A DNA stretch of 64,000 nt from NCBI GenBank assembly GCA_028288125.1, contig JAQBOH010000033.1, positions 1-64,000 of the forward strand, given 5' to 3'. The stretch's first letter is position 1. The number at the start of each line of letters is the position of its first letter. The DNA comes from Mucilaginibacter sp. Its GTDB lineage: Bacteria; Bacteroidota; Bacteroidia; Sphingobacteriales; Sphingobacteriaceae. Both the position numbers and the translations under genes were made by a program. This document shows positions 1 through 64,000 of this stretch, piece after piece. The notes under the pieces are model-generated. The model worked only from the letters and a program-made list of their open reading frames with translations, was not told the origin of the DNA and ran no database searches.

Positions 1-95
1 ATTTCGAACGTAGTGAGAAAACTATACACTTTCATTTGCCGACTTGCATGGCGGACTTGCTAGTGTATAGATTTCTCCTCGTTCCTCGTCGAAAT
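1..95. repeat. MITE-like palindromic intergenic element (ATTTCGA...TCGAAAT ends, inner CTATACACT/AGTGTATAG inverted repeat)
   Basis: Nested inverted repeats seen directly; may extend beyond the window start. Confidence 0.5.
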
Positions 96-106
96 GACAC
101 AGTGGA

Positions 107-532
107 TTATTTCTTCACCATTTTATAATGCCTTATTCCTGCTTCTTCAAATTCCGGCCCGACTTTTTCGAAATTGAATTTCTCGTATAAGGGTATTGCA
201 GGCAGTTGAGCGTGCATGTATACATAAGACGCATCTGCCGGCAGATCGGCTAAAACTGTTTTCACCAGCTCCTGCCCTACGCCCATCCCGCGGAATTTTT
301 TTAATACTGCAAAGCGCTCCAGCTTATATCCCTTGTCTGTTTTGCGCCAGCGGGATGCCCCGGCGGGCTCACCGTTAATGGTAGCCAGGAAATGATTGGA
401 TTCGTCCTCAAATTCCCACTCCAGTTCGGGCGGACAGTTTTGTTCGCCAACAAACACCTCCCGCCGGATGGCAAATACTTTTTCCAGTTCGGCAGGGTCG
501 GTTACTTTGGTTACCTGTATTGAGGGAATCAT
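107..532 (-). CDS. GNAT family N-acetyltransferase
   Basis: GNAT motif RFAVLKKFRGMGVGQELV, 141 aa. Confidence 0.85.
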   Translation of the reverse strand: MIPSIQVTKVTDPAELEKVFAIRREVFVGEQNCPPELEWEFEDESNHFLATINGEPAGASRWRKTDKGYKLERFAVLKKFRGMGVGQELVKTVLADLPADASYVYMHAQLPAIPLYEKFNFEKVGPEFEEAGIRHYKMVKK

Positions 533-561
533 ATTATTTATATGAAAGGCTAAAATGCAAA

Positions 562-594
562 AAACTTACGAAGTTTTAGAAACTTCGTAAGTTT
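562..594. repeat. 33-nt palindrome AAACTTACGAAGTTT-tag-AAACTTCGTAAGTTT (REP-like)
   Basis: Perfect 15-bp arms; same as the repeats flanking the RAYT-like gene at 22784-23329. Confidence 0.85.
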
Positions 595-632
595 GAAATT
601 CGCGCTAAGTAAAAACGCCTTTCACCCTTCGC

Positions 633-1712
633 CTAAAGTTTACTGTTCACGTCGATACAATTCAGATCGCCGAAAGCAACAGTTAAGCGTTTTACAAAAG
701 TCTCTTCGCCCTTGCGTAACCACACGCGGGGATCGTAATATTTCTTGTTTGGCGAATCATCTCCTTCCGGGTTGCCGATCTGGCTTTGCAGGTAGCCTTC
801 TTTTGATTTATAGTAATCTTTGATACCTTCCCAGTATGCCCATTGCATATCGGTGTCGATATTCATTTTTATAGCGCCGTAGGATATCGCTTCCCTGATC
901 TCTTCCTGGCTTGAGCCTGATCCGCCGTGAAATACGAAATTGATCGGTTTTTCGGCAGAAAGATTAAACTTTTTCCTCACATACTCCTGGGAGTTGTGCA
1001 ATATAACCGGCTGTAGCTTAACATTACCAGGTTTATACACGCCATGCACGTTACCAAATGCCGCCGCAACGGTAAAGCGCGGGCTTACTTTTGAAAGCTC
1101 TTCGTACGAATACGCCACATCCTCAGGCTGCGTATATAAGCGTGAGCTGTCAACATCTGAATTATCCACGCCGTCTTCTTCACCACCTGTAACGCCCAGT
1201 TCAATTTCGAGCGTCATGCCCATTTTAGCCATGCGGGCCAGGTATTTGGCAGATATTTCAATGTTCTCATGCAGCGGCTCTTCTGAAAGATCAAGCATAT
1301 GCGAAGAAAATAAGGGCTTTCCTGTTTCAGCAAAGAACTTTTCACCATGATCGAGTAGTCCGTCGATCCATGGTAGAAACTTCATCGCGGCGTGGTCGGT
1401 GTGCAGTATAACCGCAATTCCGTAGTGTTCGGCCAGTAAATGAACATGTTTAGCAGCCGAAACGCCGCCTAAAATACAGGCTTGCAATTTTGAATTATCC
1501 AATGACTTGCCCGCGTAAAACTGCGCGCCGCCGTTAGATAATTGTATAATAACCGGCGAATTAACCGCCTTTGCTGTTTCCATAACAGCATTTATGGTAT
1601 TGGTACCTATTACATTTACTGCCGGTAAAGCAAACTGGTGCTTTTTAGCAATTTCAAACAGCTCCTGCACCTGATCGCCGTGCAGAACGCCTTTATAATT
1701 TTTTAAATCCAT
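633..1712 (-). CDS. fbaA: class II fructose-bisphosphate aldolase
   Basis: HTDHAA, FHGGSGSS, KMNIDTD motifs; 359 aa. Confidence 0.93.
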   Translation of the reverse strand: MDLKNYKGVLHGDQVQELFEIAKKHQFALPAVNVIGTNTINAVMETAKAVNSPVIIQLSNGGAQFYAGKSLDNSKLQACILGGVSAAKHVHLLAEHYGIAVILHTDHAAMKFLPWIDGLLDHGEKFFAETGKPLFSSHMLDLSEEPLHENIEISAKYLARMAKMGMTLEIELGVTGGEEDGVDNSDVDSSRLYTQPEDVAYSYEELSKVSPRFTVAAAFGNVHGVYKPGNVKLQPVILHNSQEYVRKKFNLSAEKPINFVFHGGSGSSQEEIREAISYGAIKMNIDTDMQWAYWEGIKDYYKSKEGYLQSQIGNPEGDDSPNKKYYDPRVWLRKGEETFVKRLTVAFGDLNCIDVNSKL

Positions 1713-1744
1713 TCAACTTTATTTGAGGCCCGAAGTTATCATTT

Positions 1745-1892
1745 AGATGTGAGATTTGAGATATGAGATTTGAGATTTTTAGTCCGGTAAGTTAAAAGCA
1801 TATTTGGGCCGTTATGGTGCAACGGTTGTATACTAAACGTAATTAGCTATTAAAATCCCAATCTTACGTCTCATATCTCAAATCTCATATCT
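1745..1892. repeat. inverted pair of degenerate AGATNTG heptad arrays
   Basis: AGATGTG AGATTTG AGATATG AGATTTG ... and the reverse complement at the other end. Confidence 0.75.
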
Positions 1893-1941
1893 AACAAATA
1901 TTTCGTTTCTTTGCAGTCAATTGAAAGATTTAGATATCGAT

Positions 1942-2790
1942 ATGGCCTGGTTTAAAAGGGAACTAAAAGGGATAATTACGACTACTGAGGAAAAGAAGGA
2001 AACGCCTGATGGGATCTGGAATAAATGCCCTGAATGCAAAAAACCACTGCACTATTCAGAGCAGGTTGAAAATCAATATGTTTGCCATTATTGCGGGTAT
2101 CATCTCCGTATAGGATCGAAGGAGTATTTTTCGATATTATTTGATAATAATGAATTCCTGGAATTATTTGACAATCTCCGGTCAGGAGACCCCTTGCATT
2201 TCCAGGACACAAAAAAATATACTGACAGGCTGAAAGAAACGATGAGCAAAACCGGCCTTAAAGATGCCATACGCGCCGGCGCAGGTAAAATGGATGGCCA
2301 GGATGTAGTGATAGCTTGTATGGATTTTAATTTTATTGGCGGTTCAATGGGATCGGTAGTAGGTGAAAAAATCGCCCGCTCAATTGATTATTGCATTGAG
2401 CATAAGGTTCCTTTTTTAATGATCTCAAAGTCAGGCGGGGCGCGGATGATGGAAGCTGCCTTTTCACTAATGCAGATGGCTAAAACATCGGCTAAGCTCG
2501 CTTTGCTATCACAGGCAAAAGTGCCCTATATCTCGTTGCTCACTGACCCTACCACAGGCGGTGTAACGGCATCATACGCTATGCTTGGCGATATAAATAT
2601 TTCTGAACCGTGTGCGCTGATTGGCTTTGCAGGTCCGCGGGTGATTAAAGAAACCATAAAAAAGGATCTTCCGAAAGGTTTTCAAACGGCAGAATTTGTA
2701 CAGGAACACGGCTTCCTGGACTTTATAGTCGACCGCAGGGAAATGAAGGAAAAACTGTCCTCGTTTTTGAAGATGATGAGCCCCCTATAA
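1942..2790 (+). CDS. accD: acetyl-CoA carboxylase carboxyltransferase subunit beta
   Basis: [26 protein letters not shown] zinc ribbon, GGARMMEA; start set to [10 protein letters not shown] rather than the upstream TTG at 1921. Confidence 0.93.
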
Positions 2791-2896
2791 ACGGCGTAGC
2801 CTTCATGAACGCCCCTTGAAAACAAACAATCACGTAAATAATCTCCCCGGCAGAAGAGACTTTTTATTCGACCCTCCGAATTATTTATAAAGTTGT

Positions 2897-3088
2897 TTAC
2901 TTAAAAACGCCTGCATTCTGGCCGGTATCTCCTTCTGCACCTTTGCTCTCTTTATCCCAGTTTGGGCCGGTAGCTGTTTCGCCGCCTTCTTTATCGTATT
3001 TTGATCTATCCTTACCTGCAGCTTTACCGGTGGCCTCTGTTGTATTATTTTTATTTTGACCTTGTTTTTGGCCCGGGCCCTCATCCAT
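2897..3088 (-). CDS. small hydrophilic, probably disordered protein
   Basis: Low-complexity G/K/E/N-rich ORF (MDEGPGQKQGQNKNN...); start uncertain. Confidence 0.5.
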   Translation of the reverse strand: MDEGPGQKQGQNKNNTTEATGKAAGKDRSKYDKEGGETATGPNWDKESKGAEGDTGQNAGVFK

Positions 3089-3180
3089 ATTTTTCATCGC
3101 TTAGTTTCTTTTTAGAATAAGATAAAAGCCAGGAACCAATGTAACATTGATTCCTGGTAATGATTTATCAGAATTGTTGA

Positions 3181-3480
3181 TTATACACTTTCGGTACCCG
3201 GCTCGTGGCCAACCATCCGGCCAGTAGTGCGACCTTGCCTGCGGCTTACAAAATCGCCTTTTGCATTGCCAACTGACGGAAACTCGTGCGGCCGGGGCGG
3301 TGTGACATCAATTTGTTCACTATATGAAGTATCATTGCCGCCTTGCTGCTGCTCCTGTTCCCTCTCGTGCGGATAGCCCGACTGTTCCTGTTCAGATTCT
3401 CTCTTTTCAGGAATTTCGTTTGGACGTCCCTGTCCTGGCCGTTCCTGATCTTTTCCGGGATTTTGATTCTTTGAATTCAT
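3181..3480 (-). CDS. small hydrophilic, probably disordered protein
   Basis: 99 aa, E/Q/P/G-rich, no hydrophobic core. Confidence 0.55.
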   Translation of the reverse strand: MNSKNQNPGKDQERPGQGRPNEIPEKRESEQEQSGYPHEREQEQQQGGNDTSYSEQIDVTPPRPHEFPSVGNAKGDFVSRRQGRTTGRMVGHEPGTESV

Positions 3481-3625
3481 AAGTTTTTTAATTTATAATT
3501 AAATAAATAACTTACCTTTTATGAATTTGTTTGATTTTTTATGTAAAATTTTTAAATCGCAAATATGCTCTGTATAGCCGGAGACACAAAATATTGCGTC
3601 TCTACAACCATATAAGAAAAAAACT

Positions 3626-3733
3626 CATTGCCGTTGAATGAGTTAACGGCAATATTAGCAGGAAACCAATGTCTTCAGCCAAAAAGCCATCATATTATGC
3701 TGCCGCATCGTTGGCTGAAGCCAACGGGCAATG
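3626..3733. repeat. intergenic hairpin-rich repeat (CATTGCCGTT...AACGGGCAATG)
   Basis: Terminal inverted repeats plus inner hairpin CGTTGGCTgaAGCCAACG. Confidence 0.6.
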
Positions 3734-3787
3734 AAAATTATCCTATTTTCAAACAATTTCAAAGATAAGGTCACATTGGCCACCTTA

Positions 3788-4927
3788 TCAACCGGCGTTG
3801 ACCGCGCATAGTTCGGCAACCTTTCCTACAGCATAATCTACTTCTTCGCGGGTGTTATATTTCGAAAAGGAAAACCGCACGGATGGCCTTGATGGATTTG
3901 CGCCGATAGCGGTAAGCACATGCGACCCGATATCCGTTCCGGAGCTGCAGGCGCTGCCACCGGAGGCAGATATTCCTGCGATATCCAGGTTAAATAATAA
4001 CATGTCGGCCGATTCCATTTCAGGAAAAGAAACGTTCAGCACTGTGTATAAGCTTTTATCCGGGTCAATTTCGCCATTGAACCCAATACCGGGAACTTTT
4101 GCCTGCAGCTCGTTGATCATGTACGTTTTTAAATCCTGGATATGCTGCCGATGCTGCTCCATTTCTGCATAGGCAATTTCCATAGCCTTTGCCAGGCCGG
4201 CTATCCCATAGATATTCTCGGTGCCGCCGCGCATGTTGCGCTCCTGCGCGCCGCCATATATCAAAGGCTTTATTTTTACGCGATGATTTATATGCAAAAA
4301 GCCCACGCCTTTGGGGCCATGAAGCTTATGGGCGGCGCAAACCATAAAATGCACCTTAAGGTTGCGCAAATCGTGTTTGTAATGTCCCAGGGTTTGAACC
4401 GTATCGCAATGAAAAAGCGCGTCATATTGCCCGCAAAGGTCGCCTATGCGGACAATATCGTTTAATGTGCCTATTTCGTTATTGGCATGCATTAACGATA
4501 CAAAGCTGCGCTCATTGTCTTTCAGCAAATTTTCAAGGTGCCGGTAGTCGATGTTGCCTTTATTATCTATATTAACAAAACTCAATTTAATAACACCTGC
4601 CTTTTGCATGGCTTCCAGCGTATGGATAACCGCATGATGTTCAATCTGGCTGGTTATGGCATGTTTGATATTATTATCCACTATACCACACCGTATAGCC
4701 ATGTTATCGGCCTCGGTACCGCCGCTGGTAAAAAATATTTCAGCAGGTGAAGTATGCAGTAAACCGGCAACCGTTTTCCGGCACCTTTCAAGCAATGTTC
4801 TTGCCTCCCTTCCATGCCCGTGTATGGATGACGGATTGCCGTAATTGCTTTCCATCACCGTGTACATTTGTTTTAAAACTTCAGGGTCAAGCTGGGTAGT
4901 AGCAGCATTATCAAGATAAACGCGCAT
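3788..4927 (-). CDS. cysteine desulfurase family protein
   Basis: MRVYLDNAATTQLDPEVL, SAHKLHGPKGVG-like motif (CAAHKLHGPKGVG), SGGSACSSGT. Confidence 0.92.
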   Translation of the reverse strand: MRVYLDNAATTQLDPEVLKQMYTVMESNYGNPSSIHGHGREARTLLERCRKTVAGLLHTSPAEIFFTSGGTEADNMAIRCGIVDNNIKHAITSQIEHHAVIHTLEAMQKAGVIKLSFVNIDNKGNIDYRHLENLLKDNERSFVSLMHANNEIGTLNDIVRIGDLCGQYDALFHCDTVQTLGHYKHDLRNLKVHFMVCAAHKLHGPKGVGFLHINHRVKIKPLIYGGAQERNMRGGTENIYGIAGLAKAMEIAYAEMEQHRQHIQDLKTYMINELQAKVPGIGFNGEIDPDKSLYTVLNVSFPEMESADMLLFNLDIAGISASGGSACSSGTDIGSHVLTAIGANPSRPSVRFSFSKYNTREEVDYAVGKVAELCAVNAG

Positions 4928-4943
4928 GAGGCAGGCAATTATT

Positions 4944-5076
4944 GAGTTAGTGAATTGTTGATTTAGTGAATTAGTGAATTTAGTCGGAAAGTCCGGAAGA
5001 TGACTGCCTGGACATATATCTATGTAATCATAATTTTTATGCCCTGAGTTTTTTGTCTTTACTGACTTTTCCGACT
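4944..5076. repeat. degenerate short tandem arrays (TTAGTGAAT / AAAGTCCGG types)
   Basis: Repeats read directly between the cysteine desulfurase gene and glmM. Confidence 0.55.
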
Positions 5077-6484
5077 ATTTTAATTTTAAAATCTCCTTAA
5101 TATCGGCAATAATTTTATTTGCCAGGTTATTGGCCACAGTTTCCGAGTTACCTTCTGAATAAATCCGGATAATGGGCTCGGTATTTGACTTGCGCAAATG
5201 TACCCATTCTTTGTCAAACTCTATTTTCAGGCCGTCAATAGTGCTGTGAGGCTGCTTTTTGTACCTCTCCTCAACTTTTAACAAAAGCGCGTCAATATTC
5301 ATTTCAGGCGTTAGTGTTATTTTATTTTTCGAGATGAAATAAGCGGGATAAGTGCTTCTTAAATGCGAAACAGACCTACCAAATTTTGCCAGATGCGTTA
5401 AAAATAAAGCTATCCCAACCAGGGCGTCCCGTCCGTAATGCAGGTCGGGGTAAATGACCCCGCCATTGCCTTCACCACCAATAACGGCTTTTACTTCTTT
5501 CATCTTATTTACCACGTTCACCTCGCCTACCGCAGCGGCGTGATATTGGCCTCCCGCTTTTTCCGTAACATCGCGTAACGCACGGGTTGATGACAGGTTT
5601 GAAACCGTGTTGCCTTTTGTGTGCTGCAAAACATAATCAGAAACAGCAACCAGGGTATACTCCTCGCCAAACATATTGCCGTCCTCGCATACAAAGCACA
5701 GCCGGTCAACATCGGGGTCAACAGCTATGCCGAGGTCGGCTTGCTTTTTAATAACTTCTTTTGAAAGAGCGGTCAGGTTTTCAGGTAATGGCTCAGGGTT
5801 ATGCGGGAAATTACCATCAGGTTCACAATATAATTCGTGCACGGTTTTTACACCCAACGCTTTCAATAGGGCCGGCACGAATATCCCACCGGTTGAGTTA
5901 ACGCAATCTATCACGATCTTAAAGTCGGCTGCAGCAATTGCTTTGGTATCAACCAGCGGCAGCGCCAGTATTTTATCAATATGGGCCTGTAAAAAATTGT
6001 CGTCGGTGCTAACAGTTCCCAGGTCGTTAACATCAGCATATTTAAAATCGCTTTTTTCGGCAATTTCCAGCACTTCTTTACCATCGGCATCGCTAATAAA
6101 TTCACCGTCGGCGTTTAACAATTTAAGCGCGTTCCATTGCTTTGGGTTATGGCTGGCAGTAAGTACAATGCCACCAGCCGCTTGTTTAGCGCTCACCGCC
6201 ATTTCAACAGTAGGCGTAGTAGAAAGGCCTAGGTCGATTACATCTATACCCAAACCCTGCAATGCGCCGACTACCAAATTATTTACCATCGCGCCTGATA
6301 TTCTCGCATCACGGCCTACAACAATTCTTTTTATTCCTGTTTTATTAACCGCCCAGGTACCATAGGCAGAGGTGAATTTTACAATGTCTACCGGTGTCAG
6401 GCCCTCGCCTACTGTGCCGCCGATAGTACCCCTTATGCCCGAAATTGATTTTATTAATGTCAAAGTGTAATCGTTTACCGGCAA
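5075..6484 (-). CDS. glmM: phosphoglucosamine mutase / phosphohexomutase
   Basis: TASHNPKQWNALK, DPDVDRL, GGEGNGGVI motifs. Confidence 0.88.
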   Translation of the reverse strand: MPVNDYTLTLIKSISGIRGTIGGTVGEGLTPVDIVKFTSAYGTWAVNKTGIKRIVVGRDARISGAMVNNLVVGALQGLGIDVIDLGLSTTPTVEMAVSAKQAAGGIVLTASHNPKQWNALKLLNADGEFISDADGKEVLEIAEKSDFKYADVNDLGTVSTDDNFLQAHIDKILALPLVDTKAIAAADFKIVIDCVNSTGGIFVPALLKALGVKTVHELYCEPDGNFPHNPEPLPENLTALSKEVIKKQADLGIAVDPDVDRLCFVCEDGNMFGEEYTLVAVSDYVLQHTKGNTVSNLSSTRALRDVTEKAGGQYHAAAVGEVNVVNKMKEVKAVIGGEGNGGVIYPDLHYGRDALVGIALFLTHLAKFGRSVSHLRSTYPAYFISKNKITLTPEMNIDALLLKVEERYKKQPHSTIDGLKIEFDKEWVHLRKSNTEPIIRIYSEGNSETVANNLANKIIADIKEILKLK

Positions 6485-6546
6485 AAATAAAAATATTTCG
6501 CCGAAGCGGTGTATGAACGCCCTGTTTTAAGGGTCATTTTATTGGT

Positions 6547-6554
6547 TATATTTG
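6547..6554 (+). promoter_or_regulatory. Bacteroidota -7 element TATATTTG
   Basis: Matches TAnnTTTG 22 nt upstream of the PAP2 start. Confidence 0.55.
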
Positions 6555-6576
6555 ACCCGGCTCAAAACGATTAACC

Positions 6577-7149
6577 ATGCCCGACCAATTACTACAGCTA
6601 GACCGGCATCTATTTTACTTTATCAATCACAACCTGGCTAATCCGTTTTTCGACTTGGTAATGCCTTATTTGCGCAACCCGAAATTCTGGATACCGCTTT
6701 ACCTGTTTATTATTGGTTTTTGTGCCTGGAAGTTTAAAAAACAGGGCATCATCATTATTATACTTTTGGCTTTATCGGCCGGCTTTGCCGACTTCACCAG
6801 CGCGCGAATCATAAAGCCGCTTGTTAAAAGGGTACGCCCTTGTCGTGATCAGGTCGTTTCACGAACGGATATGCAACGTGTTTCCTGCGGGACCGGATAC
6901 AGTTTCCCTTCAACCCACGCGACGGATCATTTTGCCATGGCATTTTTTATGATCCTTTTATTTTACAAAAAATGGCCCTGGATATGGCTATGGGGAATAC
7001 TTTGGGCGGGGATAATTTCTTTTGCGCAGGTGTATGTAGGCGTGCATTTCCCGGTGGATGTTTTTTGCGGGGCTATTTACGGGGTGTTTGTGGGATGGCT
7101 TTTTAGCGTGATCTACAAAAAACTAAACCATTCAGTTCTGTCATTCTGA
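6577..7149 (+). CDS. phosphatase PAP2 family protein
   Basis: KPLVKRVRPC, SFPSTHA, GVHFPVDV motifs. Confidence 0.9.
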   Translation: MPDQLLQLDRHLFYFINHNLANPFFDLVMPYLRNPKFWIPLYLFIIGFCAWKFKKQGIIIIILLALSAGFADFTSARIIKPLVKRVRPCRDQVVSRTDMQRVSCGTGYSFPSTHATDHFAMAFFMILLFYKKWPWIWLWGILWAGIISFAQVYVGVHFPVDVFCGAIYGVFVGWLFSVIYKKLNHSVLSF

Positions 7150-7190
7150 GCGGTAAATTTGAAAAACTCAGAAAATGACAGGGCAAAAGG

Positions 7191-7351
7191 GTGTCATGGT
7201 GAGCCCCGTCGAACCACGGCGCGCGGGGCTGACGGATGTCCATCGGAGAAATGGTGAGCTCCGTCGAACCATAATTTTCATGAGAGCGAAGCGAGGGTGC
7301 ATGATGTAAAGGCCTTTGCCCACTATGGTTTGACGGGGCTCACCATGACAC
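7191..7351. repeat. inverted-repeat intergenic element (26-bp arms GTGTCATGGTGAGCCCCGTCGAACCA plus an internal third copy)
   Basis: Arms 7191-7216 and 7326-7351 complementary with 1 mismatch; internal copy 7251-7272. Confidence 0.75.
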
Positions 7352-7397
7352 CTACGTTTTTTTCAGGAACAAACATGTGATGGATAGTGATATAGCG

Positions 7398-7847
7398 CTA
7401 TCCCCTTAATTTATCCAGCAGATCACTTAATTTCCCGGCATCTTCCTCGCTGAGGTTATTTTTAAGAAAATCCTTTGTTTTAAATTCAGCATCCATTTTG
7501 GTAAGCACCTCAATGCCAGCGTCGCTAATGCGGATATCTACCGCGCGGCGATCCTTTGAATTTGTACAGCGAGAAACCAGGCCTTTTTGAACCAGCCTAT
7601 CGACAATACGCGAAGCATCCGACATTTTATCGATCATCCGCTCCTTTAATAAATTGATAGTGGCAGGTTTCGGAAACTGCCCCCTTAATATTCTTAATAT
7701 ATTAAATTGCTGGTGGGTAAGGTTATATTTTTCAAACTGGCAGCGCAAAACATTATTAAGCCAGCCATAGGTATAGGAGATATTTACGACCGTTTTATGA
7801 TAGTTGTCCTCAAATTTATTGCTCTGTATTTCTTCCTCTATCCGCAT
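7398..7847 (-). CDS. MarR family transcriptional regulator
   Basis: Winged-helix pattern LTHQQFNILRILRG...MSDASRIVDRLVQKGLVSR...DRRAVDIRIS. Confidence 0.88.
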   Translation of the reverse strand: MRIEEEIQSNKFEDNYHKTVVNISYTYGWLNNVLRCQFEKYNLTHQQFNILRILRGQFPKPATINLLKERMIDKMSDASRIVDRLVQKGLVSRCTNSKDRRAVDIRISDAGIEVLTKMDAEFKTKDFLKNNLSEEDAGKLSDLLDKLRG

Positions 7848-7965
7848 AGCTATATGATTGATTCAGACACAAATATCCTCATTTATTTCGGATTCCGGGT
7901 TTTCGATTTCGGATTTAGACTGTTCTATTACAATCTCGCTCTACCATATTGAATGCATTAGGTTT

Positions 7966-8093
7966 ATTTCGAATTTTTCGCTGTTATGTGTTTTTTAAGG
8001 CGCTCAAGAGTACTTCGCAGTTTCGAATGTTCGATTTTTCACTGTCGTTTGTTTTCAATGGTGTTCAAGAAGGCTTCGCCGTTTCGGATTTTG
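7966..8093. repeat. imperfect ~63-nt direct repeat (two copies)
   Basis: CGAATTTTTCGCTGT...CTTCGCAGTTTCGAATG followed by CGATTTTTCACTGT...CTTCGCCGTTTCGGATT. Confidence 0.55.
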
Positions 8094-8137
8094 AGCTGCT
8101 TAATATAGCAGGGATGTCAATATATTGCTAATCCATA

Positions 8138-8335
8138 TTAATTACTATCATCATTATCACCTTCATTTAAACTTGAAGTGTCGCTAACGCGTTTGTCCGA
8201 CGATCTTCCATAATTCCAGGGGCAATGCAGGCATTTGTTTTTACAGCAATAGCCCCGTTTTAAATGATATTCTTTTGTGAAAACAAAGTTGCCGTCCCGG
8301 TTGATATAATAGTCGATGTGTTCCTCTAGCATCAA
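8138..8335 (-). CDS. DUF5522-like small Cys-rich protein
   Basis: YYINRDGNFVFTKEYHLKRGYCCKNKCLHCPWNY motif; overlaps the upstream gene by 4 nt. Confidence 0.7.
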   Translation of the reverse strand: MMLEEHIDYYINRDGNFVFTKEYHLKRGYCCKNKCLHCPWNYGRSSDKRVSDTSSLNEGDNDDSN

Positions 8336-9270
8336 TTCAGCAGTTTTACAATAAGATCGTCACCAAAATATTTTTTTAAATGCGCTCCATTACCATGCAG
8401 CGTCCAAATCTGTTTGGGTTGAACGTGTTTTATGGCCTGTAAAATATCATTCCAATCCACATGGTCCGAAATAAACAAGGTGTCACGCTCGTTCACCTGT
8501 AAATTCTTCCACCCGGAAGCAAATAACCGCGTAACACCGGTTGCCCGTATATAGCTGTCAAAAGTAAACGGCGGAACGATATATACAAACTCCTCCTGCG
8601 TTTTCATCAGTTTTCGGCCATACACCTGGTATTTACCCGGCGGGAAGCCCATTTTCTCGTAAATGGCATTTATTGGCACAATACGGTGGTGCACCAGCAC
8701 TTTCTTCTGCGGGGCATAGGTATTGATGAGATTGATCAGCCGTTGGCTTTTACCAAGCCCATAGGCGCCGAGCAGTATATTTGTTTTAATGGCATTAAGC
8801 TTTTGTATTTCGGCGATGGGATCAGGATGCAATATGGCGGGATCGGCAAAGGTGCTTTCGGTAATTAATACGTCGGCTGTAACCCATTCAATGGGTTCGC
8901 ACGTAATATCGGCTTGCAGCTTATAATCGCCGGTATAGAGATATTTTACTCCCTCGTATTCCATCAGCACCTGGGCCGAACCCAGCATGTGCCCGGCAGG
9001 GATAAAGGTGAGTTGCACACCACCTATGATAAAAGGCTGATTATACTGAAGCGTGTAAAATACTTTAGCCGCGTTTTTACCATACCGAAGCTTCATAAAA
9101 GCCGCGGTGCCGGCGGTGCAGTATACCTTATCATTACCGCTGACAGCATGGTCGGCATGCGCGTGGGAAATAACTGCTACCGGCATCGGCTGTACAGGGT
9201 CGATATAAAAATCGCCATATTTACAGTAAAGGCCATTGGGGGTTATCGTAACAAAATCGTCTTGGGTCAT
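8332..9270 (-). CDS. MBL-fold exonuclease-like protein
   Basis: SHAHADH, AGHMLGSAQ, YTGDYK motifs. Confidence 0.85.
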   Translation of the reverse strand: MTQDDFVTITPNGLYCKYGDFYIDPVQPMPVAVISHAHADHAVSGNDKVYCTAGTAAFMKLRYGKNAAKVFYTLQYNQPFIIGGVQLTFIPAGHMLGSAQVLMEYEGVKYLYTGDYKLQADITCEPIEWVTADVLITESTFADPAILHPDPIAEIQKLNAIKTNILLGAYGLGKSQRLINLINTYAPQKKVLVHHRIVPINAIYEKMGFPPGKYQVYGRKLMKTQEEFVYIVPPFTFDSYIRATGVTRLFASGWKNLQVNERDTLFISDHVDWNDILQAIKHVQPKQIWTLHGNGAHLKKYFGDDLIVKLLN

Positions 9271-9363
9271 TAGATATTAAGCTTGAGGCATTAAGCGTTT
9301 GCTGTTGATTGAGGTATTTGTAGATTGGGCTTATTTTATAGTCAGCTGTAAATTTCCGAATGA

Positions 9364-9963
9364 CTAATGACCAATGACTACTGACGAAAAAACGCGGTGC
9401 AATTCCAATACCTGGGGAATCACCAATTGCATGTTATCGTTTTTAATGATATGGGCGGCCAGCGCGGTTTTCTGTTCTTCCGAAAATTGTTGGGCATTCC
9501 GGCTTTCCACTTCGGCGCGACTCAGTCCGTCCCTTTGCATTACACGTTTTATGCGATCTTCAAGCGGCGCTTGAACCATAACGGTATAGTCGCACAGTGT
9601 ATACGAATCACTTTCGAACAATAAAGCGGCTTCCTTTACAATATAAGGTGCATCTTTAATATTTGCCGCCCAGGCATCAAATGCCCCGAAGACGGCCGGG
9701 TGAACGAGCGCGTTTAACTCTTTTAGCTTAGCCTCGTTATTGAAAACAATGCCCGAAATGTATCTCCGGTTTAGCGCGCCATCTTCAAAATAAGCCTCAT
9801 TACCGAAAGCTGATTTAAGGCCCGCTATAAGCGCCGGGTCGGTCACCATTACTTTCTTTGCCTCATCGTCGGCATAAAAAACAGGCACGCCCAATATTTC
9901 AAATACCTTGCTGACGGTTGTTTTACCGCTACCCATATTGCCGGTTAAGCCTACTTTTAGCAT
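9364..9963 (-). CDS. coaE: dephospho-CoA kinase
   Basis: GLTGNMGSGKTTVSKVFEILGVPVFYADD. Confidence 0.95.
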   Translation of the reverse strand: MLKVGLTGNMGSGKTTVSKVFEILGVPVFYADDEAKKVMVTDPALIAGLKSAFGNEAYFEDGALNRRYISGIVFNNEAKLKELNALVHPAVFGAFDAWAANIKDAPYIVKEAALLFESDSYTLCDYTVMVQAPLEDRIKRVMQRDGLSRAEVESRNAQQFSEEQKTALAAHIIKNDNMQLVIPQVLELHRVFSSVVIGH

Positions 9964-9989
9964 TACTTTCCTACTTTTAGCATTACTTT
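9950..9989. repeat. 20-bp perfect tandem duplication (CCTACTTTTAGCATTACTTT x2)
   Basis: Units 9950-9969 and 9970-9989 identical. Confidence 0.95.
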
Positions 9990-10930
9990 TTTACAATGAA
10001 GTCGACATTTGCGGGTTCAATTTTTACGATCTTACAATATTTCGGAATCTTTGTTATGGTTACCGGCAGTACCTTATAATTGCGCAATCGCCAAAGATCG
10101 AGGTTGGCAGTAGCCTCAAAAAAATCCTCGTCAATTTCGGCATACCTGGTTAACGGAATAGTGAAAGTTACTTTAACCTTCTGCGGAAATATCTTTACAT
10201 TATCGTAACTGCGGTTATTGATCAATTTAACCGTTACGAACAATGCTTTTTCGGTAAACTCATCTACAGGTATCGACACCTGTACATTTCCAGGGTAAAC
10301 ACTCATATTCCCTTCGTTTACAGGGCGTAAGTTTATCTTCGTTTTAACGGTTTCGCCAACGCTATCCAATTTTAATGTATCCGAACTCCATTCGGCTATT
10401 TTATCTATAACCTTTTCGGGACCGGTGATGATAACGTAGGCGGGATTTATAGTAATATCACCAGCTTGCGAAAACTGGCGTTCATATCGTATAGCGGTTA
10501 TTACCTTTACAGGGACTCTTTTAACCTTCCGGTTCGAGAAATCAAAATAAAGCGTATCCGGATTAAAACCGGTTATTTGCTGGTCAAACTCTTTCCTGCT
10601 GTTGATCTGCTCCAACTGCGAGCTCAGCACCACATAGCTTTTATTTTCAAGCTGGCTTAAATCAACCGGGATAGATCTATTCCCGGCATTCATTTTTGAA
10701 AATAACATATCCCACCCGCTGCCGGTTAAATTAACACCCACCGTATCAGACTGCAATGAATGGAAGGCGCGCTTTTGCGGGGCGTTTTTAAACACCAGTA
10801 CCGCTTTAATTGAATATTTGTATGGATTGGACAAAACAGTAAATATCCATGCAAAAATGGCCAGCATCAGGCAGGTAAAAAACGCCGATACACGTCTGCG
10901 TTCAATTGCAGATAATTTTATTATTGCCAT
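9983..10930 (-). CDS. YbbR-like domain protein
   Basis: N-terminal TM, repeats of PVKVITAIRY...ITGPEKVIDKI; located between yajC and coaE. Confidence 0.75.
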   Translation of the reverse strand: MAIIKLSAIERRRVSAFFTCLMLAIFAWIFTVLSNPYKYSIKAVLVFKNAPQKRAFHSLQSDTVGVNLTGSGWDMLFSKMNAGNRSIPVDLSQLENKSYVVLSSQLEQINSRKEFDQQITGFNPDTLYFDFSNRKVKRVPVKVITAIRYERQFSQAGDITINPAYVIITGPEKVIDKIAEWSSDTLKLDSVGETVKTKINLRPVNEGNMSVYPGNVQVSIPVDEFTEKALFVTVKLINNRSYDNVKIFPQKVKVTFTIPLTRYAEIDEDFFEATANLDLWRLRNYKVLPVTITKIPKYCKIVKIEPANVDFIVKK

Positions 10931-10939
10931 TTTTGAATT

Positions 10940-11014
10940 AGGTGAAAGGTAAAAGGCTAAAGGTGAAAGGCAAGATCATAACACCCTTCACCCTTCACCT
11001 TTAGCCTTTTACCT
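10940..11014. repeat. inverted pair of degenerate AGGTGAA heptad arrays (hairpin)
   Basis: AGGTGAAAGGTAAAAGGCTAAAGGTGAAAGG...CCTTCACCCTTCACCTTTAGCCTTTTACCT. Confidence 0.85.
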
Positions 11015-11017
11015 CGT

Positions 11018-11341
11018 CTATTTCGTAACCGCCGGCGGCGTGTTCAGCGCCTTTGAGGCTTCTAAAGATATAGCCGACTTGTCAAACCTTATCTTGGCGC
11101 CACCTTCGGTTTCAACCAAAAAGGTGGTTTCAGCAACCTCTGATATTCTGCCATGAATGCCGGCGGTTGTTATCACTTTGTCGCCTTTTTTCAGCTCGGT
11201 AACATATTTCTTTTGGTCCTTTTGTTTTTTTACCTGCGGACGTATCATAAAAAAGTAAAAAACCACCGCGATCAATCCAAACATGATCAATTGCTGGGTG
11301 CCAAAACCTGTAGAGGCCTGTAATAAAATAGTTGTTATCAT
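11018..11341 (-). CDS. yajC: preprotein translocase subunit YajC
   Basis: FFMIRPQVKKQKDQKKYVTELKKGDKVITTAGIHG. Confidence 0.95.
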   Translation of the reverse strand: MITTILLQASTGFGTQQLIMFGLIAVVFYFFMIRPQVKKQKDQKKYVTELKKGDKVITTAGIHGRISEVAETTFLVETEGGAKIRFDKSAISLEASKALNTPPAVTK

Positions 11342-11359
11342 TTTATATATAAATTGTTT

Positions 11360-11779
11360 TTATTTCGCCGTTACTTCGCCAATTAAATGCACCATATGCT
11401 GTGACGGGATAGTGTTTGCCGTGATGGTGATCATTTTGTCCTGCAAACCCATTTTAGCGGCGCTGTTAAAGGTAACATGTACTGCTCCGCTTTCGCCCGG
11501 TTTAACCGGCGCGGTGGGCCATACAGGCTTGGTGCATCCGCACGTTGCAACAGCATCGATAATGATAAGGGGCGATTTCCCGGTATTCTTAAATTTAAAA
11601 TCATAAGTAACCTTATCGCCGGTTTTTATCTTACCGAAATCGTAGGTTTCTTTTTCAAATTTAATTACCGGGGCATTTTCAGCGTTGGCCGTGTTAACCG
11701 TAGTTGAGCCTTTGCCGGATTGATTGCAGGAGCTCAATAACATTCCTGCAGCTATTAAACCTATAAACAGTGTTTTCAT
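11360..11779 (-). CDS. DUF1573 domain-containing lipoprotein
   Basis: Lipobox LLSSCN; FKFKNTGKSPLIIIDAVATCGCTKP. Confidence 0.9.
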   Translation of the reverse strand: MKTLFIGLIAAGMLLSSCNQSGKGSTTVNTANAENAPVIKFEKETYDFGKIKTGDKVTYDFKFKNTGKSPLIIIDAVATCGCTKPVWPTAPVKPGESGAVHVTFNSAAKMGLQDKMITITANTIPSQHMVHLIGEVTAK

Positions 11780-11782
11780 TTG

Positions 11783-12730
11783 TTATTCTATTAATCCTCT
11801 GCCTATTTTATTTATTTTATTTTGCGCTTTTAATTCGTATAAAATTTTGTCTAAGATACCGTTTATAAATGAATTACTCTTAGGCGTGCTAAACTCCTTG
11901 GATATTTCGAGATACTCATTGATCGTAACCTTTACAGGTACCGAAGCAAAATTAATAAATTCCGCGATAGCCATTTTCATTAATAATGTATCCATCATGG
12001 CAATACGTTCGGGCTCCCAGTTCTGGGTTTTCTGGCCGATCATTTCCTGGTATTCATCGTTGTGCCGTATGGTTTGTTCAAACAGGTTAACGATAAACTC
12101 CCTGTCTTCTTCCCAATTCCCGGTAACCTCGGCAAGCTTGTTTTGTTCAGGGTCGTCATATGCAAAGTTTTTAAACGTTTTTGCTATCAGGGCTTGTAAA
12201 ACGTCCTTATCAACCGGCCAGTAAATAAATTTATCCTCAAAAACCTGCTCGGCGAGCGACGATTTTAAAATTACCTTTTTGAATATAAATTTAATAATGT
12301 CTTTATCGGTTTGTATGGTATCGCCTGTTTTCCGGAGATATTCCTTATACTCTTCCGAGTTTTTGAGGATAATAAACAATGACTTGGCCAGCTCGGGCTC
12401 AAAGTCCCAGGCAACCTTATATTTTTTTACAGCAGAAAGGAATTCTTTATTTTGCTGAAGCGACGTTATGAAACGATTGCTTAGAATTTTGACGTCGGCA
12501 TGCAGGTCTTCAGCGGTAGGCAAATGCTTATTGGCCCGTTCCTCGGCGTCCGTTGAGGCATAACCGGCAACTTCCGAAATTAGTGAGAGCATCCAGATGT
12601 ACATTTCATACACTTTATCGATACTTTGCAGCAGATTTTTTTCATGCTGTTTAATGTCGCCGCTATTCGATTGGTGATAAGCGTATAACGACTGTAGAAC
12701 TTTTACCCTGAGGTGTCTGCGGTTTAACAT
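11783..12730 (-). CDS. nusB: transcription antitermination factor NusB
   Basis: MLNRRHLRVKVLQSLYAY...FASVPVKVTINEYLEISKEFSTPKSNSFINGILDKI. Confidence 0.93.
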   Translation of the reverse strand: MLNRRHLRVKVLQSLYAYHQSNSGDIKQHEKNLLQSIDKVYEMYIWMLSLISEVAGYASTDAEERANKHLPTAEDLHADVKILSNRFITSLQQNKEFLSAVKKYKVAWDFEPELAKSLFIILKNSEEYKEYLRKTGDTIQTDKDIIKFIFKKVILKSSLAEQVFEDKFIYWPVDKDVLQALIAKTFKNFAYDDPEQNKLAEVTGNWEEDREFIVNLFEQTIRHNDEYQEMIGQKTQNWEPERIAMMDTLLMKMAIAEFINFASVPVKVTINEYLEISKEFSTPKSNSFINGILDKILYELKAQNKINKIGRGLIE

Positions 12731-12789
12731 TTGTAAGAACGATTTTTAAGACGGCAGCCATAAGCAAAACACGTCTTTGTTTGTGTTAT

Positions 12790-13911
12790 TTAATAGGTTG
12801 ATTTAACTTTTTTAATATCTGCAATCCGCTTTTCTGCTATTTTATTCGCCGCGTCAATTGTAGAAATGCTTTCGGCGCCAGAAAGTTTTAAAACATTTCG
12901 CGTAGCCTCATAAATATTTTCTGTTAGCTGCAATGTACGCTTTTTACTAAAGCCCATCAATTCGGAATAGCAATTGATCAAACCGCCCGCGTTGATCACA
13001 TAATCCGGGGCGAATAAGATACCTTTCTCAAGCAGCATGCGCCCGTGAATACTTTCATTTTCCAATTGGTTATTTGCCGACCCCGCTATGATAGCGCACT
13101 GGAGTTTATTTATCGTTTCTGTATTAATAGTGGCCCCTAAAGCGCATGGCGAATAAATATCGGCGCCAATGTCAAAAATGCTATTGGCGGATACCACCTC
13201 GGCGCCATATTTTTTGGCCACCTGCCCAACACGCTCTTCGTTTATATCACTCGCGTAAACTTTTGCATTTTCGTCACGCAGCAGTTTTACCAAACTTTCG
13301 CCAACGTTGCCGATTCCTTGCACAATAATTGATCTGCCGGTTAAGTTATCGTTGCCATACAACTGTTTAACACAAGCCTTTATACCCATAAAAACGCCTA
13401 ATGCCGTAATGGGCGAAGGATCGCCGCTGCCGCCTATGGTTTCGGGTACACCGGTTACATGCTGGGTTTCCATCCGGATATACTCCATGTCCTTCGGATT
13501 GGTGCCCACGTCCACCGCCGTAATAAATTCCCCGTTAAGGTTTTTGATGTACCGCCCAAATTTGCGCAGTAAAGCTTCACTTTTATCCTTGCGCGAGTCG
13601 CCGATAATTACGGCCTTTCCCCCACCCAGATTTAAGCCGGTTATAGCGGCCTTATAAGTCATGCTTTTTGATAACCTTAGAACGTCATGCAAAGCATCAG
13701 TCTCGGTTTTATACGCCCACATGCGGGTACCGCCTAACGCGGGGCCAAGGGTGGTGTCATGAATAGCGATGATCGCCTTTAATCCGGTATCCGGATCGTT
13801 GCAGAATACAACTTTCTTATGCCCGTACGCCTCAAGCTGGCTAAATATCGTTTCGTTGGGGTTTTCGGCAGGCATCAGCAGTAAAAGTGAAGTGTTTTTC
13901 GGCTCGGACAA
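12790..13911 (-). CDS. Glu/Leu/Phe/Val dehydrogenase (leucine dehydrogenase-like)
   Basis: GPALGGTRMW, GGGKAVI, GIGNVGESL. Confidence 0.9.
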   Translation of the reverse strand: MSEPKNTSLLLLMPAENPNETIFSQLEAYGHKKVVFCNDPDTGLKAIIAIHDTTLGPALGGTRMWAYKTETDALHDVLRLSKSMTYKAAITGLNLGGGKAVIIGDSRKDKSEALLRKFGRYIKNLNGEFITAVDVGTNPKDMEYIRMETQHVTGVPETIGGSGDPSPITALGVFMGIKACVKQLYGNDNLTGRSIIVQGIGNVGESLVKLLRDENAKVYASDINEERVGQVAKKYGAEVVSANSIFDIGADIYSPCALGATINTETINKLQCAIIAGSANNQLENESIHGRMLLEKGILFAPDYVINAGGLINCYSELMGFSKKRTLQLTENIYEATRNVLKLSGAESISTIDAANKIAEKRIADIKKVKSTY

Positions 13912-13948
13912 AAGTATGTGTTTTTTTTATTGCTGCAAAGTCTTTATT

Positions 13949-14091
13949 AGTCAGTAAAGTCCGGGAAAGACAGAAAAGTCCGAAGACGCATGTTTAAAGT
14001 TATAGTTTGTCGCCTTTGGTACTTCTTTGTACTTTTGATTTTTTCAGTTTAGAACTTCCCGGACTTTCGGACTTTGCTGACTTTCCGACTT
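13949..14091. repeat. inverted pair of degenerate AAAGTCCGG arrays
   Basis: AGTCAGTAAAGTCCGGGAAAGACAGAAAAGTCCGAAGAC ... CCCGGACTTTCGGACTTTGCTGACTTTCCGACTT. Confidence 0.8.
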
Positions 14092-14098
14092 AAAAAAC

Positions 14099-15886
14099 AT
14101 GAAAGATCTCGCGTACCTCAATAAATTTTTTTACAAATATCGCTGGCGGCTCATTCCCGGTGTGCTGTTCGTGATCATTTCTAACGTATTTGGGGTATTG
14201 CCCGCACAGGTTATACGTGTCGCATTTGACCTGGTGACCGAAAATATCGGGATGTTCCAGCTTTTCTCGGGGTTTGACAGGCAGCCGGTTATATATGACA
14301 TATTCGGCTCCAGTTTGCTGCTGTTTGGCGTGCTGGTTTTAATACTGGCCCTGCTGCGCGGGCTGTTCCTGTTTTTTATGCGGCAAACTATTATTTTGAT
14401 GTCGCGGCATATCGAATACGATCTTAAGAACGAAATATACAATCACTATCAGCAATTATCCCTTGCCTTTTACCGCCGCCACAATACCGGCGACCTGATG
14501 AACCGCGTAACCGAAGACGTAAGCCGGGTGCGCATGTATCTTGGCCCCGGCATTATGTACACCATTAATACAGTGGTGCTATTTATCATGGTGATATACG
14601 CCATGCTTACCGTTAACGTAAGACTTACCATATTTTCGGTGCTGCCCTTGCCGGTTTTGGCTGTGATAATTTACTACGTAAACAATATTATCCATTTCCG
14701 CAGCGAAAAAATACAACAGCGGCTCTCGGCACTGTCGAGCTTCGTCCAGGAGAATTTTTCAGGCATCCGGGTGATCAAGTCATATGTTCGTGAGGGGCAT
14801 GTGCGGAAAAGCTTTGCAGCAGAAAGTGAAAATTACAAAAGCCACTCAATGGAACTCGTAAAAGTACAGGCGCTGTTTTATCCCCTGATGATGCTATTGG
14901 TTGGCCTGAGCAATGTTATTACCATTTATATCGGCGGTATTGAAGTAATGAAGGGCAATATAACATCTGGTAACATTGCCGAGTTTATTGTTTACCTTAA
15001 CCTGCTTACTTTCCCTGTCATTGCATTAGGCTGGGTAACGTCGCTCATTCAGCGTGCGGCGGCATCCCAAAAACGGATCAATGAGTTTCTACATCAGCGA
15101 CCTGAAATTATTTCACCGAATGTTCCGGCGCAAATCGTTAAAGGCCGGATAGAATTTAATAACGTGTCGTTTATCTATCCCGACACAGGTATACAGGCGT
15201 TAATTAACGTTTCATTTGTGGCCAACCCCGGCGAAATGGTGGCCATAATCGGGCGTACGGGCTCGGGCAAGTCAACTATCGCCAATTTAATTATGCGAAT
15301 GTACGACACAACTGGCGGTGAAATTTTAATTGACGGGCAACCCATCAAACAGCTTAATCTCGAAAGTTTCCGCTCCCAAATTGGTTTTGTGCCGCAGGAA
15401 GTTTTCTTGTTTTCGGATACTATAGCCAATAACATTGCATTCAGCGCGGATGTTCTTGATATGTCTGTGGTTGAGCAGGCAGCTAAAGACGCGGCCGTTT
15501 ACAGTAACATTATGGAACTTGAGAATGGCTTCGATACCCTTATAGGTGAACGCGGCATCACGCTCTCGGGCGGGCAAAAGCAGCGTGTTTCCATCGCGCG
15601 GGCTGTCGTTAAACATCCGCGTGTGCTTATTTTTGATGATTGCCTTTCGGCGGTTGACACCCGCACCGAAGAAGAAATATTAAATAACCTCGGTCGTAAT
15701 ATGCATGGTAAAACAAGCATTATTATTTCGCACCGCATATCTACCATAAAAAACGCCGATAAGATTTTAGTGATAGATAACGGCCAAATTGTTGAACAGG
15801 GCACCCACCAGGACCTAATGGAACGAAGGAAAACGTATTTTGAATTGCATGAAAAACAGTTGCTTGAGGAAGAAGAAAATGCCTGA
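14099..15886 (+). CDS. ABC transporter ATP-binding/permease
   Basis: Walker A GRTGSGKST, LSGGQKQRVSIARA, VLIFDDCLSAVD. Confidence 0.93.
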   Translation: MKDLAYLNKFFYKYRWRLIPGVLFVIISNVFGVLPAQVIRVAFDLVTENIGMFQLFSGFDRQPVIYDIFGSSLLLFGVLVLILALLRGLFLFFMRQTIILMSRHIEYDLKNEIYNHYQQLSLAFYRRHNTGDLMNRVTEDVSRVRMYLGPGIMYTINTVVLFIMVIYAMLTVNVRLTIFSVLPLPVLAVIIYYVNNIIHFRSEKIQQRLSALSSFVQENFSGIRVIKSYVREGHVRKSFAAESENYKSHSMELVKVQALFYPLMMLLVGLSNVITIYIGGIEVMKGNITSGNIAEFIVYLNLLTFPVIALGWVTSLIQRAAASQKRINEFLHQRPEIISPNVPAQIVKGRIEFNNVSFIYPDTGIQALINVSFVANPGEMVAIIGRTGSGKSTIANLIMRMYDTTGGEILIDGQPIKQLNLESFRSQIGFVPQEVFLFSDTIANNIAFSADVLDMSVVEQAAKDAAVYSNIMELENGFDTLIGERGITLSGGQKQRVSIARAVVKHPRVLIFDDCLSAVDTRTEEEILNNLGRNMHGKTSIIISHRISTIKNADKILVIDNGQIVEQGTHQDLMERRKTYFELHEKQLLEEEENA

Positions 15887-16015
15887 GAATTTATTAAATC
15901 ACCATAAAACGTTCAAAAAGCTTGTAAAAAGTTTAATAATATTCAATTTAATACTTGCACTTTCAAAATTTATCTATATTTATGCAACCAAAACTAATTA
16001 CAATTAAAATTTATT

Positions 16016-16345
16016 ATGGGAGATTTTGAAAACAGAGAGCGTGAAGAGGTTTTTTCTAAGAAGGTGAGAGCCGGGAAGAGAACTTATTTTTTTGATGTAA
16101 AGGCAACACGGTCAAACGATTATTATGTTACCATTACCGAAAGCAAGAAGCGTTTGGAAGACGGCGTTTTTATCAAACACAAGATATTTTTATACAAAGA
16201 AGACTTTGAAAAATTTGCCGAAGGTTTAAAAGACACCATCGACTATATCAAAGCGAACCAGGAAGTTGTTGAAAAACGGTACGAATATACAGAAGCGCCT
16301 GAAGTAGCTAAAACGGCCGACGAAGATTTTTCTTTTGAAATATAA
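16016..16345 (+). CDS. DUF3276 family protein (PUR-alpha-like)
   Basis: KVRAGKRTYFFDVKATRSNDYYVTITESKKR. Confidence 0.85.
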   Translation: MGDFENREREEVFSKKVRAGKRTYFFDVKATRSNDYYVTITESKKRLEDGVFIKHKIFLYKEDFEKFAEGLKDTIDYIKANQEVVEKRYEYTEAPEVAKTADEDFSFEI

Positions 16346-16371
16346 TTTAAACTAAAGCTAAACCAGCAAAC

Positions 16372-16400
16372 AAAAAAACCTGCTTAATGCAGGTTTTTTT
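16372..16400 (+). terminator. intrinsic terminator
   Basis: AAAAAAACCTGC-ttaat-GCAGGTTTTTTT, downstream of the DUF3276 gene. Confidence 0.8.
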
Positions 16401-16502
16401 GTTTGTAGTATTTGCCGTTACTTATGTAATAAGGTTGCAGCGCCAATCCCAACCACGATAACAATAAAAAATATCATACGTATATTGTAACCAAAACGGT
16501 TG

Positions 16503-16899
16503 TTATGATTCCCCATAATTTAAAAAGGATTTTAACTTACCAAGCGCATGGCTTACGGAATCGGAAAATTTAATACCTTGTTTAATTTTCGACCCAAACT
16601 GATACAAATACAGGGAAAAGAAAAAATAAGTTACATCGATCAGGATATAAAAAAGTTACAAAACCACCGGCGCCCGCCATTAACGCAGCTGTGGTATTTT
16701 CAGGCTGCATTTGTGCCAGCCGTGTAAAAAGACTCCCGGCAAAAATTGCGACCAAAAGAAACAACCCGCAAATAATAAACCCGATTATACTTAAAAAGTA
16801 AGCCCATTTCCCGGCTTCAACAAAATAGCCCTGTGCTTCTAAAGTTAATACAATACCCGGCTAAGGGGCAGTTTGTTCAATCGCATCATTTGTCTCCAT
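16503..16899 (-). pseudogene. small multi-TM protein (DUF5362-like), disrupted by in-frame TAG and 1-nt frameshift
   Basis: METNDAIEQTAP*PGIVLTLEAQGYFVEAGKWAYFLSIIGFIICGLFLLVAIFAG...GGFVTFLY(fs)ILIDVTYFFFSLYLYQFGSKIKQGIKFSDSVSHALGKLKSFLNYGES; 397 nt = 3n+1. Confidence 0.75.
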
Positions 16900-16961
16900 T
16901 GTGTAAGGTTTAAGTTTTCCTAAAAGTATGAATACTACACAAATAAGCAATTGAATTTTAT

Positions 16962-18323
16962 TTAATGGGGCATAATGGAAAGCGCAATGCTAAAATAAAT
17001 GATAAGGCCGGTTACGTCCACAAGCGTTGCAACAAACGGGGCTGATGAGGCAGCAGGGTCGGCGCCAAGTTTTTTTAACACCAGCGGGAGCATTGAACCC
17101 GCCAATGAGCCCCATAAAACTACGCCAACCAGCGCAAAGCCCACTGTTATGGCTACCAGGAGCCAGTCACTTCCATATATCGAGCTGAACATGCTCCAAA
17201 TAGTTATCCGCAAAAAGCCTATTAAGCCCAATGTTATGCCCAGCATTAATCCCGAAATAATTTCGCGGCGCATAACCCGCCACCAATCAGCTACGGTTAA
17301 CTCGCCGAGCGCCATTGCCTGGATGATCAGGGTGGACGCCTGCGAGCCGCTGTTGCCGCCGCTTGAAATAATCAGGGGAAGGAAATAGGCCAGTACTACC
17401 CATCTGGCAATTTCATCACCAAAAAATGTCATGGCCGTAGCCGTTAACATTTCTCCTAAAAACAGGATAACCAGCCATCCCACACGCTTTTTTACCAATC
17501 TGAATAGGTTAATATCCAGGTAAGGTTCATCCAGCGCTTCGGTACCTCCTATTTTCTGGATGTCTTCGGTATATTCTTCATTTGCGATCCAGAGTATATC
17601 ATCTACTGTAACGATCCCCAACAGAATATTTTCGTCGTCGGTAACAGGCAGCGCCACGCGGTTATTCATTCTGAATATATTAATGGCCTCTTGTTGCGGG
17701 TCATTCACATTCAGCGATATTAGCCGGCTATCCATCAGCGTACTGATCTTTGTTTCGGGGCTTACCAACAATATCTCGCGTATCCGTATATCGTCCAGCA
17801 GTTCGCCGTTACTGTCAATTACATAAATGACGTCAATCGTCTCTGAATCCTTACCGTACTGGCGAATATGCGAAAGCACACGCTCAACGGTCCATGTTTT
17901 CTTTATGGCGATATAATCAGGGGTCATTAACCGGCCCACGCTGTCTTCCTTATAGCCAAGCAGCGACAGCGTTTCTTTACGGTCCTGGGGCGACAGGTGC
18001 AATATCAGCGTTTTAACCGCATCGCCATGAAGCTCGCTGAAAAAGGCAGTACGGTCATCCGGAGGAAGTTCGTTGATTATCCCGGCGACCCGCTGCCCGG
18101 AAAGTTTTTTGAATATTCGCTCCTGTGCAGGAAAATCCAGTATCCTAAACACATTCACGGCGCGGTTGAGCGATAGTGTTTCGATAAACAGGGGCCCGTG
18201 TTCAGGAAGTTCGCCAATCAGTTGTTCAACATCTGATATATTGAGGTTGTTCAGGTATTCCCGGAGTTGTTTTTCATCATGCTGCTCCAGCAATAGTTCT
18301 ATTTGTTCAACCATTTCTTCCAT
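16962..18323 (-). CDS. mgtE: magnesium transporter MgtE
   Basis: MgtE N domain, CBS pair, GGNSGSQASTLIIQAMALGE. Confidence 0.95.
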   Translation of the reverse strand: MEEMVEQIELLLEQHDEKQLREYLNNLNISDVEQLIGELPEHGPLFIETLSLNRAVNVFRILDFPAQERIFKKLSGQRVAGIINELPPDDRTAFFSELHGDAVKTLILHLSPQDRKETLSLLGYKEDSVGRLMTPDYIAIKKTWTVERVLSHIRQYGKDSETIDVIYVIDSNGELLDDIRIREILLVSPETKISTLMDSRLISLNVNDPQQEAINIFRMNNRVALPVTDDENILLGIVTVDDILWIANEEYTEDIQKIGGTEALDEPYLDINLFRLVKKRVGWLVILFLGEMLTATAMTFFGDEIARWVVLAYFLPLIISSGGNSGSQASTLIIQAMALGELTVADWWRVMRREIISGLMLGITLGLIGFLRITIWSMFSSIYGSDWLLVAITVGFALVGVVLWGSLAGSMLPLVLKKLGADPAASSAPFVATLVDVTGLIIYFSIALSIMPH

Positions 18324-18420
18324 AAAGGCCTGTGTTTACATCGTTATTATTTTGATTACCATGCGATCGCCAAAGCCAAAAATCGTTTAATTTTCCAACT
18401 TACAGGCATTTTTTTTCTGT

Positions 18421-18428
18421 TATCTTTG
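18421..18428 (+). promoter_or_regulatory. Bacteroidota -7 element TATCTTTG
   Basis: TAnnTTTG followed by CGGG, about 100 nt upstream of ychF. Confidence 0.55.
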
Positions 18429-18527
18429 CGGGATTTTAAGCCCGTCCCAACGTCCCCCGGAAGGGAGGGTTTTTTAAGTCTCCCGCCAATTGGCGGAGCA
18501 AATCAGAGGGGATTAAAACTGATATAA

Positions 18528-19628
18528 ATGGGTTTACAATGTGGTATAGTAGGTTTGCCGAATGTGGGCAAATCAACACTTTTTAATTGCTTATCAAATG
18601 CAAAGGCACAGGCAGCCAACTTTCCGTTTTGCACGATAGAGCCAAATGTGGGGGTAATCACTGTTCCGGATGAGCGTTTGACAAAGCTTACTGAAATAGT
18701 TAAGCCAAAAAACGTGGTGCCGAACGTTATTGAGATTGTTGACATAGCCGGACTGGTAAAAGGAGCCAGCAAAGGCGAAGGTTTGGGTAACCAGTTTTTA
18801 GCTAATATACGTTCTACAAACGCTATCATCCACGTTTTACGTTGTTTTGATAATGACAACGTGATCCATGTTGACGGCTCTGTTGATCCTATCCGCGACA
18901 AGGAGATCATCGATACCGAGCTTCAGCTTAAAGACCTTGATTCAGTTGAGAAAAAATTGCAGAAGGTAGAGAAGGCAGCCAAAACAGGTGATAAGGAAGC
19001 GAAAAAAGCGTACGATACTTTAACCGTTTACAAAAACCACCTGTTATCCGGTAAATCTGCCCGCACCGCGCCTGTTGCAGAAGAAGATAAGGAACACATA
19101 GCCGACATCTGGCTGCTTACCGCCAAACCGGTAATGTATGTTTGCAATGTAGATGAGGCGTCTGTCAATACCGGCAACGCCTATGTCGAAAAGGTAAAAG
19201 CGGCCGTAAAGGAGGAAAATGCTGAAGTTTTGGTGATCTCCGCGCAAATAGAATCTGAGATAGCCCAGCTTGAAACCTATGAAGAGCGCCAGATGTTCCT
19301 GGATGACCTCGGGCTGGCCGAATCAGGCGTAAACAAGCTGATAAAGGCCGCGTATAAATTGCTTAACCTGGCTACTTACTTTACCGCGGGTGTACAGGAA
19401 GTGCGTGCCTGGACCATTACCAAAGGTTTTACAGCACCACAGGCGGCAGGTGTTATCCATACTGATTTTGAAAAAGGCTTTATCCGCGCCGAAGTGATCA
19501 AATACGAAGATTTTGTAAAATTCAATGGCTCGGAAGCTGTCATAAAAGAAAATGGTAAGCTTGGCATCGAAGGCAAAACCTATATTGTGCAGGATGGCGA
19601 TGTGATGCATTTCAGGTTCAATGTTTAG
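18528..19628 (+). CDS. ychF: redox-regulated ATPase YchF
   Basis: GIVGLPNVGKSTLFNCLSNAKAQAANFPFCTIEPN. Confidence 0.97.
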   Translation: MGLQCGIVGLPNVGKSTLFNCLSNAKAQAANFPFCTIEPNVGVITVPDERLTKLTEIVKPKNVVPNVIEIVDIAGLVKGASKGEGLGNQFLANIRSTNAIIHVLRCFDNDNVIHVDGSVDPIRDKEIIDTELQLKDLDSVEKKLQKVEKAAKTGDKEAKKAYDTLTVYKNHLLSGKSARTAPVAEEDKEHIADIWLLTAKPVMYVCNVDEASVNTGNAYVEKVKAAVKEENAEVLVISAQIESEIAQLETYEERQMFLDDLGLAESGVNKLIKAAYKLLNLATYFTAGVQEVRAWTITKGFTAPQAAGVIHTDFEKGFIRAEVIKYEDFVKFNGSEAVIKENGKLGIEGKTYIVQDGDVMHFRFNV

Positions 19629-19745
19629 CGGGTTAGATTCAAGAGCCAAGAAGCAAGAGCCAAGAAGCAAGAAATAAAAAGCAGGAAATTAACATATACA
19701 TAGATTTATCTTATTTATAGCTAAATAGCTTTCTTGTAAATCAAT

Positions 19746-20936
19746 ATGAAGAAATTTCTTTCAGTCATATTATCGGTTATTATCTTCATAAGCCTCCCTG
19801 CTTTTTCATATAAAAAACCTTTAACAAAAAGGTACGATATAGAAAAAGCTGCCGGGAAAGTCTTAAAAAAACAGATTTTAGCCGAGGCTGCCTGGGCCAT
19901 GAAACAGGAACCCATTACTGTAACTGCTTCTTTTAGCACCAGGAGCGCGGGGGGTAACCATGATTTCTTTTCGGAGGCCGATTATTTTTGGCCCGACCCT
20001 AAAAACCCGGACGGCCCTTATATAAACAGGGATGGGCTGACCAACCCGGCCAATTTTGTTGAGCACAGAAAAGCAATGATCCGCCTGAGCAAGATCATTG
20101 GCGCTTTGGCTTCGGCTTACAAAATAACCGGCGACGAAAAATACGTGAGGCAAGCCGTGGTTCATTTGAAAGCCTGGTTCATCAATCCCGAAACCCTGAT
20201 GAACCCCAACCTGTTGTATGCACAAGCTGTAAAGGGGCAATTTACCGGACGCAACTACGGCATAATAGATACTATTCACTTAATGGAGGTCGCGCAGGGA
20301 ATCATTGTAATGGAAGGCGCCAAAGCGCTTGACCCGGAAACTTTAACAGGCTTGAAAAACTGGTTTGCCGAATATATTAACTGGCTGACAACCAGCAAGC
20401 CGGGCATACAGGAAAAGGTAACCAAAAATAACCATTCAACCTGCTGGGCCATGCAGGTAGCTTCATTCGCTAAATTTTGCGATAACGAGGTGTTGCTTGA
20501 TTCTTTGAGGATAAGGTACAAAACTGTTTTACTGCCTGCTCAAATGGCTGCGGACGGAAGTCTCCCGTTAGAAATGTCGCGCACAAAGCCTTACGGCTAT
20601 TCCATTTTTAATTTAGACGCTATGACCATGCTTTGCCAGATATTGTCGACTCCAAATGATAATTTGTGGGATTTTGAAACGCCGGATGGCAAGTCAATAA
20701 AAAAAGGCATAAGTTTCCTTTATCCTTTTGTACAGGACAAAAGTAAATGGACTTTAAAGCCGGACGTAATGTATTGGGAAAACTGGCCGGTGGCGCAACC
20801 GTTCCTTTTATTCGGTGCTGATGCTTACCATGAAAACGCGTGGTTTACAACATGGGAGAAGCTTGACCATAACCCTCAGGGGGAGGAAGTGATCAGGAAT
20901 TTACCTGTCCGCCATCCGTTGATCTGGTTTAATTAA
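19746..20936 (+). CDS. alginate lyase family protein
   Basis: Signal peptide; NNHSTCWAMQVASFAKF, DGSLPLEMSRTKPYGYSIFNLDAM. Confidence 0.88.
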   Translation: MKKFLSVILSVIIFISLPAFSYKKPLTKRYDIEKAAGKVLKKQILAEAAWAMKQEPITVTASFSTRSAGGNHDFFSEADYFWPDPKNPDGPYINRDGLTNPANFVEHRKAMIRLSKIIGALASAYKITGDEKYVRQAVVHLKAWFINPETLMNPNLLYAQAVKGQFTGRNYGIIDTIHLMEVAQGIIVMEGAKALDPETLTGLKNWFAEYINWLTTSKPGIQEKVTKNNHSTCWAMQVASFAKFCDNEVLLDSLRIRYKTVLLPAQMAADGSLPLEMSRTKPYGYSIFNLDAMTMLCQILSTPNDNLWDFETPDGKSIKKGISFLYPFVQDKSKWTLKPDVMYWENWPVAQPFLLFGADAYHENAWFTTWEKLDHNPQGEEVIRNLPVRHPLIWFN

Positions 20937-20965
20937 CTTGAGCTTACACAAACGCGGAAATAAGT

Positions 20966-20973
20966 TATATTTG
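20966..20973 (+). promoter_or_regulatory. -7 element TATATTTG for tRNA-Arg
   Basis: TAnnTTTG 12 nt upstream of the tRNA 5' end. Confidence 0.6.
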
Positions 20974-20985
20974 CACGAAATTATT

Positions 20986-21057
20986 GCTCCCGTAGTTCAA
21001 CGGATAGAATTATGGTTTCCGGTACCATCGATATGAGTTCGAATCTCGTCGGGAGCA
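20986..21057 (+). tRNA. tRNA-Arg(CCG)
   Basis: Cloverleaf read by eye: acceptor GCTCCCG/CGGGAGC, anticodon arm ATGGT-TTCCGGT-ACCAT, T-arm ATGAG-TTCGAAT-CTCGT. Confidence 0.93.
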
Positions 21058-21065
21058 CTTTGAAA

Positions 21066-21095
21066 ATCCCGGTCTATTTTGGCCGGGTTTTTTAT
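21066..21095 (+). terminator. intrinsic terminator after tRNA-Arg
   Basis: CCCGG-tctattttgg-CCGGG followed by TTTTTT. Confidence 0.65.
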
Positions 21096-21177
21096 GGCTT
21101 ATGGTGGTGTTCCAATTTCTGAGAGATGAACACATTGAACATCTTAAACGCACTGAACACGCAATCCCTTTAGCCCC

Positions 21178-22719
21178 TTATTCTTTCTTTACCACACTGT
21201 CCTTTATAAAAAAAACAGCCATCAGCGCCGCTAAAAACCCAAGCGCGGCGGATAGTTTTAATATTTTTTGATAAGCGCTGATAAAACCGGCGTGATACAA
21301 TTTTTCGATTCTTTGCTTTTGAGAAATATTTATAATGCCGGGTACCTTTGCATTGCCCAGGTTAGCCGATTCGGCAACCACCGCCTGTTTTTCCTTTGCG
21401 CTGATGGGGACATTTTTTATTTCAGCCTGCAATACGCCCGAAAAGAATAAAACCGCTAATGCCCCGAATATCGCATTGGCGAACACGTTTGCAATGCGTG
21501 TTAAGGCATTATTGACCCCCGAAGCCGTGCCCGAAAAATGATCGCTCACCGACCCCATTACAGTGGCTGTAAGCGGTGCCACAGTAAATGACATGCCCAA
21601 TCCAAATACGATGATGCCCGGAAAAAAAGTGGTCCAGTAATCTGACGGGCCGCTTGTTTGTTTTACAAACGATAGGACAAGCAGTCCTGCCCCGGCTAGC
21701 GACGGGCCTAATATCAGTAACCGTCGGGGGCCATATTTGTCGGCAAGGCCGCCGGCAAACCGCGCAATGGCAACCATTAAGACAGTAAAAGGTAAGAATG
21801 TAAGTCCTGATTGCAGCTGGCTGTAGCCCTGCACCTGTACCAGGTTCAGCGACAGGAACAGCATACCCGAACCCAAACCGGCATACAGGAAAAAAGTGAG
21901 CAGGTTGGCTCCGCTAAAGGTTAGGTTGCTAAACAATTGCAAGGGCATCATCGGATGCCTGCTTTTGCGTTGGATAACAATAAAAGCGATAAAAAATAAT
22001 ACGCCCGCCCCCAGCGAACAAATAACCTGCATACTACCCCAGCCAACTGCAGGTACGCGCAGAAAACCAAAGGTGAGCAGGGCCAGTCCAAGAGCAATTG
22101 TAATAGCTCCGGGAATATCAACAGCTTTGTCGACGTCTGTGTCGCGGCTTTCGGGTACTTGAAACCAAAGAATAATTAACGCTGCCAGGCCGATGGGCAC
22201 ATTGATAAAAAAGATAAAGCGCCACAAGCCGGCATCAGCCAAAGCACCGCCCAAAACAGGGCCGCCCATTGTGACTATCGTCGTAACCGCCGACCAGGTT
22301 CCTATCGCTCTTCCCCGCTCCTTTTCGTTAATAGAGGACGAGATCAGCGATAAGCTTCCCGGTATCATCAATGCCCCGCCAATACCCTGTACGATCCTGA
22401 AAGCGATCAAATAGATTATGCCCGGCGCCATCCCGCAGGCTGCTGAACCTGCAATAAAAATGACAATACCTGCCATGAATATCTTTTTCCGGCCCAGTTT
22501 ATCGCCTAAAGATCCGCCAATTAGGATAAGCGAAGCCAGCATCAATAGGTAAGCATTCAACAGCCAAAAAAGATCGGTACCTGTTGCGTTGAGGCTTTTC
22601 TGCAGCGACGGCAGCACAACATTCAATGCGGTAGCATCAATAAAAGCCATCGCCGAAGCCAGGATGGCCGAAACCATTATCCATTTGCCTTTTGCACTGC
22701 CGAGCGGGTATGTTGCCAT
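21178..22719 (-). CDS. MFS transporter, DHA2 (14-TMS) drug-efflux type
   Basis: DATALNVVLPSLQ, GGSLGDKLGRKKIF, MIPGSLSLISS. Confidence 0.9.
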   Translation of the reverse strand: MATYPLGSAKGKWIMVSAILASAMAFIDATALNVVLPSLQKSLNATGTDLFWLLNAYLLMLASLILIGGSLGDKLGRKKIFMAGIVIFIAGSAACGMAPGIIYLIAFRIVQGIGGALMIPGSLSLISSSINEKERGRAIGTWSAVTTIVTMGGPVLGGALADAGLWRFIFFINVPIGLAALIILWFQVPESRDTDVDKAVDIPGAITIALGLALLTFGFLRVPAVGWGSMQVICSLGAGVLFFIAFIVIQRKSRHPMMPLQLFSNLTFSGANLLTFFLYAGLGSGMLFLSLNLVQVQGYSQLQSGLTFLPFTVLMVAIARFAGGLADKYGPRRLLILGPSLAGAGLLVLSFVKQTSGPSDYWTTFFPGIIVFGLGMSFTVAPLTATVMGSVSDHFSGTASGVNNALTRIANVFANAIFGALAVLFFSGVLQAEIKNVPISAKEKQAVVAESANLGNAKVPGIINISQKQRIEKLYHAGFISAYQKILKLSAALGFLAALMAVFFIKDSVVKKE

Positions 22720-22749
22720 GGAACCTGATATGATCGAATACGAAGAATT

Positions 22750-22782
22750 AAACTTACGAAGTTTTAAAAACTTCGTAAGTTT
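22750..22782. repeat. 33-nt REP-like palindrome
   Basis: AAACTTACGAAGTTT-taa-AAACTTCGTAAGTTT, just downstream of the RAYT-like stop. Confidence 0.9.
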
Positions 22783-22783
22783 T

Positions 22784-23329
22784 TTACAGCCTTAAAAATT
22801 TATTTAATTCGGGTTCATTCAAATCTGCTTTATGATGCTCTATAAAGCTATCTAATCCACCAAACCATTCTAATACCCCCTGCTTGTTTAGCGAGGTTCC
22901 CTTTTCTGATAAATATGCAGAATAGGACGAATATTTATAATCCTCCATGTTGTTAACAAGTCCGGCAACAACGGGATTTTTATGGATATAAGTAATAATG
23001 CTTGTATAATAACTGTCCGAAACAATCTCAGACACTTTAAACCTGCCTTGAAATAAACTTCCTACCCTATGATATTTCTTGTTTATTGCTTTTGAATAAG
23101 AAATGAAGAAATTCTTTATCCCTTTTTCAAAAAGTGTTTCCTCATTTATTCTGATAAAAAAATGAAAGTGATTCGGCATTAAACAATGGGAATATGTGTC
23201 GCAATACGGTGATACATATTTTTTAAATTGACTCAGGAAATAATTGTAGTTGTCGTCTTCAAAGAAGATCAATTCTTTATTATTGCCTCTGTTGTAAAGA
23301 TGATAATAGCTATCAGAATAAACTTTCAT
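22784..23329 (-). mobile_element. REP-associated tyrosine transposase (IS200-like, Y1_Tnp)
   Basis: MKVYSDSYYHLYNRGNNKELIF...CLMPNHFHFFIRI (HUH), single domain, bracketed by palindromes. Confidence 0.88.
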
Positions 23330-23351
23330 TCAATAAACTTAATGCAGAAAC

Positions 23352-23384
23352 AAACTTACGAAGTTTTAAAAACTTCGTAAGTTT
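23352..23384. repeat. 33-nt REP-like palindrome
   Basis: Identical to the 22750-22782 copy; overlaps the ggt 3' end. Confidence 0.9.
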
Positions 23385-25108
23385 TCGCGTGTCACCACCC
23401 TGCCGCTTCCCCGTCCTTCCGGCTTTCTGATGCGCCGAAGTAAACTTTTTTGAATGGGGTCAAAACGGATGGCCTGGTAACCGCCATAGCTGCCCGGGAT
23501 TTGAAATCCTATCTTATGCCCCATATACATCAGGCTGCGTATCGTTTCGTATGGGAAACCCGATTCCAGGTAGACCATCCCCACGCCCTGCATTTTTTCG
23601 CCGGTAGGTTCCGATGAGCCCTGGTGGTCTATTCGCGGCGCGTCGCCGGCCTCCTGCGCGTTCATACCAAAGTCGATCATGTTCATTAGTATCTCAACAT
23701 GCCCCAGGGGCTGAAAGCTGCCGCCCATTACACCAAAGCTCATATACGGCTTGCCACCCTTAGTTACAAACGCCGGGATAATGGTATGGAATGGCCGCTT
23801 GTGCGGCGCGTATGTATTGTTTTGTCCTTCCTCCAGCGTGTACAACTGTCCGCGGTCCTGCAGGGTAAAACCCAAACCGTCAGGCGCCATGCCCGATCCG
23901 TAGCCGCGGTAATTGCTCTGGATAAGCGACACCATATTGCCGTCGCCATCAGCCACGGTAAGGTAAATGGTATCCCCGTCCTTTAACGCGGGATTGCCGG
24001 CTTCATAACTCGCCGAAGCCTTGTGCGGATTGATCAGCTTGCGGCGTTCCGCGGCGTATGATTTGGAAATCAGTTCCTTAACCGGAATTTTGGCAAATTC
24101 CGGGTCGGCGTAATATTTGGCGCGGTCTTCAAAGGCCAGTTTTTTAGCTTCCACAAATAAATGGATGTGTTCCGGGCTGCCCCAGGTTATCTTACTAAAA
24201 TCAAAACCTTCCAGTATGTTCAGCATTTGCAGGGTACATATCCCCTGCCCGTTGGGTGGCAGTTCCCAAACATCATAGCCGCGGTAGTTGGTGCTCACAG
24301 GTTCAACCCAAGTCGAAGTGTGGTCGGCCATGTCGCGGTACGATAAAAACCCGCCGTTCTTTTTCATAAACGCGTCAATGGTGCGCGCTATATCGCCTTT
24401 ATAAAAAGCATCGCGACCGCCTTTTGCAATTTTCTCAAGCGTATTAGCCAGGTCGGGGTTGGTGCGGATATCGCCCCGGCCGGGTATTTTGCCGCCCGGG
24501 TTATACAGTTCAACAATATTGGGGTACTTGCCATAAATGACCTTTATGTTTTTCAACGAGCCCGCTGCCTCGTCAGCCACAGGGAAACCATTGCGCGCGT
24601 AACCAATCGCATATGACAATACCCGGTCCATCGGCATCTTGCCGAAGCGGCCATGCAGTGTAAACCAGCCATCAATGCAGCCCGGCACGTTTACCGGCAG
24701 CGGGCCAAGCGCGGGGATATATTTTATTCCACGTTTTTTAAATTCTTCAAGTGTCAGGCTGTACGGCGAGCGGCCGGAACCATTCAGGCCAATCAGCTTG
24801 CCGGTTTTGGCTTCGTAAACAATCGCGAAAATATCGCCGCCTATGCCATTTACATGCGGTTCAACCACACCCAGTACGGCATTGGCAGCTATGGCAGCGT
24901 CAACGGCTGAGCCGCCGTGTTTCAGCACGTCAATAGCAGCCTGCGTGGCAAGCGGCTGGCTGGTACAAGCCATACCATGCTGCGCCATTACTTCACTGCG
25001 GGTTGCGAAAGTTTTGCCGAACGGTCTGTCCTGGGCCTTTAAAAAAACGGGAGCGAATAGTAAAAGGCCAAAAATGAGGCGGCAGGGGTTGGAGCGTTTT
25101 AATTTCAT
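23366..25108 (-). CDS. ggt: gamma-glutamyltransferase
   Basis: GMACTSQPLATQAAIDVLKHGGSAVDAAIAANAVLGVVEPH; start set at MKLKRSNPCRLIFGLLLF (signal peptide). Confidence 0.93.
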   Translation of the reverse strand: MKLKRSNPCRLIFGLLLFAPVFLKAQDRPFGKTFATRSEVMAQHGMACTSQPLATQAAIDVLKHGGSAVDAAIAANAVLGVVEPHVNGIGGDIFAIVYEAKTGKLIGLNGSGRSPYSLTLEEFKKRGIKYIPALGPLPVNVPGCIDGWFTLHGRFGKMPMDRVLSYAIGYARNGFPVADEAAGSLKNIKVIYGKYPNIVELYNPGGKIPGRGDIRTNPDLANTLEKIAKGGRDAFYKGDIARTIDAFMKKNGGFLSYRDMADHTSTWVEPVSTNYRGYDVWELPPNGQGICTLQMLNILEGFDFSKITWGSPEHIHLFVEAKKLAFEDRAKYYADPEFAKIPVKELISKSYAAERRKLINPHKASASYEAGNPALKDGDTIYLTVADGDGNMVSLIQSNYRGYGSGMAPDGLGFTLQDRGQLYTLEEGQNNTYAPHKRPFHTIIPAFVTKGGKPYMSFGVMGGSFQPLGHVEILMNMIDFGMNAQEAGDAPRIDHQGSSEPTGEKMQGVGMVYLESGFPYETIRSLMYMGHKIGFQIPGSYGGYQAIRFDPIQKSLLRRIRKPEGRGSGRVVTRENLRSF

Positions 25109-25265
25109 AATTATAAGGGGGTTATAGAAAGCTAACTTACCGATTATTAATAAATTATCAATGTCGCTCGTATATTTACTCACCCCGACTACGCTACGCT
25201 CGACCACCCTCTCTACCGCAAGCGGTAAAGAGGGGAAATAAGAGAATAAATTTATTTTTATTGAA

Positions 25266-26435
25266 TTACCCTTCCCAATACGGAAATTTCTTATTGGTGA
25301 ATATTGATTTCGGTATCATCGCATTTACGCCAAGCGTTTTGTCGACTACTTGGGTAACCTCGAAATCAACCCCTGTACTTGCGATAGACAACGCTTCGTT
25401 AAACGTATAGCCCATATTATCCTTAATAAAATTTACAGCCTCAGATGCGGCGTTTTTCATAGCCGTATTCAAATCCGGGTCAAGCCCGATCGCGATAAAA
25501 TGGGTAGGCGTTTCGGCACATACCTGCTTAATGGGCTTATCTTTGCGTACAATAAACTTTGCTATCAGCGTAAGCGATGCCTCAATTGCAACGCCGCTTA
25601 TCTCGCCGGTGCCCTGTGCTGCATGGCAATCGCCGGTAGTGAACAATGCGCCCCTGGTTGATACGGGCAGGTAGAGGGTGCTGCCTTTTACCAGGTGTTT
25701 TAAATCCATATTGCCGCCATAATAGCCCGGCGGAATGGAGCTTACCCGGCCTTTTTCCGGCCCGGGCGATACAGCCATTACCCCGAAGAAAGGTTTAACA
25801 GGTATTTCCAGGCCATCTTTAAACGAAGCCACTTTTTTCTTCTTATCATACTTATATACAAAATTTTCCCGTGTAGTTACAGCGTCCCCAATATCGCCGC
25901 CTTTTGGCCAAACGGCATTTACACCATAATTGCTGCGCAAAATAATATCGAGTATGCGTACCTCAAGAGTATCACCCGGCTCGGCGCCTTCAATATAAAT
26001 CGGCCCGGTAAGCAGGTGCCCGCTTAACCCGGAAGGTTCGGGCTTTACGTTTTTATAGATATTAATTATATCCTGCGCCTGTTCGTCAATAGGCAGGTTA
26101 TTGCTTTTATAAAAAGCTTCCGGGTCTTTACGGCTTATGCCGGTGGTATTAACGGTTTGTATCTCGGCAATATCGCCGTTCTCGATTTTGGCCACAGGCG
26201 GCACGTCAGCCCCGTAATATCCCCAAACGGTATTTTCGGGCGTTGACCGGATCAGGTGATCAGGCTTAATGAAACTATCCCCGTTAACGGGGCCTGGATC
26301 AACTGCTATTTTTTGAAGCCCGAACGCGTTTGCCGCGATGCCGCTTAATGATAACGCTATGCCGCCCTTCGCGGCCGTTTTTAAGAAGCTCCTTCGCGGA
26401 TTCTCCGGGTTGTTATTGGATCTGCTGTTTGCCAT
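25266..26435 (-). CDS. acetamidase/formamidase family protein with Tat-type signal
   Basis: RRSFLKTAAKGG; GPIYIEGAEPGDTLEVRI; GDCHAAQGTGEISG. Confidence 0.88.
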   Translation of the reverse strand: MANSRSNNNPENPRRSFLKTAAKGGIALSLSGIAANAFGLQKIAVDPGPVNGDSFIKPDHLIRSTPENTVWGYYGADVPPVAKIENGDIAEIQTVNTTGISRKDPEAFYKSNNLPIDEQAQDIINIYKNVKPEPSGLSGHLLTGPIYIEGAEPGDTLEVRILDIILRSNYGVNAVWPKGGDIGDAVTTRENFVYKYDKKKKVASFKDGLEIPVKPFFGVMAVSPGPEKGRVSSIPPGYYGGNMDLKHLVKGSTLYLPVSTRGALFTTGDCHAAQGTGEISGVAIEASLTLIAKFIVRKDKPIKQVCAETPTHFIAIGLDPDLNTAMKNAASEAVNFIKDNMGYTFNEALSIASTGVDFEVTQVVDKTLGVNAMIPKSIFTNKKFPYWEG

Positions 26436-26579
26436 CTGAAAAATACTGTAATTATTGATTCCCAAGTTAGCTAATCGCCGTGAAAATTTAAGCGGTATTG
26501 TAATAATTGCCTGATCGGATAGATAAATATTTTGTCATTAAGCTGAAAATCGCATTTTTGCAACACTCTTATCTCTATA

Positions 26580-27803
26580 ATGGACTCAACCACCTTACAA
26601 CCTCCAAAGCAAATCGTTCAAAAAACCGTTTTCGGAATACTGATGGCTATTAGCGTCGGGCATTTTCTAAACGATATGCTGCAGTCTATCATTCCGTCGG
26701 TATACCCTTTGCTGAAAAGGAATTTTCATTTAAACTTTACACAGATCGGGCTAATCACTTTTACTTTCCAGGTTACCTCGTCGCTGCTGCAGCCGTTTGT
26801 AGGGTTGTTTACCGATCGTAAACCGCGGCCATATTCCCTGGTGGCAGGCATGTCACTGTCGCTGGTTGGTGTGGTCATGCTGTCATTGGCGCCCAGCTTT
26901 ATTGGCGTACTTGGAGCGGTTGCCATAATGGGCATCGGTTCGTCCATTTTTCACCCCGAGTCGTCACGGCTCGCACGCCTGGCTTCCGGCGGAAAAAAGG
27001 GGCTTGCACAGTCTATCTTTCAGCTCGGCGGCAATACCGGCAGCGCGGTGGGGCCGTTGCTCGTAGCGCTTATCGTAGTGCCGAATGGGTTAAGGTACAT
27101 CATCTGGTTTATTTTGGCGGCCGTGCTCGGCATCATTATCCTGTCGAAAGTTGGTCAATGGTATAAAGATCATTTGAACAGCAAAGCTAAAAATCCCGTT
27201 AAGGATGAGCCGCACCTCAACCTGTCTAAAACAAAAATAGTCTGGTCGCTGGTTGTACTGCTGCTGCTCATATTCTCCAAGTTTTTTTACCTGGCTTGCA
27301 TGAACAACTACTTTACTTTTTTCCTTATCGGCAAGTTTCACCTTTCCATACAGCAATCGCAGCTATACCTGTTCGTATTCCTGGCTTCCATCGCGGCGGG
27401 TACACTCATCGGCGGCTATCTCGGCGATAAGTTCGGGCGTAAATATGTGATCTGGTTTTCCATATTGGGCGTAGCGCCGTTTACACTGATGCTTCCTTAT
27501 GCCGATCTTTTCTGGACGGTGGCCTTATCCGTGATCATCGGTATCATCCTTTCCTCGGCTTTTTCAGCTATTGTAGTATATGCCCAGGAACTGGTACCCG
27601 GCAAGGTCGGCACGGTGTCGGGCCTGTTTTTCGGGCTCGCTTTCGGCATGGGCGGCCTTGGTTCCGCACTGCTTGGCGTACTGGCCGATCATACCAGCAT
27701 TACCTACGTGTTTAAAGTTTGCGCCTTTCTTCCCCTTATTGGGATAGTAACAGGCTTTTTACCTGATATTGAAGGAAGGTTAAAGGCAAAAGGCAAAAGG
27801 TGA
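26580..27803 (+). CDS. MFS transporter, fosmidomycin-resistance type
   Basis: GHFLNDMLQSIIPSVYPLLKRNFHLNFTQIGLI; SSIFHPESSRLA. Confidence 0.88.
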   Translation: MDSTTLQPPKQIVQKTVFGILMAISVGHFLNDMLQSIIPSVYPLLKRNFHLNFTQIGLITFTFQVTSSLLQPFVGLFTDRKPRPYSLVAGMSLSLVGVVMLSLAPSFIGVLGAVAIMGIGSSIFHPESSRLARLASGGKKGLAQSIFQLGGNTGSAVGPLLVALIVVPNGLRYIIWFILAAVLGIIILSKVGQWYKDHLNSKAKNPVKDEPHLNLSKTKIVWSLVVLLLLIFSKFFYLACMNNYFTFFLIGKFHLSIQQSQLYLFVFLASIAAGTLIGGYLGDKFGRKYVIWFSILGVAPFTLMLPYADLFWTVALSVIIGIILSSAFSAIVVYAQELVPGKVGTVSGLFFGLAFGMGGLGSALLGVLADHTSITYVFKVCAFLPLIGIVTGFLPDIEGRLKAKGKR

Positions 27804-27845
27804 AAGGTGAAAGGTGAAGCCGTCTCCTTTGGAAACGGCCAGCGG

Positions 27846-28448
27846 TTATTTGCGGTTTAGCGCTTTAAACTGTGCATCGAAGTCGATCTTAAAATCATTT
27901 TGTTTTAAAGTTTGCGCTATTTCAACCAGCAAGGCTTTATCATCGGCATTTGAAAAAATGGTTAAGTTTAAAATATGTGAAAAACATACCGTACTAAGAT
28001 TAATTTGCTTTAGGAGCGAACCATATTCGCCCGGAAGATCATAGTACCACAAAAGGTAAGTTTTATTGTTGATAACCTGCCAGTCGTGACCGGAATGAGT
28101 ATAATGCTGTTTCAATTGGCGTTTAGAATAGCTTAACCGACGTTTCAAAAAAGCGAGTAACTGATCTTTTTGATCTGTCCCGGCGCTTTGATTTTTTTGC
28201 AGCGTGGTATCGGCAACTAACCCGTATTGCAGCATTTTATTATCAACGATAATTGAGCCGGGCCTGTCTGTTGATTTGATCTCTTTTGAATCAATATTTA
28301 ATGTAATGGAATGTGTATTACTGGAAAAAACAATTTCGGCACCCCCGCTTTTCATTAAATAAATAGACTGAAAATCATCAGTGAACCTCTGTGCAAAAAG
28401 TTGCTGGCCAAACAATAAAACGAGTACCGCTACACCTAAAATTTTCAT
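27846..28448 (-). CDS. secreted protein of unknown function
   Basis: Signal peptide, 200 aa. Confidence 0.6.
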   Translation of the reverse strand: MKILGVAVLVLLFGQQLFAQRFTDDFQSIYLMKSGGAEIVFSSNTHSITLNIDSKEIKSTDRPGSIIVDNKMLQYGLVADTTLQKNQSAGTDQKDQLLAFLKRRLSYSKRQLKQHYTHSGHDWQVINNKTYLLWYYDLPGEYGSLLKQINLSTVCFSHILNLTIFSNADDKALLVEIAQTLKQNDFKIDFDAQFKALNRK

Positions 28449-28498
28449 TCCTATCTGTTCCTTTTTGACTAAAAGTAGTATTTTATAATTACCCCTAT

Positions 28499-30160
28499 CT
28501 ATCTCAACAAAGTAATTGAACCCGATTTAACAATGTGACTATGATAATAATCATTTGTCGCTTCAAACACCCAGTAATATGTTCCGGCGTCCACCGGCTT
28601 CCCGTTTAGTTTTCCGTCCCAGTTTTCATTGACAGAGGTAGTGGAAAATACAATTTGCCCATAGCGATTATAAATTTTTAAATAATCAAACCTAATGTAA
28701 CCTATAACCGAAACATTAAAATAATCATTTATACCGTCATTATTGGGCGTAAAAGTATTGGGAGCGGTTATTGTGTATGGAGGCGGATCAACAGTGGCAT
28801 TAACCCTGACGATGGTATCACAGCCTGTTTTGTTTATTGCTTTAATAAAATATGTTCCGCTGGCTTTTATTGCTGAAAAATTTGCAACAGGTTTAGTTCC
28901 CTTGGCATCACTGTAATAATTGTATGTAAAACCGGGGTAATGAACATAACTGGTTGAAAGATCAACTACCGCCGGAAAATTAACCGGCTGCGGATCGACA
29001 ACATCAATAACCGGTGGATCTATAATCACCGTTACCGGTAATATATTCATACATCCTTCGGTATTTATCCCCTGGATATAGTATACGCCTGAAGCCATCA
29101 CTTTATCGGGGTTCGGTAAATAACTTACAGCCAGCGGGTCGAGATAATAACTATATGTCATTCCCGGGCTGCTGCCGGACGTGACGCCCCCAACAGTAAG
29201 ATCGACACCCGTGGCGGGGCAGCCAAATACAGTATCAGCAAGCTGCAATTTAAACCCGTTATCAATTTTATTAACCGTGGTATAAAGCGTATCTACACAG
29301 CCTAATCCGTTATATGGGAAAACAACGACTGCATATTTTGTCATATCAGGCGGTGCGGGGGATATTTTGAAAGTTCGCCCTTCCGCAACCGCTTTCGACA
29401 TATCGGCGTTATACCAGGTATACCCCGCAAAACCATAAGGTGCGCTTAATGTTACGGAGTTTTGCCCTATACAGTAGGCATTGCCTGTAATTGGCGAACC
29501 TACATTTTCATTTACATCAAGATAGGCATAACCAAAATGACCACCCCGGGTACAATCATTGGTCGTAAATTCTAAACGCACTGTTTTCCCCGGATATGCG
29601 CTTAGGTTAATCGTTGCTGCTGTCCAATCCTTATAAGTTACTTCTCTAGATCCTGGTTTAAAGCCAGGCAAATCTGAAGATGCTATAAAGTCAAATGCCG
29701 GACAGTAGAGATATTTGTCGTCGGTTACGTCGTATATCTTTGCTGTAAACCTTGGTTGCTCAAATGATGCATGTCCCGGATTTTGAAGCACTACAGCATA
29801 ATTTAAAATAATACTATATGAAATACCTTTAGGAACGGTTAATGTATAAGTAACCCGCTCGGCCTGTCGCCCCGTATCAGAATTACCTAACCGGATGGAA
29901 TATTTACTTCCATTGGGACAAAGAATATGAAACCCGCCATACGGATCGAGCTTATTGGCAGATGACTTGTCAATTATAGTATGCCTGTTATTAATAGGGC
30001 CTGAAAGGGATACATTGACATTGCCCAGGGGGTCTACCCCGCCGATGTAACAATTCCATTGATTAAATGTACCATCTTCAAATCCTATATTTGGCGCCTG
30101 GCCCAAGCATTTGAAACCGGTGAATATTAATAGTATAAATAAAAATTTCAATCCCCTCAT
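28499..30160 (-). CDS. gliding motility-associated C-terminal domain protein (secreted adhesin-like)
   Basis: C-terminal TFTPNNDGINDYFNV...YNRYGQIVFSTTSVNENWDGKLNGKPVDAGTYYW. Confidence 0.9.
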   Translation of the reverse strand: MRGLKFLFILLIFTGFKCLGQAPNIGFEDGTFNQWNCYIGGVDPLGNVNVSLSGPINNRHTIIDKSSANKLDPYGGFHILCPNGSKYSIRLGNSDTGRQAERVTYTLTVPKGISYSIILNYAVVLQNPGHASFEQPRFTAKIYDVTDDKYLYCPAFDFIASSDLPGFKPGSREVTYKDWTAATINLSAYPGKTVRLEFTTNDCTRGGHFGYAYLDVNENVGSPITGNAYCIGQNSVTLSAPYGFAGYTWYNADMSKAVAEGRTFKISPAPPDMTKYAVVVFPYNGLGCVDTLYTTVNKIDNGFKLQLADTVFGCPATGVDLTVGGVTSGSSPGMTYSYYLDPLAVSYLPNPDKVMASGVYYIQGINTEGCMNILPVTVIIDPPVIDVVDPQPVNFPAVVDLSTSYVHYPGFTYNYYSDAKGTKPVANFSAIKASGTYFIKAINKTGCDTIVRVNATVDPPPYTITAPNTFTPNNDGINDYFNVSVIGYIRFDYLKIYNRYGQIVFSTTSVNENWDGKLNGKPVDAGTYYWVFEATNDYYHSHIVKSGSITLLR

Positions 30161-30313
30161 CTAATTATCAGCATAAAGATAACGAGTTAAGTTCAAATGC
30201 ATGATATTAAAAAAGTTATAATGAAATTTTAGCCAATATCTGTTACATTAAAAAAAAATGGCTGATCATTAAATAATCAGCCACATGTATATATTAATAC
30301 AAATAGTGTTTAA

Positions 30314-31750
30314 TTATGGCCAAACGCCTAAATTTTGGTAGGACACCGCGATTTTATTGATAGCGCCTACAAAAGCGGCAGTGCGCAGCGTATCGATCTT
30401 GTCGATCGTTTTAAAAGTTTCCCTTATTTCGTGGTACGAACGGATCATGGTGTCTTCCAGGCCGGAGTTTACCAGTTCCAGTTCAGACGCGCCTTTAACG
30501 ATGGTCGACCGCTGAAGCGGGGTTAACGCTACGCCGGTAATGCCTTCAACCATGTTAACGAGGTTGGTATTGGCTGTTTCTTCGAAACGCCTGTTCATAC
30601 GTCCGAATGCGACATGCGAAAGGTTTTTAAGCCACTCGAAATACGAAACCGTAACACCGCCGGCGTTGACATACATATCCGGAATGATAAGGCCGCCATT
30701 TTGATAAAATATTGCTTCCGCTTCGGGCGAGGTAGGCCCGTTGGCGCCTTCGGCAATAATTTTTGCCTTTATCCGCCCTACGTTGGCCTCCGTTATCTGG
30801 TTTTCCAGCGCGGCGGGCACCAAAATATCACAAGGCTGTTCCAAACCTTCGGCCGAATTTTTAAATTCCTTTTTAGCACCCGGGTAACCCAGGATTGAGC
30901 CTGTGGCTTTGCGATGCTGAAAAACGGCCTCAACATCTAAACCGTCGGCATTGTAAATAGCACCTTCAAATTCACATAAGCCTACTACGATGGCGCCAAA
31001 TTCAGACAGGAACTTCGCCGAATAAAAACCAACATTACCTAATCCCTGCACAATCACCTTTTTACCTGAAATGCCGGGCAGCAGGCCAATTTTTTTCATA
31101 TCCTCACCCACATTCACGCACTCGCGTATGGCAATTGCCACCCCCCTTCCAGTAGCTTCGCGGCGGCCCGCTATGCCGTGCAATGCAATGGGTTTGCCTG
31201 TTACGGCGCCCATAGCGTCCAGCTGGCCCGGGTTCATGGTGGCGTAGGTATCGGCGATCCAGCTCATTTCGCGCTCGCCCGAACCATAATCAGGGGCAGG
31301 TACGTCAATACTGGGGCCGATAAAATTTTTCTTGATCAACTCAACCGTATAACGGCGGGTAATATTCTCAAGCTCGGTAAGGGTATAATTTTTAGGATTT
31401 ATACGAATGCCGCCTTTAGCACCGCCGAAGGGCACGTTCACAATCGCGCATTTATAGGTCATCAGCGCGGCCAGGGCCATCACCTCATCTTCGTTAACCA
31501 TTTCGCTGTATCGTATCCCCCCTTTGGTTGGCGACTGGTGCTGAGAGTGCTCTACACGCCAGGCGTCAATCACTTCAAAGCCATTGCCCCTGCGTATCGG
31601 GAAGCGGAACCGGTAAACGCTGTTACAGGACTTTATCTGGTCGAGCAACCCGGCATCATGTTGGGTAAATTGAGCGGCATAATCAAAATTCTTACATACA
31701 TCACCAAAAAAGTGAGTATCGTTTTCGGCAATCAAAGTATCACTAATCAT
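30314..31750 (-). CDS. Glu/Leu/Phe/Val dehydrogenase (glutamate dehydrogenase-like)
   Basis: [28 protein letters not shown]. Confidence 0.92.
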
Positions 31751-31898
31751 AAATTTCTCCAGTAATTATTAAAATGTTAAAAAAACGTCCAAAAATGCCA
31801 CATTTTTTATCAATATCGCAAATATATTATTGGTCTGTTTTCTATATACTGTTTAACGCATTATTTGTGTCAATGTTTAACACTAGTTGCTTCCGGAG

Positions 31899-32105
31899 TT
31901 ATTTATTCTTTTCGATCTTTTTCAATCGCCTGTCGATGGCAAATAAATAGATAGCAAGACCCGCGAAAATGATAATGATGGTAACTATCACTACGTAAAT
32001 TTTACCCGAGCTGCGCATCGTATCGGCCATTTCAACAGATTGCGCCTGCGCGAAAGCAGCGGTATATCCTAAAAGCAAAAACACAAAAAAAGCTAGCTTT
32101 CTCAT
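31899..32105 (-). CDS. CcmD family protein
   Basis: 68 aa, one TM, adjacent to the ccmC-like gene. Confidence 0.65.
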   Translation of the reverse strand: MRKLAFFVFLLLGYTAAFAQAQSVEMADTMRSSGKIYVVIVTIIIIFAGLAIYLFAIDRRLKKIEKNK

Positions 32106-32106
32106 A

Positions 32107-32781
32107 TTAATTTATTTCGTTCCTTTTATATTCAATTAGACGGATACGGTAACGCAGGGAAGCAATCCATATCGCGATGAAACTCCAGGCAATAAAAGCG
32201 GGATACAACACAATGCGCATCCGGTTATCCATATCCAGTTTGCCAAATGCAGGGTTGCCGCCGTTACCGGGATGCAGTGAATCGGTCATCCGCGGTAGTA
32301 CCATGATCAGCACAACCATTATCGGGAAAGCGAAAATATTATAGATGGCAGATATTTTGGCGCGTTTTTGCTCCTCGTCGATAGAATTACGCAGTACCGC
32401 ATAAGCACAGTAAAGTAAAAAGGCTATGGCGGCGCTGTTTTGTTTAGGATCGTTGCTCCAAAATTCGCCCCAGGTATATTTGGCCCATATCATACCTGTT
32501 ACCAATCCCAAAACATAAAAAAAAGTTCCGGTATTAACGCATTCAACAGCAGCCAAATCATATTCTTCTTTACCGGTACTTAGATACCTGATGCTGTAAA
32601 TAACGGATATCGTGAAAACCGTAAACATGGCAATCCACATGGGCACATGAAAATAGGTGTTCCTGATTGTTTCGTGCAGAATGGGTAGCTTTGGCACACC
32701 TAATAAAAACCCGGCTACCAGCGTATAAAAGATGACGGCTACCGCCAATACTTTCCACCAGGTTTGATATATAAATTTCAT
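32107..32781 (-). CDS. ccmC: cytochrome c biogenesis protein CcmC/CcsA-like
   Basis: WD-type motif VTGMIWAKYTWGEFWSNDPKQNSAAIAFLLYCAY. Confidence 0.9.
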   Translation of the reverse strand: MKFIYQTWWKVLAVAVIFYTLVAGFLLGVPKLPILHETIRNTYFHVPMWIAMFTVFTISVIYSIRYLSTGKEEYDLAAVECVNTGTFFYVLGLVTGMIWAKYTWGEFWSNDPKQNSAAIAFLLYCAYAVLRNSIDEEQKRAKISAIYNIFAFPIMVVLIMVLPRMTDSLHPGNGGNPAFGKLDMDNRMRIVLYPAFIAWSFIAIWIASLRYRIRLIEYKRNEIN

Positions 32782-32895
32782 ATGATTTACGCGGGTAAAG
32801 ATAGGTGAATAAGTTGATTAAGTGAATGGTTGATTGAGTTGGATTAAGTGATAAAAAACCGGCTCCCGCCAGGCTGCATAGTTGTTTTAAAAAAA

Positions 32896-34083
32896 TCATT
32901 TTACATCCGGCACATAATCTACCGGCAACAAATCAGAAAGCCGCGCTTTTGCCCACGAGCCTTCGTATAGCGGCGCGTTATCCACTATTATCCCGTTCAT
33001 ATCAAACAGGGTATACGGACTAAATAGCGTCACAATAGTTGTTTCGTAATTGGGCATATCAAGCGGACGGTACAAATCTTTATTATAAACCTCATCACGC
33101 TTTTTTGTGTAAACCACGTATAAATAGTCGGAAAAGTGAATGGCGTATATCCCCTGCTGCTGGGTTCTGATCAAAACGTCACTCTGCTGCAATGGCTCCC
33201 GGTTCAGTTTTTCTTTGGCATACCTGGACAAGTTGGCCAGCCCGGTCCAATACTTTAATGAATCATTTCTTCGCTCATCATAAAACATTTTAATTTTACG
33301 CTTGATCATGTCTTCCGGTGGCCTTTCGGGGTTAGGAGCGCGTTTCAGCGTGTACATCATAAACCCCTCCCCCACTAATTTATCTGTATATAGCGAGCGG
33401 TAAAAATGCATTGCCGAGCCATAGTATGCTTCCTCCCGCTTTAAATGCCATTTTTTCTTTTGCGCTTCGGTCCCGGGCAACTCTTCAAAAACCTGCTGGC
33501 CCTGCCTGGAAATTATGCCGGATATTTTATCGATGTTGAAATCATTCAGTAAAAATTTTACCTTGTAACCAAGCGCCTTGTTCTCAATAATTAAAAACTC
33601 ATCGGCATCGGCATGTAAAATTTGCCTGGTAGGATTGTATGTTAAATTAAGGATATGGGGATTATTGATCACACAATATTTAGCGTTTTCATCAATCCCG
33701 ATAAAGTCCTTTTTAAATGCGGCATAATTTTTTTTCCAGTCGGCGGCCGACGAAATAACAACCTCCCTCAGCATTAAGGGCTTTGCCGCTAATTCAATAT
33801 TCATTTTTATCGGCTCGCGCCCGACCAGAATTGTCTTAGTATAATTTTCATACCCTAGTATTGTTACCACCAACGTATATTGGCCGGGCCTGATATCCCG
33901 CAAGGCAAAGGTTCCGTTTTCGGCGGTAGCCGTTCCAACTGAAGAGTTACTTAAAAAGACACTGGCCCGCGGCAATGGTTTGGATGTCCCCTCCTGTGTT
34001 ACCGTGCCCGTTATTACACCGGTTTGCGCCAGGGCAACAAACGGAAATAATAAAATAAAAATGATGAGCCAGGGGAATCGCAT
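32896..34083 (-). CDS. carboxypeptidase-like regulatory domain protein
   Basis: Signal peptide; GVITGTVTQEGTSKPLPRASVFLSNSSVGTATAENGTFALRDIRPGQYTLVVTILGY. Confidence 0.85.
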   Translation of the reverse strand: MRFPWLIIFILLFPFVALAQTGVITGTVTQEGTSKPLPRASVFLSNSSVGTATAENGTFALRDIRPGQYTLVVTILGYENYTKTILVGREPIKMNIELAAKPLMLREVVISSAADWKKNYAAFKKDFIGIDENAKYCVINNPHILNLTYNPTRQILHADADEFLIIENKALGYKVKFLLNDFNIDKISGIISRQGQQVFEELPGTEAQKKKWHLKREEAYYGSAMHFYRSLYTDKLVGEGFMMYTLKRAPNPERPPEDMIKRKIKMFYDERRNDSLKYWTGLANLSRYAKEKLNREPLQQSDVLIRTQQQGIYAIHFSDYLYVVYTKKRDEVYNKDLYRPLDMPNYETTIVTLFSPYTLFDMNGIIVDNAPLYEGSWAKARLSDLLPVDYVPDVK

Positions 34084-34191
34084 CGAAAATTCTATTAAAT
34101 TTTGCGCTGCTAAGATAAGGGGAAAGTTGGAAAAGTCCTGTGTCTGAAAGTTTCCAGCAGAATTTTTACTTCCCGGACTTTACCGACTGCT

Positions 34192-34875
34192 TTAATCCCG
34201 CCATAAATACGGGAACAACAAAAGCGAGGTGGCAATAACAATGGCATTGATAGCCAGCAGCACGCCGAAATTACCGTAGCTGAAACTGCGGTCGATGCCA
34301 TCCATGGCGTTTTTGCTCAAGCGGATAAGCAGCAAAATAACGGGGATAATAACCGGGAAACTTAAAATAGCCATGAGCGTACCATTATTTCCGGCTTTTG
34401 AAGCAATGGCTGATATCATGGTGAAAACGGTGGAAAAGCTAAGGCTTCCTAACAGCACCGTTAAAAAATAAAAAAGCGGGTCGCCGATGGTATTCACAAA
34501 AAACACCCGGTAAGCCAATAAAGCCAGCAGGCTGAGCAGCGACATCAGCAATACGTTATAAATGGTTTTGGATAGGATAATTGCCTGCGGGCCGGCAATG
34601 GAATAATAATATAATAAGCGGCCTTTGCTCTCCTGCATAAAGCTTTTCGCTATCGCGTTAACCGAAGCAAACAGCATAATGATCCAAAACAAAACATTCC
34701 ATACAATAGGGTAACCACTGGTCCCCGTAAAACCTGGGTTTAAGTTAAAGGCGATATAGCAAATAAAAACGGTTGACACTACGTACAGCAGTACGCCGTT
34801 AAAGGCGTATTTAGAACGCCACTCCAATACAATTTCCTTTTTAAAAAGATCCCAGGTTTGGTTAACGAGCTGCAT
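34192..34875 (-). CDS. ccmB: heme exporter protein CcmB
   Basis: LFKKEIVLEWRSKYAFNGVLLYVVSTVFI. Confidence 0.88.
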   Translation of the reverse strand: MQLVNQTWDLFKKEIVLEWRSKYAFNGVLLYVVSTVFICYIAFNLNPGFTGTSGYPIVWNVLFWIIMLFASVNAIAKSFMQESKGRLLYYYSIAGPQAIILSKTIYNVLLMSLLSLLALLAYRVFFVNTIGDPLFYFLTVLLGSLSFSTVFTMISAIASKAGNNGTLMAILSFPVIIPVILLLIRLSKNAMDGIDRSFSYGNFGVLLAINAIVIATSLLLFPYLWRD

Positions 34876-34887
34876 TCAGCAAATGTA

Positions 34888-34966
34888 GTTCATTAGTTTA
34901 TTGGTTCAATGGCTCATTGGTGCATTAGTTCATTGGTGCATTGGTTTAATAGTTCATTGGCCTATT
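34888..34966. repeat. degenerate TTCATTGG octamer tandem array
   Basis: TTCATTAG..TTCAATGG CTCATTGG TGCATTAG TTCATTGG TGCATTGG...TTCATTGG. Confidence 0.8.
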
Positions 34967-35085
34967 GTGACCCGACTGATGCCAAAAGGCAGGTCATTTG
35001 TTCAATAGCTTGCAGATTATATGACGAAGAGCCTGCGTTATAATCCTTGAATAATACGCCTCCTGACTTCAGACTCAGTACTTAA

Positions 35086-38000
35086 CTAATCCTCCATCCA
35101 CAATTCCATCAGCGAAACTAACTTGTCAACATCAACGGGCTTGGTGATATAATCATTGGCCCCAGCGGCTATACATTTTTCGCGATCATTGATCATCGCT
35201 TTGGCCGTTAAGGCTATTACCGGCAGCTTTATCCATTTGCTGCGGCTCCGGATGTGCCTGGTAGCTTCATAGCCATCCATTTTTGGCATCATAATATCCA
35301 TCAGCACTATATCAATACCCGGCACCTCCTCCAGCTTGTTTACGGCTTCCAATCCATCGTTGGCTATTTCGATATGCATGCCGTGATTTTTCAATGCGCC
35401 GCTCAAGGCAAAAATATTGCGCATGTCATCATCAACTATCAGTATTTTTTTTCCTTTTATCGCATTTTTATCCTTTTTGCCTATGGCATCTTTCGCGGAA
35501 GAGGCGACCCGCTTTTTCAGTTCGCTTGTTTCATTGATCCGGTTTAAAAACAACGTTACCTCATCGGTTAGCCTGTTTGCCGACTTGCCGGATTTTACCA
35601 CCATTGCATTGGCATAATGCATCAGTCTTTTTAATGAAGTTTTATCTAGGTCAATAGCCGTATTTATAATTACCGGCACATTTTTAAAACGCTCGTTTTC
35701 TTTTATCCTGTCTAAAAGGTCGAGCCCCGAAATATCAGGCAGGTTAAAGTCAAGAATAATGCACTGGTACTCATTCCTGTAAAGCATCCTGTATGCCGAT
35801 TCGCCATCAAAGGCCTGGTCGACACTTATGCCCCTGTCTTTCATTAGCTCATATATGGCACGGCTTTGTGTTGTATTGTCCTCTATCAGCAATACCTGTT
35901 TAAATATGGTTCCGCTTCGCACAGCCATATCGGTGAATAATTTATCGAGGTCAGTAGCACTGGCGGGCTTTTTAATAAAACTTATGGCCCCCTCGTTAGC
36001 TATCCGGTTATTGGCGGCTTCGCCTCCCGACATGAGGTGTACGGGTATATGCAGGGTTTCTTCTGATCGTTTTAGCTCATTTAAAATCTGCCAGCCATTT
36101 TTACCTGGCAACTTTATATCAAGCACCACGGCATCAGGTTGATTTTGTTTGATCGCTTCAACTGCCGTTGTCCCGTCATTTAAAATTAAAGAACGGCAGC
36201 CATGACCGCGGGCGTAATCGTCCAAAACGCCGGCGAAATTTTCATCGTCCTCTACGATGATGACCAACGGTTCCGTTTTGATATTTTTAACTGTTTCTTT
36301 TACCGGCAGCACAACCGCCGTGAGGGGTTCTAACGTTTCAGCCTGAGGAGTATCCTTGCTGTCATCCGCCGTCAGGGGATGAGCATTCAAGGGCAACGTC
36401 ATTACAAACTCGCTGCCTTTGCCCGGTTCACTTGTTAATGACACTTCTCCGCCCAGTAAGGCCGCTAAGTCGCGGCTGATGGGCAGGCCTAAACCTGTGC
36501 CGCCGTATTTGCGGCTGGTTGAGCCGTCGGCTTGCTGAAAAACCTCGAATATTGCTTTTTGCTTGTCATGAGGGATACCGATACCGGTATCCTTTATACA
36601 AAAACGTATTGTTTGATCCTTGCTGCCTTTAACGACATTAACTGTCACCAGCCCATTATCGGGAGTAAATTTAAAGGCATTGCTCAGCAGGTTTTTCAAA
36701 ACCTGCTCAACCCTTACTTTATCTGTAAACAGTTCAGCAGGAAGCGTTTGATCAATGCTGATCGTATACCTTATTTTTTTCTTTGCTGCAATTTCGGCAA
36801 ACAGCATTTCCATATCAAATAAAATTTCGCGCAGCTTTACTGTTTCATTGTGTACCTCCATCTTGCCCGATTCAACCTTTGAAAGATCAAGAATGTCATT
36901 GATCAGCGTAAGCAGGTCGTTACCGGCATTCAATATTACACTGGCGTATTTGATCTGGTCGGCGGTAAGGTTTGCCGGTTTATTATCACGCAGCACCTGT
37001 GCCAGTACCATGATGCTGTTTAACGGCGTCCTCAGCTCGTGGCTCATATTGGCTAAAAACTCCGATTTGTATTTGCTCGTGGTCTCCAGCTCCTGTACCT
37101 TGGAAGCTATAGCCTGGCGGGCCTCTTCAATGGCCAGGTTTTTTTCACTAAGCAAATTTGCTTTTTCTTCCAGGTCGGCATTGGTATGCCGCAACTCGTC
37201 CTGCCGCGATTTCAATTCTTCCTGCGATGCCTGGAGCATTCTCGTTTTGCTGAGCAATTCCTTATTGGTATGCCGCATTTCTTCATGCTGGGTTTCCAGT
37301 TCTTCCGCTTGTTGCTGAACGCGGCGTAACAGGTCGTGCATAATGGTACGGGCCCGGGCAGTATTTATGGCTATGCCTATGGCATCGGCCACCATTAAAA
37401 TGTATTGTTTCTTGCTTCTATCCGGTTCGCTATAAAAAGCGACCTCCATAATGCCGGTTAGTTTTTTATCAAAAAAGAACGGCACAATAAAGCTTTCTGT
37501 CGGGCTTGGGCGGGCAGATGAAATGCTTTTGGTTACGCTATTTAATTCGCCCTTAACGATTACAGTTTTTTTATCGTTCGCCGCTTGTCCGATAATCGTT
37601 TCATCAAATTTTATAGCGCCCTTAAGCAGGTCAGGATCATGAATAGCATAAGATGCCGATAACTCAAGGGTTTCGGATTCCTCCTTATACAAATAAAATG
37701 TTCCTTTTATTGCCCCGGCATAGCTGCATATTTCTGTTAGGATGTTTCCTGCCAATTCTTTTTCGGTTTGTTGGCCCTGAATTTTTTCGTTGAGTAAACT
37801 GGTGCCGGTCAGCAGCCAGTTTTTGGCTTTATCTTCGGCCAGTACCTTTGTAAGCTCAATATTTGTCAGCCGGAAATTTCCCTCGCTTTTTTGCAGTTTC
37901 TGGAAGGACATTTGAATATAATAGAACAGCGACAAAACGATACAGATAATAATTATGGCGCTTATGATAATGGCGTCTGTCGTTACGTTAGACGCGTTAT

Positions 38001-38535
38001 CGGATGATACCTTTTTGGCCTTTAACTGGTTGTTCTCTTCGTTAACAATACGCTTTACATAGAAGCGCACTTTATCCATATCATATTTACCGGTTGTGGC
38101 AGCTATTTCTTTGCGGGCCGAATCAAGGCCGTATAAACGGGATACATAAACTATATTATTAAGCTCGCTGGTTTTTAACCCGGCAAAACGCGAAAGGGAA
38201 TCTACGTTTCGCACCTGGGCAGGATTGTCCGCGGCCAGTACCTGTAATTCCGTTAAAATAGCGCTAACCCGGAAAACTGAATTGTTATATGGTTCAAGAA
38301 ATACGTCCTTTCCGGTAGCGACATATCCCAGCTGCCCGGTTTCCCCGTTCAGCAATAATAATTGCACTGTATTTGCCGCTTTAACAACCGACTCGGAGTG
38401 GTCAATGATACTCGCTTTTTTCTGCAGGCTGTTTATACTGGTATATGAGAAATGGAATACCCCAACACCAGCAGTAAAGAGAAAATAAACCCGGCTAATA
38501 TTTGTTGCTGAAAGGAAAGTTTTAACATGCGGCAA
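35086..38535 (-). CDS. hybrid sensor histidine kinase with CHASE3, GAF, HisKA/HATPase and three receiver domains
   Basis: NMSHELRTPLNSI, GTGLGLPISRDL, receivers at PDAVVLDIKLPG, CIILDFNLPD and IVLMDIMMPKMDG. Confidence 0.93.
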   Translation of the reverse strand: MPHVKTFLSATNISRVYFLFTAGVGVFHFSYTSINSLQKKASIIDHSESVVKAANTVQLLLLNGETGQLGYVATGKDVFLEPYNNSVFRVSAILTELQVLAADNPAQVRNVDSLSRFAGLKTSELNNIVYVSRLYGLDSARKEIAATTGKYDMDKVRFYVKRIVNEENNQLKAKKVSSDNASNVTTDAIIISAIIIICIVLSLFYYIQMSFQKLQKSEGNFRLTNIELTKVLAEDKAKNWLLTGTSLLNEKIQGQQTEKELAGNILTEICSYAGAIKGTFYLYKEESETLELSASYAIHDPDLLKGAIKFDETIIGQAANDKKTVIVKGELNSVTKSISSARPSPTESFIVPFFFDKKLTGIMEVAFYSEPDRSKKQYILMVADAIGIAINTARARTIMHDLLRRVQQQAEELETQHEEMRHTNKELLSKTRMLQASQEELKSRQDELRHTNADLEEKANLLSEKNLAIEEARQAIASKVQELETTSKYKSEFLANMSHELRTPLNSIMVLAQVLRDNKPANLTADQIKYASVILNAGNDLLTLINDILDLSKVESGKMEVHNETVKLREILFDMEMLFAEIAAKKKIRYTISIDQTLPAELFTDKVRVEQVLKNLLSNAFKFTPDNGLVTVNVVKGSKDQTIRFCIKDTGIGIPHDKQKAIFEVFQQADGSTSRKYGGTGLGLPISRDLAALLGGEVSLTSEPGKGSEFVMTLPLNAHPLTADDSKDTPQAETLEPLTAVVLPVKETVKNIKTEPLVIIVEDDENFAGVLDDYARGHGCRSLILNDGTTAVEAIKQNQPDAVVLDIKLPGKNGWQILNELKRSEETLHIPVHLMSGGEAANNRIANEGAISFIKKPASATDLDKLFTDMAVRSGTIFKQVLLIEDNTTQSRAIYELMKDRGISVDQAFDGESAYRMLYRNEYQCIILDFNLPDISGLDLLDRIKENERFKNVPVIINTAIDLDKTSLKRLMHYANAMVVKSGKSANRLTDEVTLFLNRINETSELKKRVASSAKDAIGKKDKNAIKGKKILIVDDDMRNIFALSGALKNHGMHIEIANDGLEAVNKLEEVPGIDIVLMDIMMPKMDGYEATRHIRSRSKWIKLPVIALTAKAMINDREKCIAAGANDYITKPVDVDKLVSLMELWMED

Positions 38536-38646
38536 GTACGTTAGTATAAGTTCCTTAATAAAAATAACCTCAACTACCTGTTTATTAACGGGTAATTAAA
38601 AGCTGAACATGAAAATTGAAGGTTTTGTTTTTATGAAACGGAGGAA

Positions 38647-38783
38647 AGAATCAAGAGTCAAGAACCAAGACTTAGTGCTTTATGATAATCGTTTCGTTCC
38701 GGCCTTATGCTTGTGGGCTGTACTTCTGGGCTCTTGTTTCTTGGTTCCTGGTTCCTGGTTCTTACTTCCTCGCTCCTGATTCT
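38647..38783. repeat. inverted pair of degenerate AGAAYCA heptad arrays
   Basis: AGAATCA AGAGTCA AGAACCA AGACTTA ... TGGTTCC TGGTTCC TGGTTCT...TGATTCT. Confidence 0.8.
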
Positions 38784-39189
38784 ATTTACCTGCAGTTTTT
38801 CCCGAAGAGAGGACACCCAATAACGCCAGCACAGGGCCGGCCAACAACAGGTACCAGCCCCATTTGAATTTGATTTGCCGCGCCACGAAGTTTTCAACAG
38901 AATGGAAAGGTATAAAGCTAAACGAAGTGTGGATCTTCAATAGCGCCAGCAGATATAATAACATAACTAAAGCGAGTGAAAGCCATGCAGCGAAGCGGAT
39001 TATTTTTACCTGGTTAAACACCGTGCCGATCACACCCACTACCGCAACCAATAAAACAAGAATGCCATAAGGCTTATTGGCATCGTAAACATTCCAGTTG
39101 ATCAAATGGAACGGACGCAGGATGGGGCAGTATGTTGCCACGAGCAGCATAACAAAACCGGCAAAGGATACGAAGTTACTAAGACGCAT
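38782..39189 (-). CDS. membrane protein of unknown function
   Basis: Four hydrophobic stretches; upstream of gldC partner genes. Confidence 0.7.
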   Translation of the reverse strand: MRLSNFVSFAGFVMLLVATYCPILRPFHLINWNVYDANKPYGILVLLVAVVGVIGTVFNQVKIIRFAAWLSLALVMLLYLLALLKIHTSFSFIPFHSVENFVARQIKFKWGWYLLLAGPVLALLGVLSSGKTAGK

Positions 39190-39191
39190 TT

Positions 39192-39524
39192 TTATTTCTG
39201 GCTTATTTCCATTTTATCGGCAAAATGGGCGCAGTAGTCGCGCAGGTCTTCAACAATGTTCGTTTCGCCAGTGGCACGTAAAAAGCTGTCGCCCATGGTT
39301 TGCAGGGTTTCATAAAAAAACCGTTTCATTTCGTCAACCGGCATATCCTTGGTCCACAGGTCGATACGCAGGGTGTTTTTATAGCTTTGATCCCATAACG
39401 CCAGCATCATTGATTTTACAGGCATAGCCTCTTTATTTTCGGCGTCGGTTGATTCCCATATTATGCTTTCGGGAACGTTACTATCGTCAAGTTGTATCGT
39501 AAGCTTAATCTCAGCTGTCTTCAT
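39192..39524 (-). CDS. gldC: gliding motility protein GldC
   Basis: EIKLTIQLDDSNVPESIIWESTDAENKEAMPVKSMMLALWD. Confidence 0.93.
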   Translation of the reverse strand: MKTAEIKLTIQLDDSNVPESIIWESTDAENKEAMPVKSMMLALWDQSYKNTLRIDLWTKDMPVDEMKRFFYETLQTMGDSFLRATGETNIVEDLRDYCAHFADKMEISQK

Positions 39525-39529
39525 TTAAT

Positions 39530-39796
39530 TTATTTAACAAGTAAAAATATAATAACCGCCAAAGTTATAAAGCTTAGCTCTACAATCCATAACTTTTTGA
39601 TCTCGTAGAAAAAATTACGGAACAAAATATCCATAAATGACACTACGACTGCAAATAGAATAAATATTCCGCCGATAGTACCGCTCATGTGCTTAAACTG
39701 GTAGCCCGAAATTTTTACGCCATATATCCAGCAGTAAACGGCTGTCACCAGGAAAAATGCACTGGCAAAGTTGAGGGGTGTAATGCGTAGCTTCAT
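39530..39796 (-). CDS. small membrane protein
   Basis: 88 aa, hydrophobic stretches, operonic spacing to gldC. Confidence 0.65.
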   Translation of the reverse strand: MKLRITPLNFASAFFLVTAVYCWIYGVKISGYQFKHMSGTIGGIFILFAVVVSFMDILFRNFFYEIKKLWIVELSFITLAVIIFLLVK

Positions 39797-39816
39797 GTGT
39801 GGTATTGTTCATCAGC

Positions 39817-39849
39817 AGACTTACAAAGTTTTTTAAACTTCGTAAGTCT
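39817..39849. repeat. 33-nt REP-like palindrome (diverged copy)
   Basis: AGACTTACAAAGTTT-ttt-AAACTTCGTAAGTCT, 14/15 arm pairing. Confidence 0.8.
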
Positions 39850-39859
39850 CTCTATAAAT

Positions 39860-41206
39860 TTAACGTTTCTTCCTGTTTGATCCTGACCTGCCTCGCCTTC
39901 CCTGCTTTGGGTCGTGGTTTGTTTTTGCCTTGGCGGCGTCAAATTTTTTCCTTTGGTTCAGCGTTTTCTTTTCGTGGAACGCGCCTTTAAAATCAGGGTC
40001 GTCGCGCCGCTTTTGCATGTCGATCTCTTTGGCCTGGTCCTGCTTTTCTTCGTAAGGCGTTGCCTCGATAAATACATCCGCGGGGATCTCCATTACGGGC
40101 ACCTGCTGCCTGATGAGCTTCTCGATCTTCCTGACATAATACTCCTCGGAAGGACTGCAAAACGTTATCGCCTCGCCCGACTGGTATGCCCGCCCTGTAC
40201 GCCCGATACGGTGAACATAATCCTCGATTACCACCGGCACATCAAAATTTATCACATGGCTTACATCGCTCACATCAATACCGCGCGAAGCGACGTCCGT
40301 AGCCACCAATATTTTAACCTCGTCGTTTTTGAAGGCATTTATTGCATTGATACGTGTATTTTGCCCTTTGTTGGCATGCAGTACCTTCACTTCCTTATCA
40401 CCGAATTTGCGCAGCAAAAATTTATAAACATCTTCAGCGGCTACCCGGGTCTTACAAAAGATCATCAGTTTTTTGATGTCATCTTCTTTGTCGAGCAGCT
40501 TTTTAAGCAGGTTTATCTTGGTTTTAACATTCGGCACGTAATATAAATGCTGGTTAACGGTTTGCGCCGGCGTGGCCTGCGGTGTTACCTCGATAACAGT
40601 CGGAAACTCCAGGAAATTATTTGAAAGCTCGTGTATCTTATCGGACATAGTAGCCGAAAAAAGCAAATTCTGCCTTTTTACCGGCACTACTTCCAATATC
40701 CGGTTCACCTGGGGCATAAAGCCCATATCCATCATTTTATCCGCCTCGTCCAAAACCAAAACCTGTAAAGTTTTGGTAACGATATGGCCGGCAAGGTAAA
40801 TATCCATAAACCGGCCGGGCGTGGCTACGATAATATCCACACCTTTATTTATCTGCTCGATCTGCGTTTTGGGGCCGAGGCCGCCGTATAATACCACTAC
40901 CCGTAAGTCAGTATTCGCGGCGAAGGTTTTTATATTTTCCTCTATCTGCATGGCCAATTCCCTCGTCGGGGAAATGATAAGCGCGCGGGCGTGATCGCCC
41001 TGCGCGTATTTAAGCTTCATCAGGATAGGCAAAACATACGCGGCTGTTTTGCCGGTACCGGTTTGCGCTATGCCCATTACATCCTGCCCATTCAAAATAG
41101 GCGGGATAGCTTTTTGCTGGATAGGCGTAGCTTCGGTGTAACCGGCATCTGCAATGGCATTCAAAATTTGCCGGTTAAATTTAAATTCGTCGAAAGATAC
41201 CGCCAT
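39860..41206 (-). CDS. DEAD/DEAH-box RNA helicase
   Basis: GIAQTGTGKTAAY, VLDEADKMMDMGF, HRIGRTGRA. Confidence 0.95.
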   Translation of the reverse strand: MAVSFDEFKFNRQILNAIADAGYTEATPIQQKAIPPILNGQDVMGIAQTGTGKTAAYVLPILMKLKYAQGDHARALIISPTRELAMQIEENIKTFAANTDLRVVVLYGGLGPKTQIEQINKGVDIIVATPGRFMDIYLAGHIVTKTLQVLVLDEADKMMDMGFMPQVNRILEVVPVKRQNLLFSATMSDKIHELSNNFLEFPTVIEVTPQATPAQTVNQHLYYVPNVKTKINLLKKLLDKEDDIKKLMIFCKTRVAAEDVYKFLLRKFGDKEVKVLHANKGQNTRINAINAFKNDEVKILVATDVASRGIDVSDVSHVINFDVPVVIEDYVHRIGRTGRAYQSGEAITFCSPSEEYYVRKIEKLIRQQVPVMEIPADVFIEATPYEEKQDQAKEIDMQKRRDDPDFKGAFHEKKTLNQRKKFDAAKAKTNHDPKQGRRGRSGSNRKKR

Positions 41207-41403
41207 GCGGCAAAGATAGGTTTTTTGAATCCGAAAGTCCGGAAAGTCAAAAAAGTCGGTAAAGTCAGAAAGGATTAATGTGGAAGGAGTTTGAATGTGA
41301 GGTCCGAAGGTTTTGATCGCAGATTTCCGGTTCGATCATTAATTTTCAAATCGTTTAGTTTATATAATTGCTGTTTTATGGTGTATTTACTTTAGGTGTA
41401 TCT

Positions 41404-41457
41404 GTTGTATCTCTTGTATCCGTTGTATCTGTTGTATCTGTTGTATCTGTTGTATCA
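41404..41457. repeat. 9-bp tandem repeat (GTTGTATCT) x6
   Basis: GTTGTATCT CTTGTATCC GTTGTATCT GTTGTATCT GTTGTATCT GTTGTATCA. Confidence 0.93.
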
Positions 41458-41531
41458 GTGATACAATACATCTTTTGAAATTTACCCGCTCCGGCTCATA
41501 CCGCCGGCCTCAACTTTTCAGACATTAAACT

Positions 41532-41539
41532 TATATTTG
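41532..41539 (+). promoter_or_regulatory. -7 element TATATTTG immediately upstream of the dihydroorotase start
   Basis: TAnnTTTG ends 4 nt before the ATG. Confidence 0.55.
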
Positions 41540-41543
41540 TGCC

Positions 41544-42878
41544 ATGCCGTCTATCCTGATCAAATCAGCCACCGTAATTAATGAGAATAAGCAATTTGTT
41601 GCCGACGTTTTGGTGAAGGATGGATTGATCGAACGCATCGGCAAACAAATTGATGCCGCTGCCGACAGGGAGATCAACGCCGAAGGTTTACATCTTTTTC
41701 CCGGCTGCATTGACGACCAGGTGCATTTCCGCGAACCGGGACTGACGCATAAGGGCACTATTTTTTCGGAATCGAGGGCGGCCGTCGCGGGGGGTATTAC
41801 TTCCTTTATGGAAATGCCAAACACAGTTCCCAACACGCTGACGCAGCAATTGCTGGAAGATAAATACCGGGTTGCGGCAAGAACTTCACTGGCGAATTAT
41901 TCCTTTTTCATGGGCGCCTCAAATGATAACCTCGACGAAGTATTGCGCACAGATGCTAAAAACGTTTGCGGGATAAAAGTTTTTATGGGATCATCAACCG
42001 GCAACATGCTGGTGGACAACCCGGCCACGCTCGAAAACCTTTTCGCGCAGTCGCCCATGCTGATTGCCACGCATTGCGAGGATGAAGCGACCATTCAAAG
42101 CAACCTGGAGCATTACAAACAATTATTAGGCGAAAATATCCCGGTAAGGCTGCATCCGAAGATCCGCAGCGAGGAAGCGTGCTATCTTTCCTCATCAATG
42201 GCTGTTGAGCTGGCAAAAAAGCATGGTACGCGCTTGCATATTCTGCACATATCCACAGGAAAGGAAACTTACTTATTTGATAATACCATCCCGTTAAAGG
42301 ATAAAAAAATTACGGCTGAAGCCTGTATTCATCATCTGTGGTTTAGCGATAAAGACTACGAGTCCAAAGGCAACCTGATCAAATGGAACCCTGCCGTGAA
42401 GACCGGACAGGACCGGGACGCGATACTAAAAGCGGTATTAAACGGGCGTATTGATGTAATCGCCACCGATCATGCCCCGCACACTTTAGAGGAAAAATCA
42501 AAGCCTTATTTGCAAGCGCCGTCAGGCGGGCCGTTGGTACAGCATGCATTGCCTGCCATGCTGGAATTGCACCACCAGGGCAAAATAAGTCTGGAACAAA
42601 TCGCCGAAAAAATGGCGCATAACGTGGCTACCTGTTTTCAAATCGAAAACCGGGGCTTTATCCGCGAAGGTTACTGGGCCGACCTGGTGCTGGTTAATTT
42701 AAAGGCTCCATGGACGGTTAGTAAGGATAATATCCTTTACAAATGTAAATGGAGCCCGTTTGAAGGGACATCCTTTCAATCTAAAATAACTGCCACTCTT
42801 GTTTCCGGCAATATTGTATATGAGAACGGGAACTTAATTGAAAACGAATCGGGTAAACGGCTAAGTTTTACACGATAA
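41544..42878 (+). CDS. dihydroorotase
   Basis: GCIDDQVHFREPGLTHKGTI, ATDHAPHT. Confidence 0.93.
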   Translation: MPSILIKSATVINENKQFVADVLVKDGLIERIGKQIDAAADREINAEGLHLFPGCIDDQVHFREPGLTHKGTIFSESRAAVAGGITSFMEMPNTVPNTLTQQLLEDKYRVAARTSLANYSFFMGASNDNLDEVLRTDAKNVCGIKVFMGSSTGNMLVDNPATLENLFAQSPMLIATHCEDEATIQSNLEHYKQLLGENIPVRLHPKIRSEEACYLSSSMAVELAKKHGTRLHILHISTGKETYLFDNTIPLKDKKITAEACIHHLWFSDKDYESKGNLIKWNPAVKTGQDRDAILKAVLNGRIDVIATDHAPHTLEEKSKPYLQAPSGGPLVQHALPAMLELHHQGKISLEQIAEKMAHNVATCFQIENRGFIREGYWADLVLVNLKAPWTVSKDNILYKCKWSPFEGTSFQSKITATLVSGNIVYENGNLIENESGKRLSFTR

Positions 42879-42887
42879 GCAAAGCCC

Positions 42888-43316
42888 CTAACCCTCTGCT
42901 AAAATCTTCTTCAACCCGTCAAATACCGATTGCCAGTTATTTGCTGAATGTTCCATGGCTTCCTGGCTTTTAACACCGTCCTGTGAAATAACCAGGGTTG
43001 TGACGCCATCAGCTTCGGTAAGCTCATAAGTAATATTGTTATAATTCTCCGGCTTATCGGCGGTACCCGACATGCTGCTCCAGTAAGTGTATTTTAACAA
43101 CCGCGGCGGATCTATGTCGAGGATAATACCACCATCCGTATAAGTCTTTCCCTCCCATTCGCCGCTGAAAGTTATCGGACTGCCAACTTTCCAATCGGAC
43201 CTTAAGTTGGTTCCAAAAAAATATTGTTTTACAATAGCCGGGTCGGTAAGCCCGCTCCAAACTTTTGAAATCGGGGCTTCGAAGGTGATAGTCGTCTTTA
43301 ATGTTAAATTTTCCAT
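42888..43316 (-). CDS. SRPBCC/AHSA1 domain protein
   Basis: TFEAPISKVWSGLTDPAIVKQYFFG. Confidence 0.88.
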   Translation of the reverse strand: MENLTLKTTITFEAPISKVWSGLTDPAIVKQYFFGTNLRSDWKVGSPITFSGEWEGKTYTDGGIILDIDPPRLLKYTYWSSMSGTADKPENYNNITYELTEADGVTTLVISQDGVKSQEAMEHSANNWQSVFDGLKKILAEG

Positions 43317-43359
43317 GGCTTTTTTTACAAATTAAAAACTTCTCAATGACAACTGTATG

Positions 43360-44322
43360 TCAGCAGGCATTTGTTAACTGAAGGTTTTTTTGCGCAATCG
43401 AAGCCGCAATCACTGCGATCCGTTCCCTTAAACTATCCGGGCTTACAATTTCGGCCTGGTCGCCAAACATCATGAACCAGCGGGCAAAACCTGCCAACGA
43501 AGCGGTTAGGAATGTCATTTCAATTTGGTCGCCAACTGTTTTTTCAGAAACAAAACCGCTGTAATATTTTTGGTATTCCAAATGCCTGTAAATTGATTTG
43601 TCAACACGCATCACAACGAGGTCTAATTCCTGCTCTTTAGCGGTTTGCTTTATATAATCCTTTAACGTAGGATGCTTATTTTTAAAAATCATATCGGTTA
43701 CTTCAAGCCGGCTGATACGATCGATCCTGAAGTCGCGGTAGTCGTTCCGCATCCGGCAAAACGCGATGAGGTGCCAATAGCTATCCTTATAAAAAACACC
43801 AATCGGTTCAACTTCTCTTTTGGTTTGTTCCTGGCTATGGTGGGCAAAATAATCAATGCGTAAAACATTTTTTTGCGCTATACCGAGCAATAGCTTCTGC
43901 AAATGGTCCTTATTGTCAACACGCAATTGGCTATGGCTTTTAAACACCTCTATGCTATTGTCAATATCCTCCAGCAAATTCTTTTCGGCGGTACGTAATA
44001 TGGCCCTTATCTTGTACATGGCCGATTTATGATGCTCCATGGTTGAGCTGTCGGTAAGCTTCTCAATAAACTTTTCAGCGGTTAAAAAGGCGGTAGCTTC
44101 TTCACGGGTAAACATTACAGGCGGCAACCGGTAGCCATCCATAATGGAGTAACCTATACCGGCCTCGCCTATTATGGGAATACCTGCTTCTTCGAGTGTT
44201 TTTACATCCCGGTAAACCGTACGCAGACTGATGTTGAACCGTTCGGCAATATCTGCAGCCTTTACCACCCTGCGCGATTGCAATTGAATTAAAATAGCCG
44301 AAACTCTGTCGATACGGTTCAT
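43360..44322 (-). CDS. YafY-type HTH/WYL domain transcriptional regulator
   Basis: MNRIDRVSAILIQLQSRRVVKAADIAERFNISLRTVYRDVKTLEEAGIPI. Confidence 0.92.
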   Translation of the reverse strand: MNRIDRVSAILIQLQSRRVVKAADIAERFNISLRTVYRDVKTLEEAGIPIIGEAGIGYSIMDGYRLPPVMFTREEATAFLTAEKFIEKLTDSSTMEHHKSAMYKIRAILRTAEKNLLEDIDNSIEVFKSHSQLRVDNKDHLQKLLLGIAQKNVLRIDYFAHHSQEQTKREVEPIGVFYKDSYWHLIAFCRMRNDYRDFRIDRISRLEVTDMIFKNKHPTLKDYIKQTAKEQELDLVVMRVDKSIYRHLEYQKYYSGFVSEKTVGDQIEMTFLTASLAGFARWFMMFGDQAEIVSPDSLRERIAVIAASIAQKNLQLTNAC

Positions 44323-44379
44323 ACAAGCAAATTACATAAAAAGCGCTTATATTAGTACAAAAAAAATACGCTGCTGCCT

Positions 44380-44810
44380 ATGGTTAGCGATGACAAAATT
44401 GTAACCTTTGATTCCTATTACAATCCCATGTTGGCCCATATTGTGCGAACAAAACTCCTGGCCAATGGTGCACCCTGTTATATTGCTGACGAATACATAC
44501 TTTGGGCGAAACCATATCTTAACCAGACATTGGGAGGCGCGAAGATTAAAGTGTTTGAAAAGGATTTGGAAAGGTGCAAAGCGATTTTAGCAACTGAAAG
44601 TGACCTGCAAAAACAAGGTTATTTTGAAATTGATAATGAAAGCAATGCTGATATTGTATGTCCGTATTGTTCTTCAACTACGTAAGATACGGCCTTGCGA
44701 CGGTTTTTAAATTTCATTTGCCTAGTTTATTGATTTCTTTTTTAGCCGGAGTTCCTTGTTATTTTTACAAAACGTGGCATTGCTTTCACTGCCATCGTGA
44801 TTTTAAATAA
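44380..44810 (+). pseudogene. DUF2007-type protein with 1-nt frameshift near 44676-44680 (tandem paralog of 44895-45329)
   Basis: Frame 1 stops at CPYCSSTT*; the shifted frame runs YVRYGLATVFKFHLPSLLISFLAGVPCYFYKTWHCFHCHRDFK*, restoring the C-terminal Cys pair. Confidence 0.78.
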
Positions 44811-44894
44811 CATTTATAATCCCCGTCAACAATGGTTTGCAAATGCAAATTGGATAAAAGCACTTATATTAGTATTAAAAATTATCTGCCGCCT

Positions 44895-45329
44895 ATGAAT
44901 ACCGACGACAAGATCATAACATTTGAATCCTATTACGACCCGATGCTGGCGCACATCATCCGCACCCGGCTGGAAGCTAATGGGATATCCTGTTTTGTTG
45001 CCGACGAAAATACCATCGGGGCCAACCCGCTTTATAACCAGGCTGTAGGTGGGGTGAAGCTTAAAATTTTTGAAAAGGATTTAGAAAAGTGCCGTGAAAT
45101 ATTGGCAAGCAAGGGCGACTTACACGAGATGGACCACTTTGAAGTTGACGATGAAAGCAATAGTTATGTAGTGTGCCCTTACTGCGCCTCAACTAATGTC
45201 GTGAATATTGCGGTGAGAAAGTCTGACGATGAATGGCCGGCTTTTCTCGATTCCCTGTCGAATTTGATAAATCCGTTCCACACGGATAAAAACTGGTATT
45301 GTTATAATTGCAAGCACGATTTTGAATAG
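44895..45329 (+). CDS. DUF2007-type putative signal-transducing protein with C-terminal zinc ribbon
   Basis: ITFESYYDPMLAHIIRTRLEANGISCFVADE...CPYC...WYCYNCKHDFE. Confidence 0.75.
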   Translation: MNTDDKIITFESYYDPMLAHIIRTRLEANGISCFVADENTIGANPLYNQAVGGVKLKIFEKDLEKCREILASKGDLHEMDHFEVDDESNSYVVCPYCASTNVVNIAVRKSDDEWPAFLDSLSNLINPFHTDKNWYCYNCKHDFE

Positions 45330-45393
45330 CTTAATAGTAATTTCTATTAATCTCTTGAGCGGAACAGCTAAAAATAAGGCGTCGCTCCGTCGA

Positions 45394-45705
45394 TCACCCG
45401 AAAAAATCCTCAGTAGATGCCACCAGCGCGGGCAGTTCCAGTTTCGGTTCTACCTCCGGGTTACTGGCCGATAGCCCGGCCGCGAATTTTTTAAATGATT
45501 CGAGTCCCGTCAAAACCTCGTGCGCCGCTTCATTTTCAAACTGGTCAAAATGCATAAAGGTCTTTCCGTCCGCCAACACATAGGTGCTGTATTTTATACC
45601 CGGATGGTTGAGCGCCCGTAACTCATTTACGATCTGCCTGATATTTTCCTTGTTCGTATTTGCAAACTCAGCTTTGGTAGTATATTGAACCCTGACTATC
45701 TTCAT
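45394..45705 (-). CDS. antibiotic biosynthesis monooxygenase-like (dimeric alpha-beta barrel) protein
   Basis: MKIVRVQYTTKAEFANTNKENIRQIVNELR...GIKYSTYVLADGKTFMHFDQFE. Confidence 0.65.
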   Translation of the reverse strand: MKIVRVQYTTKAEFANTNKENIRQIVNELRALNHPGIKYSTYVLADGKTFMHFDQFENEAAHEVLTGLESFKKFAAGLSASNPEVEPKLELPALVASTEDFFG

Positions 45706-45827
45706 GTTACTATTTTTTATAAAGATAATAAAGCTATTATTCCGTTTTTCTCCGCCTGTCATTTTTTGGCAGCCAATAAAAGACGAAGTCACGTTTATAC
45801 TATGGCGGAGAACAATAATATTAATTC

Positions 45828-46076
45828 TTATTCTTTCCGCAGCCGCTTAACGCGTAGAAGCAGCATGGTGGTTAAACCTGATAAAATAAGAAACCCAACG
45901 CCCGAACAAATAATTTTCCATTGCACATTACCGCTGATGGATTTAATGAACACCGCCAGTGCGAATACGGCCAATGCAAGGTTTAACCAAAATATAAAGT
46001 ACGCTTGTTTAAGCTGCAGGGTATTTTCGTTTTTTTCCACAAAGTGAAGATAACAATAATCAATTTGTAAAATCAC
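45828..46076 (-). CDS. small membrane protein of unknown function
   Basis: 82 aa, two hydrophobic segments. Confidence 0.5.
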   Translation of the reverse strand: MILQIDYCYLHFVEKNENTLQLKQAYFIFWLNLALAVFALAVFIKSISGNVQWKIICSGVGFLILSGLTTMLLLRVKRLRKE

Positions 46077-46255
46077 GATTTCAACTCAATTTAATATTTC
46101 AACATTCCCTTTTGGGTTTAAAATCGTTAATAACGAACCTAAACCCGCGAGCCCGGACACCCTGCATCCCAAACTTTTCCTCATTCTGACTTTACTGATT
46201 TAACTAATATGTAAACAATTTGTAAACAAATGCTGTTTAATCGAAAAAGAAAGTA

Positions 46256-47047
46256 TTGAAAAAGCTCATATTCATATTGTTAGTGATACTGACGTTTGAA
46301 GCAAACGCCCAGATTAAAGACACCGCGAAGAATAAAGTCGCGGACACGGTAAAAAAGGATCTTTTAACAGCTCCCGATACGGTAAAGCAGCTGCACAGCA
46401 AGCCCGGCTCCATCATTGTGCCGGTGGTTTTGGTAGGCTACGGCGTAGCATCTTTCGCGGTGCATCCTATACGGCGTTTCGATTACTATGTAAGAGGCCG
46501 TATAGAACGCAGCGACCCAAATTATAAGTCAAAAATGGCCGATTACCTGCAGCTGGCTCCCATTGTGTTGGTATATGGCCTAAACCTTGTGGGTGACCAG
46601 GGCAAAAACCGGTTCGTTGACCGCACCGCGCTGCTTGCATTATCCGCCGGAATTTTAACCATTGCCGACGGGTCAAAATACCTGGCGCGCCGTGTACGCC
46701 CTTATGGCACCGACCCGCTTTCCTTCCCGTCAGGCCACACAGGCGCGGCGTTTATGGCCGCCGAGTACCTCGCGCAGGAGTTTGGCGACAAATCGCCCTG
46801 GTATGGCGTGCTGGGTTACACAATGGCCTCAACTACCGGTATTTTACGACTGTATGGCAAGGCACATTGGTTTAGCGACTGCGTGGCCGGTGCCGGAATT
46901 GGTATGCTTTCAACCAAGGCAGCCTACTGGCTTTACCCGCATATCCGCAACGGATTAACGCATAAAGATAAACATGGCCGCACCACTATGGTGATGCCTA
47001 CCTACCAGGAAGGCATGCCCGGTTTATCATTCGCGATGCAGTTGTAA
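46256..47047 (+). CDS. phosphatase PAP2 family protein
   Basis: KYLARRVRPYG, SFPSGHTGAAF, KAHWFSDCVAGA. Confidence 0.9.
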   Translation: MKKLIFILLVILTFEANAQIKDTAKNKVADTVKKDLLTAPDTVKQLHSKPGSIIVPVVLVGYGVASFAVHPIRRFDYYVRGRIERSDPNYKSKMADYLQLAPIVLVYGLNLVGDQGKNRFVDRTALLALSAGILTIADGSKYLARRVRPYGTDPLSFPSGHTGAAFMAAEYLAQEFGDKSPWYGVLGYTMASTTGILRLYGKAHWFSDCVAGAGIGMLSTKAAYWLYPHIRNGLTHKDKHGRTTMVMPTYQEGMPGLSFAMQL

Positions 47048-47097
47048 AGTTATTAGATAGTTTCCCTACGGCAAGCCCGACAGAAGGTAAAAAGTGG

Positions 47098-47610
47098 CTA
47101 GTCACTTATCCCCAACGTTCCCAGCCAAACACCGATAAAAAACACGATTCCCCCGCCAATGATCACCTGCACCACAGTTGACCATAACGGGGATTTCATA
47201 AACCTGTAACGAATTAGCGCAATCAGTACCAGCTCTATCGCAACCACAAAATAAGCCGTGTGCAAAGCGGCAGATAAATCTGTTATTAAAAATGGAAGCG
47301 TATGCAGCATCCCGCCAATAGTAGTTGCCACGCCGGTAATAGCGCCGCGCAGTAACGGCGTACCCCGGCCGGTTACTTTGCCGTCATCGGATAACGCTTC
47401 GGCAAGCCCCATGCTTATCCCAGCCCCGACGGATGCCGCAAGCCCTACAAAAAAGGCTTTATGCGTTTGGTGAGTAAGCCCGGCGGCGGCAAATAACGGG
47501 GCGAGCGTAGATACCGACCCGTCCATTAAACCCAATAAAGCCGGCTGTACCTTCTGCAGCACATATTGCGCCGCCGTTTCTTGTGCTGATTGTTTATGTT
47601 TTACTGGCAT
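47098..47610 (-). CDS. VIT1/CCC1-like transporter
   Basis: [21 protein letters not shown]...[23 protein letters not shown]. Confidence 0.75.
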
Positions 47611-47766
47611 AGCCTGATGACAATTAATAGAAATGGATGTTTGATCTTTAATTTATTATTATTTAAACTTATTCTAAATCCACCTCTAACCTCGAATCCC
47701 AAACAAAAAAACCCTTTATCTGTCTATTACAAGATTTTGAACGAATAAGCTATTTATTAAAAACGT

Positions 47767-48408
47767 ATGAAGATAATATTTACTCTATCAATATTATTAA
47801 CAAATATTTGGGCATTCGCGCAAAACTCACCTGTCTCTACTATTTCAAAGGCATTTATACCGCCTCATGCAAAGCGTACCCATATCGCCGGAAAAGATAC
47901 CGTTATCGAATCCGACACATCGAAGGAAACCAAGGAACCCCGGTATTATTATTTATCCGCTCTTGCGGATGTATTGGTGAATACCAAAGGTGGACTTGCA
48001 AAACGGTTTTCGCCAGGCATTGAGCTTGGCCGCACATATGGGATCTTTGATATCGGCCTGGCCAGCGGGCAGATAAGCTCACTCGGTTCCGGCGGCGACA
48101 CTACGCATTATATTGAGTTCCGGCCTACCATCAATATATTTTCGGCGGGCCGGTTTGCCGAGGGGCTTTGTTTAGGAGGAGGATATATATTCGGGGCTAA
48201 GCAGGGGCTAATGACAGAAATTTGCAACAGCATTAATTTTAACATATCCACAACGGTAGCAGTAGCCGTAACGCAAGGCTATTATTTTTTCGACGGGACA
48301 AACAGCAGCCGGAGCACGCAGTTTATGGGTTTCACATTCACCTATAATTTCCTGCGGCCGCACAGTGTGAATAAACAGCGAAAAAGGGTTCAATTGTTAA
48401 AGGAATAA
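47767..48408 (+). CDS. secreted protein of unknown function
   Basis: Signal peptide, beta-rich. Confidence 0.6.
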   Translation: MKIIFTLSILLTNIWAFAQNSPVSTISKAFIPPHAKRTHIAGKDTVIESDTSKETKEPRYYYLSALADVLVNTKGGLAKRFSPGIELGRTYGIFDIGLASGQISSLGSGGDTTHYIEFRPTINIFSAGRFAEGLCLGGGYIFGAKQGLMTEICNSINFNISTTVAVAVTQGYYFFDGTNSSRSTQFMGFTFTYNFLRPHSVNKQRKRVQLLKE

Positions 48409-48424
48409 TAGTGCGTGACAAATA

Positions 48425-48452
48425 GAGGAGCCCCGGTTTGCCAGGGCTCCTC
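48425..48452. terminator. hairpin terminator between convergent genes
   Basis: GAGGAGCCC-ccggtttgcca-GGGCTCCTC (loop approximate). Confidence 0.65.
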
Positions 48453-48468
48453 ATCAGAACGAATTGGT

Positions 48469-49836
48469 TTAGAAACCTATTGAAGCTTCAAGCACCACTC
48501 CTTTAAACTGACCGCCATTAAGGATATTATTGGTTGGATAATTCAAATATTCCTGGTTTACATATTCGGCCTTCATCATAATGTTTTTTGTTAAAAACCA
48601 TCCTGCCGAACCGGCTTCACGGTTAACCGTAACGTTTCCGGGGATGCCAGCGAGCGCCGCGGTTACCGTGTTATATCGCAAGCCAACCCAAAAGTTCTCT
48701 TTGCCTCGCGGGAACCTGTAGATCAAATCAGCCGCGTACTGGGTAGCCTGCCGGTTTGTTTTTTCGGCGATGGTCCTGCCATGTGCATCTTCTATAGTTC
48801 CAAAAAATTCAAGCCCATAATACTTTAAAAACAAGTTGCCCATGTAAGTGTGAACTTCTTCGCTGAATCCTGGATTCAGACGTCCCGAAAACGGGCTGTA
48901 ATCAACTGCATTGCTAAGCGTGGTGGCATTTGTCACCGCTTGGTTTTCCATCACGTTAAAATAATGCGACCCGGTGCGGTCTCCTCCAAAAAGGGTATTG
49001 CTATTGCCGCTGCTTAGGGTATAGAACGACCCTGTCATTCTTAACCTGAATTTCGGCGTAAACTGCTTGTCGAACCCTATTTTTCCCAGGAATGCAGGAT
49101 TATATTTGTTAACCTGTTGTGTGGCAGAGTCAATTTTTACAGGTGCTATTACGGTTTCGTTAAGCATGCCGTTGGTTATCCCTCCCATCAAAAACAAACC
49201 GCAGTCATGGTGATAATAAAATTGGGCGCCCAGTTCTGTCGCGAATTCGTCCATGATATAATTTTCAACGAACGGGTTATAAATGGTATTACCGCCATCA
49301 CTTCTTCTGAAATGCTGGTCGCCATAGTCAACATCGTTCTGGCCGATCTTGATCGTGACACTTTTCATGATTTGATCTGCTATGGCGCTGTGCAGAAAGG
49401 TCAGCTTATCAAATTGGATATAGCCGCCTTTTACCCATGTTTCTTCATGGTGCCTCGATGCCAGGTACGAGGTGATGTTCATACGGACACCGTCTGCAAG
49501 CTGTACATCCACGTTCAGATTAGCCATAGGCAGGGTGAACCCGTTAGTAAGTGTGATAAGGCTATTTACATTTCCGGTAAAGCCCGTTCTTGTAAGCGGC
49601 AAAGCGGTATTTTGATCCTTTAATGTCTGAAAACTCAATTCAAAGTTACCGCCAACCTTAACTTTAAGGCCGGTAAACGGAACGGTATCTTTTTTAGACG
49701 TTTCAAAAACATTTATCCCGAGCTTACTATTTGGCCGAAGGAATTGGATGGTCTCCTGTGCGCTCGCAGCAGTCGGCGCAAAACCGAGTCCCGCGACTGC
49801 AAGTGAGCCTAGTATGATAAAAAGTTTATTTTTCAT
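48469..49836 (-). CDS. outer-membrane porin-like protein
   Basis: Signal peptide, alternating beta pattern, C-terminal aromatic (EASIGF). Confidence 0.65.
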   Translation of the reverse strand: MKNKLFIILGSLAVAGLGFAPTAASAQETIQFLRPNSKLGINVFETSKKDTVPFTGLKVKVGGNFELSFQTLKDQNTALPLTRTGFTGNVNSLITLTNGFTLPMANLNVDVQLADGVRMNITSYLASRHHEETWVKGGYIQFDKLTFLHSAIADQIMKSVTIKIGQNDVDYGDQHFRRSDGGNTIYNPFVENYIMDEFATELGAQFYYHHDCGLFLMGGITNGMLNETVIAPVKIDSATQQVNKYNPAFLGKIGFDKQFTPKFRLRMTGSFYTLSSGNSNTLFGGDRTGSHYFNVMENQAVTNATTLSNAVDYSPFSGRLNPGFSEEVHTYMGNLFLKYYGLEFFGTIEDAHGRTIAEKTNRQATQYAADLIYRFPRGKENFWVGLRYNTVTAALAGIPGNVTVNREAGSAGWFLTKNIMMKAEYVNQEYLNYPTNNILNGGQFKGVVLEASIGF

Positions 49837-49847
49837 GGTTATTCTTA

Positions 49848-50477
49848 TTAGTTTGTTTGAGTTAAAAGCTGGTTATTTTTATATATCAGGTTAAATTGGA
49901 TAGTGAGGTCGTTTTTTACCTTCATCGCGCCCAGCATAAAGCTCGGCGGATCGATATTAAAATCGGTTAATTTTATTTTTTGCGAACCGCTGCAGCTGAT
50001 TGAATTGTCAGGATTAACAACCGCACTCACCAATATTACAATCGTTTGGGTTGCTCCTGCTATTCTCAGCTCGCCGGTGGTTCTGATCGAGTACTTATTC
50101 TTTTGCATTGCAGTAATAACAGCATGAGTAAGCTTATAAGTAATCTTTGGATATTGGTCGGCTTTTATGGTTTTATAGGTACGGGTGTCCATTGACTCAT
50201 GGTCGCTTTTCAGGCTCTTAGCATCTACCGAAAAGTTGAATGCAAGCAGCGAACGGAGAGTTCCGCCTTCAAAATTAAACTCGCCCCGGCTCTCCATCGT
50301 AGAAGCGGTCATGGTCCAGTCGTGTACATTGGACGAACCCAACACCGTGATGGCGGCATCCTTGCCTGGGGATAGCCGGTACGTGTTTTGCGCCAGTAAT
50401 GGCTGAGGAATAAGGCCCGAAGTAATTAGGGCGATTATAACGGAGAGACATGCAATTTTCAATTTTAAGTTTTTCAT
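49848..50477 (-). CDS. YceI family protein
   Basis: Signal peptide; SSNVHDWTMTASTMESRGEFNFEGG...FNIDPPSFMLGAMKVKNDLTIQFNL. Confidence 0.88.
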   Translation of the reverse strand: MKNLKLKIACLSVIIALITSGLIPQPLLAQNTYRLSPGKDAAITVLGSSNVHDWTMTASTMESRGEFNFEGGTLRSLLAFNFSVDAKSLKSDHESMDTRTYKTIKADQYPKITYKLTHAVITAMQKNKYSIRTTGELRIAGATQTIVILVSAVVNPDNSISCSGSQKIKLTDFNIDPPSFMLGAMKVKNDLTIQFNLIYKNNQLLTQTN

Positions 50478-50498
50478 TTTCGTTGTTTTATTTACGAT

Positions 50499-50506
50499 CA
50501 AATGTA
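50499..50506 (-). promoter_or_regulatory. -7 element TACATTTG of the yceI/porin unit
   Basis: TAnnTTTG on the minus strand, 21 nt upstream of the ATG. Confidence 0.65.
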
Positions 50507-50551
50507 GAGCGCACAGCGCCGCTCGGAAATGATGCCGGTTAAGCAGATAAG

Positions 50552-50563
50552 TGACATATATCA
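50552..50563. promoter_or_regulatory. FNR/Crp-like site TGACATATATCA
   Basis: Minus strand reads TTGAT-ATAT-GTCAC; centre 51.5 bp upstream of TACATTTG. Confidence 0.6.
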
Positions 50564-50634
50564 AGCTATTTTATGGTCTGAGGCGGTCAATTAAATGCAG
50601 CCCATGTGGATTATTTTGATTAACTTAGGATGAA

Positions 50635-51822
50635 ATGGAAAATGCCGCCTTATTAAAATCAATTATCGAAAACGCAATAGATGGCATCCTTACAATAGAT
50701 GAGCGCGGAAGGATAGAGTCTATTAATCCTGCCGCGTGCAGGCTTTTTAATTATTTACCCGAAGAAGTTATCGGCAAAAACGTAGCTATGCTTATGCCCC
50801 CGCCCGACCGCGACCAGCACGACGAATACCTGCACCGGTACCAACGGACCGGCGATCCGCATATTATTGGCACCGGGCGCGAAGTGGTAGGTTTACGAAA
50901 GGACGGATCCCGTTTTCCTTTTCGGCTGGGTGTTAGTGATGTGGAATTTTCGGGCCGAAAAATATACGCGGGTTTTATTCACGATCTAAGCGCCCAAAAA
51001 GAGGCCGAGATGCGGCTCAAAGATTATGCGACGCACCTGGAAGAACAGGTAGAAGAACGTACACGGGTGTTGAATAACACGATACTGGCCCTGCGGCAGG
51101 CAAAGGAAGAGGTTAGTTTTTCATTAGAAAAGGAGAAAGAACTGAGCCAGCTGAAAAGCAGATTCGTTTCTATGGCCTCGCATGAGTTTCGTACTCCATT
51201 GAGCGCAGTACAGTTATCAGCTTCGTTAATTGAAAAATATGCCGAACCTTTTGAAAGCTCTAACATCAGTAAGCATGTGGGTAAGATCAAAAATGCGGTA
51301 GGGAATCTCACCACTATATTAAATGATTTTCTTTCGCTCGAAAAACTTGAGGCCGGGAAGGTGGAACCCAACTTCACCAGTTTCGACCTGGTTAAGCTGG
51401 CCGAAGAGATCACTGAGGAAATGCAGATGGTGGCTAAGCAAAACCAAAATATCATTTACCAGCATACCGGCACTATCAGTATGGTAAAGCTTGATCCGAA
51501 TTTGCTTAAGAATTGCATCTTCAACCTGATAACAAATGCCATAAAATATTCGGGCGAAAATACTTTTATCGACTTTAACACCGAGATAAACGCGCAAAAC
51601 TGTATAGTTACGATACGGGACAACGGCATAGGCATTCCCGAGGCGGCTCAAAAACATTTATTCGAAGCTTTTTTTCGCGCCAATAATACGGGCAGTATTC
51701 CCGGAACCGGGCTCGGCCTTAATATCGTAGCCCGTTACACCGGCCTTATGAACGGAACAATTGATTTCAAAAGCAATGATAAGCACGGTACACAATTTAC
51801 CATTACATTTCCGGCATTATGA
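50635..51822 (+). CDS. FixL-like PAS sensor histidine kinase
   Basis: PAS with GDPHIIGTGREVVGLRKDGSRFPFRL, SHEFRTPLSAV, GTGLGLNIV. Confidence 0.9.
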   Translation: MENAALLKSIIENAIDGILTIDERGRIESINPAACRLFNYLPEEVIGKNVAMLMPPPDRDQHDEYLHRYQRTGDPHIIGTGREVVGLRKDGSRFPFRLGVSDVEFSGRKIYAGFIHDLSAQKEAEMRLKDYATHLEEQVEERTRVLNNTILALRQAKEEVSFSLEKEKELSQLKSRFVSMASHEFRTPLSAVQLSASLIEKYAEPFESSNISKHVGKIKNAVGNLTTILNDFLSLEKLEAGKVEPNFTSFDLVKLAEEITEEMQMVAKQNQNIIYQHTGTISMVKLDPNLLKNCIFNLITNAIKYSGENTFIDFNTEINAQNCIVTIRDNGIGIPEAAQKHLFEAFFRANNTGSIPGTGLGLNIVARYTGLMNGTIDFKSNDKHGTQFTITFPAL

Positions 51823-52877
51823 GTAAAAAAGTATTGGTCATCGAGGACAATGACGATATCAGGGAAAATGTAGTCGAAATATTGGGTCTGGCAGGATATG
51901 CAACTTTTGAAGCTAATAACGGAAAAGCGGGGGTCGACCTTGCACGGCTGCATTTGCCCGATATTATCCTGTGCGACATCATGATGTCCGGTCTTGACGG
52001 GTACGGTGTATTGCATATACTAAATAAAAACGCGGCAACCGGCACTATTCCGTTCATCTTCTTAACCGCAAAGGCCGAACATGTTGATTTGCGTAAAGGC
52101 ATGGAACTTGGCGCCGATGATTACCTGACCAAGCCTTTTGACGACATGGAATTATTGGTTGCAATAGAAAGCCGCCTAAATAAAAAACAACAATTGGATG
52201 GTTTTTATAGCGCCTCGTTAAATAGCATTGACCAACTGGCATCAAAAGGCGATGGCCTGGCCGAGCTACAAAACACAATTGCCGGGCGCAAAGTAAGGCT
52301 TATTAAAAAAAACCAGGCTATCTATAACGAAGGGGACTTCGCCCAGGGGATTTACCTGGTATTAAGCGGGCGTTTTAAAACCATTAAGCTGGCCGAAGAC
52401 GGGCGTGAGTTAATTACAGGTATTTATACAAAAGAAGATTATATAGGTATTAACTCGCTATTGTTAAACGAGCCTTATTCCGAAACGGCACAGGCTATTG
52501 AAGACAGCTCGGTTTGTCTGCTGCCAAAGGATACGATCGACCAGCTTCTTTCAAATTTTACCGGGGTCGGCAAAAAATTTATACACATATTATCCGGCAA
52601 TATTCGTGAAAAAGAGGAACAGTTGCTTCAGATGGCTTACCATTCCGTTAGAAAACGCATGGCCGAAGTTCTTTTACGCCTGCTAAAACAGCAACCCGAA
52701 GCCAACGCGAATGAATGCTTAAAAGTCTCCCGCGAGGAAATGGGTTCTATGGCTGGTATGGCCACCGAAACCGTAAGTCGCATATTGTCTGACTTTAAAG
52801 AAGAAAAGCTGATTGAAAAAAAGGGAAGCTTGATCCGGATATTGGATAAGGGCCGGTTGGAAAAATTAAAAAACTGA
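51819..52877 (+). CDS. response regulator: receiver + cNMP-binding + Crp/FNR-type HTH fusion
   Basis: KVLVIEDNDDIRENV...DIILCDIMMSGLDGY; NQAIYNEGDFAQGIYLVLSGRFK; EEMGSMAGMATETVSRILSDFKEEKLIE. Confidence 0.92.
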   Translation: MSKKVLVIEDNDDIRENVVEILGLAGYATFEANNGKAGVDLARLHLPDIILCDIMMSGLDGYGVLHILNKNAATGTIPFIFLTAKAEHVDLRKGMELGADDYLTKPFDDMELLVAIESRLNKKQQLDGFYSASLNSIDQLASKGDGLAELQNTIAGRKVRLIKKNQAIYNEGDFAQGIYLVLSGRFKTIKLAEDGRELITGIYTKEDYIGINSLLLNEPYSETAQAIEDSSVCLLPKDTIDQLLSNFTGVGKKFIHILSGNIREKEEQLLQMAYHSVRKRMAEVLLRLLKQQPEANANECLKVSREEMGSMAGMATETVSRILSDFKEEKLIEKKGSLIRILDKGRLEKLKN

Positions 52878-52886
52878 CGCTTATCA
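52875..52886. promoter_or_regulatory. FNR/Crp-like site TGACGCTTATCA
   Basis: TGAC-N4-ATCA; centre 51.5 bp upstream of TAATTTTG. Confidence 0.6.
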
Positions 52887-52931
52887 TTTATTCTACTGAC
52901 GGTGCGCATGGTTTAACATTATTGCGTTGGG

Positions 52932-52939
52932 TAATTTTG
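52932..52939 (+). promoter_or_regulatory. -7 element TAATTTTG
   Basis: TAnnTTTG, 16 nt upstream of ATG 52956. Confidence 0.6.
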
Positions 52940-52955
52940 TTTAAATATTCGCAAA

Positions 52956-53417
52956 ATGAAAGCCGTAGCATTCAGTGTTGAAAGTTCTGAAAAGGAGTTT
53001 CTCGCAAAGGCCAATAATAAAAAACACGATATTACCTTAATATCGAATGCTTTAAGCATAGGAACAGTAATTTACGCCAAGGGAAAGGCAGCTATCATCG
53101 TCAGCATAACCGATAATGTTTCTGATAAAATAATTCGTATTCTTTCGGGGTATGGGGTGAAGTATATAGCAGCCCGTTCAGTTGAGACAGATCATATCGA
53201 TAAAGTTGAAGCGGCAAAATATAATATCAAGGTGGCCAGCATTAATGTTGGTTTAGCTGAAGCTATTGGCGATGCCTTCGCTGTCCCGGCTGACCGGGCT
53301 CTTTTAGTCAATGAAAAACTTCAGCAGAACGCAAATCAAACCATCCTGAGCCTGGACATATGGCAGCAGTGCGACCACCAGGAAAAGTCGCTCCCATCAA
53401 AAGCATTTAATAAATAA
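52956..53417 (+). CDS. stand-alone N-terminal domain of D-2-hydroxyacid (lactate) dehydrogenase-like protein
   Basis: MKAVAFSVESSEKEFLAKANNKKHDITLIS...LSGYGVKYIAARSVETDHIDKVEAAKYNIKVASINV; no NAD-binding GxGxxG domain follows. Confidence 0.65.
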   Translation: MKAVAFSVESSEKEFLAKANNKKHDITLISNALSIGTVIYAKGKAAIIVSITDNVSDKIIRILSGYGVKYIAARSVETDHIDKVEAAKYNIKVASINVGLAEAIGDAFAVPADRALLVNEKLQQNANQTILSLDIWQQCDHQEKSLPSKAFNK

Positions 53418-53487
53418 GCTATTAATTTTATTGGAAACGCTCATCCTCACAATCGAGACGAGCGTCTAATATATGTTCGGTTCGAAA

Positions 53488-54369
53488 CTAAAATACAGGA
53501 AGGGCGCAAGGTTCGTTTATGAATGGAAAAACCAACAGTGCTTTGGTAAAATGACCCGCCAGCTTTTGGGTAACGCTTTCTTCAAATATTTTCTGAAAAA
53601 AATTCCGTTTACGGTGAATCAACACAAGCAAATCAATATCGATATGTTCGGAACGTCAATCCAGGCTGCTGGCTACATTTTCACCTTTTATTTCCCGGTA
53701 AAATATCTTTGGATAATTTATTTTAGATGATATCATTTTAAGAAAAACGTCAGCCTTCATTGATTCTTTAGCGTTTGTTTTATTTTCAAAAACGTGAGTA
53801 ATTAAAATTTCAGCATTCAGGTATTTAGCGAAGCCCGATAATGATTGTAACACATTAATGTCGCGTGGAGCCATATCGGTAGCGAATGCCATTTTTTTAT
53901 ATCCCTTAAAACTCGCTTTGCCCGGTACAATCAAAACCGGGCAGTTAGCTTGTCCTATTACATTTTGTACATGGTCCCCAAATAAAAATGTACCTAAGCC
54001 GTCGGCAGAATGTGTACCTATAACCGCCAAAAGTATTTCATGCGTGTTTACAATTTCATTTAGCACATCTGTCAAAATTCCCGACGCGCTTGACTGCTCA
54101 ATACAGGGCCTGAATTGTCCGCTATCTCTATTCAATTGTTTATTTAAGCGGCATGCCAATTTATTGACTTCATTCTCGCTATTCCCTTTAAGTACCTGGT
54201 AGCTTTCCATTGGCCATGTCACCTGCGCGGCCATGCCGTCATTTGAAGGCACAATAAATACATTACACAACAACACATTTGCTTTAATTTTTTGAGCCAG
54301 CTTTTATGCGTAATACGCCGCATGATTAGCCCCGGCAGAAAAATCGGTAAGTACTAATATTGTTTTCAT
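53488..54369 (-). pseudogene. universal stress protein (tandem UspA) with two in-frame stop codons
   Basis: MKTILVLTDFSAGANHAAYYA*KLAQKIKANVLLCNVFIVPSNDG...ENVASSLD*RSEHIDIDLLVLIHRKRNFFQKIFEESVTQKLAGHFTKALLVFP; 882 nt = 294 codons, no indel. Confidence 0.85.
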
Positions 54370-54373
54370 AATT

Positions 54374-54991
54374 TTAACGATTAATGGATTTTATTTTCAA
54401 ATGAAAATCAACGCTTAGCTTATCTTTTGTCTGTATCATTCCGCCTAGCTTTTTTGGCGGTATAAGATTGAAGTCAGAAAAATTCACGTCACGGGATCCT
54501 AATAAATGGATTACTTTTTGGTCATCCACCGAGATTTTGTATTTCACGTCAAACTGTTTTCGCACGCCGGCGATTTCAATCTCCACCATCCCGGTTATTG
54601 GCTCAGGTTGTGAGGTAAGCTCCGGAAGTTTATTTAATGTCAAAAAAGCTATATGAAGCATAGGAAACTGCTTTTCCTTCAGCGTTTTTCGAAGGTCACG
54701 TGTCATCATTGAGTTATGACAGTTAAAGCTTTGAATGTTTATACCTATCCCGCCTGATAAAATCATTTGACTTTTGCCCTGGCTTACCTTAATTGTATCG
54801 GTCCGTTCGTAAGCTAAAATATCGCATGCAAACTTGTTTACATTTGTACTTCCGTTAACGCATAGGCTGCTATTTTCACTAACTATCCATTTTCTCCCGT
54901 CAGCCGCATGGCTTAGCTGTCGCGGTAAAATGTAAGTCGCCGGGGCAACTAACAACAGGTAAAGACACAATATATTTTTGTATAACATCAC
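54374..54991 (-). CDS. YceI-like family protein
   Basis: SSLCVNGSTNVNKFACDI...FDVKYKISVDDQKVIHLLGSRDVNFSDFNLIPPKKLGGMIQTKDKLSVDFHLKI. Confidence 0.75.
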   Translation of the reverse strand: MMLYKNILCLYLLLVAPATYILPRQLSHAADGRKWIVSENSSLCVNGSTNVNKFACDILAYERTDTIKVSQGKSQMILSGGIGINIQSFNCHNSMMTRDLRKTLKEKQFPMLHIAFLTLNKLPELTSQPEPITGMVEIEIAGVRKQFDVKYKISVDDQKVIHLLGSRDVNFSDFNLIPPKKLGGMIQTKDKLSVDFHLKIKSINR

Positions 54992-55000
54992 GGTAAGTTA

Positions 55001-55408
55001 TCAGGGGTTGACTTTAGCAAATACTACCCCTGCTGTGATGGCCTGTAGCAATCCATAAATAAACCAGCTTAACACCATAGCTACCGTTATGTCTAGTGCG
55101 CTAAAAGATATCCACATAACCGGCAATAAAGCAATTACAGAGTATACGAGTCCAAATTCTAATCCCCTTAAAACAACTCTGCCTTTAAACAATGCTTTGA
55201 ACCGGTCCCAAAACCAGGATAAGGCGAAGCTGAATATAAAAGCATGTAGATAAAACAGCATATCCCTGCTGCCGTCTGAGTTAAACAACGGATTATTATA
55301 TTCGGTGAACAGCTTCGGGAAAAACCGGATAGCCAGGAACAGGCCGCCATAGCTCAATATGAATAAAATGCAGCCCCCTATTAATCCTGCAATAAGGATT
55401 TTTTTCAT
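55001..55408 (-). CDS. membrane protein of unknown function
   Basis: MKKILIAGLIGGCILFILSYGGLFLAIRFF; 4 hydrophobic stretches; start could be 55423. Confidence 0.7.
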   Translation of the reverse strand: MKKILIAGLIGGCILFILSYGGLFLAIRFFPKLFTEYNNPLFNSDGSRDMLFYLHAFIFSFALSWFWDRFKALFKGRVVLRGLEFGLVYSVIALLPVMWISFSALDITVAMVLSWFIYGLLQAITAGVVFAKVNP

Positions 55409-55521
55409 TTTGTTAAGATTCAATTACGTAAGCTATTTCGACAGTAAAAACGGGATGTCACCCTCAGCCCCGCCGGGGACGGGCGCAGGCCCTCCTCAAC
55501 GAAGCTCAAAGTAACAGTCTA

Positions 55522-56637
55522 TCAATTCTCCAGGATCACTTTCAAAGCTTTTTCCTTTGCGGCATTTCCGAACGTATCATATGCCTCAATGATGCGGTCA
55601 AGTTTAAAATGATGAGTAATAAGTCGTTTTGGCTCTATTTTTTTAGCCTGAACAGTTTTTAGCAGCAAAGGCGTGGTAACCGTGTCAACAAGCCGGGTGG
55701 TTATCGTGATGTTTTTTGACCATAAGTTTTCCAGGTGTAGCGTTACACTTTTCCCATGAACCCCAATATTGGCAATATGGCCTCCGGGGCCAATAATTTC
55801 CTGGCACAATTCAAATGTTGCTGGTACGCCCACAGCCTCGATCGCAACGTCAACTCCTTTATCGCCCGTGAGCCTCTTGATTTTTTCTATTGTGTTTTCA
55901 GTAAGCGTATTGACAATTTGGGTGGCGCCGAAAGTTTTTGCCAGGTTCAGGCGATTCTCATCCTGGTCGATCATAATAATTTCTGCAGGCGAATAAAATT
56001 GAGCGGTCAATAACGCTGCTATACCTATCGGCCCCGATCCAACAATCGCTACAGTATCGCCGGGCTTTACCTGTCCGTTTAATACACCGCATTCAAAACC
56101 GGTAGGTAAAATATCGCTGAGCATTACCAGGGCCTCCTCATCCGAACCGGCAGGGATCGGGTAAAGGCTGTTGTCCGCGTGTGGTATCCTCACATATTCG
56201 GCCTGCGTGCCATCAATCATATAACCTAATATCCATCCGCCGTCGATGCAATGCGAATACATGCCCTTTTTGCAATACTCGCATTTGCCGCATGAGGTAA
56301 TACAGGATATGATTACATGGTCGCCTGGTTTAAAGTTACTTACCCCGCTGCCAACCTCTTCTATTATACCAACGCCTTCGTGACCTATAATTCTACCGTC
56401 CTTAACCTCGGGCAGGTCACCTTTCATAATATGCAGGTCTGTTCCGCATATTGTTGTTTTAAGAATTTTTACGATTGCATCCGTTGGTTTTGTTATAGTG
56501 GGTTTTGGTTTATCTTCCCAAGCCTTTTTTCCGGCGCCATGATAAACTAAAGCTTTCATGTTTTTAATCGCATCTCCATTGGAGCCGTTAGGCTGTACAA
56601 GAAGCGTTACAATTTTGTCCACAAGTAAATTTTCCAT
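55522..56637 (-). CDS. zinc-dependent alcohol dehydrogenase family protein
   Basis: CGTDLHIMKGDLPEVKDGRIIGHEGVGII...CGKCEYCKKGMYSHC; AIVGSGPIGIAALL; start set at MENLLVDK. Confidence 0.92.
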   Translation of the reverse strand: MENLLVDKIVTLLVQPNGSNGDAIKNMKALVYHGAGKKAWEDKPKPTITKPTDAIVKILKTTICGTDLHIMKGDLPEVKDGRIIGHEGVGIIEEVGSGVSNFKPGDHVIISCITSCGKCEYCKKGMYSHCIDGGWILGYMIDGTQAEYVRIPHADNSLYPIPAGSDEEALVMLSDILPTGFECGVLNGQVKPGDTVAIVGSGPIGIAALLTAQFYSPAEIIMIDQDENRLNLAKTFGATQIVNTLTENTIEKIKRLTGDKGVDVAIEAVGVPATFELCQEIIGPGGHIANIGVHGKSVTLHLENLWSKNITITTRLVDTVTTPLLLKTVQAKKIEPKRLITHHFKLDRIIEAYDTFGNAAKEKALKVILEN

Positions 56638-56664
56638 AATAATAATTTGGTTTTTAATATATAA

Positions 56665-56672
56665 CAAAACTA
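56665..56672 (-). promoter_or_regulatory. -7 element TAGTTTTG of the adh gene
   Basis: TAnnTTTG on the minus strand. Confidence 0.6.
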
Positions 56673-56717
56673 TAGCTATTCAATTCCGGTATTAATGATA
56701 CGCGTTATCTCAATAAA

Positions 56718-56729
56718 TGATATAGATCA
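56718..56729. promoter_or_regulatory. FNR/Crp-like site TGATATAGATCA inside the extended palindrome CAATAAaTGATATAGATCAcTTATTG
   Basis: TGAT-N4-ATCA with outer CAATAA/TTATTG arms (56711-56736); centre 51.5 bp upstream of TAGTTTTG. Confidence 0.68.
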
Positions 56730-56912
56730 CTTATTGAACTCGCCATCGTCCTCTGCCGTTAAAAGGAGCTCGCGAATGGAAATTTCAACATCGGTTTTAA
56801 GACAATTTACACATTGGATTCGCACATCTGTCCATTAAGCCATCATACCAAACCCTGCTTTAGTTCAAAAACCAACTTTAAACAATTTAAAGTTACTTTT
56901 TCGTGCATCGGT

Positions 56913-56952
56913 TCAAAAACCGCCTGAACTATTGTTTTTGAGCGGTTTTTTG
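56913..56952 (+). terminator. intrinsic-terminator-like hairpin upstream of lat
   Basis: CAAAAACCGC...GCGGTTTTTTG. Confidence 0.5.
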
Positions 56953-56960
56953 TAAATTTG
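56953..56960 (+). promoter_or_regulatory. -7 element TAAATTTG
   Basis: TAnnTTTG 16 nt upstream of lat ATG 56977. Confidence 0.55.
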
Positions 56961-56976
56961 AACAAACGCGAAATGT

Positions 56977-58308
56977 ATGTATAACCTCCATGTATCTCCC
57001 GAAAATGTTCAGGCTTCATTACAAAAACACGTACTGGCCGACGGCTTCGATCTTACTTTTGATATGGAAAAAAGCAATGGGGTTTACATTTACGATTCAA
57101 AGCATAACCGCACCCTGCTCGACTTTTTTACTTGTTTCGCATCTGTGCCGCTGGGTTACAATCATCCTAAAATGCTGAACGATGAAGCGTTTAAAAAAAA
57201 TCTCCTGATGGCCGCGTTAACCAACCCCTCCAACTCGGATATATACACTACCCAATACGCCCAGTTTGTTGAAACGTTCGACCGGATTGGCATCCCCGCT
57301 TACCTGCCCCACGCGTTCTTTATCGCCGGCGGCTCCCTGGCGATTGAAAATGCATTGAAAGTGGCAATGGACTGGAAAGTGCAGAAAAACTTTACCAAAG
57401 GATATAAAGAGGAGAAAGGCTTTAAGGTTATTCACTTTGAGCATGCTTTTCACGGCCGCTCGGGCTATACGCTTAGCCTTACCAATACGCAGCCCGTAAA
57501 AACAAAGTGGTACGCCAAATTCAATTGGCCGCGGGTTTCGCATCCGCATATAAATTTCCCGCTAACTGATACTACCCTACCCGACCTGGTAAAACGCGAG
57601 GAATTATCCATAGCACAGATCAAACAAGCTTTCGCGGACAACAGGGACGATGTTTGTGCCATCATTATTGAGCCGGTACAGTCAGAGGGCGGCGATAACC
57701 ATGTAAGACAGGAGTTTTTAGAACAATTACGGCTGCTGGCGGATGAAAACGACGCCATGCTGATATACGACGAGATCCAAACCGGTGTCGGCCTTACCGG
57801 GAAATTTTGGTGCCACGAGCATTTTGGCGAACGGGCGCGGCCGGATATCCTCGCTTTTGGTAAAAAAATGCAGGTTTGCGGCATCCTGGCAAGTAAAAGG
57901 GTCGACGAGGTTGAAAATAATGTATTTAAAGTTTCGTCCCGCATCAATTCCACGTGGGGCGGCAGCCTGGTTGATATGGTGCGATCGGCTAAGATCATGG
58001 AGATCATACAGGAAGACAACTTATGTGAGAATGCGGCCCGGATCGGAGCTTATTTACAAAATGAATTGGTTCGTGTGTCCAAAAGCCATTCCGTCATTCA
58101 CAATGTTCGCGGCAAGGGTTTGCTAACGGCCTTTGACCTTCCTGATAAAACCGCCAGGGATAAATTCATACAACTCGGACTGGAGAAAAACGTCATGTTC
58201 CTGGGATGCGGCGACCAGACCATACGTTTTAGACCCGCGCTTATTATTGGCGAAAAACATATCGATGATGGCCTGGAAATACTTGAAAATATATCCAAAA
58301 AACTGTAA
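56977..58308 (+). CDS. lat: L-lysine 6-transaminase
   Basis: VYIYDSKHNRTLLDFFTCFASVPLGYNHPKM; YDEIQTGVGLTGKFW; FGKKMQVCG. Confidence 0.92.
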   Translation: MYNLHVSPENVQASLQKHVLADGFDLTFDMEKSNGVYIYDSKHNRTLLDFFTCFASVPLGYNHPKMLNDEAFKKNLLMAALTNPSNSDIYTTQYAQFVETFDRIGIPAYLPHAFFIAGGSLAIENALKVAMDWKVQKNFTKGYKEEKGFKVIHFEHAFHGRSGYTLSLTNTQPVKTKWYAKFNWPRVSHPHINFPLTDTTLPDLVKREELSIAQIKQAFADNRDDVCAIIIEPVQSEGGDNHVRQEFLEQLRLLADENDAMLIYDEIQTGVGLTGKFWCHEHFGERARPDILAFGKKMQVCGILASKRVDEVENNVFKVSSRINSTWGGSLVDMVRSAKIMEIIQEDNLCENAARIGAYLQNELVRVSKSHSVIHNVRGKGLLTAFDLPDKTARDKFIQLGLEKNVMFLGCGDQTIRFRPALIIGEKHIDDGLEILENISKKL

Positions 58309-58519
58309 TAAGTGTAAAACCTTTGCTACAAAGCGCCTGTAAAACACTAATTTACGATACATAAATCATATCTGTGCGCTATAAAACAGCCGTTTTTGCG
58401 CCAATATAGCCTGCCTTAACAATATACCCTACTTTTTTACCAAAATAGGCAATATATTTAGTTATTACCCGTAGTAATTTTGAATATAATGCCAGGTGTA
58501 AATATTAGCCGGAAGTATA

Positions 58520-58960
58520 ATGAGTAAACAAATAGAGAAATTAAAAAGACAACTGATGGAAATTTCTGAGGTTGTGAATTCGTTTCGGTCCGAAGCAGTA
58601 CAGGTAAGAGTTGTTGAGAGGTTATTAGACGCGATGGTTGAATCCGAAAAAACAGACAATGATGGTTCGGAAGCGCTTAACAAAAGAGCTCAAAAACAGC
58701 GCTCAGATGAAAGCGCCTACTCTCCGGCACGCCGGGTTAAAAAGCCCGGAGCTACTAAAGTTTTAAATCAGCTGTTATCAACTGATTTTTTTGCCACCCC
58801 ACACTCCATATCAGCCATAGCGAGCTATTGTCAGGACAATTTTGATTCAGATTTTAAAACCTCCGAGCTCTCCGGCATCCTGTTAAAGCTCGCGAAAGAA
58901 AACAAGCTCCGCCGCGAACGAAGCAACGAAAATAATAGATTTGAGTATGTGAGGGTTTGA
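58520..58960 (+). CDS. protein of unknown function
   Basis: 146 aa, N-terminal coiled-coil, C-terminal winged-helix-like pattern; TAATTTTG promoter at 58475-58482. Confidence 0.6.
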   Translation: MSKQIEKLKRQLMEISEVVNSFRSEAVQVRVVERLLDAMVESEKTDNDGSEALNKRAQKQRSDESAYSPARRVKKPGATKVLNQLLSTDFFATPHSISAIASYCQDNFDSDFKTSELSGILLKLAKENKLRRERSNENNRFEYVRV

Positions 58961-59054
58961 GTCCGAAAAAAGCGGCAACTGGCGTTTCGGCAAAATAATT
59001 TGGGGTAATGTGAGTCGGTAAAATTTCGTTCACATAAAAGACATTCGTTTCGCC

Positions 59055-59207
59055 TCACCTAAATCCTCTCCAAAGGAGAGAACTTTGAATGGCAAGGCCG
59101 CTGTTTAGCTCCCTCTTCAAAGGAAAGGACTTTAAAATAGCAAGACCGCTAATTGTATCGCTGTTTTAGCTTAGTCCCTCTCCTTGGAGAGGGCTAGGGT
59201 GATACTA
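59055..59207. repeat. intergenic inverted-repeat element (TCACCTAAATCCTCTCCAAAGGAGAG ... CTCTCCTTGGAGAGGGCTAGGGTGA)
   Basis: Ends are imperfect reverse complements; internal ~22-nt direct repeat ACTTTgAATgGCAAGGCCGCT. Confidence 0.55.
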
Positions 59208-59257
59208 TATCAAAACACTGCAAAACTAATCTCTGATCTATCTCCAGCCTCTCACAG

Positions 59258-60220
59258 CTACCTAAACCTATACAATGCCGATATAGACCCCCATTGGTGC
59301 TTATGTGCCATTTCTTTAACGTCCTTGGTATGATATATAGCGGCTGCATTCACTACAAAGCGTTTGGTGGTAAAAGCGATACCGAACTGTTGGCTGAAAA
59401 TAAATGGCTCCTTATGCTGTATAATTTCGAGGCTATTGGGGTCATTGTGATTGTCGAACAAGCCGCCCTGTATCGTCGCATCATATGCTACATAGTTGAC
59501 CTGGGGCTTGTAGTAGAGAAATATTTCCTGTTCGTGAAGAGGGATGATGGATTCGTTTCTTATCGCGGTACTTTGTGTGCTTACCGAATGAAATAGCTGG
59601 TTAAACAAGCCTATCCTCACCAGCGGCCCGGCACCGGCACCTGTAAATCCGTTGCCTAAATTGGCATAGCTGGCCAATGAAATGTCAATTCCCGGCGCCC
59701 TTGCAATCAATTTGTTGTACTCGGCCGACAGATTAATTTCAAAATCGTTTTTTACCTGGTACTGCCAGCCGCCGACCGCGTAAAATCCAAAAGTCCGGTG
59801 AATAAAGCTTTGTATCTGTTCGCCGAGCGCAGCGGGGCCAACCACGCCGAGCTGCGCGCCTAGTTTGAGGTTGCTTTCGCTTTTATAGAGCAAATTTAAG
59901 GTGCCGCCGATATAAAGATATGCTGCAAAGGGCCTGTCGACATATTCCGGACCCGGCACAAAGCCAGATTGCGGATTAAATATTTTTTGACCGGTTTCAA
60001 ATCCCAAAACTTTATTGGCTAACAACGTGCTATCGCCGCCTTTAATTTTTAAAGCATGGCTATAATAAAGGAATGTGCCATCTGTATAATACCTGTCGGA
60101 TCCTTTTAGGAGGTAGGAGTCGTTATCGGTTTGAGCACCAAATTCGGTGCTATGCGACTGAGCAAATACGCCGGCTGTCCCGAAAAGGAAAGCCAGGAAA
60201 CAGAATAGTATAAATTTCAT
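59258..60220 (-). CDS. lipid A deacylase LpxR family protein
   Basis: Signal peptide; TDNDSYLLKGSDRYYTDGTFLYYSHALK; DRPFAAYLYIGGTLN. Confidence 0.85.
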   Translation of the reverse strand: MKFILFCFLAFLFGTAGVFAQSHSTEFGAQTDNDSYLLKGSDRYYTDGTFLYYSHALKIKGGDSTLLANKVLGFETGQKIFNPQSGFVPGPEYVDRPFAAYLYIGGTLNLLYKSESNLKLGAQLGVVGPAALGEQIQSFIHRTFGFYAVGGWQYQVKNDFEINLSAEYNKLIARAPGIDISLASYANLGNGFTGAGAGPLVRIGLFNQLFHSVSTQSTAIRNESIIPLHEQEIFLYYKPQVNYVAYDATIQGGLFDNHNDPNSLEIIQHKEPFIFSQQFGIAFTTKRFVVNAAAIYHTKDVKEMAHKHQWGSISALYRFR

Positions 60221-60280
60221 TTAGAATTCCGGAATAGGCAGCTAAAGTAAAAAAAACTCTGTAAAGTTCGAGCGTGAAGA

Positions 60281-60811
60281 TCAGGGTTTCCGAAAGGTGT
60301 AGCCAAAGCTTACCCCGGCGTAAGGTACAAAGTTAGCGTTGTTAAAAAGCGGATTTATACTAGCCCTGAAAGTAAAGCCGGTTATTGGCTGGTAACGATA
60401 ACCGAATGTCATAGTGCCAACAGTTAAGCCGCTCGTGCCTTTGTTATTGAAGTCTAGGCCGTCATCGTTGCCGGATAGTAACGTCAGGCCTATCCCAATT
60501 TCGAAGTAGTTATTATTTTTTCCGAGCAGATAATTTACCTGCACCGGCAGCATGGTAACACCTGAATTGTTCGACCCGTCATACCCGATGCCGATTCGCA
60601 TGCCGAGTCCATCTCTTTTTTGTGAAAAGCGGGTATCATAATTGGCGGATATCGTAAGTCCTGGCCCGTAAAGCTCGAAAAATATATCCTCTGCCCTGGT
60701 TGCATGCAGCGAATCACGTTTGAGTGAAATGATGTTTTGTGCCTTTAAAAAATTCGGAATAATAACAGCTAAAACGAGTACAATAAGTTTAACCCATCTT
60801 GCTCTATTCAT
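60281..60811 (-). CDS. outer-membrane beta-barrel-like protein (paralog of next)
   Basis: ELYGPGLTISANYDTRFSQKRDGLGMRIGIGY...VQVNYLLGKNNNYFEIGIG. Confidence 0.75.
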   Translation of the reverse strand: MNRARWVKLIVLVLAVIIPNFLKAQNIISLKRDSLHATRAEDIFFELYGPGLTISANYDTRFSQKRDGLGMRIGIGYDGSNNSGVTMLPVQVNYLLGKNNNYFEIGIGLTLLSGNDDGLDFNNKGTSGLTVGTMTFGYRYQPITGFTFRASINPLFNNANFVPYAGVSFGYTFRKP

Positions 60812-60852
60812 AATGGCGATCGATCAAAACAGCCGGTTAATGTTAACAGGTG

Positions 60853-61377
60853 TTAAAAGGTATATCCTAAACTAATACCGGCCGACGGATAAAAAGTTGA
60901 ACTGTCAAAAAGCGGGTTAAAGCTGGCCCTGAAGTTAAAACCGCCGTCAACAGGCTGGTACCGGTAACCAAATGTCATGGTGCCCAAAACGGTATGTGAG
61001 GTTGTGGTTGTGTTGTCAAATGAAAAAAGACTTTGGCCGGAATATGAGGCATAGGTTGCACCTGCGCCAATCTCAAAATATTTGCTGCTTTTTCCCAATA
61101 AATAATTCAGCTGGACAGGGATGGACACGAGCGAACTGCCGCCGCCTGCAATAAATCCGATACCAATTCTCCCGCCGAAGCCGTCCCTGCGTTGAGAAAA
61201 CCGGGTATCATAGTTGGCAGAAAAAAGCAGGCCGGGGCCTCCAAGTTCGACATATACACTTTGTGCCCGGGTGGAGTCAGCCCGGCCGGAAATTGCACTT
61301 TGTGCCTGCGATGTGTTATAAAAAAGGAAGCTTAATAATGTAACAATTGCGATTTTTAATGATTTGGTTGTTTTCAT
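60853..61377 (-). CDS. outer-membrane beta-barrel-like protein
   Basis: ELGGPGLLFSANYDTRFSQRRDGFGGRIGIGF; tandem paralog. Confidence 0.75.
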   Translation of the reverse strand: MKTTKSLKIAIVTLLSFLFYNTSQAQSAISGRADSTRAQSVYVELGGPGLLFSANYDTRFSQRRDGFGGRIGIGFIAGGGSSLVSIPVQLNYLLGKSSKYFEIGAGATYASYSGQSLFSFDNTTTTSHTVLGTMTFGYRYQPVDGGFNFRASFNPLFDSSTFYPSAGISLGYTF

Positions 61378-61459
61378 AAAGGTTTAGTTTATGATAAAGA
61401 TATTTTTTTATATCCAAATTCACAAACTAAACATTTAATTGATATCCGGTATTATAGAA

Positions 61460-63943
61460 TTAAGCGTGTTCGGTTACTGAAGGACGAGTATCTGGTTTTA
61501 TAGTAAGATCAAGTGCATTTTTAACCTTTTCATCCAGTAGGGCAAGGCTGATCACTTCGCGCATATCACTCACGTAATGAAACTGCAGATCCCTGATGTA
61601 ATCCTCTTTGATTTCCAGGATATCTTTTTGGTTCGACCGGCATAAAATGATCTCTTTAATATTGGCACGCTTGGCAGCCAGTATCTTTTCTTTTATGCCA
61701 CCAACCGGTAACACGCGGCCTCTCAGGGTTATTTCGCCTGTCATAGCCAGGTGCGGTTTGATTTTCCGCTGGGTAAAGGCCGATGTTAACGCGGTGAGCA
61801 TAGTAACACCTGCCGATGGCCCGTCTTTTGGCGTAGCGCCCGCCGGAACATGCACATGTATATCCCATTGGTCAAACAGCTTAGGCTCAATATTAAATTC
61901 GGACGCGTGCGCGCGCAAATAAGCTAAAGCAATGGTAACAGATTCCTTCATTACATCGCCCAGGCTACCGGTTAAGGTCAAGCGCCCTTTACCGGGGCTT
62001 AAACTGGCTTCGATAAACAATATATCGCCGCCAACCGATGTCCAGGCCAGGCCGGTTACTACGCCCGCTACATCGTTGCCTTCATATAGGTCCTTGTCAT
62101 ATATGGGCGCGCCTAATATCTTTTCAACCTCTTTCCTGGTTACAACAGGGTTGTAAGGCTCATCCATAGCGATATTTTTTGCAACGCCGCGCACCAGTGA
62201 GCCTATTTTTTTCTCCAGCGCGCGAACGCCTGATTCGCGGGTATAATCAACGATCAGCTTTTCAATTACATCCGGTTTTACAACCACGTCCCTTGATTTT
62301 AAGCCGTGCGCATCCCGCTGCTTTGGAACCAGGTGCTGTTTAGCGATTTCAATTTTTTCTTCGATGGTATAACCGTTTACCTCGATGATCTCCATACGGT
62401 CGAGCAAAGCGGGCTGGATGGTGCTGAGCGAATTTGCTGTAGCGATGAACATTACGTTTGACAAATCGAAATCGATCTCAACATAATGATCGTAAAAAGT
62501 ACTGTTCTGCTCAGGGTCAAGCACCTCAAGTAAAGCCGATGACGGGTCGCCCCTGAAATCGTTGCCCACTTTATCAATTTCGTCCAGTATAAATACCGGG
62601 TTGGCTGCACCTGCTTTTTTTACAGACTGTATGATACGACCCGGCATAGCGCCGATATATGTTTTACGGTGGCCCCTTATTTCGGCTTCGTCCCTTATCC
62701 CTCCAAGAGCCATACGTACGTATTTACGGCCAAGCGCCTTGGCAATTGATTTTCCAAGCGAGGTTTTACCAACCCCCGGCGGGCCCACCAGGCACAGAAT
62801 TGGAGCCTTCATATTGTGTTTCAGCTTCAAAACCGCCAAATATTCAATAATACGCTGCTTTACCTTATCCAGGCCAAAATGATCCTTATCAAGTACTTTT
62901 TGTGCCCGTTTAAGATCGAAATTATCTTTTGTAAACTCGTTCCATGGCAGATCGAGCAACAGCTCGAGATAATTGATCTGCACTGAATAATCGGCGGCGG
63001 CCGGGTTGGTGCGCGCCAGTTTTTCCAGTTCTTTGGTAAAATGATCGTTCGCCTCTTTTGCCCATTTCTTTTTCGAAGCGCGCATTTTCAGGCTTTCTAT
63101 CTCCAGGTCGGGCGAATTACCGCCAAGTTCTTCCTGGATGGTTTTAAGCTGCTGGTTCAGGAAATAATCCCGTTGCTGTTTATCCAGATCCACGCGTACC
63201 TTGCTTTGTATCTGGTTCTTTAATTCCAGCATCTGCAGGTCTAACGTAAGATGCTCAAGTACCAGGTTGGCGCGGTTACGCAGGTTTGGCTCTTCCAGTA
63301 AATGCTGCTTGGCGTTCATATCAGCATTCATATTTGACGAAATAAAGTTGATCAAAAATGAAGTGCTTTCAATGTTGCGTATGGCAATGCCTGCCTCGCT
63401 CGGAATATTTGGGGACAGCTGAATTATATTCATGGCCATGTCCTTTATGGACGAAACCATGGCTTTAAATACCTTATCTTCTTTGGGTTTAACTTCTTTG
63501 AAAGGCTCAATGGTGGCCTTGATGTATGGTACGCTTTGTACTTCTTCCTTTAATAAAAAGCGCTTTTTACCCTGCAGAATAACCGTGGTATTACCATCGG
63601 GCATTTGCAGCATCTTTATGATCAGCGCGATAGTGCCGATCTTATTCAGCTGGCTAAAAGTTGGGTCTTCAATCCCCACATCCTGTTGAGAAACCACCCC
63701 AATCATGCGACTGCCTTTATTGGCTTCGCGGATCAGCTTGATTGATTTATCACGGCCAACGGTAATAGGGATAACCACCCCTGGAAATAATACGGTATTC
63801 CGCAGCGGTAATATGGATAAAATTTCGGGTAACTGTTCATTATTCATCTCTTCCTCGTCCTCGGTTGACATTAAAGGAAAAAATTCAGAATCTTCGTTTA
63901 TTACGGGCAGAGCGCTATTTAATTCAAATGGATCGAAACTCAT
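61460..63943 (-). CDS. lon: endopeptidase La (Lon protease)
   Basis: GPPGVGKTSLGKSIA, DEIDKVG, KDGPSAGVTM catalytic Ser. Confidence 0.97.
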   Translation of the reverse strand: MSFDPFELNSALPVINEDSEFFPLMSTEDEEEMNNEQLPEILSILPLRNTVLFPGVVIPITVGRDKSIKLIREANKGSRMIGVVSQQDVGIEDPTFSQLNKIGTIALIIKMLQMPDGNTTVILQGKKRFLLKEEVQSVPYIKATIEPFKEVKPKEDKVFKAMVSSIKDMAMNIIQLSPNIPSEAGIAIRNIESTSFLINFISSNMNADMNAKQHLLEEPNLRNRANLVLEHLTLDLQMLELKNQIQSKVRVDLDKQQRDYFLNQQLKTIQEELGGNSPDLEIESLKMRASKKKWAKEANDHFTKELEKLARTNPAAADYSVQINYLELLLDLPWNEFTKDNFDLKRAQKVLDKDHFGLDKVKQRIIEYLAVLKLKHNMKAPILCLVGPPGVGKTSLGKSIAKALGRKYVRMALGGIRDEAEIRGHRKTYIGAMPGRIIQSVKKAGAANPVFILDEIDKVGNDFRGDPSSALLEVLDPEQNSTFYDHYVEIDFDLSNVMFIATANSLSTIQPALLDRMEIIEVNGYTIEEKIEIAKQHLVPKQRDAHGLKSRDVVVKPDVIEKLIVDYTRESGVRALEKKIGSLVRGVAKNIAMDEPYNPVVTRKEVEKILGAPIYDKDLYEGNDVAGVVTGLAWTSVGGDILFIEASLSPGKGRLTLTGSLGDVMKESVTIALAYLRAHASEFNIEPKLFDQWDIHVHVPAGATPKDGPSAGVTMLTALTSAFTQRKIKPHLAMTGEITLRGRVLPVGGIKEKILAAKRANIKEIILCRSNQKDILEIKEDYIRDLQFHYVSDMREVISLALLDEKVKNALDLTIKPDTRPSVTEHA

Positions 63944-64000
63944 TAATACCTTTTATTTATTAAAACGTCATATTGTCAGCCCGTAAAATTACAGGAAGAA

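Follow-up and report, generated by a model that had tools for sequence, protein, structure and literature searches.

Between yajC (11018-11341, minus strand) and ybbR of a Mucilaginibacter metagenome assembly (G000; 3.42 Mb, 206 contigs), degenerate heptads form a hairpin (10940-11014) with a predicted RNA fold of -46.4 kcal/mol (z -8.6). The locus raises the question of what kind of element such a hairpin represents and how it relates to the further arrays in the window, i.e., the whole 64-kb stretch of DNA that was analysed. For comparison, a relative (G014) was used whose genes are 87% identical to those of G000. The hairpin and the other arrays exist at the positions at which an earlier note, made from the sequence alone, had reported them:

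1742-1896: heptad hairpin, family GATDTGA (AGATTTG), arms 1743-1777 and 1860-1894, in the divergent spacer between the genes for fructose-bisphosphate aldolase and accD
4937-5075: mixed hairpin, AWTTAKTG units with AAAGTCVGD arms inside
9357-9388: array AATGACY (the GTCATTR family), at the coaE end
10940-11014: gene-less heptad hairpin, family AAAGGYD, best stem 10947-11014
13949-14091: heptad/nonad hairpin, AAAGTCVGD, in a divergent spacer; synteny breakpoint versus G014
19637-19683: single array, CAAGANB
27776-27823: single array, AAAGGYD, across the stop codon of the ORF at 26580-27803; synteny breakpoint versus G014
32803-32855: single degenerate array, type GTTGATTRA / AGTGAATG
34118-34192: short hairpin, AAAGTCC-type arms
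34888-34966: single long array, GTTCATTR, period 8
38646-38783: heptad hairpin, CAAGANB
41228-41275: single array, AAAGTCVGD

The single arrays of the earlier note do exist, but some of them are halves of a pair, as at 9357-9388, where the relative has the complete pair with both arms. Since the array at 27776-27823 crosses the stop of the MFS gene (26580-27803), as it likewise does in G014, it provides the C-terminus and stop of this gene. An Rfam search of the window matched only the tRNA. Another kind of array, with the period-9 unit ATACARSRG (TGTATCTGT), was observed at 41397-41456 in the window and at L032, L034, L046, L059, L068, L085 and others, roughly a dozen such loci being present within 868 kb; these arrays mostly have no inverted partner and their orientation is not fixed.

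The window arrays probably belong to a widespread class of hairpin elements with heptad arms, of which they would be gene-less representatives. The full element would consist of a wobble-heptad arm in G-rich orientation, a gene-holding loop and the inverted arm, with the loop gene coding for a four-helix bundle of about 120 aa, a member of the family (PF05635/TIGR02436) whose proteins are encoded in 23S rRNA intervening sequences (IVS). The gene-less form, located in spacers, would retain the arms around an unrelated loop.

Abundance and unit families of the arrays

Gene gaps in Mucilaginibacter, a soil bacterium, are filled by the hundred with short wobble-repeat hairpins. On 868 kb of G000, with genes called by our own ORF/hexamer caller, strict arrays of period 6-10 numbered 73 in 107.6 kb of spacers versus 0-1 in dinucleotide shuffles, i.e., a frequency well above chance. 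Their periods are 7 (n=40), 8 (n=15) and 9 (n=17), with almost none otherwise, and coding DNA, 7x larger than the spacers, contains 16 of them. AAAGG matches were the reason for including about 18 of the 59 contigs sampled, so that the array density is inflated, while polarity and qualitative results are unaffected. A search of the same 868 kb for long inverted repeats yielded 102 (1.3 expected), 37 of them with arms of period 7-9. By means of a unit dictionary, unit runs were found in 115/539 spacers of G000, 91/535 of G014 and 51/271 of 24 other Mucilaginibacter loci (1-2 after shuffling in each case) and, among the outgroups, in 9/267 spacers of Pedobacter and 0/144 of Sphingobacterium. Tandem, degenerate units of period 7 that are enriched in spacers, as in known degenerate heptad repeats, are thus present here, and periods 8 and 9 as well. 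No paper on such repeats in Mucilaginibacter was found in a limited literature search, which does not prove novelty.

The units belong to about 15 families of period 7, 8 or 9 that recur genome-wide and genus-wide, including AAAGSYD, AWTTAKTG, CAAGANB, GTCATTR, GTTCATTR, AAAGTCVGD and GATDTGA as well as YSRATTT, GTCSATR, AGRTTDG, AGTATCA, TTGTRDG and GTTGATTDR. Core positions of each family are about 90-100% fixed over many loci, and 1-3 positions, always the same ones, wobble; neutral decay of tandem repeats would distribute the variation evenly. The proposal of a different unit at each locus was not borne out, as AAAGGYD occurs at 10940 and 27778, AAAGTCVGD at 4981, 13949, 34118 and 41228, and CAAGANB at both 19637 and 38647. 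In whole-genome pattern counts, AAAGGYDAAAGGYDAAAGG was matched 75 times in G000 and occurred in 42 of the 61 Mucilaginibacter genomes, and its reversed control had zero matches in this genus. A sister family extends to other families of Bacteroidia, the unit vocabulary being common to several genera and families. Some heptad arrays are long and near-perfect (11-19 units) and have no partner (L036 3328-3430, L048 16942-17025, L079 14893-14999, G014:C25 about 109300-109450), pointing towards ongoing slippage expansion.

Arm order, insertion and family switching

Inverted pairs of the same family within a spacer have the G-orientation first in 79 cases and the reverse in none (unit dictionary), i.e., they are convergent and never divergent, as known from other heptad repeats. 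Family orientation determined by arm clustering, independently of the dictionary, gave 115:1. This order applies to tandem, divergent and convergent spacers alike, and among the matches listed for other genomes it is identical in all 18 close AAAGG pairs and 3 AATTAGTG pairs. Non-periodic hairpins have no comparable orientation bias (72:57), and general compositional skew of the spacers was rejected as a cause, array-free spacers showing little of it. In Bacteroidota, first arms mostly contain more G than C (106:9), but this strong tendency has exceptions (14:7 in gene-bearing elements), and the constancy of orientation per family is the firmer rule. Because a palindrome is identical on both strands, neither the direction of the genes nor the replication strand can account for the fixed arm order, which reflects either a 5'-to-3' process or the derivation of the arrays from oriented elements. 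Pairs in opposite orientation are of the same family in 79 cases and of mixed families in only 5, which indicates that the two arms arise or change jointly. The two arms of a locus resemble each other more than they resemble arms of their family at other loci (mean rank 0.35, p 7e-4). Period, degeneracy and inverted pairing are accordingly conserved features of one element class, as the earlier note had suggested.

Core-plus-wobble units in fixed orientation resemble recognition sites, and DNA-binding proteins requiring convergent orientation could bind the arrays multivalently, the link to an element being incidental. This is clearly improbable, since about 15 families that often switch per site would call for many proteins or a single very loose one. 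Selected regulatory or terminator hairpins working in RNA would be in line with the stable predicted folds and with the terminator-like hairpins that outgroups have at the same place of the yajC junction. Such a role is very improbable in view of the divergent spacers, where the hairpins are about as common and where promoters can fall between the arms (e.g., 13949-14091), of the median loop of 41 nt, and of the mismatches on the transcribed strand of tandem spacers, in which G.U is not in excess over A.C (58:58). Selection for RNA structure is not supported either, given the same ratio, and the strand symmetry of the mismatches makes the process appear to act at the DNA level. Intrinsic terminators were rejected, their combination of short loop, U-tract and depletion from divergent spacers not being found.

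A periodic hairpin with changing units is present at the yajC-ybbR junction in 19 of 25 Mucilaginibacter loci, and the outgroups have ordinary short, terminator-like hairpins or none at this position. Two junctions whose genes abut or overlap in outgroups (median gap 6 and 0 bp) often contain arrays of 60-180 bp in Mucilaginibacter; the arrays are therefore insertions. Gene-less forms span the spacer from stop codon to start codon, neither codon being destroyed. At one divergent junction, the hairpin is located downstream of the same promoter-like motif in most species read, with differing unit families. Seeding of the units by adjacent start or stop codons was rejected, as CDS ends match no better than those of other genes (except for 4/27 stop edges).

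Arrays are present in both G000 and G014 at 18 orthologous spacers, the family being kept at 10 and switched at 8. Wherever both hairpins are intact at a switched site, both arms have switched together, so that the anticipated turnover of units under a conserved structure was indeed observed. At 1742-1896, AAAGTCVGD units take the place of the inner part in G014. Most loops have remained homologous where the family is kept, unlike those at the 2 testable switched sites. Two synteny breakpoints of the window versus G014 fall in arrays. A mobile element with a body was rejected, since the loops of gene-less hairpins are mutually unrelated, and so was block copying between loci, as unit-shuffled arrays gave equal inter-locus matches and no copying could be detected.

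Alternatively, the arrays may be scars of DNA synthesis, with units added by slippage or 3'-end extension at a break or stalled fork within the spacer, inverted pairs generated by fold-back copying or rejoining, and any gene between them a mere passenger. The symmetric sense-strand mismatches, the closeness of arms at the same locus, the breakpoints inside arrays, the replacement of loops at both testable switched loci (mostly homologous at unswitched ones) and the slippage displayed by very long perfect arrays are all in favour of such scars. We nevertheless consider them rather unlikely to be the explanation, because neither the fixed cores and strict family orientation nor the vocabulary crossing genera and families and the gene association described below are predicted. 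Plain slippage with palindrome growth, which had been put forward earlier, is likewise not supported, as it predicts neither the fixed cores, nor the 79:0 orientation, nor a hairpin-borne gene. A version involving reverse transcriptase is further disfavoured, and tailing by this enzyme was rejected, since RVT_1 matches are absent from several array-rich complete genomes.

A four-helix-bundle gene between heptad arms

The 64-kb window contains no four-helix-bundle (PF05635/TIGR02436) gene. At the junction corresponding to 4928, two other Mucilaginibacter species (L127, L100) carry an ORF of 123 aa between arms of AWTTAKTG type, and five other species (L093, L095, L096, L102, L105) have a gene-less AWTTAKTG hairpin at this junction; in many outgroups the spacer comprises only a few bases. 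A Pedobacter locus (L117) also has an ORF there, with weaker arms (inverted-repeat test not significant, p 0.145). All three ORFs belong to PF05635 (23S_rRNA_IVP). Of 61 Mucilaginibacter genomes, 60 encode TIGR02436 proteins (3-8 copies as a rule), and gene-less pairs amount to tens per Mb. Within the genus, the link of gene and hairpin comprises the two hairpins read (L127, L100) and two coincidences of coordinates, i.e., a TIGR02436 gene (G004:C1:955213-955536) flanked by AAAGG arms at 955172 and 955571, and a gene (G041:C10:131799) starting 35 bp past an AAAGG arm at 131739. No decayed gene was seen in the loops of gene-less hairpins.

The association was assessed with tblastn relatives of the L127/L100-type protein on plasmids, which were selected regardless of their flanks and compared over 260 bp on each side. 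A significant inverted repeat surrounds the gene in 24 of 26 cases (p <= 0.01 versus shuffles); 21 of the 26 also pass a stricter periodicity threshold, with period 7 being best in nearly all, and the remaining three significant cases are at this threshold or have a non-periodic repeat. The two genes without a significant repeat are from Bernardetia (copy a) and Pseudanabaena. The same test was positive for 0/120 further genes located on three of the plasmids and for 4/686 genes in G000. The plasmid hosts belong to six phyla (Cyanobacteria, Bacteroidota, Chloroflexota, Spirochaetota, Bacillota, Pseudomonadota), and some arms are near Mucilaginibacter families (AAAGGTG-type in Treponema, AAAGTAA-type in Nostoc TCL26-01). 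The neighbours of the plasmid genes are unrelated (cas1/cas2, restriction-modification genes, others), as expected of inserted elements.

Three further observations concern these plasmid copies. In Nostoc TCL26-01 and Anabaena cylindrica (L263, L275), the element is placed between cas2 and cas1. Copies at L251, L254 and L274 are inside runs of DISARM, restriction and DNA-methylase genes. The copy of Nostoc UHCC 0870 (L266) is bounded by a perfect, non-periodic 40-bp inverted repeat.

The gene-bearing hairpins in several species and on plasmids suggest that the hairpins of the window are their gene-less relatives. Gene-less and gene-bearing forms would then represent one lineage, in which the four-helix-bundle protein may recognise the arms and aid their upkeep or spread in trans, and arm spread or renewal would be a process at the DNA level. 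Alternatively, the gene may be carried along as a passenger, either tolerating hairpins that were already there or being tolerated within them.

Relation to known repeats and intervening sequences

The organization resembles that of REPIN/RAYT systems in combining a low-copy gene with many gene-less inverted-pair elements of fixed orientation, but common ends are absent, the units are arrays and the protein family is unrelated; no shared conserved body or ends were found (loops unrelated, no block copying). The window does contain a RAYT-like gene (22784-23329, minus strand; PF01797; NF047646 with 61 bits, below the cut-off), which has no alignment in the otherwise syntenic G014. RAYT (REP-associated tyrosine transposase) relatives occur in 58 of 61 genomes, and their copy number correlates weakly with the AAAGG array count (rho 0.37, p 0.004, uncorrected for genome size). 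Mobilization of the arrays as REPIN-like elements by RAYT is still most improbable, considering that such genes are present in many array-free genomes and absent from some array-bearing ones, that the arrays have no conserved ends or loops, and that classical REP-like palindromes of other sequence (GTCATTGCGAGG...) are likelier partners. Recurrent, non-periodic REP-like long palindromes (GTCATTGCGAGG...CAATGAC and GGTGTCATGGTGAGC...) were observed at 7190-7352 in the window and at L086 6194-6284, L034 6584-6671 and L084 2844-2939; they are probable RAYT partners.

Degenerate spacer heptads (GGGAATC/GGGANTN) are known from Xanthomonas, with 70-75 convergent inverted pairs per genome and the G-strand corresponding to the sense strand after stops and to the antisense strand before starts (PMC4692102). 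Their orientation rule is the same as that of the Mucilaginibacter arrays. They differ in comprising one G-rich unit per genome, which was read as G-quadruplexes (PMC4692102), versus about 15 families here. Four G-tracts are not a general feature of the present arrays, as AWTTAKTG, CAAGANB and GTCATTR, like most families, have no G-tracts at all; quadruplexes were therefore rejected and cannot be the general reason for such repeats. No link to the S23p gene was seen in the Xanthomonas heptad paper (PMC4692102). Cyanobacterial STRR heptads include the classes in P6b of the Nostoc trnL intron (PMC4476775) and TAACTGA repeats (PMC4679880). Their units are likewise degenerate and of period 7, they pair into hairpins in P6b, and at one site a repeat class was exchanged for another (PMC4476775), but they are known as single families or from a single intron site, in contrast to the hairpin-borne gene and the genus-wide spacer population in Bacteroidota. 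The PF05635-type protein family is also present in the heptad-bearing genera Xanthomonas and Nostoc (tblastn in this study; PMC4990558).

The 23S rRNA IVS with an S23p/IVP ORF, e.g., of Coxiella burnetii, are of unexplained origin, a mobile element having been proposed long ago (PMC4990558). The S23p protein of X. campestris consists of four helices according to work cited in PMC4990558. An IVS is a hairpin of long terminal inverted repeats with an ORF of the PF05635 four-helix-bundle family in the loop (PMC4990558), and such an ORF within an inverted-repeat hairpin was found in L127, L100 and 24 of the 26 plasmid cases. Unlike IVS, which are located within 23S rRNA and cut out by RNase III (PMC4990558), every copy examined here resides in a spacer or between plasmid genes; moreover, the arms are wobble-heptad arrays and gene-less copies are far more numerous than the gene. 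As a tentative extension, one may speculate that a cross-phylum class of propagating wobble-heptad hairpins has the Avd-like IVP/S23p protein as its factor acting in trans, a class of which STRR, the Xanthomonas GGGAATC pairs, the Mucilaginibacter hairpins and the 23S IVS would all be members, full-length or gene-less.

For Mucilaginibacter, the arrays quickly rewrite spacers, occupy positions at which outgroups have terminator-like hairpins and occur at rearrangement breakpoints. The association of gene and inverted repeat on plasmids (24/26 versus 0/120) points towards a likely nucleic-acid partner for an orphan four-helix-bundle family and predicts where its binding site should be sought. 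Two old puzzles, the purpose of degenerate heptads and the origin of the 23S rRNA IVS with its protein, may thereby become one question.

Follow-up and report, generated by a model that had tools for sequence, protein, structure and literature searches.

A FixL-type PAS kinase and a receiver-Crp/FNR fusion regulator as a candidate one-step oxygen-responsive two-component system of Bacteroidota

The adjacent kinase and regulator genes described here are best interpreted as a two-gene oxygen-responsive two-component system, a one-step counterpart of FixL-FixJ-FixK, and we put the probability of this reading at roughly 0.7. The pair lies in a window of 64,000 nucleotides (contig JAQBOH010000033.1, positions 1 to 64,000) from a 3.4-Mb assembly of Mucilaginibacter sp. 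(GCA_028288125.1; 206 contigs, about 80% complete). The computed evidence consists of domain assignments, conservation of the heme pocket, linkage to cbb3 oxidase and hemN genes, and an upstream palindrome. The linkage and the palindrome, which is common to several of the genes concerned, support the proposal of the initial annotation that FixL-FixJ-FixK is here collapsed into two proteins.

The first gene (50635..51822, + strand) encodes a soluble sensor kinase of 395 aa with a FixL-like PAS domain, a long helical linker, HisKA and HATPase_c, in which no transmembrane stretch was found; its closest named relatives are from Mucilaginibacter, at no more than 88% identity. The second (51819..52877, + strand) encodes a response regulator of 352 aa with a receiver (REC), a degenerate cNMP domain and HTH_Crp_2. 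All Pfam matches were above cut-off (PAS, HisKA and HATPase_c in the kinase; Response_reg, cNMP_binding and HTH_Crp_2 in the regulator), and the two ORFs share ATGA at 51819-51822, so that the 4 nt overlap and the direct fusion of a phospho-receiver to a Crp/FNR effector, both noted initially, are confirmed. The predicted phospho-accepting H183 of the kinase (codon 51181..51183, + strand) belongs to SHEFRTPL and is invariant in the kinase alignment. FixL-type kinases have the H-box AHELNQPL; this is absent, and SHEFRTPL is found in the window protein as well as in the aligned orthologs. The C-terminal half matches HK853/WalK-type kinases, and the kinase scores 156.5 bits against the NCBIfam FixL model NF041777 (curated cut-off 850), the best stretch being the PAS region (6-134). 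AlphaFold2 models of the kinase (mean pLDDT 79.7, pTM 0.49) and the regulator (86.4 and 0.52) leave domain placement uncertain, and fold searches with the whole models returned domain-level matches only, adding little beyond fold assignment.

In the regulator, the catalytic residues of a receiver are conserved: the acidic pair E9 and D10, the phospho-Asp D53, the Thr/Ser position T83 and the Lys K105. D53, the predicted phospho-acceptor (codon 51975..51977, + strand), is retained in 88 of 90 relatives. By Pfam and alignment, the following segment (52299..52556, + strand) has a cNMP-binding-type fold without the cAMP-contact residues R82/S83 of CRP, as no Arg occurs at the aligned positions E222/T223/A224. 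An N-terminal cysteine cluster for Fe-S binding is likewise missing from the regulator, as originally annotated; its relatives mostly have 1-3 Cys, and only C52 (in the receiver) and C233 recur among them, neither forming such a cluster. Because both the cysteine cluster and the cAMP-contacting Arg are lacking, phosphorylation is likely the most economical switch of this protein, which favours the earlier suggestion of control by phosphorylation rather than by an Fe-S cluster. The recognition helix ATETVSRIL (52761..52787, + strand) is strongly conserved, with E317 and R321 present in 90/90 relatives and S320 in 78/90, and its E..SR pattern is that of FNR and FixK. The regulator, with its N-terminal receiver, reaches 70.3 bits against the NCBIfam FixK model NF050806 (curated cut-off 300), and its order of REC, cNMP and HTH_Crp_2 is not that of FixJ, which has REC followed by a LuxR-type HTH.

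A database survey for the REC-cNMP-HTH_Crp architecture, as suggested in the initial annotation, found it to be common: it is present in 109 of the 151 family genomes. In a phylum-wide set, the regulator was detected in 59 of 396 genomes, of which 57 belong to the same class and the other two match only over the receiver. The kinase upstream of the regulator is of the 395-aa FixL-like type in the nearer clade; in more distant families it carries another PAS, with the His kept and a different distal side. In the latter group (loci L211, L213 and L216-L226), where the REC-Crp regulator mostly pairs with such a kinase, a distal Met replaces I-I, possibly marking a second ligand class. In Dyadobacter sp. 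CY347 (L252), a kinase 66% identical to that of the window has no regulator match within 10 kb, possibly reflecting transfer or a separated pair. Plasmid records of Hymenobacter, Spirosoma and Runella carry the pair under the generic names 'response regulator' and 'PAS domain-containing sensor histidine kinase'. Since the fusion of these domains is found widely and under generic annotation, the architecture as such is not new. However, no characterisation or description of the pair was found in the literature searched, which included few subscription-journal papers, and its proposed role as the cbb3-linked O2 circuit of this class, with ligand residues and a predicted DNA site, appears to be undescribed.

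Genes for the cbb3 oxidase follow the regulator closely in their distribution. Among the 151 family genomes, ccoNO occurs in 110; both are present in 100, the regulator only in 9, ccoNO only in 10 and neither in 32 (Fisher p 4e-16, a value inflated by the relatedness of the genomes, as the counts are not independent events). Where regulator and ccoNO lie on one contig, 64 of 78 pairs are within 25 kb of each other, in 12 genera. Named Mucilaginibacter loci show the order kinase-regulator-small gene-hemN facing ccoNOPGH, while two loci outside the family, one of them recorded as Chitinophagales, have ccoNO-P-G-tauE-kinase-regulator on a single strand. That the linkage recurs across genera, and that these two loci order the genes differently, speaks against a single arrangement having merely been inherited. 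In genome G017, the genes divergent from the pair are hemN, one for a heavy-metal P-type ATPase such as would be expected for CcoI, a fused ccoNO, ccoP and ccoG. Palindromes are located there in the kinase-hemN gap and just upstream of ccoNO.

This palindrome, RTGAYN4RTCAY, was found first upstream of the kinase and tested afterwards on ccoNO. Exact copies occur upstream of the kinase operon in 28 of the 74 regions from relatives, compared to 0.4 in shuffles, and the motif was the best of 120 permuted half-sites at this position. Upstream of ccoNO, it was detected in 32 of 59 pair-bearing genomes vs 0.35 in shuffles, with sites between -82 and -105 and a further one at -216. All shuffles preserved only the base composition. 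Within the named loci, it precedes the kinase (19/29), YceI (4/8, with exact sites at -88 to -113), DUF55k (4/9) and ADH (3/7), and was never found upstream of the regulator, the small gene, ccoP, ccoG, ccoH, tauE, YceI_54k or the porin-like gene. The classical FNR box TTGAYN4RTCAA proved a weak candidate upstream of the kinase, with one mismatch in 13 of 76 cases and a single exact copy, vs 4.4 and 0.2 in shuffles. Counting the motif over whole genomes, with the reversed pattern as control, gave promising results for six genomes, but the counts were dropped as evidence over 151 genomes, where they do not separate those with and without the pair (G007, which is without it, has 85 vs 22).

A pair that senses O2 may nevertheless not be what acts on these sites: the palindromes at cco and kinase genes could be bound by a stand-alone Crp/FNR protein, with the REC-Crp regulator having other targets, an explanation that we regard as unlikely. 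All nine tested ccoNO genomes without a close REC-Crp homolog (L161-L168, L171) have a similar palindrome ahead of ccoNO, at -234 to -286, and because of this another Crp/FNR protein may share the predicted specificity. However, the sites in those nine genomes are about 150 bp further upstream, whereas sites near -90 are found in pair-bearing genomes, the operon of the pair itself among their locations. A TGA-type half-site also suits the E..SR helix of the regulator.

In the genome that contains the window, no ccoN match above cut-off was obtained (the assembly being about 80% complete), and ccoNO was also not found in four relatives with a similar cco-less neighbourhood, one of which is an isolate. 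The pair is kept in the window and in L227, L228, L232 and L239, even though searches of the respective genomes revealed no gene for cbb3 oxidase. In this lineage, it seems to have persisted beyond cbb3, and it probably serves remaining low-oxygen genes (ADH, YceI). A candidate Crp/FNR-type site, GTGACATATATCAA (50551..50564, one mismatch to RTGAYN4RTCAY), lies between the kinase and a divergent YceI-family gene (49848..50477, - strand), itself a candidate target on the strength of its domain match and of the exact sites in relatives. An exact candidate site, ATGATATAGATCAC (56717..56730), is located upstream of a gene for a Zn-dependent alcohol dehydrogenase (55522..56667, - strand; domain match), a further candidate target, and is kept upstream of ADH in L227 and L228. 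In several relatives (L230, L244 and L246), the genes for YceI and a second YceI-like protein, for an outer-membrane-like protein, for a DUF protein and for ADH (window 48469-50477 and 54374-56667) occur as a group close to hemN and cco genes, resembling a low-oxygen gene island. Directly downstream of the regulator is a small gene (52956..53417, + strand) with a domain match only to the N-terminal part of D-2-hydroxyacid dehydrogenase; it holds this position in most named relatives, has matches in 34 of 60 further loci, and its product could be a FixT-like modulator.

The PAS domain of the kinase (50653..50985, + strand; PF00989, E 1.1e-18), which contains RYQRTGDPHIIGTGREVVGLRKDGSRFPFRLGV, was compared to all PDB chains, and the best match was FixL (8js5, E 7.6e-31, without gaps over the PAS), an agreement that at the level of sequence is far beyond chance; 53 of 124 residues are identical to the PAS of BjFixL. 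The close resemblance to the FixL heme PAS that was noted in the initial annotation is thereby upheld, while its choice of ligand was wrong. The heme-ligating residue of FixL is BjFixL His200 (SmFixL His194) in the F-alpha helix (PMC10765370), and this aligns with H62 (codon 50818..50820, + strand), the predicted proximal heme ligand. The His of DPHIIG, H76 (codon 50860..50862, + strand), had been taken for the ligand, but corresponds to BjFixL H214 (numbering of aligned residues counted from His200) and can be ruled out. Conservation separates the two: in the 69 orthologs (the clade with 59-80% identity to the window kinase), H62 is invariant, whereas H76 is kept in only 42, the others having K (11), R (9), N (4) or S (3).

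The distal side of the pocket is equally well preserved. BjFixL Arg220 is the O2-contacting residue, and its equivalent R82 (codon 50878..50880, + strand), predicted to interact with O2, occurs in 69/69 orthologs. The hydrophobic positions that we judged to correspond to BjFixL I215, I216, L236 and I238 are also near-constant (I77, I78 and L98 in 68 each, V100 in 66). R68, the equivalent of BjFixL R206, which contacts a heme propionate, is kept in 50/69 orthologs and replaced by N in 14/69; this is no argument against heme, as the optical spectrum of SmFixL stays similar when the equivalent R200 is changed (PMC10765370). Seven other best-scoring PAS places of the same genome were compared, and in those that could be aligned to FixL in the region concerned, the ligand position is occupied by Glu, Leu or Asn. 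By its proximal His, distal Arg and hydrophobic distal residues, the window PAS can be assigned to the FixL heme-PAS type.

Heme PAS domains can bind several gases, and the USP, YceI and ADH neighbours fit general stress, so a heme-binding PAS that senses NO, CO or redox state, with the pair acting as a nitrosative or redox stress switch, has to be considered; we find this improbable, given a distal Arg and hydrophobic distal wall as in FixL and the linkage to a high-affinity O2 reductase and the O2-independent HemN. That the PAS is without heme, its FixL-like residues being ancestral, and binds another ligand or is a passive dimer module, with the proximity to cbb3 reflecting a respiratory island, is very improbable: sequence alone cannot prove heme binding, and the distant regulator-linked kinases, which keep the His and lose I-I-x3-R, show that the His is not diagnostic by itself, but the orthologous clade retains the entire pocket signature while the adjacent H76 drifts.

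Returning to the one-step oxygen-responsive circuit, we infer heme binding, O2 as the ligand, the sign of the response, phosphotransfer, and binding of the palindrome by the REC-Crp regulator. The cytoplasmic PAS would bind heme b via H62, and O2 on the distal side, beside R82, would keep the kinase inactive. When O2 is low, the PAS with its deoxy-heme would free the kinase for autophosphorylation at H183, from which the phosphate would pass to the regulator at D53. Once phosphorylated, the receiver would switch the Crp/FNR-type DNA-binding half, in place of an Fe-S cluster or cAMP. This half would bind RTGAYN4RTCAY at a distance of about 60-115 bp upstream of several targets: its own operon, ccoNOPGH, hemN where this stands separate, and ADH and YceI-type genes. 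Whether Bacteroidota built their own one-step oxygen circuit, from an unrelated kinase core bearing a heme PAS of the FixL type, a receiver-Crp/FNR fusion and wiring to cbb3 and hemN, which the window lineage kept after cbb3 loss for other low-oxygen genes, is in our estimation an evenly balanced question.

Oxygen sensing and the induction of high-affinity oxidases are little described in aerobic soil Bacteroidota. In Flavobacterium psychrophilum, cbb3 is induced by oxygen limitation, and the text of that paper was found to contain no named oxygen regulator when searched for Crp, FixL and two-component (PMC9723704). The pair offers a concrete candidate that is widespread and for which the heme ligand, the phosphosite, the DNA site and the targets are all predicted.

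With FixL-FixJ-FixK of Bradyrhizobium, Sinorhizobium and Caulobacter, the pair would share a FixL-type heme-PAS kinase, a Crp/FNR-class activator without Fe-S cysteines, and a target set of cbb3 oxidase genes, hemN and its own operon, in our case by linkage and candidate sites. It differs in that the receiver is fused to the Crp/FNR half, with neither a LuxR-type FixJ nor a separate fixK step, and in the typical HisKA H-box (SHEFRTPL) and HK853/WalK-type C-terminal half of its kinase. As the kinase core and H-box differ, a FixJ-type output is lacking and the NCBIfam cut-offs for FixL and FixK are missed, the pair as a whole is, on these comparisons, not a member of that system, and only its PAS is FixL-like. 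In Caulobacterales, the genes reportedly under FixK control are cco, hemN, fixLJ and that of FixK itself, a set that matches the one proposed here (PMC4999443).

The hFixL-FxkR-FixKf system of Rhizobium leguminosarum and R. etli likewise has a FixL-type kinase and low-O2 induction of cbb3 via a Crp/FNR protein, but with a hybrid kinase, FxkR and a separate FixK, and thus still two transcriptional steps (PMC7888657, PMC4999443). NmpRSTU of Myxococcus xanthus is also a two-component system that senses O2 through heme and controls cbb3 genes and hemN, with a protoglobin sensor, an NtrC-like regulator and domains that are unrelated (PMC11841059). FNR, FnrN and Anr resemble the regulator in the HTH_Crp DNA-binding half with its E..SR helix and in their low-O2 target genes; however, FNR senses O2 itself by an Fe-S cluster, whereas the regulator has a receiver and no cysteine cluster. 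If our interpretation is true, a Crp/FNR protein is switched here by a receiver where others use an Fe-S cluster or a cyclic nucleotide, and a cascade of two steps has been reduced to a single one.
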